The translations under genes and the position numbers were made by a program. Below the pieces are notes generated by a model that did not search any database, was not told where the DNA came from, and was given only the letters and a program-made list of their open reading frames with translations. A stretch of 64,000 nt of DNA, taken from assembly GCA_025526935.1 (NCBI GenBank), contig JAHLKD010000043.1:310001-374000 (forward strand), in the 5' to 3' direction. The DNA comes from Cladochytrium replicatum (lineage: Eukaryota > Chytridiomycota > Chytridiomycetes > Cladochytriales > Cladochytriaceae). Below, piece by piece: positions 1-64,000 of the stretch. The stretch's first letter is position 1; every line of letters starts with the position of its first letter.

Positions 1-966
1 ATATTGGCGAGTCGAGACGCTTTTGAAATACGCTTGCCAAATGAACGATGCCGATTATTTCTTATCTTTGCTGAACTTTAATGCTCAGTTGGATCACAGC
101 AATCGCCCGAACGAAGGCGAATACCCAATTCATTTCGCTGCTATGAACGGAAACAGGAACATGGTTCAGGCGATGATTGAGCGAATGCCTGGGTTGATCA
201 TGCATGCATTGACTTTTCTTCAGGAAAGAGTGATTCACAAAGCAGTGCTAGGAGGAAGTTTAGAGTTGGTGCAATTTATTGTGAAGAGCGATCCCAATTG
301 TCTTTTGCAGCGCGATTATCTGCAGCAAACACCCCTCTATTTAGCTGCATATCATTTGAAGCTGGACATAGTTCCTTATCTGACTGAATGCAACGGAAAT
401 GCTTGTGATATTCCCAATGCCATGGGCAATCTACCCCCTGTACGAAGCTTTCCATGGACGTTTTGATGCAAACGAAGACGAAGAACTCTCAGAACGCGAT
501 ACCCGGGCTTCTCTTTCTGCTTACCGAAGATTTGTCCAACGTTAATTATACCAACAATTTTGGATCGATCTGCCATTTGCGCTTCATTGGCTGCACACTT
601 CTCAACTTTACTGCAGAATACATGGCGCTGCTGGCTCAAAAGCAGGTCCACTTCAAAGCGAATAAAAATGTGCTGGGTCTGACGGCATTGCACTATGCCG
701 CCAAGATGGGCAACGAGGCGCTGGTCGAGGCGTTGGTGGCCTACGACCAGAATGTCAACACCGTAGATCTCAAAGGAAAGACGCCTCTGCATTCCATTGC
801 GGCATCGACTGCCATGCACGTTTACCGTGAATTTTATTCTTCCATTTTGCCACTCCTGCTGGAACATGGCGCCGATCCTTCCATCCGAAACCGTGAAGGG
901 AAAACGGTTGCTGATATTGCTGTGGAAAGGCAGCAGCATTGGATGTTACCTTATTTTGAGCAATAA
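1..966 (+). CDS. Ankyrin-repeat protein, 5' partial, with a frameshift
   Basis: The reading frame is open from base 2 with no ATG, so the gene starts left of the window. Ankyrin-type units are clear: YPIHFAAMNGNRNMVQAMIE, TPLYLAAYHLKLDIVPYL, and after the intron LTALHYAAKMGNEALVEALV and KTPLHSIAAS. The last unit ends LLLEHGADPSIRNREGKTV and the stop is at 964-966. An intron at 541-616 (gttaat...ctgcag) joins in phase to give a FVQQYMALL junction. Upstream of it a run of five C (434-438) breaks the frame: with four C the protein continues PLYEAFHGRFDANEDEEL, a normal ankyrin continuation, directly into the intron donor. The disruption is therefore one extra C, either a sequencing error or a real mutation. 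Ankyrin repeats mediate protein contacts; partner and location cannot be inferred. Confidence 0.8.
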
Positions 967-1219
967 AATCATATCATTGCAGCACGACATTCAAAGACAG
1001 TGTCTAAAGTCTTTATCCTGCGATTAAGATCATTTGAGAATTTCTAAACTAAATTCCTTTTCCTTATCATCATTGTAGCGTAATATTTTCGTCCGAAGAA
1101 AGATCAACCTTTCTTAAAAAGCATGACTGCCCCGGCAAATTAAATCATGGTTGTTCCCAATTTTGCTGCACATTTGGAAAAGGTCATCGGCAATAACGTA
1201 CGATATAAATGTTCGCATT

Positions 1220-2622
1220 TCAGGACTTTAAATGTATGCAGGCGCTGCCCTGGCTGTCGTCGTTGTCTTTTCAGGAACATTTCAGTATATTCAGGAGCGG
1301 CAATCTTCGTCCATCATGAAGTCGTTTCAAAACATGCTGCCACAACGGACGAAATGTTTGCGACAGGGGTGGATCATGGACATGGATCAAAAGTTCTGTA
1401 CTCATGCAAGGAGATAGTATTGATTTAGAAAAGGGAAACGCAGTCCATGCCGATGTGCGGGTCATTGAATGCAAAGTACTGAAGGTAGATTTCAGATAAT
1501 GTTGCATTCTTTTCAGGTGGATAATTTTATCTTTGGGACTACGGTTCTCGAAGGGGCGGCGACCTGCCTCGTTGGAACCGGCGAAAGAACAATGGTAGGA
1601 TAATTATCAATACTCTTTTTCACTATAGATGGGAAATATTGCCGGAATGGTCGATGTCTTAAGCTTGGTCCTTCTCCGATTCAAAAGAAGATATGAACTT
1701 GTTCATTCGCTACATTACATTGGTGGCGACGGTGATTGCCATTTTGTTTCTGGTTTTGTCTTTGGTCAAAGGGACCAGGCTCGTCACTGCTGTTGTTTTC
1801 ATGATTTGTATGATTGTGGCAATGTTCCTGAAGGACTGCTTCCGACTGTAATGGTAAGAATAGACCACATTTGCTCATGCCTGGTGACACTTGCGTTAAC
1901 AGCAAAACATATGGCCAAAAAGAACGTTCTAGTAAAGGAACTAAATAGTCTGCGCTGGGCTGTGCCAGTGTCATTTGCACTGACAAAACAGGGACCTTAA
2001 CTCAAAAAAAAACAAAATGGCAGTCAGTAACAATGGGAGAATTAAACTAATTTCAGCACATTTGTGGATTGACCGTAAAATTCATTTGCGGAACACAAAG
2101 AGCGATTCCTTAACTTTTTTGCAGTTGCAAATCATGCTTTGTCTTTGCAACAACGCGGTTATGGACAAGAATGGTGTTATTCTTGGCGACGCTACGGAAT
2201 CCGCTTTGCTTAAATACTCAGCTGATTGCAACGCAGACGCTGTACGAATTCTCCGCTATTGATATTAGTGCAGAGTGACTATGAAAAAATTCATGAAATC
2301 CCATTCAATTCGCTTCTGAAATATCAGCTTTTGTTTGTGAAAAAAAGGTTGACCAGAAGCGCTCAGATTTTAATCAAAGGAGCGCCAGACAAAAACATTA
2401 AACATTGTCGGCTCTTTCAAATTGAAAACGAAGAAAATACTCTTGATGACGATCATGAATTCAAGAAACTTACGTTCAATTGGCAGCTCATGGAGACCGC
2501 GTTATTGGATTTGCCTACGAGAACATTCTTTCAAGTATTGGATTTGGTTACAAGAACATTCTTTCAAGAGATGAAGCAGAAATTCTTCATTCCTTGGAAA
2601 TGGGAGAAAGTAATCTGGTAAT
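1220..2622 (+). pseudogene. Relic of a Na,K-ATPase-type (IIC) P-type cation pump
   Basis: Fragments appear in the correct order for a type IIC P-type ATPase but in shifting frames. They are a TM2-like stretch ending QERQSSSIMKSFQNMLPQ (from 1232), an actuator piece GNAVHADVRVIECKVLKVDF, IFGTTVLEGAATCLVGTGER (about 1520), TM3-like hydrophobic sequence, VPEGLLPTV followed by LALTAKHMAKKNVLVKEL (about 1830-1950), the phosphorylation site [10 protein letters not shown] (about 1968-1998), a nucleotide-binding piece LCNNAVMDKNGVILGDATES, and YEKIHEIPFNSLLKYQLL with KGAPD. Frames change between blocks (near 1805, 1955 and 2255), the region beyond KGAPD is scrambled, and the hinge, GDGVND and TM5-10 parts are absent. 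It cannot encode a working pump. It retains the canonical VPEGL Glu, unlike the P-type gene at 41.1-46.3 kb, so it is not a simple copy of that gene. Confidence 0.75.
2504..2569 (+). repeat. Imperfect 33-bp tandem duplication
   Basis: Two adjacent 33-bp units (2504-2536 and 2537-2569) begin attggatttg and end acattctttcaag. They lie in the scrambled 3' part of the P-type ATPase relic and differ at a few positions, consistent with slippage in unconstrained sequence. Confidence 0.8.
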
Positions 2623-3614
2623 AATCAAGCACAATCCGTATTGGGACTGAAGCCCGATGTTATAATTTTCACTGGATAGAAGAGGGACAGTGGGGGCGGA
2701 TCCGGCGGATGTCTGGCGCATTCGGCTGCCGGCACTCTTGTCACGAGGCACAGCCGCCGCAACGGGATTCGCCGGTTTCCAACATTGGTAGTTGAGTTGT
2801 TGTTGTTTATATGAAAATCTAGGTTTATTCAAAGAATTTAGATTTGGTTATTATTAGAGAAGAAATTAGGGTTTCTCTATGAAAAATAATATACTTTCTT
2901 TTTGTACATTTCATGGGTTCGTCTCGGTTCCGAGCCGTCGCATCCCCCCCCTCCCTCGTCCAAAAAACGGAAATCGATCGATCCATCTCAACTGAGCAGC
3001 AGCACTATTTCATCCCAATTCTTTTCTCCGAGCCCTAGTACCAGTCATTCGCTCCTCTCCCTCTTCCGAAAAAGTATGCTCCTTGACCTTTCTTCCATTT
3101 AGATTCGTCCATGTTTCAGTTGATCACTGTTCGATCGCCTCAGATCGTGTCAGATGTGGAAAACCAGCTGTCGCGGATGGAGGGCATGGTGGATGACAGG
3201 CCGGTTCAAATCCTACTCACCTATCCGCTCGCCATCACAGAAAACGAAATCGAACTATATGGCTATTTCTATTGGCAGGACGATTCCCGAGCTATGTGCA
3301 CCAACACCCTTCCTTACACCAAATGAAACTAGATGATTCTGTAATTCTTCCTATTTCGTTATTTTCAACTTGATCGCTTTTTTTAATAATTGGTGTGACG
3401 ATGAGTAAAAATTCGGTGTGACGATGAGTAATAATTCGTTTGACGTCGGCGTCAGCACCAATGCCTATAGAGATGCTGTAGAGCAGGTATAGGGTCTCTA
3501 GGTAGAGGAAGTTTCTAGAGAAGTTTGCTAGAGGTAAGGATAGAGGTGTCAGAGAGGGGTATTAAGATTACTAACCCCAAGCGCTAACTAACCATCGCCA
3601 CATCAACCGACGAG
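2623..3614. other. Intergenic, no supported gene
   Basis: Only short open frames with no recognisable domain occur here, including a serine-rich low-complexity frame near 2900-3100. A 23-bp direct repeat, ggtgtgacgatgagta(a/t)aaattc type, lies at 3392-3414 and 3415-3437. The last 100 bases should contain the promoter and 5' UTR of the hydrolase at 3615. Confidence 0.6.
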
Positions 3615-4937
3615 ATGATTCTTTTCTTGTTCCGTATCGTTTCCGATGGGATGATTCCCGTGTTTGCACGTTTCTATCTGCTGACCTGGGCGCTTCTGCT
3701 TTCTTCGCCGTGGATATCCTATCCATCATCTGCCGTGTTCTTCTCGGCGATCGAATGTGTCTTCTCGGTCTACTATGTCATGTTTCTGCTGCGGCCGATC
3801 CATCGACACCGATCGGCTGACTATCTGCCGCCCATGTCGTCCACCGAATTCACCCTCTTCCTTGACGAAATGGATCAGATGACTCCGACGGAATTGGAAA
3901 CGTATATGGATGAGTGGACTATGGGTACGTTTCCCCATCTGCAGTCCCAGTTCTGGCCGCAGTGGACCAGCATCATTCTGTTCCATCAACCCCCCGAATC
4001 TCTGTCCGACGCCCAACGATCGCAAATGAAAGCGTTTATTGCGCTTCTGGAAAGAAAGATGCCGGATGGAACATGGCGTGGAGATATCGGCGTTACGAAA
4101 AGTATGTTTCTGACGGTCGATCCCTTGACTATTCGCTATCGTCCGCTGGTCTACTATGCCGCCATTTTCGTGATCAAAGAAGCCATGACGGTATTTTTGC
4201 GTTCGCGTGGCTTCCAACGTGTCCGATGCTCACCGTTCCATTATTACATTCGGCGAGGCGGCAAACAGCGCCCCATTGTGTTTTTCCATGGTCTGGGTGT
4301 TGGCATCGTCAGCTATGTCACCGTTCTGTTGGAAATAGCCAAGGCCTGTCCTCAACGCACCATTCTTTTCTGGGAGATTCCGACCATCTCCATGCACTTT
4401 CCATTCCAATCCGATCAACTCCTTGAATCCGTATTTTTGCACCATTTCCTCCGCACGTTACGCCACGAGCAACTGGATGATCTTGTTCTGGTGGGTCATA
4501 GCGTAGGCACTGCCTTCATCCGCTGGCTCGACAACCAATCCCTGCGCATCCATCATCGCATCTTCCTCGACCCCATCTGCTTCCAACTCTGGCATCCCTA
4601 TACCATCTCCCACGTCCTCTACCGGCCTCCCCAATCCTATCCCCAGCGTCTCATGCACTACTACGCCTTCACCGAATACGGAATCCATCTCTACCTGCGC
4701 CGCTACTTTTGCTGGTTCAGAAACACCTACTTTTCCAAAGAGATTCCCAAAGCGACGGCATTTCTGTCGGAAATGGATGATGTCGTGGATACGACGGCGC
4801 TGAAACGCTATTTGGCCCGGTTTGGACAAGTGCAGACCAGAGTGATGACCGGGATGCATCATGCCGAGTGTTTGATCCGAAAAGAAGCGAGGAAAGAGAT
4901 TGTCCGTTGTATTGCGGATATGGCAAATTGGCAATAA
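3615..4937 (+). CDS. Alpha/beta-hydrolase fold protein, membrane-anchored, intronless
   Basis: A single 440-residue frame with its own ATG. The N-terminus is hydrophobic (roughly residues 1-60, two possible membrane spans ending VYYVMFLLRP). The hydrolase core starts at about residue 215: IVFFHGLGVG is the oxyanion-hole HG motif, LVGHSVGT is the nucleophile elbow with Ser296, and a late SEMDDVVD (Asp388/389) and GMHHAE (His415/416) fit the acid and base of the triad. The fold covers esterases, lipases and many other hydrolases, so the substrate is unknown; the anchor suggests a lipid-like substrate at a membrane (inference). AATAAA at 5032-5037 is a plausible polyadenylation signal. It has no intron, unlike most neighbours. 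Confidence 0.85.
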   Translation: MILFLFRIVSDGMIPVFARFYLLTWALLLSSPWISYPSSAVFFSAIECVFSVYYVMFLLRPIHRHRSADYLPPMSSTEFTLFLDEMDQMTPTELETYMDEWTMGTFPHLQSQFWPQWTSIILFHQPPESLSDAQRSQMKAFIALLERKMPDGTWRGDIGVTKSMFLTVDPLTIRYRPLVYYAAIFVIKEAMTVFLRSRGFQRVRCSPFHYYIRRGGKQRPIVFFHGLGVGIVSYVTVLLEIAKACPQRTILFWEIPTISMHFPFQSDQLLESVFLHHFLRTLRHEQLDDLVLVGHSVGTAFIRWLDNQSLRIHHRIFLDPICFQLWHPYTISHVLYRPPQSYPQRLMHYYAFTEYGIHLYLRRYFCWFRNTYFSKEIPKATAFLSEMDDVVDTTALKRYLARFGQVQTRVMTGMHHAECLIRKEARKEIVRCIADMANWQ

Positions 4938-6342
4938 TATCGTCTTCAAATTCAATGAAGCTGAAATGCCAGGGTCATGGCACCAACCGTTCCATTTTGA
5001 AATGTTTTGCACAGTAACTTATACATCAAAAAATAAAGACATTCAAAAGGAATGAGTATAAATATTGAAGCAGTTCTTTAACTTTCATATGCACTTTACA
5101 TGAAGTGGTTTGTTAATCAAAGAGTCCAGATTTCGGCACTTTGAGGGGGCAAAGAAAGGTCAAAGTACCAGCTAGCTTGCAAAAAGTTTTTTTCTTACAG
5201 AATGTTTAGTTTAGAAACAAAACCTTTAGACTTTATTCCGGTATAGGTTAGAAGCTTAACTGCAGGGGGTACGACTGGATGGAAGACCAAGGACAATAAA
5301 GTCAGGTGGACCAGGACCTATGGTCCATGTAATATATTCGTCTTATTCAATGATGCAACATGCCCATTCCTATTTTAAACTATATCGATGGTGGAAAGAA
5401 GGGAGAGATGCCATGTAGAGGCTTGAAAGTGGGGAAGCAAAAATGGAGAGATTTCGGTTGGAATGTCTTGAGCGTTCCTATTGTAGCTCGTAATTGGATT
5501 CGTGAATCTAAATAACTGAACCTTCAACGGCCTTTTCTGATTTTCCTCGTCTTTCAGATTTTCCTCGTTTAAAATCAGGCCAAGAAGAGCAATCGGTTGC
5601 TACCCCTTCCAACAAGTCTCAAACAACATCATCACTTTCTGTCATCTTCAACTTAGCCTGAACAGAATCATAGACCAAATAAGCAAAGTTTTGAACAGAG
5701 CAGGCACATTGCTTATCTTTCAGCATGATCAATCCAAAGTATTGTTGCCAAAGTTGCCCTTCCAATCGGCATCTGAGTGTCACCAGCAAAGATAGCTCGG
5801 ATACTCTGTACTTGTTCATAGGCAATGGTCAAGACCCGTCATAGAAAGCATGTAGCACTGCTTGATTGGCTCCTGCAGCTGGACGTGTGGAACTTGGGCT
5901 AGAAGTGCAGGCATTGCTTGTAGAACAGCTGTGGTTCTGGGATTGTGTTCGTCTCCAGTTTATCTGTTATGTAGTAGTGTGTTTTGCGTATAGTTGTTAA
6001 ATTCGCTGTAATAATGTCCAGTAACTTGTATAATCCAATTACGATATTCGAGCCTGTCGTGCCCACGACGGTTGAGTGATTGCTGATGGCCACTCGCCTG
6101 AGTTTGCTGTCCCCTTTGCTCGCAACCTATTCTAAGTGGTGAATTGATCCTGGGTGGTGGTTCTACAAACAAGGGCGGCAGCTCTGAATGTGTGCTTTGG
6201 CTTCTTTCCCCATGTAGAAATAGTGATCAGAATCTTGCCGACGATTTCAAGTGACACTTTTGGCAAGGCAATCCTTTCCTGCGGTGGTGTTTTTGTTGGA
6301 GGTGGCACCTCTAACTTTATTTGAAGAACTCAAATAATGTTA
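4938..6342. other. Intergenic, no supported gene
   Basis: After the hydrolase polyadenylation signal (5032-5037) only short frames without recognisable domains are found on either strand. Two overlapping minus-strand frames near 5620-6170 are Gln- and Ser-rich but match nothing I can name. Confidence 0.5.
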
Positions 6343-6416
6343 AACTACTTTGCAACACAACTATGATTTTGATTTATTCAACTACTTTGCAACACAACTA
6401 TGATTTTGATTAATTC
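6343..6416 (+). repeat. 37-bp near-perfect tandem duplication
   Basis: Units 6343-6379 and 6380-6416 both read aactactttgcaacacaac... and differ at one base near the end. This is a recent local duplication with no coding content, just beyond the 3' end of the BTB-domain gene on the minus strand. Confidence 0.9.
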
Positions 6417-6475
6417 AGTAGATAACAAGTTCCATCCATCGATGAGCTTTGGACAAGGGGCTCGGTCAGCTCTTT

Positions 6476-7814
6476 TCAGGTGTTGTAAACCTTGCCCGAA
6501 GATGGTGCATTTGGCCTAAGTTGGACACTTGTGAGCAGAGACCACTGATTAATGCTGATTATTTTCTGAATCATTGTAATGAGCAGTGTCAGTTTAGTTT
6601 TGTCTCTCATCGAGTGGCTCCAGTCTTCGGCTAGGTCCCGATAAATCAAGGTGCTTTTGTCTTGAAAAAACCTGTTTCCAAACAAGGATCGAGAAAGGAG
6701 CTGTCGCATCTTCACGAGTATTGTTTCGGTCGCATGAGAGGCAAGGTTTCCAAAGTAATCGGATGCGTGGAGCTACTGGAAGGCAGATTCGGTATCTTTT
6801 GGTTTGTACGGTCCAAACCGGCCGGTGTACGCGAACCAGAGCATGGCGCAAACGGTGTTACGGCCAAACCCATCGATTTCGAGATTTTTGGTCAAAGCCT
6901 GAGTCATTTCGCTGGAAAAAGCCTTGTCGAAGAAGCAGAATTGATTCGCTGTGAGGAGGTAAACTTATGAGATGGTGAACTGGCTAATTGCATAGATAGT
7001 TACCTTAGGATGATGGTATGTGCTGGAATGTACGTTCCGTCTTGTCTCAAGCAAAAGCGGTTGGTTCCTCTTCACGCACGAGGCCTAACCTTCGTGCTTG
7101 ATTGTGCAAGTGCAGAAGAGCGGATTATCAAGATGAATTCCCTCATCATTCTTGAAACGAACTTTTTTCTCTTGGTTGTCGTGAGAAAATTAGTGGCCGG
7201 GAATTGGAACAAACACTGCGGAACATCGATGGCGGGGCTTGAGCTTGCTTCAAACATTTGAAGTCTCCGGGATGACATGTATTTGGTCTTTTATGGAGGA
7301 ACACCACTTTCGACGTAGGCTTCCAAATCAGCTCCGAAACTCCATCAGCAACGGTTGCGTAGTTTGAAGTTTTGGCAGCTGAACACATCTGCAGCTCGAG
7401 CCGCGACACTTTGACCTATCTGCTCTACCTCGCCCGAACTCATCAAACACCTTTTTAAGCTGGCCACGTCGCGGGCTGTGTGTACTTCTAAGACCGCCTC
7501 ATCACAGTTGGGTCGCATTGCTCCTGTTAGCTGGTGACAGATCCGCCGACAAATCCAGTTCTGTACACCCTTTTGTATTAAAAATGGTAAGTTTCGTAGG
7601 TGGGAAAAAGCGTGCGAAGGTTTGGTAATTTTTCTTGAGCACATAGCCCCTTGACACCGCTAAATTCAATCAGGACTTTTGGCGACGCCAAAACGAGGAG
7701 TCTTTCTGCAAACAAACGACAGAAATCTTGATCATATGATATACAAGAGGAGGGGACTTCAGCACTGTGCGCAATTGAATTGGAGGTAACGGCGGCCACG
7801 AGTTTCGGAAACAT
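6476..7814 (-). pseudogene. BTB/POZ-domain gene, probably disabled
   Basis: The best part, read on the minus strand, is FCLRQDGTYIPAHTIILR (about 7090-7010), then an intron gtaact...cacag, then NQFCFFDKAFSSEMTQAL, TVCAMLWFAYTGRFGPY and LHASDYFGNLASHATETIL. The AHtiiL, yTGrf and ASDYF blocks are the order and spacing of a BTB/POZ domain, a dimerisation module often used as a Cullin-3 adaptor. A TAG codon at 6773-6775 interrupts the frame (AFQ-stop-LHASDYF) with no sensible intron around it. Upstream open stretches (7345-7814) may be further N-terminal exons, but I could not join them confidently. The frame ends at 6476. Calling it a pseudogene rests on that single stop, so a base error would make it intact. 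Confidence 0.5.
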
Positions 7815-7917
7815 TCAAACACATCGTATCATAGATTGACGCATAGGAACAGATCTAGGTGAGACCTCATATCACAGGTATAAAGAGGTGTGGCAAAAAA
7901 GGTAGAGGATGACAGCA

Positions 7918-9400
7918 TCAAGCAAAGCGAGCTTTTGTAGCCGTGACGCGGACCTAGCAGACAATGTTGTGAGGATATGACCGACAAATCCCACAACCTT
8001 CAAAAACTCACCACATGGACAAATGCCCTGTTGTTCCCAGCATCGGTGAGATACTGATCCACCGTGGCTTCCCACTCATCCAGAGGGACCCCGATCGCTG
8101 GTGCCATGAACGACTTCATTCCACCAAACAGCTTTCGGCCATCCACCATCCACAATTTGCCAATCTCCCCGTCCCATCCCGGGTGGGCCTCCTTTACTGT
8201 CTCGTTTACATTTTCAAAGGCTGCTTGCTTCTTAACAAGGCTCGCAAGTTGTTGCGCTAACACGCAAAGGAGATCATGGATATCAACAACCATGTGTTTT
8301 GAACCAAGAAAGGAACTCACAGATCTTAACGTTGACACCACGTGCCTTGAACATGTCCTCGGTGAACTTTGTCATCTTCATCTCAAGCTCGCTCGGTTTT
8401 TCATAGTGATCCATAATAGCAGGCATCTGCAAAATGCGAAGCGTAAGGGTTCTCTTGAAAAATTGAGCAAAAGCACGTCAACGCACTTCAACAAAATCAG
8501 CGACTCCTCCAGGTTTCAAAACACGGCACACTTCACTAATGACATGGGGCCATTTGACTTCGGGAACTCCAAAGACCAGCAGCTGTTGATGGACTGGAGT
8601 AGAGATGGCATGAAAAATGAACGAGAAACTATAATTCGGTGAAAAACACCGGTGTCATCCTACCGTAGTCAAAGGTGTTGTCATCGACTGTGATCAAGTG
8701 AAAAAATCAGTGGGAAATCGTGGTGGTTTTCTGGATTGCCCATTAACTCACATGGAAGCCGTTCCATGACATTTCCCTGGCAGAGCTGGATCTTCTGTTC
8801 ACCCGCAAGATTCTGGAAAGTTTCTGCCCATGCCGTCGGAGAAATATCCTGCGTCAAATGATCAGATACATCTGAAATACCATATTCTTCGTTTCAAACG
8901 TACCACTCCATAATAGGTTCCATTCGGATAGTCACGCTGCATTTCTGCAAGCCAGATACCAGTGCCGCATCCAACATCCAGCACTTTCAAGCCTTTGCTC
9001 AAGGCTTCCCCTGTGACACCACGGAAGTTGGGGCCGCCGAACAGGTTCCGGAGGAGATGGTGCTGCAGATTCAGGCGCGATCCCTCCATAATGTCGTTCT
9101 TTTCGGACAGGAAGGAGATGAGATTCTACAGCAACATCCCACACGATCGCCACTTACCGGAAGGACATATGGCGAGTTCTTGCAACGACATTCAAAGGAG
9201 AAAAGGAAGCCTCAGCTTATATCAACGCTGTGAAGGTTTCTTCGCTGCTTTCATACCTCGTTATGGAAGGTTCGCCCATCCGCATCGACGCCAGCTCCCG
9301 TTCCTCCTGATACCCAGTTCCTCGCAACTGTTTCATCCACTCCAACCGCTGTCGCTACGCGACTGGAAGACTCCGTCGGTTTCGAGCAAAACGAGCCCAT
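7918..9400 (-). CDS. UMTA/LaeA-like SAM-dependent methyltransferase, nine exons
   Basis: Exons 9257-9400, 9158-9178, 8904-9098, 8752-8848, 8664-8687, 8487-8593, 8321-8426, 8012-8256 and 7918-7953 join in phase with GT-AG introns to give 324 residues. The start MGSFCSKP has N-myristoylation and palmitoylation character. Then come GRTFHNE, NSPYVLP, RLNLQHHLLR, the SAM-binding motif I VLDVGCGTGIWLAEM, YYGVDISPT, LPFDDNTFDYVHQ (motif II region) and VCRVLKPGGVADFVE (motif III). These are the blocks of the fungal UMTA-like class I methyltransferases, the group that also contains the secondary-metabolism regulator LaeA. The substrate is unknown. Exons 2 and 5 are only 21 and 24 nt, so automatic prediction may truncate this gene. 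No biosynthetic cluster surrounds it. Confidence 0.88.
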
Positions 9401-10147
9401 ATTTGCAGTTTGGTGCTAATTCATTAAATGTGGAGGATCAGGGGCATTTTATGAACCCTCATTGGTGTGGGTGGAGGGTGAAATTTTTTCTGTTGGAGCA
9501 CCGTAAGACAAAAAGATCAGCACGATCGCCTGGTGCTGTCCTTGCAATCAGAGGATCTTGGGTTTAACACCTGTCTTCTGGTTGTGAGCACGGTAATAGT
9601 AAAATTTGAATCGATCTTTGTGAAAGCACATACGAGTCATCCATGGTCATCTCTCTTGATACCCCTTGAAACCTCGAACGTTAACGGCATCCGTTTTCTT
9701 GAAGGCATTGGTGTCACTTTGCTTATCATTTTCGGAGATTGTGGTGGTTGTCTTCCGAAGATCCCAAGAGAAAGTGCAACATGTGAGTCAGTGAAGGGAG
9801 GAAAAATATCGCAGTGCATCATCCCTCGTGGCCAAGATCATATCGACGTATGGCTGCTGAATTCATCTATATCGAGCTTCTGAGTCAAGGTCTCCCTCAG
9901 TGGCGAACATTTTAAACATGTTAAGAATAAAATGTATCGTAACTTTTCACAAAACAAAAATAGCAAAGTAGTTAGTGATAAAATTATTTGTTGGAAACTC
10001 GTGAACGTTCTGGGAGGCTCAAATACAAAAGATTGGGAGTTTCACGGACGGTTCACGCCTAGCTCGGCCAGCTGAAGATAATTTGGAAACTTGCATTCTC
10101 GAGAGATAGCAGAGAAAGAAGCTCAAATTTTCCGGCATCAGTTTTGT
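9401..10147. other. Intergenic, no supported gene
   Basis: This contains the methyltransferase 5' region and the area beyond the decayed 7TM gene. Short open frames on both strands at 9530-9880 show no recognisable motif. Confidence 0.5.
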
Positions 10148-11310
10148 TCAACTTGAACCGCACAACCGCTTTCGCATCATTGCCCCTGATACATACTCTT
10201 CACCATTGTCATTTCGAAGCAGTTCCAGGGTATTTTTAAACCGGATTGCGTCAGTCATGACAATGAGAAGACAAATACTCATGCCGTTCCAGATCCATGA
10301 TCTACACTGCGCTCAGATTATGCTACCAAATTGCCGAATAGGAATGACATACATTGCTAAAGTGAAGGGATTAAGGATGGTGTGATGGCAGAGCCACGAC
10401 CGTACCGATAGAATTTTTGAAGTATCCACCTATTGCCAGAAACACCATGGTTATGTTCAAGCTGTAGGGCGATCTCAGGATTCCCCTCATGTACATAAAA
10501 CCAGTTCTGATCTAGAAAGCGGTGTCTCTTCGAACTGGCCCTTCAGTGTCCTGAACTAAATTCAAACCAGACACTCACATTGACTACTGCTTCAACAATT
10601 ATGTATCTGACCACGTTAGGATAGTCATTCATAGTTAAGCTTACTGAGTCGCTATCTGTGTTGCGCAGAACAGGCTTGATTCCACTAAACTAAACCAGAT
10701 CGCCTCTGTGAGCGTAATCTTTGCAACACTTGTGCCGCCTCTGAAATATTCTTTGAGTCAGTGTCAATCAGCGGGAGTTTTGTGATCGACGCACCAGCAG
10801 GATTATCCGATCTTACAGTCATGAAGTACTCACCAATACCTATCATAGCCACCTGCAGGAAGAAAGCAGTACACCGAAAGTCCATACAGGAGAGGTGAGC
10901 GTGGAAATATGATTACGTATGCTAGAGTTGCTGAGTGTGATCCACCAGACAGATATAGAATTTTAAACATCCGAATGCTATTAACTGCTCCAGAAAGGAC
11001 TTTTATCTCGCCTGCGTTTCCAGGTTGTCAGGTTGGTTTTGCAGGAAAACAAGTAGGTAGGCTAACCCACCAACGATTGCTGTCGATGGAAACGCAAACG
11101 ATGAAACCACATAGCCCATGATCGAGCCAAATAGAAACCTGTTTTTGATTCTCTCAAAGTTCTTGATTCAGTGGTTCTCAATTGGTATTTATGAGAGAAG
11201 CGACTTTTCCTACCTCCCAAAAAGCTGATTGTGACTGCTAGCAAACCAAACAGGCCACTGACTTGCATTTCAAGTTCTTTCTCAGAAAATGGAACAACTT
11301 CATTATCCAT
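10148..11310 (-). pseudogene. Decayed seven-transmembrane paralogue (copy B)
   Basis: It aligns block by block with the intact copy at 11.5-12.8 kb: VSGLFGLLAVTISF, NFERIKNRFLFGSI, HSATLAYVIIFP, KITLTEAIWFSLVESSLF, SLNITMVFLAIGGYFKNSI and WNGMSICLLIVMTDAIRFKN. Intron positions are shared, including a 4-nt microexon at 10353-10356 (tag-CAAT-gtatgt). Disabling changes are a one-base mismatch at the first exon donor, a frameshift around 10855 and a TAG inside the exon before SLNITMV. The C-terminus also stops soon after TM7. I read it as a recently inactivated tandem duplicate, though alternative splicing could rescue parts. Confidence 0.65.
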
Positions 11311-11487
11311 CTCTGACTCGGTTCTTCTGTGATCTCGACCTTATGGCCTTGGTGGAAACTTATGAACTCTCTGAACCAATCATGCATACTAGACCAATGG
11401 AGAAGAAAATATCCTGCGATATATTGATTCAATTTTTATAATATTGTGTATCCTGTTCGCAAACTGATGTTTGCTCCTAATTCGGAA

Positions 11488-12826
11488 TCATGGCGATTGA
11501 TCATCCGGAAACTTCAACGTTGGTGTGGTCTCTGTTGCTTCAGTACTCCTGCTAGCTGGGTGGGGCAGCCTCAGTTGCCATCGTTTCCCACCATTGCTAG
11601 AAGTTGCGCCAAATGACACACCACTTTTTGGATTACTGCTTGGTCGGTTTTCATCGCGATGAAGAATCTCTAGAGTATTCTTCAATCGAATGGCGTCAGT
11701 CATTAAAATCAAGAGTACGATGCTCATTCCGTTCCATGTGAATGACCTGCAAGCTCATTAGTCCATAGTAATACTTTAAAGGATATTGCTGAAACTCACG
11801 ATGCTATTCATTTTATTTTTTCGTTCAAGAATTCGTTTTAAGCATTGGGTGCAACTTCATGATATTCTTACCGATAAAATTTGTGAAATATCCACCGACG
11901 GAAAGAAACATCATCACTATGTTGAAACTGTAGAAAAGAGAGCGAAAGACTCCCTTGGCGTATATCACAAGTGACTTTAGTGAAATAGTGGACTGACTAG
12001 AACCATCCATAACTTCTGAGGTTGAGGCAGATGCCTCGGTCACACTCATAACGGTAGCGATGATCTTGTATCTACCCAAATCAATGAAATCAATCTTCCA
12101 TATCTAAAGTGAGTTCTCTGTGCTCACTGAGTTGCAGCAAATAAAATTGATTCAACCAAGCTGTACCAAATTGATTCTGTTAGTGTTATTTTCTCGAGAA
12201 CCACGGAGTTTGTGTAGTCTGATCAATAGCACTGGATTCAGGCCACAGAGTATAGTGCAACATGTAGAAAAGTCACATACTTGATGGGTCCGCTGACTGT
12301 ATCGAAAAGAAAAATGCCCCCGTACCGGTGAGAGTCAGCTGGGCGAAAACTATTGCCCCACTCAGAAGCCAAACGGGAGTCCGTATGTAAGGAAACAGGA
12401 CCAGGAATGCACGAGTTGCAGAATGATACGTTAACGAAGCCCAGGCGAACACCCAGCTGGCAGATGCAATAACATAGAGGAACTTGCTTGTAATGGGATC
12501 CCCCGTTATGAAAAGTTGCTCCCCTGCAAAAAGAATGAAAAGTTTTGCGGTAAACTCATCACTACCCAGCGCTTACCAATAATGGTGAACGCCAGAAACG
12601 ATACACATAGTCCCATGAACAGGAAAATGGATATTAGGAGATGTTTGTTTCGAATCTTCTCGAAATTCTTTTAAAAACCACAATCTTTATCAGCTCAGAG
12701 CCTGTGGAAGACCATTAGTCGGCGCTGTCGTACTTCCCAGAAACTAATAGCCACAGTCAATAGCCCAAAGAGTCCACTGGCTTGAATCACCATTTCCTTC
12801 CGAATGTAGGCGACTGGATCGCTCAT
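11488..12826 (-). CDS. Seven-transmembrane protein of unknown function (copy A, intact)
   Basis: The start MSDPVAYIRKEM is favoured over an ATG 19 codons upstream (12883) because copy B begins at the same point. Hydrophobic segments follow in order: SGLFGLLTVAISFW, LLISIFLFMGLCVSFLAF, ASASWVFAWASLTYH, WLLSGAIVFAQLTLTGTG, IWYSLVESILFAATQ, FNIVMMFLSVGGYF and MSIVLLILMTDAI, giving seven spans and a polar tail of about 55 residues. Introns fall at the same places as in copy B; a 4-nt exon (11800-11803, tag-CATC-gtgagt) is needed to hold the frame before the last exon. I do not recognise a named family. The topology would suit a receptor or channel-like protein, but no ligand or G-protein motif is visible. 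Confidence 0.7.
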
Positions 12827-13099
12827 TTTGGATAAGGGCCACCGGGGCGAAGTCGAAGCTAGATTACTGGATTGTTTCGCCAATCACCTGGCGATTTTAG
12901 GTGAGATCAACCGCCACTACGAACCTTGAAATGACCGGGATAGTTGTAGACAAATCAATATTTAAGCTTGAAATGATAAAAATAAGGGCTTGAGCTTCAC
13001 AACAGTGTCCAGCAAAGATTTGTAGTTTGAAACCATTTTGTTCGGGGTTAGCAATGCATGGCTCAAGCTTGGTTTCACTACTCGAACTCTTTTCTCACA

Positions 13100-14016
13100 A
13101 CATGGCGGTTCAGATAGTGTCTTCTTCTTTAATGCTGGGGTACGTCAGATGAAAACGTTCGGAGCCTGTCATCAACATCAGAATGCACACGGCAAGTCCA
13201 TTAGCCGACCAAGGCCTAGGAATTTAGTTTTGGATATGATAGATTACAAATTTCCAACTATGATACCGGATACAGTCAGTAATCCCATGAATGTTGATGG
13301 TTGTTACCCGCATCCCAGTATTCCCAAAATTCCGTTGAGGAAGATCATTGCAATGCTGTGCAATAGAAGACTGATCGCACTTCAAATCTTTCATTCCAAC
13401 TCTGACTTGAGTTGGATGCCATGTTTAAGCTTGCGGTAGCGATGGTGATAATCTGGTACCTAAACAGAAGCGTTAGCCACATAAAAAAGGCGGCATCCAA
13501 AGTCTCTTGAACTGAGCCGCCAAGTACAAGGTGGAATCGATCACGGAAAACTACACAAACTGCAATATGGCAAACGTTATGTGTATCTCACTCGTTTCAC
13601 CTGAAAATTAACAATAGGACCCAAAACCACCAATCAAAAAATGAGGGTTTGGCATACTCATGCTATTTCAAAAGTCGGGGAGGTTCGCAACTTGGGGGCC
13701 TAGCGCTACAAACAGCCATTTGTATGGCCGACATCACCGCACTGAGTGCCCACTGCAGCTGCGTACGTTGTGTCATGATGGGATATAGTTTCACGAGGCT
13801 TCAGAGTCCCACATGGAATGTAAGCGCTCTCACGAGATCTGCCATGATACTACAGCGGTGAATATCAACAGATCTGCGATTTTGTTCTTTCCAAGTTGCC
13901 GCTTCGAATAGATTGGGCTGGCGTACGCAACATCTCTTTTTCAGGGAATCGAAGGCACTCTCATATATTCCTGGCGATCTGAAATATTGATTTGTCCCCA
14001 CAAAGCTTATCAGCAA
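13100..14016 (-). pseudogene. Heavily decayed seven-transmembrane paralogue (copy C)
   Basis: Only scattered blocks remain: YQIITIATASLNMASNSS matches copy A's YKIIATVMSVTEASAST, and NGLAVCILMLMTGSERFHL matches the last membrane span WNGMSIVLLILMTDAIRL. Between them are stops and frame changes. Order and spacing match copies A and B, so the three form a direct tandem array on the minus strand. Confidence 0.5.
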
Positions 14017-14358
14017 CGAGTACGCGGCTGCGAATCTTGGTGATTTTCTCCCGAAAGCAACTTAATTTACGTGCGGGCCGATCCCGTCCTCTTGGTTAAT
14101 ATCATACTTAGTGTGAAAAACTGAAGTACATCAACTCAGTGATAGTCAGCAGATTACAATCCATGGATTCTACGATTGGTTGGGAGAGCAGAGTGACTGA
14201 ATCAGTCCGATTACACTTTGAATAGACGGTGTGTCGCTTTGCATTGCTTGAACTTCCAAGCAAATCTTTTTAAAATATTGATAAATTACAACAAAGCAGC
14301 TCTTTGTTAAGCACACCACCATCATCATCTCATGTGTCCGTCTGACCACCAGATCACA

Positions 14359-17300
14359 CTAATTCCCAATCACCGCGTTGGCATTTTCAGGCGACTGTAC
14401 CAGTCGCGGGTACCCGCAATGTGCATCGTAAACCGCCGTCACCTGGAACAACCCTTCTTGCCTCGTCCGTATCACATACTAAACATTGCAAAGAGCAGAA
14501 TGAGAAATTAGAAAATCTGCCTGAAAATAGAAAAACCAAAACATGCTTACAGATGGTTCGTCAATGTTGGTGATCGTAAACGCTTCTTCCCCAACAATGT
14601 CGCCGGAAATCGGGTTCAACGTCGACCGTGAATATGTAAAGCTGAACGGCGCTTCTCCTTCAAACTCTATCGTTATGATCGACTCTTCACCTAAACCAAA
14701 AAAACTACATGTTTATCACAGCCCAATCGTTTGCCTTCAAACAACCTGTTTCCTCACCTTCTCGAATGTCTTCCGCAAGATCCGCGCCGCCGTCTACAAC
14801 AGCCCTCGGCAAGGGGTGAACCACAACCCCCAACGTATCCGCCTCGGGCTTCCTCAAATCCAACACGCACCCAACACCGTTCCACACCCGCCGCACTTTA
14901 AACAGTCCCGGTTTCCCCGCGTACAGCGTTAGCACCGGGTCCATCACGCTAACGTCCGAAACGGTGCCCTCAAACTCGTACTCAAGCCTGAACAACGGGG
15001 TCCCCTGCAACGTGAACGTCAGCAAATCACCAACGCACACGTTCCGAGCTGAGAGTGAGGTGACGCGCGGGGTGTCTGCGACCACGAGCTCCACCCGCGT
15101 CTCGGGCGCGTCGCTCGCGATGCTCGAGCGGCATCCGGTCGAGTCGGATAGAGACACGAGCTGGAGGACGTAGCTCCCTGTCGCGGTTAAAAGTGGTGGC
15201 TTGAAGGTGTGTGAGTTTTCTGTGATGTTGCGGACGACAATTGATTGCGGCTCGTTGCCGTCGTGTTGGAGCTGGACCACGAGCTCGAAGGGCGGTTTGC
15301 CTGTAAATTCGATCTGGATGCCCTGGCTAGGATCTTGGGTGAGCGCGCTACCGACAGGCATGTACGAGCTCGACTGCGAATCGACGTTGAGGCATTGAAC
15401 AAAGCCTAAAGTTCCGTTTGTGAAGCGCGCGGTGGGTCGCGCGAGCACGTTATGCGTCACAATCGCGACATCACCCTTCCCGCTCGCTTGCGGGTAGTTC
15501 AGATCTTCGAGAGCTTGGAATCTGTAAACATGTTTCCCAGACTCCGAAGTGTCCAATCCGACTCTGTAGCTGTGCTGCTCTATACGCTTTTCGATTTCCC
15601 CACGATGTGTCCGAAACTTGTTGGATCCGGGGGGCAGTTCATGAGTGTAGCGCATCTGGAACGGTGGGCTACCCGAGAGCCTCACTGTGAACGCCTTATC
15701 CATGTCACGCTCACAAGTGTCCGGCACAACATATTGGTTGCCTTCCTGAGTTGCACCAAGAACGCTCAGTGTCGGGCGAGGGATCGTAACAGCTAGCAAT
15801 TATTTCGTTCAGCGTTGTCACCGATAATGATAGCGAAAACGTACCTTGGCACTCCACAGCAGGAAGTACCAATCCCTTGCAGTACGCGTCCGATGTCCCC
15901 TTCAATCGATAGGTACCAGGGAGATCAACTTCAAGCCACTCCTTCTTCTTGGTGGCACCCCGTTTGGTCATATATTGCCCCTCAATTCCCGAATCCACAT
16001 GCACGTAGCTGATATTGAATGGCGGACTATATAAAGTTGGGCGTCAACGACCACAAGCACGACGATCACCAGGCACACTTACATGCCAAAAACTGCTAGC
16101 TCGAGTTGCGCTGACCCACCTTCCAAGAACGCGACGGGTCGAGGACACTTGAACGACACCGTGGGCCGTTGAGCTTGCACTTCGATGCGTACGTCTTGAG
16201 TGCCCTCCCGGAATGTGCCGGGACATCCATCCGCGCTTAAAATGTCTAATTGCAAAACCAAAAGCGAACGTAAAAGCTTGTTTTTTGGCAAAAGGACTTT
16301 CAGCGCTCCTTACCAATGAATGATAGCATGTACGTTCCAGCGGTATCCAATGCGCCGGTGCCAATACGCACGCCCCCCTCCGTAACCTCCACATCTCTCC
16401 TCCACAATCGTTTGGTGTTGTGATAGAGCTCGTAGCTTACTCTCCAAGGTCCCGCACCACCGCTCGCCAGAACAGTGACTTCTGCGTTGTCGCCCAGACA
16501 CCGGATCATAGCTGGCGCCTGTGTCGAAACAGAGGGCTGGTCCAATAGGATTGATGCACGAGGGCGTGGGTGAACAGTTTGAGTGAAACGAGTGTTCTTG
16601 ATCGGAACTCCTTTGATGTACTTCATATCCAAGATCTAACACGAAATTAAGTGTCAGTCGTACAGACTGCACAATTTGAACATCTTACCGAGGTGAACTC
16701 CCACACGTACGTCCCGGGTTCATCGGGCTCGAACGGAATCACATGCTTTGTTTTCATAATCCTCGCTTTCTTCTGTGTCCTCTCTCCGCTATCCTTCGTC
16801 TCCTCATACTCAACAATGAACGGCGGGCTTCCCGTCAACGAGATGTTCACCACCGCTCCGAAGGCCCCAACGCACGCAGCTCCGACCCCGCCGCCACGAA
16901 TAGGTTCAGCGGAAACCTCGATCGTAGGCGGGAGGACCTTGTTCACCGTACAGAAACGGGCGTTTTCCTCGACTGCACCGCTACACCGCGCGTCTGCGAC
17001 CGAAAGCAAAGCATACGTACCGGGTTCCGATGCTTCGATATCCGGATCACGTCGGTTCAGCGCGTCGTGTCGAGACAGACGCTGCCATTGTCCTGATGGA
17101 ACGTCGTCGACGGACGCCGCGAGCCCGATGGTGATGTTGAAGACTGGTTGGCCGTGGAGGTGGATTGGGAGGGTTGGGAGTCGCTGGGTGTATGGATCGT
17201 TCGGTTGCGGGACGAGGATCGAGAGGTCGGTGCAGTCCTCGAATTGGGCGCGAGGGCGTGGATGCACGGTGATCTTGAAGGGTTCATCGGGACCCACGGC

Positions 17301-18852
17301 CTCGCCGAACTCGTCAAAGGTCGGTTGTGCGCGTGCGCGCGCGTTCTTGTCGGATTTGCTGCTTGCGGCTATTATGCGTCGAGGTTGGGGGATCGTGTTT
17401 CGGATGCCGTCGGTGACATTGAGGAACCGGAAGACCATTGTTCCGGGCGTCTCGAGCTTCACGTCGAACTTGTGGATGAATTTCCGGGGTCGGAGGTCTG
17501 TGATTCGGTGGGCGAGTTCAAGAGCGGCTTGCTCCATTTCTTGATCGCTGAGCTGGGACTCTGGTAATACGTTTCCGAGTGGCTCTGATCCATCTTCAGC
17601 ACCAAGAGAAACCTCTACAAACTCCAAAGTGCTCACGTCGTTCAAGGTGCGTGAATACCAGAACGTCAACGGAGGTGTACCAAATATCTCTGCTCCGACT
17701 TGGTAAGTCTCATCGACACAGCGTTCATCTGATTTCAGCCCGATATCTGCTCCCTGGCCAATCCAGTTTGCCTTTGGACACTCTACCACCTCGACTGTGT
17801 TCCCATCAAAGCTTCCCGGCTCGCCCGAAGCATCTCGAAATCCAACGATCCGCAACAAACCGATCGTGCTCGTCTCCAAACGTCCATGGAATCGCATGAT
17901 CGGGGTATTTGGCCCGATGCCTGCATCTGCGACTGCCTGGTCGAGGGCAATACGACTTCCATCTCCAGCTGCAATATCTGCGACGGTATAATCCTGCAGC
18001 GTCACGTTATCGAATCGCTGCACTCTCCCGTCAAACCCGAGAGCCTCGATGTCAACAAAGCATGGTGGGATCGCTTTGTAAATATCGACTGGGACATAAA
18101 TGCGCGATTCAGATTCAGCACGGCACGATGGGACTCTGCGAAGACGAGCGAGGGCTTTAGGTAAAACATTAACCCTGTGAGATCCGACGATGTGGGGATC
18201 GTCGTCACCGATTGGGATGCTACCGGAACCACCACCGGTTCCAACGATCCCAGAGAGTGGGCCCTTCGCGGGAATTGCGCCGAAACCTCCCCCATCTTCA
18301 GTCACAGCTGGAACTCGACCACGTCCGGATCCCGGAACACCATGTGGAAGTCCAGATCTTTGAAACTCATTTGGCCTCGTCTAAAAATTGATGAAAGTGA
18401 GATTTTCAAAGGAGTGATTGAACAAAATCGATGCTCACCGCTGCGAAGAGTGCATAATTGATGGACCAGCTGACCGTTGTAATAAACGCCGCAGTAGCAG
18501 CCGACATTTCGAATCGAGGGACCTGAGCGCTCCACAGTACCGCAAAGAATACCAAATCAACAAAGCAAAAGACTCCGACCAGCCAGTAAGCAGACACTCC
18601 CAGCGGCGTTGCGCCAACAGAAATCGATCTCGAAGCGAGCTGCTGAATTTGCTGATTCTGCCATGCCAGAGAGAGCGGTTTTCCCGGGAAGACAGTGGAA
18701 GGAGCAGCGACTGGGGCCGAGAACACGAGCGAACTGAGAGAAGCGTACAGCGAGTAACCGGTGGAGAGCAGCAGTTTCCAAGCGAATTCGATTGCAAAGA
18801 ACACTGCAGCGATGTAGCGCTGTGTCGGCGGGTCCAACAGCAGGACGGCCAT
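14359..18852 (-). CDS. POM152: Nuclear pore membrane glycoprotein POM152
   Basis: Eight exons (18439-18852, 16689-18380, 16314-16635, 16083-16245, 15845-16026, 14758-15792, 14551-14690, 14359-14478) join in phase into 1355 residues, close to yeast Pom152 (1337). The N-terminus starts AVLLLDPPTQRY, equivalent to the family's DVxxxPxQRLY motif, and carries three hydrophobic segments within the first 138 residues. A Gly-rich linker and HRVNVLPKALARL follow, then a long lumenal region of repeated Ig-like modules each with a GxPPFxxxY signature (GTPPLTFWY, GSPPFIVEY, GIPPFNISY, GSPPFQMRY, GKPPFELVV, GTPLFRLEY). The protein anchors the pore membrane ring in the perinuclear space. The start at 18852 is chosen because no acceptor links it to earlier sequence. 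Confidence 0.95.
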
Positions 18853-19504
18853 TTCACACAAATTTCACACCACAAGTTCAAGAAAGTCGCGCGACGGTCG
18901 AGAAAGGAAAAAATTGTTGACTTGCTCACCTTCACGATCGAGGATGCAGACAAAATCAATCAACATGGGAAGGAGGCTCACTTGAATTTTCCGATCAACT
19001 GTCGTCAAGGTAATGGGCTGGTATTGAGCAATATCACCAAAGTTCCCTTTTGTTTCCAGACAGGTAAGAGAAGTCCCGAGTTCCAAGAAGTTGGTGACAA
19101 TCATGAACGAAATATAGCTTTGGGAAGTTGAACTACGAGAATAGCAACAGGCTTAAATAACTCGGCAGGTATGTAGTTCAGTCTGGGAGCTGAGTTATTT
19201 GGGGAGGAGCAAATTGCGCTAACAAAATAATGTTACTAGTTGAAGTGTAATCCAAATGGCGTCGTACTGTGGGAGGAGGAGGGGAATCAACAACATATTC
19301 ACTTTGATATACTGAAGTGAAGTAAGTATGGTATTGAGAAAGGGGATGGGGATCAGAAGCTAAATCATTCGTATCTTGGGACAAAGAATTGGTGGGAACC
19401 TAAAACCAGAATCTCGGTCTTCACTGACGTCTCTGGTTATACCTGATTTAAGAGTATAATTTTTGAACATATTTCTAAATACAAGCATACTATTTCAGTT
19501 CATA
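18853..19504. other. POM152 upstream region, no supported gene
   Basis: This should contain the POM152 promoter and 5' UTR. Open frames overlapping 18865-19130 lack any splice acceptor into POM152 and show no domain. Confidence 0.5.
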
Positions 19505-19830
19505 TTGAATAGCTCTATCAGTTCAGTTGGCTATGGCGTAGCGCTCTAAGCTGGAGATTGCAGGTTTGAAGCACTGGATCACAAGTAGTTGCTTCTGCAT
19601 CTCGGCAATTAGACCGCTGGCAAAAGGCACTGACACATGCATGAGAAGCACGCTCATGCGCATGTGATCAATGAATGGGTCAGGGTGTGGACTGAAGAAA
19701 CTTCCAAAAAGTGACTTTGTGGGAATTGCGTTAAGGTCGGGGTAACCAAGGGTATATGTGGGGTTATTTATTTCAACAATATAATTATTTATTTTGGACA
19801 CACAATGCAACATAATAAATAACATTTAAA
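19505..19830 (+). repeat. Diverged SINE-like repeat, copy 1
   Basis: The left end (about 19520-19580) resembles a worn tRNA head: ggcgtagcgctctaagctgg and a B-box-like aggtttgaagc. The right end is AT-rich, with ttatttattttggacacacaatgc. A second copy with a similar 3' part lies at about 19990-20178; the two share ggtgtgga, gggaatt and the 3' AT-rich tail. No flanking duplications were identified. Confidence 0.35.
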
Positions 19831-19989
19831 CTGTCTTACAAGATGATTTTTTGTAATTTTTGTTTTAAACTTGATAATATGTATTTATTTTTCACTGGTG
19901 CAATCCATATTCAAGTGTAACTATTAACTCATTGAAAGTGAATACATATCACCTGCTCGTGCACAATCCAAAGTACAAGTGTTAGTAAA

Positions 19990-20178
19990 AACACGTACAA
20001 TGGCAGCACATGGGGACCGTGCATGCCGGGAAGTGAGATGGGTGTGGAGCAGGCCAATGCTTATTTGACGGAATTTTATAGAATATAATTGACGGTGAGG
20101 ATCGGTTTTTTTGTTTCTTTTAGCAATATTATTATTATTATTTATTTTGCACATACAATGCATAACAAAAAACAACAC
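19990..20178 (+). repeat. Diverged SINE-like repeat, copy 2 (3' part)
   Basis: It shares the 3' segment of the repeat at 19505-19830: agatgggtgtgga, then ggaatt, then an (att)n stretch and tttattttgcacatacaatgc. The tRNA-like head is not recognisable here. It may be a truncated element. Confidence 0.35.
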
Positions 20179-20219
20179 CTAGGGGGCCTTACATTATTAT
20201 CTTAGACCGGTGATCGGAA

Positions 20220-21430
20220 TTTTTTTTTTTTTTGAATGTTATAACATGTATTGACAATGCTTAATCAGTACATGTCACCCACGTGTACTTCAACCAAGAT
20301 TTGGAATCTTCAGTACTTGGGGAGCCGTGCGAGCCGTAGGAAAGAGGAGCGAAGGCAATGGCGAATCGAAGGAGATGTGGCGCGGTACTTGCACGTGACA
20401 CGATATTGCGAGAGATATATTTCGTAGGAAATTCGAATCCAGTCCCCTATAGGATTCGAACCGCGGAGTTTAGCTTCGAAAAGTCGCATTCGTACGGACT
20501 AAGCCACTATGAGGTCGGAATTTTTTTTTTTTTTTTTTTGAATGTTATAACATGTATTGACAATGCTTAATCAGTACATGTCACCCACGTGTACTTCAAC
20601 CAAGATTTGGAATCTTCAGTACTTGGGGAGCCGTGCGAGCCGTAGGAAAGAGGAGCGAAGGCAATGGCGAATCGAAGGAGATGTGGCGCGGTACTTGCAC
20701 GTGACACGATATTGCGAGAGATATATTTCGTAGGAAATTCGAATCCAGTCCCCTATAGGATTCGAACCGCGGAGTTTAGCTTCGAAAAGTCGCATTCGTA
20801 CGGACTAAGCCACTATGAGGTCGGAATTTTTTTTTTTTTTTTTGAATGTTATAACATGTATTGACAATGCTTAATCAGTACATGTCACCCACGTGTACTT
20901 CAACCAAGATTTGGAATCTTCAGTACTTGGGGAGCCGTGCGAGCCGTAGGAAAGAGGAGCGAAGGCAATGGCGAATCGAAGGAGATGTGGCGCGGTACTT
21001 GCACGTGACACGATATTGCGAGAGATATATTTCGTAGGAAATTCGAATCCAGTCCCCTATAGGATTCGAACCGCGGAGTTTAGCTTCGAAAAGTCGCATT
21101 CGTACGGACTAAGCCACTATGAGGTCGGAATTTTTTTTTTTTTTTTTGAATGTTATAACATGTATTGACAATGCTTAATCAGTACATGTCACCCACGTGT
21201 ACTTCAACCAAGATTTGGAATCTTCAGTACTTGGGGAGCCGTGCGAGCCGTAGGAAAGAGGAGCGAAGGCAATGGCGAATCGAAGGAGATGTGGCGCGGT
21301 ACTTGCACGTGACACGATATTGCGAGAGATATATTTCGTAGGAAATTCGAATCCAGTCCCCTATAGGATTCGAACCGCGGAGTTTAGCTTCGAAAAGTCA
21401 CATTCGTACCGACTGAGCCACTATGAGGTC
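20220..21430 (-). mobile_element. Tandem array of four tRNA-derived SINEs with poly-A tails
   Basis: Read on the minus strand, four near-identical units of about 300 bp (21131-21430, 20827-21126, 20521-20822, 20220-20516) each begin GACCTCATAGTGGCT and end catgttataacattc followed by 14-19 A. Each poly-A is followed by TTCC and then directly by the next unit's head. Each head has a pol III B box GGTTCGAATCC and an A-box-like segment at tRNA spacing, so these are tRNA-derived SINEs. A perfect 9-bp inverted repeat (TTCGAATCC, 11-nt loop, GGATTCGAA; 20432-20460 in the last copy) follows the B box. A 66-codon frame recurring in each unit is a by-product. No SINE-encoded protein exists; movement would need a partner LINE that I do not see here. 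Confidence 0.85.
21366..21420 (-). promoter_or_regulatory. RNA polymerase III internal promoter (A and B boxes) of the first SINE copy
   Basis: The A box TGGCTCAGTCGG (21409-21420, minus strand) matches TRGCNNAGYNGG, and the B box GGTTCGAATCC (21366-21376) matches GGTTCGANNCC, at tRNA spacing. In the other three copies the A box reads TGGCTTAGTCCG, which departs from the consensus near its end. Confidence 0.75.
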
Positions 21431-21436
21431 TTCAGA

Positions 21437-21510
21437 TCCCGCGTGGCGCAATTGGCTAGCGCGTTTGGCTGTTAACCAGGAGGTTGGAAGTTCGAGCCTT
21501 CCCGCGGGAG
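21437..21510 (+). tRNA. tRNA-Asn (anticodon GTT)
   Basis: A 74-nt cloverleaf without intron. The acceptor stem TCCCGCG (21437-21443) pairs with CGCGGGA (21503-21509), with discriminator G at 21510. The anticodon stem TTTGG/CCAGG encloses the loop CTGTTAA with anticodon GTT at 21471-21473, and the T arm GGAAG-TTCGAGC-CTTCC is perfect. The SINE array ends six bases upstream on the opposite strand, so the two pol III units diverge. CCA is not encoded, as usual in eukaryotes. Confidence 0.97.
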
Positions 21511-21697
21511 ATAATATTGAAATAATTGAGTTACGACCAGCAACTTTGTATTATGCGTACTAATGCGTGATCATTCTTTTGCTGGTTCGAAGACTTTTGT
21601 TCGTTGTGGGCAGTAAATTTTCTCTTCGACGTGTACTTAACGTGGAGTTGGTTAAAAGCTTTGCACAGCACCCAGCACCACCAGAACTTATCACCGA

Positions 21698-23882
21698 ATG
21701 AAGCGATCCCTACGCTGTGCCATCTTGCTGACCCTCATCGCAATCGCTATTGTCGGAGTGCGTGGTGATGGCCGCCCACCACCTACTGAACAACGAAAAT
21801 TTGATGGCCCATATATTGGCATCGACTTGGGCTCACTATACTCCCGTGCGGCAGTGAAAAGGGGCGGGCGATTGGAAATCATCAAGGATGTCGAGGGCAA
21901 CCTCGTTACTCCATCCTACGTTGCGTACACAGATGAGGGGCCGGTAGTAGGGCATATTGCAAAGGATCTGGCGGACAATTTCCCTTCGAACACTTTCTTC
22001 GATATGAAGCGGTTGATTGGACGTACATTCGCTGAATTGGAGAGCGAATTGGATCGTTTACCTTACTCTGTTGTCGAGAAACACGGGAAACCCATGATCC
22101 AGGCAACACTAGCCAGCAATGATACATTGATTGCGCCTGAAGAGATTTATGCGATGCTATTGAGAGCGATGAAAGAGTCCACGGAAGCGCAACTTAAGGA
22201 TAGTACAATCACCCGTGCAGGTAATTCCCGACGCTATAATTTTTGACTCGCGTTCCCTAATCTCTCTCATAGTGATTGCGGTTCCAGCATATTTTGACAA
22301 TAGGGTTGGGGCTGCTATAGGAGCCGGAAAATTGGCAGGGTTTACCTCCATCCGGGCAGTTTGGGAACCCGTCGCCGCTGTTCAGGCGTACAATCTCGAA
22401 AACAACGGCAATGGGCATATACTGGTCTATAACCTCGGCGCTTCGTACTTGGAGGTTACAGTGCTCGGCGTCGAAAACACGATGCTCGATATCGAGATCA
22501 CAGTCAAGGACGACCTCGGCGGAAAGGATTTTGACGATCGCATCGTAGATCATTTCGCGAATGTCTTCAAAGAAAGGCACGGAAAGGATCTTCGTGAGGA
22601 CGTAAATGCCATGAGAAAACTAAGGATGGAATCAGAACGGGCGAAAATTGCATTATCCACGGACGTTTCCACCCGAGTCAAATTCGATTCGATCGTTGAT
22701 GGAATCGATTTTACAGAAACCCTTACCCGAGAAAAGTTTGAGCAACTCAATGCGGACCTGTTCAAACGGACATTGCGCTCCGTCGAGAAAGCTATTGGCA
22801 AAGCAGGAGTATACAAGAGCGAGATCCGCGATATTGTGCTCGCTGGCGGCTCATCCCATATCCCGAAAGTCGTTCAACTACTGGAGAACTACTTTGACGG
22901 CAAAAAGGCCTTGAATAGCATCAATCCGGAACACGTAGTTGCACTCGGTGCAGCAGAAGTTGGCTACGATGTTGACCATGACGATCCATCACAGTATGCT
23001 TGCTTCTTTCACGTCCCGCTCACGCTGGGAATCGAGACCGCTGGCGGTGTCATGACACCGATTGTCCCAGTCTGGACTGAGCTCCCAATGAAGAAGAAGA
23101 TGATGTTCACCACTGCCGTCGTCAACCAGACTACGGTGACGATCAAGGTCTTTCAGGGAGAGCGTCCACTAACCAAGGATAACAACTTTTTGGGTATGTC
23201 TATGGAATGTTTTTTATTTTGCAATTTCATCTCACAGTACTTTTCAAAAGCGGAGGTTAAGCTAACTGGGCTCCCTCCTTCTCCACGTGGTGTCCCTCAG
23301 ATTGAAGTCACATTCGCAAGCGATAGCATCGGAAGGAATCTTTGGGTGACTGCGCGGGATACAGCAACGGGAAACGCCGAGTCGATTACAATAAAGGAGC
23401 GTTTATCATGGGGCGAACGATACGAGCAGATGCTTCGTGACGCGAACCAACTTCCTGATAAGGATTGGACGCTGGGAAAGACTATCGTGAAGAATCACCA
23501 GGCCGGCGGGTACGACCAGACTTATCTGGATGCGCAAAAGTTTGCGCAAGAGGATCTGGTGATGCGAGAAAAGATCACGATGAAGAATCGATTCGAGGAC
23601 TACGTATACAATGTCAATTCCTGGGTGAACGACGGGAGATTGAGCGGAGTGCAGAGGAGACCGATCTCCAGTGCACTTTCAAAAGCATTGCGATGGCTTG
23701 AGTCGACAGGTCTGCAAACAATCTCGAAGGAGGAGTTTATGCTCAAAAAGGTCGATTTGGAAGAAGTCGTCACCCTCTATGTGTTCGATGATGTTTGTGA
23801 TATTCCGAGAAGTGAGCTCGAGATTTGGCAAGAGCGATCGCCTCTGGAAACGTTGCCAACAATACTAGCCAAGATACTGTGA
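21698..23882 (+). CDS. ER-targeted, divergent Hsp70-family protein
   Basis: Exons 21698-22220, 22273-23193 and 23251-23882 give 691 residues, about BiP length. An N-terminal signal peptide (residues 1-24, ending VGVRGDG) precedes YIGIDLGSLYSRAAV. Conserved Hsp70 blocks follow: TFFDMKRLIGRTF (keeping the catalytic-loop Lys), IAVPAYFDNR, WEPVAAVQAY, DDLGGKDFDDRIVDHF, VLAGGSSHIPKV and INPEHVVALGAA, then a substrate-domain part with KLTGLPPSPRGVPQIEVTF. The phosphate-2 motif normally reading DLGGGTFDVS is NLGASYLEVT, losing the Asp, a Gly and the Thr. No C-terminal KDEL/HDEL is present (it ends LPTILAKIL). It resembles an ER chaperone or a nucleotide-exchange-type Hsp70 relative. ATP hydrolysis may be impaired (inference). 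Confidence 0.85.
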
Positions 23883-24082
23883 ATCATATAATCGTATGGA
23901 TGCGTTCGCTTCCGAGCTTTTCGAATGCTGTGGTATTTCTAACACAGTTAAACTACTTTGCGACAAAAGAATGGATTGTTACTCAATATATGTTCCTATT
24001 TACGTATCCGGTACACTGGAATGAAAAAAGGAATAATGGAACGAAAGAAAAAAGCACTTTCGTGGGCGGCCCCCTATCTAGC

Positions 24083-25330
24083 TTAAAATGCATAAATGGG
24101 CAACGGAAAGTCTTCGTCTTCAGAAGTCGCATCTTTGAGAAACAGCTTGGCGTACAGCGAGGTTGCCATTACTTTGGACATCTTCCACAAGACTCCCTTC
24201 ATCAGCCCAACCTCCAGCTTTCCATTCGGGTGCATCATTCGTGGGACATACGAAGGGATATCTTGGATCTTCTCCACAAAAGGCCGAAGCATTGCTTCGT
24301 ACCCATCGAGAGCTCGCGCGGGGTGTTCGCCTTCCTCGAGTAGCGAGAGCTCACCTGCAAGTGTATACGCGCCCACCAACGCAAGCGACGTGCCTTTCCC
24401 GGTGATCGGAGTGGGTGCGCAGGCTGCATCGCCGACGCACACGATCCTGCCATTCGACCATTTCCGCATTCTGATTTGCCGAACTTCTTGAAAATAGAAC
24501 TCGTCGGTTGACTCCATGCCTTGCAGAATACGATCCGTACACCACCCAGCGTCCGAAAACGTGGCTCTCACCAGACGCATCTGAGTCTCCCTGTCGCTCC
24601 TGGATGCTTGGCGCCATTGTGCCTTCTCGTTATCATCCGCACAGTACTTTGTTAGAGCCGCGCGGATCGTGCCATGGTTGTCCGGACGAAGGAACAGGTT
24701 GCGGGACTTTGAAGCAAGGTAGATGTTCACCCAATCGTTGTCTTCGGGTTGGCGTGGTATGGTCGAGTATACCATGAACAAGTCTTTGTCGATCACGGTC
24801 ACAACATCTGCTGGGAAACACTCAGTGCGGGTCTTGGACCATTGACCGTCGGCCGCAACAACCAAGTCGAAATCACGAACGTCGCCGTTGCTCAAATGGA
24901 TCGTGACGGGTGCGTTTTTTGCCTCCGGAGTGGAAAGAATTCTTAGGATGGTCGTTCCAAATAGGTACTCCACGCCTGGAAGATCTTTGGACGATTCGTA
25001 CAGCAGCTCCGCAAGGTCACCCCGCATTATTTCATGTTCTGAGGTTGGGCTGGCGTCCTTCCCTGGGATCACGGGAAACTGTGCAAAAGGTCGGCCGTTC
25101 GAATCAACCACATACGCTCCCTTCTCCGATGTGTGACGATCGAGCAGCGCATCCAGAAGATCCATCTTTTCTAGAACTTTTAACGCGCTACCATTGATAT
25201 CGACATTATGGCCTTTGTTGAGGAAATGAGATGATTTCTCGAGAACAGTAACGGTATCTCGACCGCTTTTGGAAAGGAACCAGGCGAGGGTTGGACCGGC
25301 GATTCCAGCACCGACGATCAAGACCCGCAT
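24083..25330 (-). CDS. FAD-dependent monooxygenase (class A, salicylate hydroxylase/TetX-like fold)
   Basis: A 415-residue intronless frame. The start MRVLIVGAGIAGPTLAWFL places the Rossmann GxGxxG fingerprint at residues 7-12; the frame is open upstream to 25588 but without homologous sequence. Other marks are VLEKSSHFLNKGHNVDI, the DG-like segment DLVVAADGQWSKTR, and the second FAD motif VCVGDAACAPTPITGKGTSLAL. Such enzymes hydroxylate or epoxidise small molecules using NAD(P)H and O2. The substrate is unknown and no pathway partners lie nearby. It is convergent with the Hsp70 gene, with 200 bp between the stops. The lack of introns beside intron-rich genes may mean later acquisition. Confidence 0.88.
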   Translation of the reverse strand: MRVLIVGAGIAGPTLAWFLSKSGRDTVTVLEKSSHFLNKGHNVDINGSALKVLEKMDLLDALLDRHTSEKGAYVVDSNGRPFAQFPVIPGKDASPTSEHEIMRGDLAELLYESSKDLPGVEYLFGTTILRILSTPEAKNAPVTIHLSNGDVRDFDLVVAADGQWSKTRTECFPADVVTVIDKDLFMVYSTIPRQPEDNDWVNIYLASKSRNLFLRPDNHGTIRAALTKYCADDNEKAQWRQASRSDRETQMRLVRATFSDAGWCTDRILQGMESTDEFYFQEVRQIRMRKWSNGRIVCVGDAACAPTPITGKGTSLALVGAYTLAGELSLLEEGEHPARALDGYEAMLRPFVEKIQDIPSYVPRMMHPNGKLEVGLMKGVLWKMSKVMATSLYAKLFLKDATSEDEDFPLPIYAF

Positions 25331-25872
25331 GTTGTCGTTGGTATGTGTACTGTTGAGCCGCCTTTGAACTGAGAGATTGCTGCTCTTTATAAAACAAAAT
25401 CGTAGGTAACATTTATGATAACACAAACAACCATTCCACAATGGCGGCACGGACCCGGGGGCAGCACGTGGCAGTTGCGGGTGCCAGATTAGGGTCGGTC
25501 GATTTAGAAGGGGATTATGTGCATGTAAACCACAATGTAAAAAGACAGTAAGAAGGTCGAAACATAAATAGCCAACAATACAGAACAATGCAACTCAGGA
25601 AGTAAAGCAGCAGGATAGCTAGGTCGAACATATAAAGAGACAATGAGATCAAAAAAACGCTGAACTCATTTGCATCTATTCATTTGCCGCTCCGGGAATC
25701 GTCTTGGTTTTTTGCAAGAAACCCAGCCAGCTTGGTGGTGGCGGTTGTTGGAGCAAACCACCAGCCGGGCCACTTTGAATCCCGATACCTGCTGCTCTGA
25801 GAGAAGAAAAGTCGAGCGCCGGTCGACCCGCCTAAAGTGGAAGGAAGGATCAAAATCCAGGCAAACGAGTTA
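25331..25872. other. Intergenic, no supported gene
   Basis: This holds the monooxygenase 5' region and the area beyond the kinesin-like stop. The only open frames are short and Arg/Thr-rich without motifs. Confidence 0.5.
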
Positions 25873-28800
25873 TCATTTCAGACGCTTTACCGCTCCAGCC
25901 TTTGTCAAAAACGTATGATTTAGCTTCCTCTTCTTCGTTGCCTGTGCTCCATCTTCGTTAGCCCCGTCCGAACCGCCTTGTTCCCTTGCAACTACTCTGG
26001 AACGCGCCTCTGGTGCTTTGCCTCGTGTAGACTTAGTCGCCTTCGGCTTTGCTTTTATGACCCGCGGAGCATTCTCGGCTTCACCGTCCGATTCTGCAAG
26101 TTCTGGAACCTTTGCTTTTGCTTTTCTGACCGGAGCTTTCTTCTTGACACCAGCATCCTCAAAGCCTTCATCACCTTCGTTCTCGTCCCTCACCGGCAGA
26201 TTCTTGCTACCTTCATTTTTCTTTCGCTTCTCTATCGATCGTTCCCCGCCATTTTCAGTCTCCTGAACCACACGTCCGTTGGTGCGTCTCGATACTGCGG
26301 TGATTGGTGCGTACTCTTCGACCTGAGTTTCTTCCACAACCTGCTCCCGTTGAGTTTCGAGAATGACCGATGGATCTTCTGCCCGCGATGGTCCAGAACG
26401 ACCTATCTCAGCGTCACTTTCGTCGTCAGTCCGATCTGGATCCGCCTGTTGCTGATTTTCCTGATCCTCACGCGCAAACTTTTTCGCCAGACTTTTGGCC
26501 GGTGCCCGTGGCTTCTTTGCCTCAGCAGCCTTTCTCTTCGAAGGTATGTCCACAGGTGCCTGGTCGCCATAACATTCATTCGCCGGCGCCTCTTCAGCTC
26601 GGGGTAAACCTTTCTTTTGTGCATCCTTCTTCTTTTTCTGAATCTTCTCTTTCTCGGACGCGTCAATGTGGGTAGGCCCTTCCGCACGAACATCATCTTG
26701 GGTTGACGGAGAGTTCGGAGCTGCTCGTCGTCTTTCTTCACCGTTCTTCCGAGCTGCTCGCTTCGGCCTACGGACTGCACGCTCGTCATCGTCGTCGCTA
26801 ACCTCGATCTCATCGTCGTCGCGTGCAACTCGCTCGTCCTCAGACTCCACCTCCACCGCCTTTCTCTTGTTGCTCTGAGCGGGGCGTGTTTGCGCAGCTT
26901 TCGCAGCCGCTTGATCCGACTTGCTGCCGTTCTGCTTTGTCTTTTTGCGTCGAGATTCATCTGTGCGGCCAACTGCCTCCTCTGCATCCGCACGCTTCCC
27001 TATTGCTTTGGTGTGCTCTTCGCTTGTCGCAGCGAGTTCGATTTCTTCTTCTTCCCCAGCGTCACCCTGGTTGTCATTTTCGGCGCTCTCCACCTTCTTT
27101 TTTCTTGATTGAGTTTTCTTTGGAGCCGCTGTGCTGGCCGACTGGGCTTTTTGTCCATTAGCGTCCTTCTTTCGCGGATTCGATGGCAGTTTTCTAAAAG
27201 ACTGTTCCGGCTCTGACGTTGGTTCGTCCAAATGTGGCTCTTCCGGAAAAGGCAACACGTGTGCACGGCGCACGTCGTCGTTGACTGGAGATCTCGAACG
27301 TTGAATTGCGGTGACCATCGTCGGTATACTTTGGTTTGGTACTTCCGCAGCTTGCGATCTAAGGACACGGAGTTCGACTCTCAACTGCTTTATCTTCTCC
27401 TGCAATGTGTGGAAAGTAAGTAGATAAATCGCCCCCCTTTGAGCTGTGTTTACCTCCAGATCTCTACATGTAGCCGAAATCTGCTCGTTTTCGCTTTGTA
27501 GAGCGTTTTCCCTCCGCTGAGCTTTTGATTGTAATCGATGCAAGTCGGCTTCCAGTTCTGACTTAGCTTCATCAAGCTCTCGGGCTTTCGCCTAATCCGG
27601 ATCAGTTCTTAAGACGGAGAAAAATAATATTAAGATCGACAAACATACCTCCGCCTTTCTTGTTTGCTCGCGTTCTGCCTTAAGCTTCTCCTCAAGCTCC
27701 TTCCTCAATCCAACCTCCCTCTCGATGGCTTCCCTTTGTTCCCGAGCATAACGTCGCTCCTGATCCACCTCCACATCCTTTTCCCGCTCCACAATCCTTC
27801 TTTCCGCATTCAACTCCTTTCTGATATCCTTTTCTTGACCTTTTAGATGCTCTTTCAATTTCGTGTCGAATTTCTCCGCTTCGCGCTCGAGGGCTTTCGC
27901 AAGACGTTCCTCAGCCGATTTTCGCTCCGATTGAATGGCTGCCTCGTGACCACGCTCAAGCTCTTTGCGCTGTTGCGTCAGTTGTCTCGCAGCCTCCGAA
28001 TTGAAACGCTCAGTCTCTTCTTTCAGTTTGCGCGCGGCCTGGCTCTCGAGCTTGGATTTTAAGTCCGCTATGGCTAATCGATGATGTTCCAATAGTTCCG
28101 TTTCGCGAGTTTGTGCATCCTCGCTATTTTTGGATAATTGTCTGCGCAACCCCTCACGCTCCCTGACATATTCCTCAATTGAAATGGCAAGCTCTCGTTG
28201 CAGCCGCTCCCGCTCCGAACTCATTGTCGCTAGAGCAAATTTTCCGTTTTCCCGCTCCTCATTGAGCTCAGCTAGTGCTGCATCCCTCTCGTCTGTAAGC
28301 ACGGCTAAAAAAGCTATGAGATCGCGCTTTGCTTGACGATAACCAACGCATACCCAGCTTCAGATTCATTTCGTATAAATTTCTAGCAAGCTCAGCTTGC
28401 CTTTGCTCGTGCTTGCAAACTGTTTCTCTCATTTCTGTTTCGGTCCGGTCCACCACCTATTCCATAAACGAGTCAATACGATAACACCGACAATCCATTT
28501 GAAGTGCTTACTGCAGCAAGTTCGTCTTCCAAGTCCTTCTCCCACTGACGCGCACGATCCATTTCTCGACGGTACATATTTTCGAGATATCCAAGAACGT
28601 TGTTTTGACGGTTCAGTTGTGATTGCTGTTCTTGACGTTGCCTCTGAGGTTATCCAAATATATCCGTGAGCGAAAGTAAATGAAGCGCATCAATTTCAAA
28701 CCTGCAATAGATCCCTCTCGTTCTCGACACCTTCACACCGTGTTGCCAGTTCAAATAGACGTGGGTCGGTGTGGTTAACAACCTACGATATTGAGTCAAC

Positions 28801-30412
28801 CTGTGATCTGGAACGCTTCCATTAAGAAAATACACACAGGTCGATTTCGTACTCTTCGCATGGAGCTGGATAGCCGTAGCGCAGCGCTCACAGTGCTTAC
28901 ATCTTCTGCAAGGGCCTTGGATGGTTTTAATAAGGATGATGACGATAATAACTCTTGAGTCACTCACATCGAGATGAACGACCACCTTGGTAATACCGTT
29001 TCCGCCGAAAAGCTCTAAATCAACAGATAAGAGAATTAGCTCAAGCTCGACAGCTGATTAGCTTTCCGTACCAGAACATATCGCTGTGAATGGATCCTGT
29101 GCAACGGGTATAGCTCCCTCGTAATGACTCGTTGTTAAGAAACTGACTAATTTCGCTGCGAGATCAACCATCAGATTCACCGAAAATGTGGCAATAATTG
29201 CTCCATACCTATTCCCGAGAAAGATCCGGAGAAAGATAAGCTGGGATCGACACAGGCTCCGCCGCACTGTGAATGTGATTTTGATGCCGGCCGCGGCTGG
29301 TTGAGGATTGATGTGACGACCGGGAGACCCAAATCTACCTGTAAATGCAAAAAGTAATAATCAATTGACTAAGAATTCTGACAACCAGAGTCTGCTTACC
29401 AGAAAGAGTGTTCCAACAGTCCCACTGGTCCTCCCTTTCGTCTCTATCCGGATCGCTACAATGTTAGGAATCGAGCAGCCTAGAACAGCGTGAGAGTTCG
29501 CCTGTTCTTATACAACGAGACGCACCTTTGCTAAGCACGTTGGATATTTCATCATAGTCTGATATCGGCTTCAAAAGGTTGACCCATTCTTCCTCTAAAT
29601 GTTTCGCGTCTCCAGGAAGAACCTTTTCATTTACCAAATCGATAACTCTTGATGAAGGGACGCCTATCTGACTGCAAAACAATATTCAGACCAAAACCAT
29701 TCGAAGTTGTTGTCGGGCACCTACCAGAACGAGATGGACGGATTTTCGAGGTCGTCGTGATATTCTTTGAGTATGTCGACGATTTTTGTGAAGTAATGAG
29801 TACTATAAAACCGTATTCTGTCAGTACAAAATCCTTCGCTCTCCCATAAACATCGTACGATCGGTTCTGAAAATCCCCTCTACTATCAAATTAAGAACCG
29901 TGATCAACACCAAATGAGTCAAGCCGTAATTTTGAGATCATACCCAATTCCCGTGACGAATAGTCCGGCGTTGTATCCTGGAGTGATATAGCACTTTCAG
30001 AACAGAACCTACTCAACTTCAAGAGAAAACCCACCAAGCGATACCGCATCCGCCAGTATGTGCATCTCGGTCTCAAAAAATACATCGTCTGGTGTCGCTC
30101 CGTCACCAAAACACAGATCGAATCGAAGTCTTTGCCTGCAACAGGGACCGAGAGATTTTAATTATGCATATCGAAATCTCTTCAAGGTCTAACTCACTCA
30201 TCCCGAAAACTCGGTGGAGCTGTTGGACCCGAGCGAGTGAATGTGGAAAGAATATGAACCTTAGTTTCAGCTTTTGCTGTTGTCAGAGGATAACTAAGCA
30301 TCGCCATACCTGGATGGATTACGACAACGTCTTGGTCCGCATCCCTGGATATTTTCGCTCTGTCGCCTTCGCCATGAACTTGGCACACGACGTGGATCTT
30401 CGAGAGTGCCAT
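25873..30412 (-). CDS. Kinesin-like protein with degenerate motor, coiled coil and charged tail
   Basis: From ATG 30412: MALSKIHVVCQV, a kinesin first strand, then RLRFDLCFGDGATPDDVF (kinesin F-F/D-vF-ATQ-vF), LGYNAGLFVTGI (kinesin LGYNAGvfAYGQT), RVIDLVNEKVL (EIYNE-like), GTVGTLFLVDLG (switch II LVDLAG), SELFGGNGITKVVVHLD (SLGGNSKT) and ALRLSSSMRRVRNRPV-VNHTDPRL (neck). About 300 residues of coiled coil follow (27600-28670), then a 500-residue acidic/basic tail rich in KKK and EEE that ends GAVKRLK, nuclear in character. No GxxxxGKT/S P-loop can be read and switch I is unclear. Exon joins between 29944 and 29700 are uncertain. It could be a microtubule-binding pseudo-motor, or a gene I have mis-spliced. 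The coiled-coil and tail exons are secure. Confidence 0.6.
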
Positions 30413-30599
30413 CAATCGGGTGGGTCGGTGGGTCGCGTCGTGCCCTATTATGGCCACATTAAAAATGTTGAACTTCGTTATTTTCTTAACGTTTACGTTG
30501 GTTATATGGCACTTTACTGCTTGCCGATGGAACTCAAAATCGGCCTCAATGTCGAGGGCCGGATTATTCATAACTACGTTTCTCATGCCACATTCCTCA

Positions 30600-31510
30600 T
30601 GCAGATCACGTCGATGGCTTCTGTGCTATTTATCAGTCATCTCCAATCCCCTCTCCTTCTACCTGTCAAGAAACTCCACATGCATTTCATTTCAAGCCCA
30701 GACCATTTCAACCAATCGAGAACATCTCGCTTGCATGTCGCCCGCGTAATCCATGGCTCTGGAGCTGCACCGAAGTTCCAATCCGCTCTCGAGCCACCAT
30801 TGCAAGGCTTCGATGTTTCCTTATAGGAAGCAAAGTCCGTCTCCCCTTCGCACTCTGTTTTTCCACCAGTCGAACACGTCTAATCATTTTTTGGCTTCGA
30901 TGGCCAAATCCATGGCATTCTCAGAGTATTTAGCTCCCAACCCGCAGACTTTCCACAATTCCAGTGCGGTGACTTGTGAGGCAAATAATTTACCTCTCCT
31001 TCCACCAATCCAGGACCTTTAGATGACCACGCACGCTTGTGTCCACGGGTCCATTGCTGCTCTCGTCAAGCACGCCTTGCTCGTTGTAAAGGAGCCAAAA
31101 ACCGCTCGACGCCCACCAGTTCAACGACTTGAGCTCACCACGCTCGCTCGTCAAGTTCATCGCGGCCGGTATAAGTATATAGCTCGAATGGCGAGGTGCT
31201 GGATGATATCATTTTAGATTTGTAGTGCTCGAGGATGTCCAGACTTCCGAGTCCGCTGGCTTCCTCCGTGTTAGAGATTAGTAGCCCAAACTATCAAACT
31301 ATGGTCAATATGCTTGAACGTGGGCAGAGAAGTGCGCATCCGAGTTGCTGCGTTGAATGCGAGAGCTGGTTATTTTCAGCAGAATGGGAACGTTATCGAT
31401 CTGCTCGAGTTTTGTGCCCAGATTGTAAATTCGATTTGTTTTTTGATATTTCTGTTGCAGAGCTAGCCAATTCCAGGAGGCTGAACTTGCCGTCTCCAAA
31501 CTGAGAAGGG
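30600..31510 (-). pseudogene. Decayed paralogue of the WWK-repeat protein
   Basis: Minus-strand blocks match the neighbour at 31.6-32.7 kb in order: GSLDILEHYKSKMISSS, LKSLNWWASSG, KVLDWWKER-like, AKYSENAMDLAIEAK, and EALQWWLESGLELRCSSRAM. Stops and frameshifts separate them. It lies immediately downstream in the same orientation, so it is a tandem duplicate that decayed. Confidence 0.6.
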
Positions 31511-31576
31511 CCAAGAAATCACTCATGCATCAACGATGAATCAGCCTTCCCAATGCCAACTTCCATGCTACCCCGA

Positions 31577-32716
31577 TCAATTATAATCATCAGATCTCAG
31601 CAACCCACTCTTAATCCACCATTCCAAAACTTCCGGTTTGCTCTCCTTCAACGTCCTGCGACTCCATGTCACTTCAAGTCCGCTATCTTTCCACCAATCC
31701 AACACATCCAAACGTCCTGTTGCACTTGCCCGATCCATCACCAGATTCGTCCATTTCAACTCCAGCCCACTCCCTTTCCACCACTCCAAAACACCTAGCT
31801 CCCCTTGCCCGCTCGCATAATCCATCGCGCGAACACTATACTTGAGCTTCAACCCGCTCTCCTTCCACCACTGCAGCACTCCCACGTGTCCATTTCGGGA
31901 TGCGAAATCGATCGCGATCTCGGTCCATCTCAGGATCATCCTGCTGTCTTTCCACCATGACAACACACCAGTTCGTCCCTGGCTGCTCGCGTAATTCATG
32001 GCTTGGTCAGAGTATTTCAGCTCGAGCCCGCTGGATTTCCACCATCCGAGAACGTGGATGTGACCGTTCAAGCTCGCAAAGTCGATCGCGTCGTGCGAGC
32101 CAAGAACCTCAAGCCCGCTTTCTTTCCACCATTGCAACACATCGACGTATCCGCTCCGCGAGGCACTGTTGACAGCCATCTCACTCCAGTCGAGTTTCAG
32201 TCCACTCCGTTTCCACCAATCGAGGACGTCTACTTTTCTGGTGCTGCTCGCATAGTCCATTGCGTTACAAGAGTATTTCAGTTCCAGCGCGCTGGATTTC
32301 CACCACTCTAGGACTTCGATACGGCCATTAAGGCTAGCGAGGTCCATGGCATCTTCTGTCCAGATCCGCTCGAGCCCCCTTGAAATCCACCAGTTCAGCG
32401 ATTTAATCGTCGCATTCTCACTTGCAGAGTTTACTGCAGCGACAGTATAGGCTAGGGGCCACGATCCAGAGCTCGATGATACTAGCTTGAATTTGTAGTA
32501 GTCGAGGATATCGAGGCTTCCAAGTTTGCTGGCCTCATCCATAGCGGTGTGGAGCGTTGTTCTGGGGATCAAGTCGTGGACATGTTGGAAGAGTTCTGCA
32601 CGGACGGAAACTCTGCGCAAGTGAGTTGCTGCTTTGAATGCAAGTTTCGAGCCCATAGCCCATGTTCCCAGCAGGACGAGAATGTGGTCGACGATCTCGG
32701 GTGGGAGGTAAGGCAT
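31577..32716 (-). CDS. F-box-like N-terminus with 30-residue VLxWWKxSGLxL (ankyrin-like) repeats
   Basis: A 379-residue intronless protein. ATG at 32716 gives MPYLPPEIVDHILVLLG, an F-box-like start. From about residue 75 come nine or so repeats of about 30 residues of the form VLxWWKxSGLELKYSxxAMDxASxxGx, for example VLEWWKSSALELKYS and VLQWWKESGLKLKYS. The spacing and the AMDxAS helix are ankyrin-like, with an invariant WW replacing the usual helix-2 residues. By analogy it may be a ubiquitin-ligase substrate receptor (inference). Neighbouring repeats are very alike at DNA level, suggesting repeat turnover by recombination. A decayed sister lies next door. Confidence 0.8.
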   Translation of the reverse strand: MPYLPPEIVDHILVLLGTWAMGSKLAFKAATHLRRVSVRAELFQHVHDLIPRTTLHTAMDEASKLGSLDILDYYKFKLVSSSSGSWPLAYTVAAVNSASENATIKSLNWWISRGLERIWTEDAMDLASLNGRIEVLEWWKSSALELKYSCNAMDYASSTRKVDVLDWWKRSGLKLDWSEMAVNSASRSGYVDVLQWWKESGLEVLGSHDAIDFASLNGHIHVLGWWKSSGLELKYSDQAMNYASSQGRTGVLSWWKDSRMILRWTEIAIDFASRNGHVGVLQWWKESGLKLKYSVRAMDYASGQGELGVLEWWKGSGLELKWTNLVMDRASATGRLDVLDWWKDSGLEVTWSRRTLKESKPEVLEWWIKSGLLRSDDYN

Positions 32717-32900
32717 TCTAGATACCAATGAAAATCTTTTTAACTTTTTGGAAGGTATTTTCTTTGTTATTCGTATTCTTCTTTAAACAGAGTAATAATC
32801 GCTACAGGGACATTTCTAATGGAGGAAGGGAACGACTAAGCAATGAGCATCAAATTGGGATCTCGGACCACCTTCAAGAGCCAGTGAGCGTTCTATCACA

Positions 32901-34257
32901 TCATGGCGGATGTTTACTGCATGGCTGATCAACTTCAAAATGCAATCAAAATCCCAAAGAGACCGCGAAAAGGTTAATTTCTGTACCTGATCCATGTCGA
33001 AACGAGGGAGCCTCAACAGAAGCGCATGTATTTGCGACTGTTCGAGTTCTGCAGGGAACAGCGTTGGAGCACTAGAGAAAGTATCAACTTGCTGGAGTTC
33101 TACCTTCAAGTTCATCTTTTCTATTACTGAGAATCGCTGTAAAATAAAGATCAGCGTTACGAATGCCACAATAATTGTCTCGATCCTCACCTAAGCACAC
33201 ATATACATGCAGCTCGAGCCCATCTGCTATCGAAAAGTAGGTATCCCACAGCCTCATCACGCCTGTGTTCCCGTCCAGTCAGTCCAGAAATGCGGAATTC
33301 TCTTTACATACATTCCAACGGGAGTTCCCGTGACAACAAGTACGAGCACCACGACGACGCCCATTCCCTCCAATCGACTTCCTCCTCTTCAAAATGGTTA
33401 TAAAGATCCGGCATCAGCGTTCGAAAAAGCATCAAGAAATGTGAGAGCCGCTCGTTCAGATCCCTCATTGCAAAGTGTTCCTCTAAAAACCCGAATCCAG
33501 ATCAGAAACAAACAGCAAACTCAACAGAGATAAAGATTATCCTCTTATTTACCTAAAGCACTCATCAGACGCTCGAAGCAAAAGTAAATGTCCGACTCGT
33601 GCACGAGGGTATACACGAACGGTCCGCACAGGTTCACCATCGACGGGAAATAGTCCGTGTTGCTATGATGGTTCACGTACGCACACAGCACGTTCTCAAG
33701 CAGCCCACCCACGTTCTTCACCCCGCTCTTGACCACCAACGCATTTGCACCACCCGAGTTCCGCGACGACGAGGAGGTCGAAGATGGCGAGACCCATTTG
33801 GAAGTCGATGATGGAGGCGGTGGTCTGGCACGCTGGTAGCGTTGTGCTTCGTTGCGGACCCGTTTGGCCACGTCCGAGTTTTCTTTGTCGAAGAGGAGAT
33901 ATTCTTCATATTTTGCTCGGGCGGATGTCAGTTCATTGGCTGGGTATTAGTTTTGCGAAGAATCGATGGAATGATTTATTTTTTTGGTTGGCACTATGGT
34001 TTTTGAGGAGAGGAGGGCTTCAAAATGTGTTCTCACATCTGTCTGGGGTTTGGACTTCAAGCAGATACTTCCAGACTTCGCCTCGGACCTGGAATGGGAC
34101 GTCCCGCATGCATGTAAAACCAGACTCCGTATTGAAAGGCTTGCGGCATACACACCTCTTCGGGGATACCATGGCGGGCAGCCTGTCGCAACTTGTCCAT
34201 GTCGATATGCACTTCCGCATTGATGATCTCGCGGAACTCTTCATTGCTCATAGACAT
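32901..34257 (-). CDS. TBC (Rab-GAP) domain protein
   Basis: The start MSMSNEEFREIINAEVHID is at 34257. Exons assemble LRQAARHGIPEEV-RGEVWKYLLEVQTPDR (TBC motif A, GIPxxxRxxvWkyLL), SNELTSARAKYEEYLLF, a Ser-rich insert, NVLCAYVNHHSNTDYFPSM, LCGPFVYTLVHESDIYFCFERLM, EEEEVDWREWASSWCSYLL, and MRLWDTYFSIADGLELHVYVCL (the RLWD motif). It ends with LLLRLPRFDMDQ and a short last exon; the stop is at 32901-32903. TBC proteins switch off Rab GTPases in vesicle traffic. The usual glutamine finger (YxQGM) appears as DYFPSM, so the catalytic Gln is missing, and the IxxDxxR Arg motif is also weak. GAP activity is therefore uncertain. Confidence 0.75.
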
Positions 34258-35153
34258 CTTGGGTCAAGGAGAATGAATTCTCATAAATAGAACGGCATTG
34301 CAAAATAAGCCAGCTTTTCCTCACATTTTCAGATCACAAAGTCAATGATTCAAAGGAAGGTGTGGCTTTCATATGGAATGAAGAAACCAGATGCAGTCTC
34401 TGCTGTTTCTTGCACTGCCAAAATGTGAATAAATCAAGGAAACTGTTCCATTTCCTCCTAGCACTTATTGTTTGGTCACAGTAGTGTTAAGCTGTGTCGG
34501 TTGCCTGTCACAGTACCCAGCATTAGCAGAGCAAGGTTAGCTTGATTTTCCAGATTTCCAAACAAACTTATTATTGCTTGCTTGCTTAACATACAACCGA
34601 GTCATTTGCGCGAATAGTTAGGGACCGCATTCAATACTAGCGCTACATTGCTATGCGCCTTCTGTACCAAGTCAATCAAGGTTTGTATTTATTCACAGAC
34701 AGTCTTCGAACTATCACAAACATTCTTCCAAATGTTTCCCGCCAAGATCGTAACAAAGCCAAGCAACAACATTGATTTGTTTAGTAATCCCGACGCTCCG
34801 GAACTATGAGGCCGGGGCAGGTCGTCATTGCACCACTGAACAACCTCCATTACTCTTGCCAGATCGATCGCCGACGGGGTAGACGATCCGCAACCCAACA
34901 GTATGGTCCATCCTCAGGCAGAGACATATAATTGCCCTAAAACTCCCATCTTCAATCCAAATCCGGTCCGTATGTTATTATCAGCCGATGTATCATTTGG
35001 TAATTATTCGCATGTCATTTTGTGAAAGTGTTGATGAAAAAAATTAATAACATTCAGATTGGTTTTTGAACGTGATAAATTTTCACGCTGAAATCAACCG
35101 CCACAATCCTGTTCTTGTTATTCTTAGCGAGTGGCAACTGGGAGAGCAGCGAA
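34258..35153. other. Intergenic between divergent genes
   Basis: Promoter region shared by the minus-strand TBC gene and the plus-strand glycosyltransferase-like gene. No convincing gene, RNA or repeat was seen. Confidence 0.5.
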
Positions 35154-36855
35154 ATGGCTGTCCTGCCGAGAAGAACCATAGGCCTCAGAGCTGCGCTTTG
35201 GTACTCGCTCCTGTCAATCTCGACCATTGTTTGCGTATACCTCGTCGGACTTTGGTCCCTTTACTCTTCAGCGGACCTCACATCACCATCCCACATCGAG
35301 CCTGAAACTCAGACCGACTCACCACCACATCAACAGCCTCACCGCAGCAAAATCTGCCTCCTCATCCCATGGGAGAGTCATGTCCCGCCCTATGCACACC
35401 TCTGGGCAGACTCCATCCGTCGAAACGACCCGGCCATGATCCGTGCCTACTTTGTCCACCACCGCAAAGACAGCGCGTCCGTCCCTTCATGGGCCCAAAC
35501 CAACTCCTCATCCACAAACCTCCACTACATCGACCTGGAGTCCCTCGGCTCGTCCTACGCGTCCCGCGGTTTCCGAGGCTACTACGCCGACCGTCTCTGC
35601 GCCTTCCACACCCTCTACAGCCCCACAACGACCTCTCCGACCCTCTGCGCAGAGTTCGAGCAGCATATGCACGGCGCCCCGCACTACCTCGCCGACACAA
35701 AGGGGCTCATTGGCCTCGTCTTTGCACGTTGGCTGAACCCTCTCGTGTGCGACAGCTGGGCGTTTGCTGACATTGACCAGATTTTCGGCGACTTTAGCAA
35801 GTTTTTCGCTGTGGAGAGGAACCCGTTGGCGTGGAGCGCTGATGTGTGGACGATTGGAGACGGGGATGTCGAGGCGAGGTTTTTGCATGGGCAGTTTACG
35901 GCGCATGTGTTTAACCCGATTACGATTGAGGGAGATGCACCGCCTGCGTATGGGGCGGTGAATAAGGGGAAACCGGCAAAGTCAATTGAAGAGTATGAGA
36001 ATTTTGAGAATCTGGAAGCTTACACCTCATTCGCGGCATACATGCACTTCCGAACGTGGTATGTTTTGATATGGAGAGAGCGATCATCAAGTTTTTGATT
36101 GAGCCTCACGTCTTGCTTGCACAGTGGTGAAGCGGAAACTATGCAAAAGATGCGCGACGCGTACTCGTGGAACATTCGGTTGTTGTGGGACGAGGGATGC
36201 TATTCCATCGTAAGAAACATACGCAACATTGCCAATTTTTTAAGTGTTTCTCACGTCCGCTCAGGGCATCTACACGCACAACTACCGCGTCCTCGACTTC
36301 TCCCTCCAAGCAACAAGCGGCACCCATCCCCTCGCAATCTACCGCGGCAAAAGCATCTTCGCCTGCTCCAAGCACAACATCAACTCCTGCCTCCTCGGCC
36401 TCCCCCGCAACCCAACCCCACCGATCCCCTTCACCGCCGCCCTCTCGACCTTTCCCATCGTCGCAACACAAGATGGCTGCATGCAGTGGCTCTACCGCGT
36501 CGAATCGCGCTACTGCGCCAAAGACGTACCCGCGAACTGGAAACAGCCTCTCCGGCGGCCCGTCGCAGTGCACTTTGGAAATGGGTCCGGGGAGTTTCGT
36601 GATTTCGAAGGGGAGCGGAGGGCACCCGGGAACATGTTAGACGTGAGGGAGTACGCGGTGTTCCACTGGCAGTATTGGAAGGCGGAGATGGTGCCAAAGT
36701 GCGATGTGGAGGATTGGGTTGTTCCAAAGGTACAAGGATGGAGGGATTGGTTGGATTTGGAGTTTTGGAGGTCGGCGATCTATGGGAAGAGGATTATTGC
36801 GTGGGGAGATCGGATTTTTGATATGAATTACGTTTGTACGGCTGCTGCCTCCTGA
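35154..36855 (+). CDS. Type II membrane protein, glycosyltransferase-like (DIDQIFGD motif)
   Basis: Exons 35154-36058, 36125-36209 and 36265-36855 give 526 residues. ATG 35154 places an Arg-rich cytosolic start (MAVLPRRTIGLR) before one membrane span (about residues 12-35, WYSLLSISTIVCVYLVGLW), a Golgi-type topology. The lumenal part has KICLLIPWESHVPPYAHLW, RGFRGYYADRLCAF, GLIGLVFARWL, CDSWAFADIDQIFGDFSKFF and CYSIGIYTHNYRVLDFS. WxxxDIDxIFGD is the acidic signature of a glycosyltransferase-like group (I recall it as DUF6625). Donor and acceptor sugars are unknown. No other copy of the family is seen in the window. Confidence 0.7.
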
Positions 36856-38083
36856 TTCCTTCTTTTTTCTTTTTTGATTAATATGAATAGAAGAACTCTC
36901 CATCACAGCGAAGCCAGTTTCGCAATGGTTGGAATATTTTCCTCGAAATGCGGCTACTGTAATGTAATATTGCTGAGTCGAATACGAACTTCCAAGATGC
37001 TTGTTGTTTGAATCATATCCTGATGTGGTTTCATTTTCCCTTTTCCTTTTTTAGATCATCTACGTTTACATTCCGTTTCAAATAACCAATTCCTAGAGCA
37101 ACGATCGTCGCCTGAACAGAATTTCAGTCTCTACTCGGAATTTATCACAACCTTGCAGTGAATTCGATATCTACCCTGCGCCCGGAGATCGATTTGAAAC
37201 GACCGCTTAAAGATGCAGCTGTGCAATTGAACCATCACCCGAAATACCTTACACGTTGTTCGGGGACAGAAATGGGCAATCGATGCGATGCATCTTCACG
37301 TCTAAAGGAACACATACCAACGAATCATGAATGTTTGGGCATTTTTCAGTTTTTTAGCAGTTGTTCAATGTATTAGAGCAGCTTTACGGTCTTAAATTTA
37401 CCCTCTCGGTCAAATGTGTATGGTCAACTTTGATCCTCCTGACTTTTGCAGGGAGAAAATGCAAGGAGATAGGAAAATAGAAAATAAAAGCTGAATCCCC
37501 CAAAAGATGTGCCGCTCCAACTTACGCAAAAGCATCAATCTTGTGAAACGGGCAGATCCAAAGACAATTCTCGTTCTTCGTTTCGTAAACCCGTCTCTTC
37601 TCATTGCATCCAATCACCCCACCACGGAATTCCTGCCCAGTGTTCGTGTTTGCCGATCAGGACCAGAACTTCTTGACAATTGAGCTTGTTTTCAAAATCC
37701 GTCTCTCTCCATTTGTGGATTTAACATCTATCCCGCACAACAAAAAAAACAAAAACAAAAAATATAACCGTATTCATGACCATGAATCGCAAAACAACAA
37801 CACTTGCAAAAAAGAAGTGTTCAAATCTCTGAATCTTCATTCTCTCCAAACCAACACACAACAGGCACCAGATGGGAAACCAAAAAGATCAGGACAGAAC
37901 AAAGAAATATGATTGTGTTATGCCACAGAAAAGAACACACGTTTCACAAACCTTGCAACTTCCAATCGCCAAAAAAATAAACCGCAGAACGTTGCAAAGA
38001 AAATTAGAAACGGATAAAAGGAATGTGCTCAAACTAAATTCATGCTACTAAAAAAGAAGGCTGCAGCCCCGCGCACATCCACC
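36856..38083. other. Convergent intergenic region, no supported gene
   Basis: This is the 3' flank of two convergent genes. It contains A-rich stretches (37740-37830) and short frames with no recognisable domain. Confidence 0.55.
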
Positions 38084-40673
38084 TTACTTCTTGATGACAT
38101 CGAAGTCTTTCGGCGGGAACACAATACCGTACATCACAGACAAAGCCTCCATAATGACCGCAATGTACTGCAACACAAACGTCACCGGAATATGCAAAAG
38201 GATCAACAGCGGGTTCTTTTTCTTGTCAACGTCCTGCACGAAAATACCCAGAATATACAGGTACACAAACGTGCAGAACGTCAGGTCCTTGCACAGACCA
38301 AACCATCGTGGGGTGTCGAGCTTGACGAGGAACCCGAGCGGGACCGAGGCGATTGTGCCATACAAGGAGAAGATACCGAGAGTCCAGAAGAAGGCCCAGA
38401 GCTTGGGGAGGAAGTGGTTCAGACGCCAGATGCCCACGAACCAGCGACGACGCTGCTTGAGGAAGTCCATGAAGCCTTGGGGAGACTGCTCGCGGATGAA
38501 GCCGGGGACTTTACCGCAACGGAAACCCTTGGCCCAGGCAGCCATGGCAAACTCGTAGTCCTCAGTAAGACCTGAAAAAGAACTAGTTAAAACCTTTGTC
38601 ACCCACGCCCGGGTCATATGGTTTCAACTTACTGCCAAGATCCCAAGTGACAGAGTTCTCAACCAAACCGTTGTTCATGAGGAACGAACCGTGGCAACCG
38701 AAAATGGGGCGGTGGATGTACGAGAACTGGATCTGGAAACGCGACAAGTCGTCACCGACACGGAGAGAGTCCGCAACGGTGAAGATCCAGTTCTTCCAGT
38801 ACTGGTACTGATTGTACAGAATAACACCCTGGCCCATGTGGTAGTCGCTCTCGTACCAAATAAACTCGAGGCAACGCCTGACACTCTCGTCGTCAATGAC
38901 ACTCTCTTCGTCCAAGTGCAACACCCAGTCGTGCTCGGTGTAGCGCATCGTCTGACGGTACCACTCAAGAGCACGAGCCTTGTACTTTGATCGGGCAGTG
39001 CTGAAAGACTTGGGGCAGGTATAACAGTTGATGTTCTCAAAGAAGAACGGCTCGTCGGTCAATACGTGGACGCGCACCGAGGGGTGGAGACGTTCAAGGT
39101 GCTTGTGGCCGTTCCATGCACGGTAAACAGCCTCACGGTTGTTACCACGGGTTACAGTAAGAATGTACAAGTTGTCGCAACGGCGCTTCTTCAAGTCATC
39201 GTGGTAGAGGAACTTTGGTGTGCGGAAGGGCAGCGCAAGACCAAAGAAGCAGATAAGAGTGTAGGGCATCGGCAAGAGCCAGCCTAAAGTAAAGCGAAAC
39301 CGGCTTAGCAGATGTACGTTCACACACACACAAAGACACTGATTCTTACCGAGCTTCCAGTAGCAAGTAATGTTCCACAGCTCGTCATCCGAGTAACGGT
39401 TGTACTGAGGGAAGAAGAACGACATACCAAGCGTACCACCAGCGATGATGGCAATGTGCAAGATCCACATCTCTGACAACAATGCCATCAGGAAAGCAGT
39501 GTTACCTGTGTTTGTTCGCTTCTTGTCGTCTTCACCGTCAAGAGCGTACGAACGGTTAGGGATATTGGGGTTCTTCTTCACGCTCTTCTTTGCCGCCAAT
39601 GCGCCAGCGGGGCCGCCGGGTGCGGCTCCGGGAGGGCCGGGGAAAGAACCCTGCTTGACCATGTGCGAGGGCTGGGGTGGCATTGGGCGAGGACCCAGAG
39701 CCGGGTTATACGGCTGGTACTGTTGCACTGCAAAGCAAATGTTAGTATTATCGTATAGAAGTACTCCACTAAGCGGTTAATATCTTGCAATCCCCCACCA
39801 GGATCCAATTACACATTCCCATCTTTTTTCTTACTCACCGTCAGAATACTGCTGGATAGGCTGCTGGTAGACAGCATTGTGCACCTGGGGCTGGGGGTGG
39901 TGAATATTTGCCTCTGGGAGGGACGACTCCGAGGCTGAGTCTGACCAGGTCGTAGCGCCGTGGTGCGAGGGTGCAAGGTACGGGGCGTGCTTTTGGGGGG
40001 ATCCGCTCACGGGCACGCCAGCGGGGATCTGGTTCTGAAGAACAGCACCATATTAGGAAATGGCTGAAATATGGATAAACGAAAAGAGTCATGCGCGCAC
40101 CTGCACCATGTAATTCTGCTGGGGGGTAGACTGGTGCAGCGGAGCCTGCTGGTAGGCAGGGCCGTGGTTCTGGTGTTGGAGGGGCTGGGGCTCCTGGGGG
40201 GCAGCGTACTGCTGGTGAGAGTACCCCTCGTGGTCTGGCACCTGAGCCATTGTCTGCTGGCCCGGGTAGCTCTGCTGCTGGACGTAGGTCTGCTGCTGCT
40301 GCTGCTGGTAGTTTTGCTGCTGGTCGACCTGGGAGATGGGCTGCTGGCCCGGGTAGCTCTGCTGCTGCTGGTACATTGGCGGCTGGGAAGACGCGTAGTA
40401 CTGCTGCTGGGGCGGCTGCTGGGGGTACGCTGCCTGGGTGTAGCGCGGGTCAACCCATTGCGGCGGGGCCATCGCCGAGGGAGCAGCGGCATACTGGACC
40501 TGCTGGTACTGTTGGGGCTGTGCCTGCTGAGGCGGGAGGGGAGCACGGCCCTGCTGGGGGTAGCCGTACGGAGGCAGGTTCTGCTGGTGCATTGAGTGCT
40601 GGGAGTGGTAGGACGCAGCACCGGAGCTGTTCTGGCGCACGGGCGGGTTGTTGTAGGACACGTTGCTGTCCAT
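38084..40673 (-). CDS. Family 2 glycosyltransferase, egghead/BRE-3-like, with Gln/Pro-rich N-terminus
   Basis: Exons 40101-40673, 39839-40034, 39350-39727, 38633-39283 and 38084-38571 give 761 residues. The first 260 are Gln/Pro/Tyr-rich low complexity (QQQQ and YPGQQ repeats). Membrane spans then flank a GT2 domain: NLYILTVTRGNNREAVYRAW, HVLTDEPFFFENINCY, HDWVLHLDEESVIDDESV (catalytic D-D/E), GCHGSFLMNNGLVE, GSLTEDYEFAMAAWAKGF (TED acceptor motif) and KQRRRWFVGIWRL (Q/RxxRW). Three or four C-terminal spans follow. The closest family I know is the animal egghead/BRE-3 beta-1,4-mannosyltransferases of glycolipid synthesis. The product in fungi is uncertain. It is probably Golgi or plasma membrane, with the QP-rich tail cytosolic. 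Confidence 0.85.
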
Positions 40674-41099
40674 TGTAGCTTGAGTCTAAGTGTTCTATGG
40701 AACAGTCTATACGATAATCAAACAGACAGCACACCAAGAGAGGATCCTAAGCAAAGAATATCGGCAATCAGCTCACAGCTCACAGCTCCCCGGAAACACT
40801 CACCGAAGGAAAGCACTGGTGGGTGGCTGTGGACACACAAATTTGAGTTGACATGACAATAATAATTAACGAAAATAGAAATGTAATAATTCGATGGAGT
40901 AGTTTGTATGTTAATGTTACAAGGTTTGGTACGTCCCTGCCGAAGGGCGCCGCATATCGTTCAATGACTAACGTTCATTTTCAGTGGTTGACAAGGAGCG
41001 ACAGTAGGAATGAATGTCGCAGACTTACCCATGCGGATTTGACCATATTGAGTCCCTGGATAGGATCGCTCCATTTGGTTGGGGAAACTGTGTTGCGTG
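40674..41099. other. Short spacer between two minus-strand genes
   Basis: Upstream region of the GT2 gene and 3' flank of the P-type ATPase. No gene seen. Confidence 0.5.
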
Positions 41100-44000
41100 T
41101 TAAAAGAGTTTAGGATGGGTTAAGTACAGTAGCGAACACAGCAAACCTCTGCGGAGAATGATTTTTCGGATTGCTGAGTAGATCAGCACCAGGAACCCAA
41201 ACGATACGGGAATAAGTAGAAAGATTGGGTTCAAGCGCCAAGATGTGAGAAAGAGATCTTCTCCGTGCATTAGTGGACTTCCCTCATTGTAAATTCACCT
41301 AAACTTTACCGTTGCCCAGAGGTGTGTATACCACAACGGTGGTAAATATTACTCCCGCTAGCAATGAAAACCAAGTATTCCGATTCCTTGTGGGGTGGGG
41401 GGAGCTGTCAGACACAGCAAAACAACCCGTCGGAGAAAACTTGCAAACCTGAACATAAATCGGCCATAAGGCAGCTCTAGTCTTGCCTTGCAAGCAAAGA
41501 GGTTCCACATTTGAATGATAAATATCGAAAGATAAAATGCTGATTGTGCTTGGGCCAGGGCCTCGTACTGCTGCATTCCATCCTGCACACAATATTATCT
41601 TGAAAACTGCCAAAGACAGAAATTTATGTTCCAAGCTCACCAAGATGGTTCCACTAATAAGCTCGAGATGCGGGGAGTGTGGTTTGAAAAACCTTCCAGC
41701 TCGTTGCGCACGAACTGCGTCAAGCGCCGTGATACCGTGGGAGGCAAGCACAACGAAGAAGGTGAGTATAGCGCCACCGGTCTCGGCCAATCCAGCCTCC
41801 AAATAGCTCCAACACAGCACTTCCACATCGACCAAGCGCTCTCCCACCGGCCCTGAAAATATGACGAATGCCTCGTTCTGTATATCTCTCCAATACCGCC
41901 TGTTGAAAGTCCTTCGTGCCTCCATAATGTATCCTTTCCATCGGGATTGCAATCTCCTTTCAACTGCCTTTTGCGCATCCAGTAATTTGGGAGACTTTGA
42001 TATCCCCTTAGGAGAGCCGAATTCCTGCTCATCTAGCTCATATTGTGAGGAGAGCAAGAGATCCCCATCGTGTTCTTCTATGCTGTTGTCACTATTCTCC
42101 GTGACGTTGGGTTTGTCTCCGCTTGTTCCGAATATTGGAAACCAATCTCTGATTCTGCGCGAAAGCGTCCGATTTTGAGGTGTGTCGTGATCATTCTGTT
42201 GGGCGCCCGCTTGGGAAACAGGAATGCTATCGGATCTCTTGCTCCTCTGCTTTCTTTTCTGTTCAGCTTTCTTCATCTTTGCAATCGAATCAAGCGTCAC
42301 AGGTCTTCTGGGTGCCATCGTCATGAGAATAGATTCGTTCTCCGGGGGATCCCATGCGAAGCTGACTGTGGTGAACAACTCAAACCCTAGGTCTACCATC
42401 AAAACTTGGCTCGCCGTAATTGCGATTGGAATTGGGACAAGAACCGAAAGAAGATATGGAACGACTTCAGGAATGATATGGGATAGAGTGTATGCAATGC
42501 TTTTCTTCAAGTTTGTAAATATAAGTCGCCCTATATCAACTTTATTGAGCAAAAAATATAATCAACATTTTCCATTCATCTTTACCTTCTAATATGCCGT
42601 GAACAGTACTTGCAAAGTTGTCGTCCAATAGAATCATCCCGGCGGCTTCCTTCGACACGTCAGATCCAGTGTGATTCATCGCGATTCCCAAATCAGCCTT
42701 CTTTAGAGCCGCAGCATCATTCACGCCATCTCCAGTAACCCCAACTATATGTCCAAGTGCTTGTGCTCTCTGCACAATCTCCAACTTGTGCTGAGGAAGA
42801 GCGCGGGCGAAAATCAATTCGTCCTGTTCGATAAGAAGGGCATCCCACTCTTCTTGCGACAGCTGAGGAATACGCGATCCCAGGACCACAGCCGCACGCC
42901 CGCATTTGAAGATGGTTGCGTTTCTTGTGTGTCGCGGAGGGGACGCTTGCAACGGTTCCCACGGTTGCATCCCTTCATCTCCCCCCGTTATCATGTTGAC
43001 TCTTTTTCCTATCGACTTGAGGATTCATGTGAACGTTCAAAAAAAGTGCTGAAGTCTTCTTTTCCAAATAAGCTCACCACAGCTGTTAGCGGGTGGTCTC
43101 CCGTTACCATCATGATTTTGATTCCTGCCGATCTAATTTTTCCGACAGCCTCACGCACGCCATGCTTTGGGGGATCCTCCAGTCCTGCTAAACCTACGAA
43201 AGTAAAGTTTTGCTGCACCATGCTTAGTCCATTTCTCAAAGTTTCACGAATGGTGCACCAACCGTTGGAAAGTTTCCCTTGTCTGCAGAGAATGAAAAAT
43301 TGTCGGGAAACTTGTTACCGGGGAGAAGAACTTGGGCAAAAGCAATAAGACGAAGTCCCTTTCTCGCTAACTGCTCGTATGCTCTATCAAATGCACGTCG
43401 ATGAATGTCCGATATGGGAATTGCAATTCCCTGTGTTAGGCTGGCCTTTGAAGACGCGGTGTTTCTCCCAGCTGTTGAGACTAGAATTGACGTGCATCGC
43501 TCGAGAACACACTCTGGTGCTCCCTTTATGTGCATAGTGAGACCTCCGTCTTGGTGGGGCTTCCGATGAATCGTAATGTGAGTTTTTGTCTCGAGGTTGA
43601 ATGGAATCTCAAACACTTTTGGGTAAAGATCCCCAACCTACGATCATGTTCGGATTACTTCTATAAACATTGTTAAAATCTGTGTTCACCTTATCAAAGT
43701 TCTTCAATTTATTCGCAGCAAATTTGAACAAGCCAGCGTCAGTTGCATCCCCCAATATTGACCTGTGTTCGGTTCTGTGAGTTCCAGTAATAATTTCGCA
43801 TTGTTCTTCCCTTACCTTTCATTAGTAGGAACATCCGTACGATTAAACCGTGCACTATTAAGCGTATGGATGTGAGGTCTTCGGACTTTCTCGTGGGAGT
43901 TGTGAGACCTACCGCGTACATGTTGCCGCAATGTGCAGTATCTGAGGAACACCTGCGATGTCAATCTTTAAAGGTCTTTCTTTCTCAACCCATCCATCTT

Positions 44001-46286
44001 TTGTTGGCAGACTGATTGGCGAAATTACAGCATCAACCGCTGTTTTGTCTTGCGATGCGAGAGTATCAAAGATGGTAAGATCCGTCCAAAGATTGACCAC
44101 GGTCATTTCGTTTCTGGTTAGCGTGCCAGTCTTATCCGTCGCGAGCAAGGTAATTGCACCGAGGGTCTCGACCCCGTGCAAGTCTTTCACAAGAACATTG
44201 TCGTCAGCCATTCGTCGACCTGCGATAGTAAGCAGCATTGTGACAGTAATTGGCAAGCCCTGTGGTATCCATGCAACGAGTATGCCGATACCAAAGTGAA
44301 GGGAGAGTGCGAAACTTCGACCTCGAATCATCAGCGAAATGAGGAAAAAGATCAGGGCGGTAATGGTTGCGAAAAGTGATAGATTCTTGCAAAATTTGGA
44401 TATTTCTCTTGATAGAGGTGATCTACGCTTGTTGATTTTCGAGTTGAGTTTCGTGACCCCACCAATTACTGTTCGGTCGCCAGTACGAATGACCACACCG
44501 TAACCTTCCCCTGCACTCCCTTGTTCTGTAAATATTCAAGAATGAATTGGTTTAAGCTCACCTGTTATGACCGTGGTTCCAGAAAACACCAGATTACATG
44601 CTGAGAGAGGTCCTTGATCCTGCTGGTGCATCCCAGTGTCAGTTCCACCCAGCAACCCAATGCCTGAGCTCATAGTGGAAATGTCCTGATCTTCTTTTCG
44701 GATAGCTATCGTACTCCATTTCGAAACTGGATCAGATTCTCCAGTTAAACTCGACATATCCACCCGAAGGTCAGACGAGTTGAATATGTAAAGATCGGCA
44801 GGAACTCTGTCTCCGTATCGGATGTACACAACATCCCCTGGCGCCAAGTCAACTGCAGGTACATCGATCAACATCTGGCCCCTCACGATTCGGCATTGGA
44901 GCGGAATTAATGACTACAAACGCATAGTTGAAGGCTCTGAAATTCCAACCAAAATTTCTACAGTGTAACCCACAGTAAACGACTTGAGTATGGCTGCAAT
45001 CTTCTGAAGCTCGTAGAACTCGATCGATGCATTCAGAAACGAAACAACCAGAAGAATCATTCCAATATAGCCCTGCGGACACAAATTTGATCGCTTTGAG
45101 TTCAGAAGTCCAATCAGTATACAAAATGTCTCAGTACATTTGCAAAGTTTTCGTCTTCGTTGAAGAAATAGACTGTGATGTGTCCAATACCAGCGGCAAT
45201 CAAAAGAATGTTGAACAAATTCACAAAACTCTCGAGCCACACGAAATACCACGGCTTCCTTTTCGGAGGCGAGAGCTCGTTCTTTCCAAATGGTTTACCA
45301 GGAGCTAGACCTCCAATTCGCGGCTCCGAGCTCAACGCTCCAACACACCCCTTCTTTAAAGGTTGGTCGGTCCCAAGAAGCCCGTGAGATCGTCGGTGAT
45401 CTGCTTCCTCAGAATCGATCCCTCTTGAAGACAGTGGTCGAACCGGGTCGGCATGGGTGCTATATGCCTTCATAATTGCATCCAGAGACAGTTTATGTTC
45501 GACCTATTGGAGCAACAGTTTCATCGTAATGGTGAACGGTTTCATCGTAATGGTGAATCAATACGTGAAGCTTACAATATCGATTTCGGGCTTTTGTTTC
45601 TCGCCTTGTTCTTGAGACAGATTGTTTGCACTTCCTTTCCAAATTGGCTCGGCCAGTTTGTCTTGAGATGATCGGATCGGGGAGAGTGGGATTGAGATAC
45701 TGCGCGGCATTTTTTGCCCAGCGTTGGATTGACTTGATGTTCCACCCACCATCGAACCGATTGCCAGTTTCGTCGGATCCACGCTGTACACAGGAGATTG
45801 GGTAGCTTTTGGCGAGGTCTGAGGAGCATTGTCGAGGTGGTCAACATCCTTATCACAAGAAGACGACCCGTCCTGGTCCTCATTCGATGTCAAAACAGGC
45901 GGAACTTCCGGAGAGCGTCGATCAGATCCAGGTTCAATGATTCCTTTCTCATCTTCACGCTTTTCTATTGCCATTTCCGGCAGCCTCCCATTTGCTTTGT
46001 GCAGAGAATGCGACAATGGAGCATGAAGTGACGGAGCATCTGCTGGAGAGGCTATACTTATTTCCAGATCCTCGCTTTTGCGATGAGGGGAGCTACTGTG
46101 AGCATGATTTGACAATTCGGAGTTTGACCGCTTGTGTTCATCTTGACGCGGAGAGTCTTCATGTTTTTCGCCTCTGCTCACACTCTTTTTTCTGGCCAAA
46201 CTTCCAGCATCCGCGCCAGTGTGTTGTGCTGTATTGTCCCTGCTACCCTGCCTGGATCGGAACTTGTCCACAATTGCTTTCTTCAT
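41100..46286 (-). CDS. Divergent type IIC (Na,K-ATPase-related) P-type cation ATPase
   Basis: From ATG 46286 there is a Ser/Lys-rich N-terminal extension of about 240 residues, then [11 protein letters not shown], actuator [11 protein letters not shown] (TGE loop), TM4 [29 protein letters not shown] (phosphorylated Asp), [52 protein letters not shown]5 [22 protein letters not shown]6 [18 protein letters not shown], about 130 residues of charged insertion, TM7-10 and a C-terminus [11 protein letters not shown]. The overall plan is type IIC, but ion-site positions differ from Na,K-ATPase: PEGL is PQGL, TSNIPE is LSHIIPE, DLGTD is DLGFE. It may belong to the fungal alkali-cation-uptake (ACU) type. 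About ten introns; the last exons near 41100-41330 are less certain. Confidence 0.85.
45519..45560 (+). repeat. 21-bp tandem duplication inside an intron
   Basis: gtttcatcgtaatggtgaa occurs twice in direct succession (from about 45519 and 45540) inside an intron of the P-type ATPase gene. It is probably slippage with no visible function. Confidence 0.75.
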
Positions 46287-46529
46287 GTGTTGTGACAGTT
46301 GGTACTAATATAATTCGCGCGAGCAAGCAGAGTATTCTCCAATCAGCTTCGACGAAATTAAGCGATGCTTGCTATTTTACCTGAGTGTGAAATCGTATGC
46401 AAACCTCATCTCGGGGGTTGCACCTCTTTGATGGACCTACTCATCCCATGAGCAGTTATGTTGGGTACTTCCGATACTTTGTCAAAATTGTCAGCGTAAA
46501 ATACGATGTTCTGTATTAAATAGAGAGCC

Positions 46530-49462
46530 TCAACAATCATAGCAAGCAAGCGCTGCAGCTGCTTTTGAATCCTCATTCTCATCCACACCAATCATCCATG
46601 TGATTTCCTCATTAAAGAGCTCCTGCTCCGTATCTTTGACACTGGTGCCCAGTGCTGCAGATTTCGCAACTTCAAAGTGTCCCTTAAAGGATTTCAACCC
46701 TTCAAGCTTGACAGTGGCATCCAAACATGCCCTCCTCATAGCCCCAGAAGTATCCTTAAGCTGCGTTGGAAGGTTAGCATTAGGGATAGTCAGGTGATGT
46801 TATAAAGACATACCCCTGCAATTATCCGTGTCTCGCCATTACACCTGTGGAAACACTCGAGCGCATTATCGTCGCTCAGAAATGCTGTTGCAAGAGTCGA
46901 TAGGATGGAGACCCCACTTAATCGAACTTCCAGGTCCGGATCATTCAAAATTGAATCGATTGCCGAACTTTTTTAGGACTTCTAATCAGCCATCGAAATC
47001 AAAACCGTTAGTTTCAGAATGCTTACCAGAATGGTGGTGTGTCGACGGTGATTCTCCGCCAGGCTGGAGAGATCCCTATCAGCGTGTGAAAAACCGAGGC
47101 GCTTGCGCGGCGAACCAGCGCTTCCGTGTCCTTGAGACCATCTTCTGAAACAAAATGCTCGACAAGTAAAGAGACAATGCCGCTTTGTTCGAGGTATCCG
47201 ACCAGATTTGCACTTCTGAGCATAAACTGCAGGGAAAACTCAGTCGAAAGGAATGCAAAGAGCAAACGATCCCGACTCACGCTAATTGCTTGCAGACTTG
47301 ATGCTCGAACTTGGGGATTCGTATCTGAGATTCGCTCAATGATGGATATCACAAGTCCGCTATCGAGCATCCATTCAAGATCAGAGTTTGTATCCAATAT
47401 TGAGCAAAGGAACTCGATGGTATGGTCGCGAATGTCCCAAGACTGGTCGTTCAGCCGAGCGCGAATGATGTCACCAATAGACAAATAGTTCAGAATTGCC
47501 CATTTGTTGATTACTGCATTGTAAAGTAGATTTAACGCAAGCTTGTATGTGTGAGGCCTGACGTATTCCTGATCATTTGTCTGATCGAGAATTCGCCAGG
47601 CGTGTTCCATGATGAGCTTTTAAGTTCGAAATTTTAGCAACCCGATATTGAATTACCTCGCTGTGCGAAGCTGACCTTTTGCGCCTCTGGCATCTCCGAG
47701 ATATTAGGTGAGGACACAAAGTCCACCATGCATGATGTTATTGATTTGAGCAGGGTGGTTTCAGAGAGCCACTTCGAATTGCTGGTCATCCGAACTAATA
47801 TAGCGCACCAATTTCCCAGACTCTGGGTGTACGATATAGGCACCGCGACAATTTTTTGAATGATGTCCAAAACTCCGTGCACCAAGGACCGTCTGAGCCC
47901 CGGTTGGCGCGCCGGATTCGCTGAGAATATTTCGGCTTCGAACTTGGAACAAAGTATGACTACTTGGCACGAGTTGAACAACACATAGCCATACCATGTG
48001 TACGATATGTTGAAGGTACCCGGGCAACACCTCGCTTTCAAAGTTGAATCCGGAAGATGGGCGCTCTTCAGCAATAGACAGAAGACAATCAGAGAGCAGA
48101 GCAATCCAGTGACTGTGAGGATTGTATTTCAGACTGGTTCTTGCAGCTTGCTGCGAGAATATGCCCAGAAATCCAACCACGCTTAAGCTGTACGAAATGC
48201 CTGTGGAAGGCTGTGGGTTGTCGGACTGTGGGTTCCCTAACACGTTCCCCAGTATCAATTCGAACGCTTGTAAAAGGTAGCGGTGAGCATAACTTTGCGA
48301 AATCCGCTCAATGTTGCCTAGGTACTTCTCTCGCATATTTCGAATTGGCTAATGTTCCCGCATGGGTATAAGAAAAGGATAGATGGATCCACAACGCACG
48401 ACTGGGCTGTACTAAGAACGTCGATACAACGATTACGAACCACGCGGTCCACGTCCCCGAGCAACGGTACCGCAATTTGAAACTTGATACAAAATCAGCT
48501 GATTGCAATTGTTCGTAGAGCGGGTCACATTACCAATTTGTTATCGATAAGGAACTGAATCGAAAGCTGATCTTTTGAGGAAACAAGCACCCACATAAAC
48601 TCGAGCACTGCGAGTTTGTCCTCCGTTGAAGCATCGCTGTGCGATAGGGATAACTGAAGCCGCCTTACGAGACTCCCATTGAAGAGAAGATTGTTGTAAA
48701 GATCGCAATAAGCCGTGTGCTCTGTAGATTTGTCGCTGTGATTTGAAATGATGAACTGAAGGACAGAGCAAGTTGCTGAGACTACCTAATCCACTCTATT
48801 TGAATAACATTAGTTGAATTGAATACAGAATAGACTTACGTAGACTGACGGGTCTGAGAACCCAGCAAGAACTAATTCACACTGTTGATCAACTTGCGAA
48901 AGCCTAAACGAGGCGATCAGATGAGGTCGTGCGCAAAAAAGAATAATAATCCGAGCTTCACGTTACCATTGCGCACATGGGGGTGACTCAAGCCAACATC
49001 TGAGGGCTTTCATGCATGCGAACCGAATTGTCGCAGAGACGGACGGCTGTTGGGCAAGTTCAACCCATGAGCTCAGGATTTCAGGATTCTCAGAAAATAT
49101 CTGGCGAAAAACCGTGTCGTTTCCCTTGTGTACGTTGGTCTGTACGACGATTCCTGCAAGAGAATCAGTGGTGCAATAGGGGTTGTTGAAATTCTTTCGC
49201 GAACCTAGAAAACGAAGCGCTATGGAGCAGACGAAGTCGTCCTCGGATTCCAGGCATTTCTAAATAGTGTCCGTCAACTCGCAGGCATAGCACAGTTCAG
49301 AGCGACCATTACAGCTGCGGCATAAATGATATCGGTGTAATTCTGGTCATTCGTGAGACAGTTGAGAGCACTTTCCAACGCATCGAGGATCTTTTCCGCC
49401 CGCGACGGATCCACGATCGAGGCATTTGGATTAGCGAGAATCTTGAGGATCTTGAGGATCAT
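46530..49462 (-). CDS. HEAT/armadillo-repeat protein, possibly BRAT1-like
   Basis: ATG 49462 gives MILKILKILANPNASIVDP followed by an all-helical protein in about a dozen exons. The best-preserved part (47023-47610) reads ARLNDQSWDIRDHTIEFL, LVISIIERISDTNPQVRASSLQAISV and SLLVEHFVSEDGLKD, which is HEAT-repeat sequence with the WDxRD..iEFL signature I associate with BRAT1 (BRCA1-associated ATM activator) proteins. The end is LFNEEITWMIGVDENE...ACYDC, stop at 46530. If BRAT1-like, it would act with Integrator or DNA-damage signalling kinases; this is inference from one block. Exon joins were not all resolved. It is head to head with IFT88. Confidence 0.55.
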
Positions 49463-49582
49463 ATTTTATAATACCGATATGGCTTGGTTGGGTGTCTGAC
49501 GGCCCTGGGAACTGGGGACTGGACGCGCGTTGTGACGTTGAACATCTTAAACACGAAGAATGTTTGCGTGGGTTGCGATGAT
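49463..49582. promoter_or_regulatory. Bidirectional promoter, 120 bp between divergent start codons
   Basis: The minus-strand HEAT gene starts at 49462 and the plus-strand IFT88 gene at 49583, leaving about 120 bp that must hold both promoters and 5' UTRs. No specific element was identified. Confidence 0.5.
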
Positions 49583-52500
49583 ATGAGCTGGAGAACGGTA
49601 TCATATGTAACGGTATCATACTGTAGATCTCAAATAACGAAAGCGTCTGGTCACCCTGCATCCGATGACGAGGATCTCTATTCGTTCGACAAGAAGGTTG
49701 GCCACAATTTGCAGTTCGATCTTCTTTGTTTTAACCAATTCACAGGGTAGTGGTGGTGATACCGGCGGATATCGCACTGCTGCCGGTCGTGGAATCGCTG
49801 GTGCTGTGAATTTCGGTGGAATGCCCCTTAGAACTGCCGCTGGCGCAAGACCCATAGCTACCGGCATTGGCGGAGGTGATTCTGGAGTAGGTCCCCGTCC
49901 AATGACCTCTGTACGCGGTGCTGGATTTTCAAGTCGAGGTCGGGCAGGTGTCACGTCAGGAAACACGTTTGATCCTTTCAACCAAGCTGGTACTTGATAG
50001 TTTCTCGACAGGTTCTGTACAGATTGTCTTAAACTAGTTCAAAATAGCCAGGTCAACCACTAGCGCTCAGGATCGCACACTAGAATCTCAGCCCGAAGAG
50101 CAGATCAAGCTGCTCGAAAGAAAAGTATCAGCGCTGATCGAGGAGTCTGCTATTCTTGCTGCAGATCCATCTACTCTCCACTTGGCACTTGAAAAGGCAA
50201 AGGAAGCGGGGAAAAAAGAGCGGCAGTTATCAAAGCACCGGGAGCAAGCTCAGCTCGGCGATCAAGTCAATCTTGACCTCACGTACTGTGTGCTTTTCAA
50301 CCTCGCAAATCAGTATCATGCAAATAAAATGTACCAAGAAGCTCTCAATTCTTACGCTGTAATCGTGAAGAACAAGCTATTCAACCAAAGTGGAAGGCTA
50401 CGAGTGAACATGGGCAATATCTATTTTGAACAGAAGAAGTATAGCCAGGCTGTAAAGATGTATCGAATGGCTCTGGACCAGATTCCCAACACAAACAAAG
50501 AGATCAGGTAAATGAGAATATCCCATATTTACGTCAACTTAATACGAGATTTTCGGCTGAACTCAAGATTGAAGATCATGAGAAACATTGGCAACACATT
50601 TGTGCGGATGGGTCAATTTCAGGACGCTATCACTTCATTTGAGGCAATAATGGAGAATCAAGCAGACTTCCACACTGGTAAATGGAATCAGTAAAGGGAC
50701 GGAGTCGACTTTTTGACTATTTGCATTCTCCCAGGGTTCAATCTCCTTCTTTGCTATTTCGCCCTTGGAGACCGGGAGAGGATGAAAAATGGATTTCAGA
50801 AATTGGTCTCAATTCGCCCACCTGCAGTTGAACAATTTGAAGATGCCCTCACGAGTAACGTCACACATCGGATGGCCGCAGCGTCAGCAAAAGCAACACT
50901 CAGCAGCGCAGGTGCTATTCGTCCTTCAGATGAAACTATTGAAGATCACGAGGTATTCAATGAGGATAACCTCAGGGCTATTGCACGTGAACGGTAAGCA
51001 TAAAACATGAACCGCCTTTGGAAGTCTTCTTGCCCTGAATGCTTGCATTAACAGGAAAAAGTCGTCTGAACGCTACATCTTGCTAGCCGCCAAGCTCATC
51101 GCCCCTAACATTGGAACCTCGTTTTCGAATGGATATGACTGGATTGTTGAGACAATCAAGGCATCACCGCATGCAGACATTGCCAGCGAGCTCGAAATTG
51201 CAAAGGCAATCCAGTTTCTCAAGACCCGAGATTTTGCAAAAGCAATCGAGACTCTCAAAGCATTCGAAAAAAAGGATGAGAAACTTATTGGAACAGCTGC
51301 TACAAATCTTGCTTTCCTGTATTTCCTTGAAGGGGAGTACAAACAAGCGGAAAAGTATGCAGAGGTGGCTATCACGCACGATCGTTACAATGCGAAAGCG
51401 CAGACAAATCGCGGAAACTGCCTTTTTGTGAAAGGCAAGTTTGTTTTCTCGATCAGACTTGGGAGTTTCACTAACAATTATTCAGCTCAATATGATAAGG
51501 CGAGAGAGCATTACCTAGAGGCTGTAGGGGTGGACGCACTTTGTACAGAAGCAATGTACAACCTTGGTGGGTTTATCAATTGATCTAACGAGTATATTTC
51601 AACTGAGTCGGCATTCATTCACCATGCAAAGGCCTTGTTAATAAACGCCTCTGCAAGTATGTTGACGCTTTGCAGTGGTTTGATAAGCTCCACAGTATAC
51701 TCCGAAACAGCTCCGAAGTCATTTATCAGATAGCTGACATGTACTACCAACCGGAAGATGATTTCTAATGGAATTCAAATTGATCACAACATCTCTTTTA
51801 CCAGATACGAACAAATGGGAAATTCGTCTCAAGCTCTTGAATGGTTCAATATTCTTTTGTCAGTAGTTCCCACAGATCCGGGCGTTCTCGCAAAACTTGG
51901 GGATATGTGTGCACGAGATGGAGATCGCTCACAAGCATTCCAGTACTATTCAGAGGTGAGTTAGTCTTTACCCCCGTCGTGGGAATGGTTAACCACAAAG
52001 CCATTTTTCTCAGTCCTACCGATACTTCCCCTCAAATATGTACGTCATCTCATGGCTTGGAGCCTACTACGTCGACTGTGAAGTGTACGAGCAGGCAGTG
52101 CAGTTCTTTGAGAGAGCGAGCATGATCGATCCTACGACAGTGCGGTGGCAACTCATGATCGCCAGCTGCCACCAGCGAAGTGGGAACTATCAGCTCGCCT
52201 TTGATACCTACAAGAACAATCACGACCGCTTCCCCGATAACGTGGAATGTAAGAAAATTTCAAAAGTTTCTGCTTTGTTAGAGAGATTTAGTGGTTTCTC
52301 AGGTCTTCGTTTTCTTGTGCGGATCTGCACTGATCTTGGCATGAAAGAGGTGCACGAATATATTGCCAAACTCTCGCGGGCTGAGAAGGCAAAAGAATCT
52401 AAGGGCGGCGAAGATTTAGTAAATGGAGAATGGAATGCCGCTCGTAAAGAAGGCTCCACAGAAGAACTTACTCGCGAAGAGCAAGAGAAGGAGACTGTGC

Positions 52501-52722
52501 GCTCTTCCGTTATGTTTGGTGAGCTAGGTACCCGATGTCTAATTTTGGAACTCACGCTCAATTCGTTAAGGTGTTGACCCAAACATTAAGCGAGCTAAAG
52601 GGCAGCAGGTAAAGTGAGGTTGCAGGCAGAGAGTGGTTTGTTGAGAATCTTTCTTTAAGAAACGAATTGTGCTTGAGGAGGACGACACTCCAGAAGATCT
52701 GACAAATCTCCTTCCCGACTAG
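49583..52722 (+). CDS. IFT88: Intraflagellar transport protein 88 (TPR, IFT-B core)
   Basis: The first exon (49583-49696, ending SDDEDLYSFDKK) joins 49746 onward in phase. The N-terminal disordered part has ARPIATGIGG and RPMTSVRGAGF, as in IFT88. Then come ALEKAKEAGKKERQL, NLDLTYCVLFNLANQYH, VNMGNIYFEQKKYSQAVKMY, NIGNTFVRMGQFQDAITSFE, RYILLAAKLIAPNIGTSF, GDRSQAFQYYSE-SYRYFP, ISWLGAYYVDCEVYEQAVQFF and WQLMIASCHQRSGNYQLAF. These are TPR units in the same order as the animal protein. It ends KRIVLEEDDTPEDLTNLLPD. IFT88 is part of the IFT-B train that builds cilia and flagella, so the organism has flagellated cells. The start is the first ATG in frame with the acidic DEDLYSF motif; an upstream non-coding exon is possible. 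Confidence 0.95.
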
Positions 52723-52851
52723 TAATTTGAATCGCCTTTTCGACGTACTCTCAACACGGAGCTTGTTTAATATAGAAATAATATGCTTTGTTTTATGTGT
52801 GAATAATTTGGCAATTGACGCAATAGGTCCAAAACAAAAAGTAATTACGTT

Positions 52852-55800
52852 TCACAAAACCAGATCTTTGATTGCTTTAAGAGCATCAAGATATACACCA
52901 TTGCTTCCACAAAAACTCAGGGTCTTTGCTATCCACGACAGTACTGTATCAGCTTCCTTCACCAACTCCGACCTGCTCGTCTCGACTCTCACAGACGCTT
53001 CTTCGTTCGGCCCTTCAATATCTTCACCGGCAGCTCCACTTGCGGCGCCAATAAGTGCCGCCTCCGACTCCCCAAGCTCCTCCCATAAACCCCATGCCAC
53101 AATTGCCATAGCGACTGCTCGCCACACAATCACCACAGCATGCGCATTCATCGACATGGCCTGATCAACCGTGACAGCCCCCCTGCCGTTGCTCCCAAGA
53201 CGAAACTGGTTTAAATGCGACATAGATTGAACTGATGATGAGCTCGTTGCCCAACTGTCGGTGATCTGAGGTTGGTACCGTTCGAGTGAACACATGATGC
53301 CGTTTACACGACGCAACAAGGTCCGGCCTTGCATCCAGCACAGCTGACCGCCGAACCTGGACCTTACCCAGCGGACAAGCATGCCGTATGCAGCACGATC
53401 ACGCAACGCGTTGCAAACTCCACGAATGGGTCGACCTTCGTCACAGGAATCTGTCCTGGCGCGTACCAAACACTCGAGCATGTTTGAGGGAGAGTGAGAT
53501 ATGACCAGAATAGATGGAATCGATATGAATGGGTACACTCGCAGGTGTGTGTGCCAATCAGGAGTGTCCCAGAAGAAAGCAGGATCATGCCTCCGGTGCA
53601 CAGCGGTCGTTCCGCTAGCATAGTACCGATCAACTCCAGCGCGGACTGACTCGTTTGTCTCAGTGCCTTGTCCGTTAGACGGCCTCCACTCCATCTGATC
53701 GTGATGTTTTCCCCCAACAACGAGTCCACCTGCTAAACTCTCATTGTCGTAGTAAAGCGACTCGTTGTACGCAAACACCGTCTCGATAGCCCTCGTTAAC
53801 TTCCGAAGCCGAGCAAGTCGGAGTGCTCCTTTCTTCCGCTCCCGCATTCGCATAACCTGCTCTCTTTGCTCTGGATTTGCACTCATGCCCAAGTTGTCCG
53901 TCTCATATTCTCCGGTATCATCGTCGAAATCGCTCATTTCAATATCATTCGTAAAATCCCCTGGATTGCCTTCCTCCATAGCACGATCCCATGCAGCCTG
54001 CTCGTCCGCGCCTTCGACTGTCCACCATTCCCCATCTCGGAGAGCACTTTCGCGCGCTAGCGTTGCTGCCACAGCGTTAGTATGCAGAGTTATCGTAGCG
54101 CACGGAGCCCATTGCCTGAGCCGTTCGCAGGTCTGCTTCGACTTCTCGTCCTTTACGCACATTCTGTATATTCTCGCACGAAGTGCTTTCCACTTCGACC
54201 TCCCAACTGTCGTGGTATCGTAGAAGACTTGCGAGGCGAGCGGTGCGATCAGCTTTGAGTCATAGTCTGGAACTGTGTCGAAAAGGCGTAGTAGGGCACC
54301 AAAGCGCATGGGAAGATTGCGAGTTTCGTCGCGTAGTTGTGTGATTGGGAGACCCTTTCCTTGAGTTATGCCGATGGCGGGTTCGTCAAGTGGAAAGAAT
54401 GCTCGCTCAAACACAAAGAGTGACCACCTTCATGAAGGAAACGATGAGGTCACCCTGGGGTTGGCCGGAGATGTTTCTTACCACAAGGTTCTGCGCTCGT
54501 CCATTTCATCGAAGATCCGTTGCTCGTCTGCTGGGTTGTTTGCGTTGGTTTCTGGTGGTCGCAAATTCTGATGTAGGCCCAGTCTCATCCCATAATCCAC
54601 CACCATGCTCAACCATATCCGGCTCTGAGATTTCCAAATGATAGATGTGTCTTTGGTCGAGCCTCCAGATTCTCTTGGAGGCAGGCGAAACTGGTCAGCT
54701 TCGTGCGCGCGATTCCCAAAGAACCAAAGAGAAACGCAAATGCCAAGGACTGCCTTTATCACATGTCGGTCGATGGCGAAAAAGTCTGACCACATTGATG
54801 GTGTAACCGTGGCGAAAACAGCCGTCGAGATTCCTCGTACGACGGTACTGGGCCTGTACGGATCAATCATGCGGGACAAACTGCGACGGACTCGCTCGAG
54901 TAATGGGAACATTACGTTTCTGGGTGACGACAGACCTCTCTGCATACTCTCCAATTGGCTTGAACAAAAAGGAAATGCAGCTGCTTGAAGTGACCACTGT
55001 ATGATTGGAGGGCATCCACGGTGGTCGAAGCGCGTAGGGTCAAAAGACGGTATCCACGCTAAAAGAACGAGTAAGAAGGTTGCAGCCTCACCTCCTTGAA
55101 GGCTTACCTCCGAGAAGCTTCACTCCATTCTGAATAAGCAAATTTTGAACTGCCCAGTCCGGAAGTGGAGGGAGGTCGTCGTCAAATGCAATCTCCCTGT
55201 TAAAAGAAGTAGCAAACGGTTGGTGTTGGAAGCCCCAAAGCTGTCTCTGCTGTTCACTTCGCTGGTTTGGGCGCCATCCTACCCCTAAACCACCCCCATT
55301 TGGTTTAATCACTGGTTCATCTCTGCCATCAGTGTCAGATGGTCGCTGGGGGAGTGAACCGAGTGAAGATAGGGAGGGAAGACGGTGGGAAGATGGTGCA
55401 CCGGTGGGCTGTGCTTGTGGAGGAGGGGCGAGTGGACCATCCGCACTCCAACGAGGAGTGGTTTCGGACGATGATGACCCGCTGTGAGCATAGCGTGAGT
55501 CGTCGAAAGTTCGAGATTCGTCAGAGTTGGCCCACTGAACAGCAGGCGCCGCTGGCCATCGGGACGTCGTGGATTGTGGATGGTCTCGGCTCCTTTGCTC
55601 CGGCCAAAAGTTCCGTTGAGATGGTGGATGGCTGTAACTTTCGTATGGATAGCAGTAAGGATCTTGTTGATAATTCTGAGGGCGACTCGATGAGACTGGG
55701 AAGTCCCTGACTGGAACAAGAAGAGAGTTTGAAGGCATAGAAGAGTAACCCGCATAGCTTGAATGAACAAACTGAGTTGAAAGACGATCACTTCGATAAA

Positions 55801-56373
55801 CACGCTCTGGAGGCGGATATGATCCGTCTGGAAGCGCCGTCCCCGGCGCATAGTGATTTCCCCAGCCATCATATACTCTCGACACACGTTGAAAGCCTGT
55901 GCGAGCAAGATCATCTTCTCTACCATCATTCGACGTGGATGTGCTTGAACGGTTTCGCCCTTGCACCGCAGATGCAGCTGCAATAGTCTCAGCGCTTGCA
56001 GCCTTCGCTGCATCAGACTTCCGAGGACGACCCGGGCGACCAGGTGGTAAGTTGTACGTGCAGGGTCGACCCCGCTCCGTGCACGCTCCACATGGTTGAC
56101 TTCCACTAAAAACGCGCTGAGCACAACAATTTCGTACGATTTCCATTTCGAAACACACCTGCAACGGGTCTTCTTGGTGATGCACTGGTCGCAAGCTCGA
56201 GATATTTTAGGGAGGCGTGATGTTCCATTGGGTGTTCGGATCGGAATGCTTGCAGCCGACAAATTCTCCTCTGGTCCTGCTAAAGAGGAGCGCTGGTTGG
56301 TATCTTCGGCTTGCTCAACATCGGAAGCACTGGCGACGTCAGGACTTGGCGTAGTGTGTGGTAGTGTGTCCAT
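52852..56373 (-). CDS. Zn2Cys6 fungal transcription factor
   Basis: ATG 56373 starts MDTLPHTTPSPDV. The zinc cluster is split by an intron: ACDQCITKKTRC then SGSQPCGACTERGRPC, giving C-x2-C-x6-C-x5-C-x2-C-x6-C, an exact Zn2Cys6 spacing, followed by a basic linker PPGRPGRPRKSD. A long Ser/Pro/Tyr-rich middle leads to the fungal-specific regulatory region: LLIQNGVKLL, ESMQRGLSSPRNVMFPLL, FFAIDRHVIKAVLGICVSLWF, SRIWLSMVVDYGMRLGLHQ and DEMDERRTLW. A C-terminal 520 residues (52852-54414) include an acidic patch EMSDFDDDTGEYETD. It is a nuclear DNA-binding regulator; targets are unknown. Exon joins between 54414-54478 and near 55000 are inferred. Confidence 0.88.
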
Positions 56374-57195
56374 GGTGGAATGTTGCTGAGCAGCTCGATG
56401 ATGGATGTGGATAACAATTCGTGCAGCCGAGCAGTCAGCGACGCAACGAGCTCTGCAATCTGTTGCGAGAATCCCAAGTTTTGGTTGCGGAGGATATTCC
56501 ACGTCCAGTTCCGCGGATGATATGGACAAAACCCAAAGCCTTCCGAGCGGCCGGGTAAACTATTTTCAGAAACAAAAAGGATATTATGTGGTAGATTTGG
56601 GTTGTCGCGTTGGTGGGACAAGATTGAAGAACGTCACCAGCAAATTCACTGTGATGCCGGACAGCTGAAAAGATACACAGCATGATTGGCTGGAAGCACA
56701 AAACGTGGACAACTGCCACCATTCATATAACCATCATATTTTTTTATAATGGGGTCCTAAAATCTGGACTTCAAAACAAAGCACATTTTCTATTGCTCCA
56801 CCTCCGTTCGGTATTTGCACCGTAACTTCTCTAATCTGAACAGGAAGCTGCGGGTAATTCTGGGCAAAGCCATTGATATGTCTTGGAACTTCTTAAAGTT
56901 TCTTTCCTGTATGAAAGAACAGCAGAATGCAAATCGGATCGGCAAAAGAGAAATAGGTAAAAACTCTAATCTCACATGGTTTAACACAATCGATAATTGT
57001 AATAAGCATCAAAAAGAATGCAATACACAGCCAACTGAAACTGGCATCGTGCTGCAGCACGTCATGTCTCTTTTATCGTTATTCGTTCCTAGCAGTCGGA
57101 TAGACCAGAGGATTCAAAGGATTCCGGGAAACGAAAATCCGAAAATCTTAATCGAAGGCGCGGCTTTCGGCGTGATAAGCCTGCGCAGCCACGAA
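56374..57195. other. Regulator upstream region, no firm gene
   Basis: The first 250 bases upstream of the Zn2Cys6 start have open minus-strand frames that lack domains and may be 5' UTR. The rest shows nothing recognisable. Confidence 0.45.
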
Positions 57196-57363
57196 TCAAA
57201 GTTGGCTGGCAAATTTTGGACGAGAGGGCTGGCTCCGCTTCGAGGGAGTGTAAGTGAGCGATCCATAGGTGTGTAAAGCGTATAGCAGAACTGCTCCGAT
57301 TAGCATATCCAGCAGCCCTGCTTCTCCTATCGCTGTGTGTGACTTTGCTCCACGTTGATCCAT
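57196..57363 (-). CDS. Possible small single-span membrane protein (55 aa)
   Basis: ATG 57363 gives MDQRGAKSHTAIGEAGLLD and one hydrophobic segment MLIGAVLLYALHTYGSL, then a basic tail SKRSQPSRPK. No family recognised. It is short enough to be chance; support is only the start codon, the single clean span and a plausible positive tail. Confidence 0.25.
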   Translation of the reverse strand: MDQRGAKSHTAIGEAGLLDMLIGAVLLYALHTYGSLTYTPSKRSQPSRPKFASQL

Positions 57364-57508
57364 CACATGCCCGTAGATTGTCAAATTTTATGATTTTTCC
57401 CATGCTATTTTGAATAAAGTAATCGCAGGGACTACCAGTTATTAAAATCCCCCGTCCCGCCCGCTGTGCCGTGTCTGTTTGTTGTCTCAGGTGGTGTAGC
57501 TCACAGCA

Positions 57509-59397
57509 ATGACAAAGTTCTCAGAGTCTCCAGCCTGGAAGGCAGTCACAAAGGCGTTTCAGCTGATCGGCAAGATCCACCAGGTACAGATCGATAAAGA
57601 CCATCGAATATTGTAACGAGCTGAAGACTGTTCCCATTTCTTGACTATTGGAATTTCCTCACAACCAGCTATGGTGGATTTTGATCTTCTCGGTTATTGG
57701 TATCCTTTGCGGTCTTTTTGCACAGCAGTTCTCAAAGGATTACCTGAAACTCCTTTCAACCGCCATCTTCCTGCCTATGCTCAAGATTGTCATTTTCCCG
57801 ATCATCTTGTCGCTCCTGATTGTTGGAATCGCTTCGCACGCCGATGAAATCGAGCGGTTGGGAGGTCTCGCTGTTAAGGTAACAAGAGGGAGCCATAGTT
57901 CATTGCATTGAAGCTCACAGTTTTGAAAAACTTCTAGAGTTTGGTCTACTTTATTGTTATTACCATCATCGCAATGGGCGTCGGTCTTATCTGGGCCAAT
58001 GTATTCAAGCCCGGGCATGACCTCCGCCTAGCCAGCTACGATCCGAAAGACTATTACGCAAAGGCGAACGGCACCTCCCCAGTCACCTTGCCGACTTTGT
58101 TGGCAAACACTATTCCCGAATCTATCATTGTTGCTGGATTTAACAACAAGAGTTTGCAGCTCACCTTCGTCGGTGTCATGTTCGGGGTCGCCATTCTCTT
58201 AATGCCCCACCCCAAAGAGCGTAAGATCCTCGTTGGCTTCTCCGACGCGGTCGTGAAGGCCACGTTGAAGGTACGTGTGAGAGACAACATGAATGGCAGC
58301 ATAGCGTTGAGTACAATTTTCTGCTTCGCGTAGTACGTTGAGCTCGTCGTTCGCTTCGTCCCCATCGCTATCGGTGGTTCGCTTGCTGCCACCGTTGCAT
58401 CAAATGGAGTGAAGGCCCTCATTGCACTTGGAAAACTCATCGGTGTGGTCTATCTTGGTCTTTTTACCTTTGTCATTGTAAGTCTTGGCTCTACATCATT
58501 GACTCATTATATTCTGAAAACTAATTCCGCTATTGCAGTGCGTTTTCCTTCCAATTGCCATTATCACAAGGCTCCCGTGGCGCGACTTCTTCAAGGCATG
58601 GTGGAAGCCTGTTACCATTGCATTTGTCACCGCAAGTTCCGATGCTGCTCTTGGTTTGGTTATGGAGAATCTTCTGGAGTTTGGTGTCCCCGCTGACATC
58701 ATTGCTTGGACCCTTCCCGTGAGTTAATTGTCAAGAACAAAATTTAGGAGAAAGCTTAGCTTTCATTATCCCACCGGGACACAGATTGGATACTCTTTCA
58801 ACTTGGATGGAACGACTCTCTACCTCGGTTCCGCTTTCCTTTTCGTTGCCCAGAGTGCGTATATACGATCTATGGCTTTTCTATGCAGAGAGCTAAGATA
58901 TGTGCTGCTGATAAGGTGCTGGAATCGACCTGGACGCCGGTACCCAGATCGTTTACATGTTCACCCTTCTTCTCATGAGCAAGGGCATTGCTGGCTTACC
59001 TCGTGCCTCCCTCATCACCCTCGGAGCTGCTGTTTCCCAGTGGGGTTTGCCTATTGAGGCACTCTCTGCTATCCTCGGAGTCGATGAGGTATTTAATGGC
59101 GCTCTGTAATTTGTTCCTCTTGGTTGATGTTGGCATCACACTAGATCATGGACATGGCCCGCACCGCTGTCAATGTGACTGGAAACATGGTGAGAGAGAA
59201 AACGTTATCAACTTGAGTTCGCTAAGATCATTCTGCATTAGCTCGCTTGCTACGTCATGGCGAAATGGGAGGGTCGTTTCCGTGAGCCTCAGGTGGAGAT
59301 CGACCCTGACCAGAGCCCTACCCAGTCCCGTGCTGAGGTCGAGCCTGCGCCGGTTGACGTCGTGAAGGATGGCAAGGAGGAAACGGTTGTCGCTTAA
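57509..59397 (+). CDS. SLC1-type (dicarboxylate/amino acid:cation) symporter
   Basis: ATG 57509 (MTKFSESPAWKAVTK) with eight or nine short introns. Membrane segments appear in SLC1 order: LWWILIFSVIGILCGLF, MLKIVIFPIILSLLIVGIASH, SLVYFIVITIIAMGVGLIWA, LTFVGVMFGVAILLM, VVRFVPIAIGGSLAATVAS and LFTFVICVFLPIAIITRLPW. Then FVTASSDAALGLVMENL (the serine-rich hairpin), GYSFNLDGTTLYLGSAFLF (NLDGTTLY substrate/Na motif) and IMDMARTAVNVTGN (TM8 cation/substrate site, DxxRTxxNVxGN). It probably couples uptake of acidic amino acids or C4-dicarboxylates to Na+ or H+ at the plasma membrane. The Arg in TM8 favours a dicarboxylic substrate (family knowledge). The tail is Pro/Glu-rich. Confidence 0.93.
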
Positions 59398-59842
59398 GAA
59401 GCTTCTTCATCTCATCGATCCCTATTCATTTTATACAATCATAAATTTTCGCCTGAATGTTGAGGAAGAAGCAGTTTGGAACGGAGTCGATGCTATGAAC
59501 TATTCCTCGGAGCTTGCGACGGCGTATTTGGGTCTTTTCTTCGGTATCACTGCTTGCCACGGGTGTTGATTGTTTTCTAGTGTTTAATTGTTTTTTTTAC
59601 GTCGCGGGATGACCGGACACCTCATGGATTACGACAATGTGAAATGCTATAAATATCAACGTTATTAAATCCAACTTTCCCACACATCCGCCACATTTTC
59701 AGATCCATCCATTTTGCGGGTGAGCTAGAGCTATTCTGCAGACTGGGTACACACCGAATGCTCACGCTGATCGGGTGCATGCCTTGTCGCTCTCGGTTCT
59801 ATAGGGCGGTTCTTCTGTATTAATCTATTGTTCGAAACCAGA
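59398..59842. other. Intergenic spacer
   Basis: 3' flank of the symporter and promoter of the Phe-tRNA synthetase gene. T-rich tract at 59590-59598. No gene seen. Confidence 0.5.
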
Positions 59843-61913
59843 ATGTCCCAGGAGTCTATCCAGACCGACATCCTGACCCGTCTAGACACTGACGGGTCCA
59901 TTGCTGACACGGCAGTCCTCCCTTATGCCAGCGACCTTATTCTCGGTGTTCTCAACTCTCTCCTCAGCAAAGAGGTAGCTTTGTTCGTTGCTTGTTATTC
60001 GGTTCACTCATTTTGAGTTTTCGTTGAAATCGCTACCTGCGGATTAGATTTTGACGTACACGGCTATCAAGGGAGAGAAGTGGGTGCTAACTATCGAGGG
60101 TCAGGAGGTTGCTAGCGGTGGATCGCCTGAGGTCGCACTGTTCAACTTGATTCCGTCCGATACTGGTTTCGCCGTCGCTGATGCACAGGTATATGCACGC
60201 TGCTGGTTATACGAACAGAATCCAAGAATTCTGATCTGACTTCTTTGCAGAAACAAATGGGTGAAAAAGCCAAAATTGCGATGAGCAATGCGATGAGCAA
60301 AAAGTGGCTGAAAAAGCAAGGCGACCAGCTTGTGCGCGCTGTACGTATCCACTTTACGGTTTTTCACTGCTCGAACTCACGCGGTGTACTAGGTGGATTC
60401 CGTTGCGGACCAAGTGCAGGCTGACTTGATCAATATCCAGGAGACGGGAGCTTTCGAGGATGCTCGAGCTTTGCAGGATTACAAGCGCAGAAAACTTGTG
60501 TCTGCTGAGTATGTGTTCGAAGTTCAACCTATGTTTCCCAGCTTACCTCGTGATCTATTCATCAGAAAAATCACCTCATACAGTGTCCAGAAGGGAGAAC
60601 GTTTCACGACCAACGTTCAAAAGGAGGCAACTGAGATTACAGCAGAAATGCTCCGAACGTATGTTTGTTCCGCATGGAGAATCTATTTTGTCTCTTGCTG
60701 ATAATTTTACTCCTAGCGGGGAATGGAAAGACCAAACTTTCAAGAAGTACAACTTCAATGCCGAAGGTATCCAGATCCGAGGTGGCCACCTCCACCCGCT
60801 CATGAAAGTGAGAGAAGAATTCCGCCAAATTTTCTTCGAATTAGGGTAAGTCTTACTCTCTTGTGAAATCTTCGTACCGACTTTCTCGATGTAGCTTCGA
60901 GGAGATGCCGACGAATCAGTTTGTTGAATCGTCGTTCTGGAACTTCGACGCTTTGTTCCAGCCACAGCAGCACCCTGCCCGCGATATGCATGACACTTTC
61001 TTCCTTAAGGACCCAGCCGTGGCAGGAGAGATGCCCAAAGACTACGTGGAGCGCGTGAAGCAGGTGCACTCTAAAGGAGGCTATGGTTCTATTGGGTCAG
61101 TGCAGAAGGACATTTCGTGGCCGTTTCTTCTTATGTCTTCCATCTTGTGTGCAGATATGGATACGACTGGAAGTACACTGAGGCTGAGAAGCTCATCCTC
61201 CGAACTCACACAACAGCCGTCAGTTCATACATGCTGTATAAGCTTGCCCAAGAGGCACGTTACACCCAAGAACTATTGACTCGCTAATGAATGTATCATA
61301 CGGATTATAGAAGGAATTCCGGCCCGTAAAGTACTTCTCTATCGATCGGGTGTTCCGAAACGAGACTGTGGATGCCACCCATTTGGCAGAGTTCCACCAG
61401 ATTGAAGGTGTCATTGCTGATCGCGGAGCTACCCTCGGAGACCTCATTGGTATTCTGTACAACTTCTTCCGGAAGCTTGGGATCGAGAAGCTTCGTTTCA
61501 AGCCTGCTTACAACCCATACACAGAACCTAGTCTTGAGATCTTCTCATGGCACACCGGTGAGCCCCTTCGGTAATAGATTTATTTAGGCTAAAAACCTAT
61601 CCCTTAATCCAAGGTTTCAAAAAGTGGGTCGAGATTGGTAACTCTGGGATGTTCAGGCCAGAGATGCTGCGACCATTGGGCTTGCCAGAGGATGTGTCGG
61701 TTATCGCTTGGGGCTTGTCCCTCGAGCGACCGACCATGATCAAGTATAGCATCGACAACATTCGAGAGCTTCTTGGTCACAAAGTGGACCTTGAGATGGT
61801 CATGACAAATCCCATTTGCAGGTGAGTGTTGCTGCTGTTCATCATGCAGGATATTATTCTCATTTTATGAAATACCGCCCAGATTGGACAAGAAAATGGG
61901 ACGAGAAATCTGA
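59843..61913 (+). CDS. FRS2: Cytosolic phenylalanyl-tRNA synthetase alpha subunit
   Basis: ATG 59843 ([18 protein letters not shown]) and about nine exons, total near the yeast length (about 500). The N-terminal DNA-binding-fold region holds [18 protein letters not shown]. The catalytic part has [73 protein letters not shown] (class II motif 2, FRNE), [44 protein letters not shown] and [13 protein letters not shown] (motif 3, GLSLERPTM). It ends [10 protein letters not shown]. As an alpha2beta2 enzyme with the beta subunit (not in this window) it charges tRNA-Phe in the cytosol. Confidence 0.96.
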
Positions 61914-62189
61914 TTGCTGCGACAGACAAAGTCACAGCTTTTCCATGTTCATCTGCCATAATATATGATCTTCGGGTATGGTGGCCCACCCTCCACAACC
62001 AAGTTCTCTCAGATGGCACGGTCTTTGTGGAGCTGGCTCTGATAATAATTTGAGCTTTGTATGTGAAGGCACGGGCGTCCACAAGCAAAAAACACAAACT
62101 AAAAATTTGCTATTGAAGAAAGTGTTTAAGTTAGGTGAGATACGCTTTTCAGTTAGTTGCTCGCACACGTTTCTAACATCAGTTTAGCT

Positions 62190-64000
62190 ATGGAATCTAT
62201 TGACAAGTACAATCGTCCTCCGCTTCCTCGGGTTTCCCTTCGACGCCAAATCGGGGCAATGATCTGGCGTTTGTCCAAGAGGGCTACTAGGGACAAGGGT
62301 CAGTTTATCTCGGAAAACCTTCAAGCGCTGTTTTTCGCTTGTATCATCATCCTTTTTGGGTGAGTAAGAGTAACTCATCCTGTTTTTCAACGTCGAATTG
62401 CTGAACGATCAATTGATAGAGTGTTACTTAATTCAAACAAGACCGCATATCCAGTTACCTTATTTCCTGCGACAGCTTTGAACCGAACTGGTCCGCCTGG
62501 GCTTGCATCTCCCTTGAAGCTCGCAGTGGTACCCTCCAGCGCACCAGATGCATTGGCAATTGTCAGCGACGCCTTTTCGAATCGCATGAATCTCTCTTCG
62601 TCGATCATTACTCCATACCAGTCGGAGAACGAATTTTTGGCCGACTACTATGCTGCAAATTCTACGTTCTACGGAGCCATTATTTTCAAAAATCCGGTCC
62701 GTTCGCCGTATGACTACACTGTTCGCTTCCCATCTCAGTTGCCTGGAGGGGAACAGGCTCCCCAAATCTCTGCCTACTTGAATGCTCCGCAACAATGCAG
62801 AACCTCTTCGGTCGCATGTCCAACGGACCGCTATAACACCACTGGCTTCCTAACAATTGTGAACGCCATCAACGAAGAGATTGCACAGCGGAGGCTCCGT
62901 GAAGCAACCAAGAACAACGACCTTTTGTTGGGGCCAAGTTCGATTGTGCTCGTTCCACTGTCATATCCCGCTGCGTTGCTAGGTGCCGACAGTGATGCGT
63001 GGAGGTGAGAAACCTTGTATCAATGTCCCTCGCAGTCAACTAAACTATCACAATATGTTTAGGTATGTCATTCCTCTCTACATCATCTTAGCCTTCCAAA
63101 GCCAGCTTCAGGTATTTTGAAACGAACCCGAGCGCAACTCCCTTATTGACGGGAACTGACTCGTTGCACAGTATCTGCTTGGGGGTCTGGTTAAGGAGAA
63201 AGAGCGAAAGGTACTCCACGTGAAAAATTAAGATCGCTTGTTTAATATCTATCCTGTTCCCTTTAAGCTAAAGTACGGGATGCTGATGCAGGGCCTTAGC
63301 CCCGAGGCATTCTTTCTGGGATACATCCTGTACCATACAATCTTCTCCCTCGTTCTCTGTATTCCGCTCATCGTGGGGCTCAGCGTCTTCGTTCTTCCGA
63401 CCTCATCTCCTTTAGCAATTGCTATTTTGATTCTTCTCTTGTCGCTCGCCAACCTATCCTTTGGGGCTCTCTTCTCCCTATTCTTTACGAAGCACAAAAC
63501 CGCGCTCAACATTGGTCTGGCACTTCCCATTTTCGGTACGGCCTTGTTCGTTCCACTCCAGCTATTCAACCTCAGCCGAGGCCTGCGAATTTTCCTCAGC
63601 TGTCTTATTTACCCTTTGGGTGCCACGATCGCGATCGGTGACGAACTATTCCGCGCCAAACCTGGCGTTACTGGAAGCAGCGGAGTTGTCCCGGGCTATG
63701 GCTTAAGCTTGAATGGCTTGTTCTCGGAGAACGGTGGAGGAGTGTACATTATAGCCGTTCTCGTTTCTCTGATTTGGCAGATTCTTCTGACCATCTACCT
63801 CGATCAAGTCATGCCTGGCGAATTCGGAACCCCCCGACCGTGGTACTTTCCGATTCAGCGCCTCCTTAAGTCGAACAAGCACACGGCTGTGGACACAAAT
63901 GACGATGAAGATCTGGAAGCGTTCGAGAACCCGGATATCGAACGAGATCCCACCGGATCACCGCTTGTTGTTGACTTCCGCGGCCTCACCAAAGTGTTCG
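62190..64000 (+). CDS. ABCA-type ABC transporter, 3' partial
   Basis: ATG 62190 gives MESIDKYNRPPLPRVSLRRQ, then a first membrane span (LFFACIIILFG) and a large extracytosolic loop of about 190 residues. An ABC2-type membrane block follows: YVIPLYIILAFQSQLQYLLG, KEKERK-LKYGMLMQGLSPEAFFLGY (KExKLKE-like motif of ABCA/ABC2 proteins), LVLCIPLIVGLSVFVLP, LLSLANLSFGALFSLFF, ALPIFGTALFVPLQLF and YIIAVLVSLIWQILLTIYLD, and QVMPGEFGTPRPWYF immediately before the ATPase. The nucleotide-binding domain has just started (VVDFRGLTKVF) when the window ends, so Walker motifs are off the edge. ABCA proteins move or flip lipids. Introns are short, with small exons near 63060-63270. Confidence 0.85.

Follow-up and report, generated by a model that had tools for sequence, protein, structure and literature searches.

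A head-to-tail SINE array beside a tRNA-Asn gene of the chytrid Cladochytrium replicatum, probably the inner part of a stack built by targeted insertion

Pairs of LINEs and SINEs with a common 3' end are known. Targeting of tRNA genes by non-LTR retrotransposons has been described from social amoebae (PMC5911963, PMC5006619, PMC5391098); for TRE5-A of Dictyostelium, an interaction between the ORF1 protein and TFIIIB proteins has been described, as has a requirement for the B box in targeting (PMC5911963). The same review expects pol III targeting among fungal retroelements, LINEs included (PMC5911963). In the titles and abstract openings of the part of the open-licence PMC literature that we searched, neither a tRNA-targeted SINE nor a tRNA-targeted fungal non-LTR element is described. 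Here we report on a SINE array in Cladochytrium replicatum, and on related elements elsewhere in the genome, for which such targeting is the reading that we prefer.

The window, a stretch of 64,000 nucleotides (positions 310,001 to 374,000 of contig JAHLKD010000043.1, assembly GCA_025526935.1), contains a single tandem array detected by TRF, at 20220-21430, with a period of 304, 4.0 copies, 99% matches and 0% indels. It is made up of four head-to-tail copies, all on the minus strand, of a unit of about 300 bp that we call SINE-A, and each unit reads on that strand as a head (GACCTC...), a body, poly(A) and then TTCC (Table 1). An earlier note on this DNA had described four near-identical units joined in this way, with a pol III promoter at the head, poly-A at the tail and the last head only 6 bp from a tRNA-Asn gene on the opposite strand, and our analysis bears it out: the tails and the A-box and B-box motifs of a putative promoter are present, and the innermost head ends at 21430, while the tRNA-Asn(GTT) gene, the sole tRNA found by ARAGORN in the window, starts at 21437. 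A longer stack includes the array as its inner part, and pieces of two LINEs, LINE-B and LINE-C, carry it outwards in the same orientation as far as 19764. From the tRNA gene outwards, identity to the reference copies is 99-100% for SINE-A and then 84, 85 and 79%, with 71% for a relic further out, whose tie to the stack is uncertain because it lies more than 500 bp past the last chained piece.

Table 1. Features of the stack beside tRNA-Asn, listed from the tRNA gene outwards (positions are those of the window)
Feature	Position	Strand	Source
tRNA-Asn(GTT), target	21437..21510	+	ARAGORN; Rfam RF00005, 60.3 bits
6-bp spacer between tRNA-Asn and innermost SINE head	21431..21436	.	sequence
SINE-A copy 1, innermost, common head variant, 17-base tail	21131..21430	-	sequence
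TTCC junction (minus strand) between copies 1 and 2	21127..21130	.	sequence
SINE-A copy 2, private head variant, 17-base tail	20827..21126	-	sequence
TTCC junction (minus strand) between copies 2 and 3	20823..20826	.	sequence
SINE-A copy 3, as copy 2 except for a 19-base tail	20521..20822	-	sequence
TTCC junction (minus strand) between copies 3 and 4	20517..20520	.	sequence
SINE-A copy 4, outermost, as copy 2 except for a 14-base tail	20220..20516	-	sequence
TTCC (minus strand) beyond outermost tail	20216..20219	.	sequence
LINE-B 3' end, diverged, 84% to reference copy	20106..20193	-	homology map
LINE-C 3' end, diverged, 85%	19941..20028	-	homology map
LINE-C tail piece, 86% over 43 bp	19847..19889	-	homology map
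LINE-B piece, diverged, 79%	19764..19845	-	homology map
LINE-C relic, 71%; separated from last chained piece by more than 500 bp	18986..19226	-	homology map

Several other features were seen in passing. An Hsp70-family gene (21698-23882, start codon read from the sequence) begins about 190 bp past tRNA-Asn, and a tRNA-like sequence at 19511-19585 is scored by neither ARAGORN nor Rfam. There is also a POM152 nucleoporin domain match, which points to a fungal host, and three TPR pieces, for which Pfam itself gives only TPR repeats, resemble what we take to be the flagellar protein IFT88; such a protein would fit a fungus with a flagellum.

Within the array, copies 2-4 are identical across 299 bp, 14 tail A's counted in, and copy 1 is 99% identical to them. 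The CGGACTAAG head variant was found in copies 2-4 only among the 100 heads listed of 117, and copy 1 carries the common variant. Because copies 2-4 have both these private variants and an identical junction in common, they are probably local duplicates of one unit; the tandem amplification that the earlier note had offered as a possibility thus probably holds for copies 2-4, and it does not hold for copy 1. The note had also seen no obvious target duplication, a statement that may need qualification: TTCC stands at all three junctions and beyond the outer tail, so that copies 2-4 are each flanked by it at either end; it may therefore be a 4-bp target duplication of these copies. We infer at least two insertions in the window, namely that of copy 1 and that of the unit from which copies 2-4 descend. 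In the simplest history, the first insertion would have taken place 10 bp from tRNA-Asn with duplication of TTCC, the second would have been that of copy 1, 6 bp from tRNA-Asn, and the first unit would then have been multiplied locally into copies 2-4, most likely via unequal recombination.

SINE-A is present as dispersed copies with a poly(A) tail. Across 50.5 Mb in 198 contigs, and allowing up to three mismatches, a pattern for its head gave 117 matches and one for its tail 134, with 0 for each backward control. By its A-box and B-box motifs, the head carries a predicted internal pol III-type promoter, with the A box at base 11 in copy 1 (a looser match at 11 in copies 2-4) and the B box at base 56. 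The head has no Rfam score at E 1. A comparison with 49 tRNA sequences identified no parent tRNA: the head is closest to tRNA-Lys(TTT), with a score of 29, where 200 shuffled heads average 19.5 and reach at most 31. Among the 100 heads listed, head-to-tail SINE-A neighbours occur at seven loci (the window array and loci on six other contigs), and no opposite-strand pair lies less than 700 bp apart. A pattern for the junction of a head with poly(T) gave 51 matches, where a few would be expected by chance and the backward controls gave 1 and 1. The non-A letters that separate a tail from the next head are TTCC, TGG or G.

What lies in front of the head was recorded for 38 copies, counted if they start within base 25 and reach base 280, which are a sample of the at least 117 heads and to which the window array contributes four (loci L002, L003, L007 and L036 and the window copy were omitted as overlaps, and the duplicates L018 and L028 were both counted). 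In 14 of the 38, a divergent tRNA gene lies 4-11 bp from the head, the genes being those for Asn, Pro, Leu, Ala (2), Val, Ser, Met, Lys (2), Gln, Thr, Ile and Arg; in 21, the head is preceded by the poly(A) of another element. Three copies remain: one is 30 bp from tRNA-Cys (L030), one faces a tRNA-like sequence at about 3700-3787 that neither ARAGORN nor Rfam scores (L023), and the last, in L026, is taken up below. An Rfam scan of L023 and L026 gave nothing facing the SINE-A heads, and across L015, L021, L023 and L026 it gave one tRNA (L021) and three snoRNA matches below their gathering scores. The way in which loci were picked is to be borne in mind: of the 29 copies from loci picked by SINE-A itself, 8 are at tRNA genes, 19 follow poly(A) and 2 are in other settings, and the corresponding numbers for the 9 copies from loci picked by tRNA are 6, 2 and 1. 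Target duplications of at least 2 bp accompany 9 of the 38 copies, three of these being the TTCC of the window; shuffling gave 3.0 such copies on average and in none of 2000 rounds as many as 9. At the 14 tRNA-adjacent copies the duplications measure 0-2 bp, and 5 of these copies have one of 2 bp, against a mean of 1.5 in shuffles, about 1% of which attain 5.

The same relation was found from the side of the tRNA genes. There are at least 62 matches to tRNA genes, 63 of 2278 first-look candidates having been scored, and the flanks of 50 of the 62 were compared, a non-random sample of the 30 best-scoring genes and 20 others in which repeat DNA means a BLAST match to another locus of the set examined. 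At 43 of the 50 genes, upstream repeat DNA starts no more than 20 bp away, and at 49, all but the gene of L032, no more than 400 bp away; the downstream counts are 4 and 18 of 50. Since these elements abound among the loci compared, the upstream count should not be read as a neutral density of repeats, but the downstream count was made on the identical loci. Matches to 5S genes number 8 and those to U6 genes 3, of which 2 exceed the cut-off. All four close downstream cases belong to two duplicated pairs, L062/L065 and L077/L078. Targeting to pol III genes, as seen at tRNA genes, is thus supported both by the 14 of 38 heads at tRNA genes and by the difference between 43 of 50 upstream and 4 of 50 downstream. 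This is what the earlier note had suggested as one of its two readings, and the outcome it had named as contrary, single copies unlinked to tRNA genes, is not the one found.

The upstream repeats include SINE-A, LINE-B, LINE-C and an ORF1-only element, element N, and some repeats were assigned to none of these; mixed SINE/LINE stacks are common, being found at many of the mapped tRNA genes. In 117 of 122 chained upstream fragments the 5' end points towards the tRNA gene, the reversed ones being three in L021, one in L051 and one in L057. The first mapped element lies 4-11 bp from the tRNA gene in 34 of 58 chains (median 9) and outside this range in 24, including 3 at 44-54 bp, and some of the larger distances arise because the reference pieces are without 5' ends. 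Overlapping or duplicate loci (L001, L002, L003, L007, L036, L028, L065 and L078) were excluded from the tests of orientation, spacing and ordering. Three pairs of loci, L018/L028, L062/L065 and L077/L078, have matching tRNA genes and upstream elements and are apparent segmental duplicates, each on two contigs except for L077/L078, which are on one contig 18 kb apart. A GC-rich GGGTCGGGTCC-type repeat (L021, 4690-4860) is found at the head end of a stack in which no tRNA was detected.

If arrays grew by insertion next to the tRNA gene, the nearer of two elements should be the less diverged, and this held for 40 of the 53 pairs that were informative (binomial p 0.0003), for 27 of the 33 pairs that differ by at least 2%, and for 22 of 27 comparisons of the nearest with the farthest element (31 chains). 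Pairs from the same chain depend on one another, and each identity refers to a single reference copy. These figures are from the final version of the test, in which elements were merged, the common variant served as SINE reference, the tRNA-Cys of L029 was omitted and 14 of 67 pairs, differing by less than 0.5%, were set aside as uninformative. A first version (38 of 59 adjacent pairs; nearest versus farthest 17 of 27, p 0.25) was dropped because it counted the pieces of one LINE separately and took the private variant, copy 2, as SINE reference; a second, with merged elements, gave 41 of 57 pairs and 21 of 27 nearest-farthest comparisons, or 11 of 16 in chains of three or more. The L029 chain was counted twice in both earlier versions. 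All three agree in direction, and the choice of method followed sight of the first result. Thirteen of the 53 pairs are reversed, as in L019, where the LINE-C piece on the tRNA side is 90% identical to its reference and the next SINE-A 96%. Because the nearer element is usually the less diverged, the arrays appear mostly to grow at the tRNA end, as a trend and not as a rule.

LINE-B and LINE-C both have a separate ORF1 and an ORF2 that encodes, by family matches, an APE endonuclease and a reverse transcriptase. Counted from stop to stop, the second frame spans 1109 (L009) and 1163 codons (L017, L024), and the two ORF2 sequences are 41% identical. Both match RVT_1 and two Exo_endo_phos families above the Pfam cut-offs, and neither matches a Pfam RNase H family at E 0.01. 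The PDB chains closest to the LINE-C reverse transcriptase are of L1 type (L1 ORF2), the topmost being labelled just RNA-directed DNA polymerase. Three ORF1-type frames matched no Pfam family, and one, compared with the PDB, had no convincing relative there (best E 0.53). Element N, about 1.27 kb long in L004 (231-1504), has a frame of 348 aa in that locus that is related to the ORF1 of LINE-B (32% over 141 residues, E 1e-14); the tail of LINE-B follows it in L004, L008 and L044, and it lies at a tRNA gene in all six of its loci (these three and L031, L069 and L073). It thus resembles an ORF1-only offshoot of a LINE. Long CT repeats start LINE-B and LINE-C, beside the tRNA gene in L055, L066, L067, L070 and L076 and behind SINE-A in L004, L049 and L058.

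About 113 bp of the 3' end of SINE-A align to the 3' end of LINE-C with a score of 57, as against 26 for the best of 300 shuffles and 23 for LINE-B. Because of this common 3' end, LINE-C is the likely helper of SINE-A. In its predicted fold, SINE-A forms a hairpin close to its tail; from the sequences a similar stem, with one compensated pair, can be proposed for LINE-C, although the predicted LINE-C fold is without such a stem. None of the loci examined has a LINE that carries the SINE-A tail itself; the tail-only pieces in L010, L011, L018 and L028 are SINE-A fragments.

We therefore read the array as retroposed elements stacked at a single tRNA gene by targeted insertion, and assign this reading a probability of roughly 0.85. 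One could envision instead that the first insertion alone was targeted and that later ones entered the poly(A) of earlier elements, so that arrays grow outwards. Zorro3 integrates into poly(A) in this way and has poly(A) on both sides (PMC7175516), and as many as 21 of the 38 SINE-A heads follow poly(A). The oldest element should then be found beside the tRNA gene, however, and it is the nearer element that is less diverged in 40 of 53 pairs; moreover, the 14 tRNA-adjacent heads have no poly(A) before them, and TTCC, TGG and G at the junctions would be unexpected inside poly(A), although bases added at 5' junctions could account for these. We consider this alternative unlikely as an account of the arrays.

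The window array could also be a purely local tandem duplication of one SINE, with no repeated insertion, an idea that suits the 299 bp over which copies 2-4 are identical, the TTCC that they share and a head variant that is private to them among the 100 heads listed. Yet copy 1 differs from copies 2-4 and carries the common variant, and mixed SINE/LINE stacks stand at many mapped tRNA genes, so that duplication fails for the stack as a whole and seems improbable as its sole origin. That the number of units is an assembly error might be thought of because copies 2-4 are alike save for tail length, but the tails do differ (14, 19, 17 and 17 from the outside in) and head-to-tail neighbours were found on six other contigs among the 100 heads listed; we regard such an error as very unlikely. 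Insertion might lastly be random, with survival only beside tRNA genes as harmful insertions vanish, and the region upstream of tRNA genes has indeed been called safe for insertion (PMC5911963). Selection of this kind leaves unexplained the fixed orientation (117 of 122 fragments), the spacing of 4-11 bp (34 of 58 chains) and the absence of directly downstream repeats outside duplicated loci, and we give it very little credence.

Under targeted insertion, the ribonucleoprotein of a LINE would recognise a tRNA gene by its pol III initiation complex (TFIIIB/TFIIIC) and nick the DNA just upstream of the transcription start, where the RNA would be copied in place by target-primed reverse transcription; SINE-A would be copied and placed by the machinery of LINE-C. 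New insertions would mostly adjoin the tRNA gene and shift older ones outwards, giving head-to-tail arrays that run in one direction, and some arrays may also have been extended through insertion into an earlier poly(A) tail. Against this reading stand the 13 reversed pairs, the heads on poly(A), which insertion into poly(A) would give as well, the target duplications of 0-2 bp at the tRNA-adjacent copies, the five reversed fragments, the 24 first elements outside 4-11 bp and the locus L026, in which a SINE-A head faces the 5' end of LINE-B and no tRNA was found. The gap between the two heads (3745-3766) is 20 bp in the map and shrinks to about 5 bp when the CT repeat is assigned to the LINE. 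Because the SINE-A head has a pol III-type promoter by its motifs, and because LINE-B stands head to head with it here in the fashion of a LINE at a tRNA gene, SINE-A might itself act as a portable landing site. A wider reading, in which nearly every tRNA gene is a landing site with a layered record, youngest nearest, and SINE-A hijacks a tRNA-targeting LINE while being a portable target itself, is tentative, and we think it rather less probable than its negation. If it were true, SINE-A would be both passenger and target. LINEs with targeting, a SINE that apparently borrows this targeting and an ORF1-only element would together make up a natural experiment on which part of the machinery finds pol III genes, and the ordered stacks may give a relative insertion record for each tRNA gene. 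They also raise the question of how a tRNA gene can remain active when a foreign element lies 4-11 bp in front of it.

The elements that LINE-B and LINE-C most resemble in layout are TRE5-A and its relatives in D. discoideum, likewise two-ORF non-LTR elements with an APE endonuclease and a reverse transcriptase, which also lie upstream of tRNA genes with the 5' end facing the 5' end of the tRNA gene and use many tRNA genes (PMC5911963, PMC5391098, PMC5006619); the likeness to TRE rests on layout and orientation, the LINE-C reverse transcriptase having been compared with PDB chains only. TRE5 elements lie at about 47 bp upstream, in a range of about 44-54 bp (PMC5911963, PMC5391098), whereas 34 of our 58 first elements lie only 4-11 bp away, and the host of TRE5 is a social amoeba, whereas the present elements are in a fungus. 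TRE elements are found on either side of 61% of D. discoideum tRNA genes (PMC5006619), a different measure from the upstream repeats within 400 bp at 49 of 50 genes here. In position, the nearest described element is NLTR-A of D. purpureum, a non-LTR element 2-6 bp upstream of tRNA genes (PMC5006619), a range that overlaps the 4-11 bp of the SINE-A heads, the first elements here having a median of 9; NLTR-A has an RNase H domain (PMC5006619), and none was found in LINE-B or LINE-C by the Pfam comparison. The word SINE is absent from PMC5006619.

Among fungi, four of the five Ty elements of Saccharomyces cerevisiae are retroelements that lie upstream of pol III genes, but Ty are LTR elements (PMC5911963) and those described here are non-LTR elements with poly(A) tails. 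Zorro3 of Candida albicans is a fungal element of L1 type flanked by poly(A), as elements are here, but it targets poly(A) and has no known chromosomal preference (PMC7175516), whereas the targets here are tRNA genes. The Dada elements of fish are mobile elements that target tRNA genes too, but they are DNA transposons that insert into RNA genes (PMC8869645), in contrast to a LINE and a SINE that lie upstream of them. A common 3' end, as in SINE-A and LINE-C, is found in known LINE/SINE pairs (PMC3747384); in the present pair, the LINE lies at tRNA genes and the SINE is placed in the same way.
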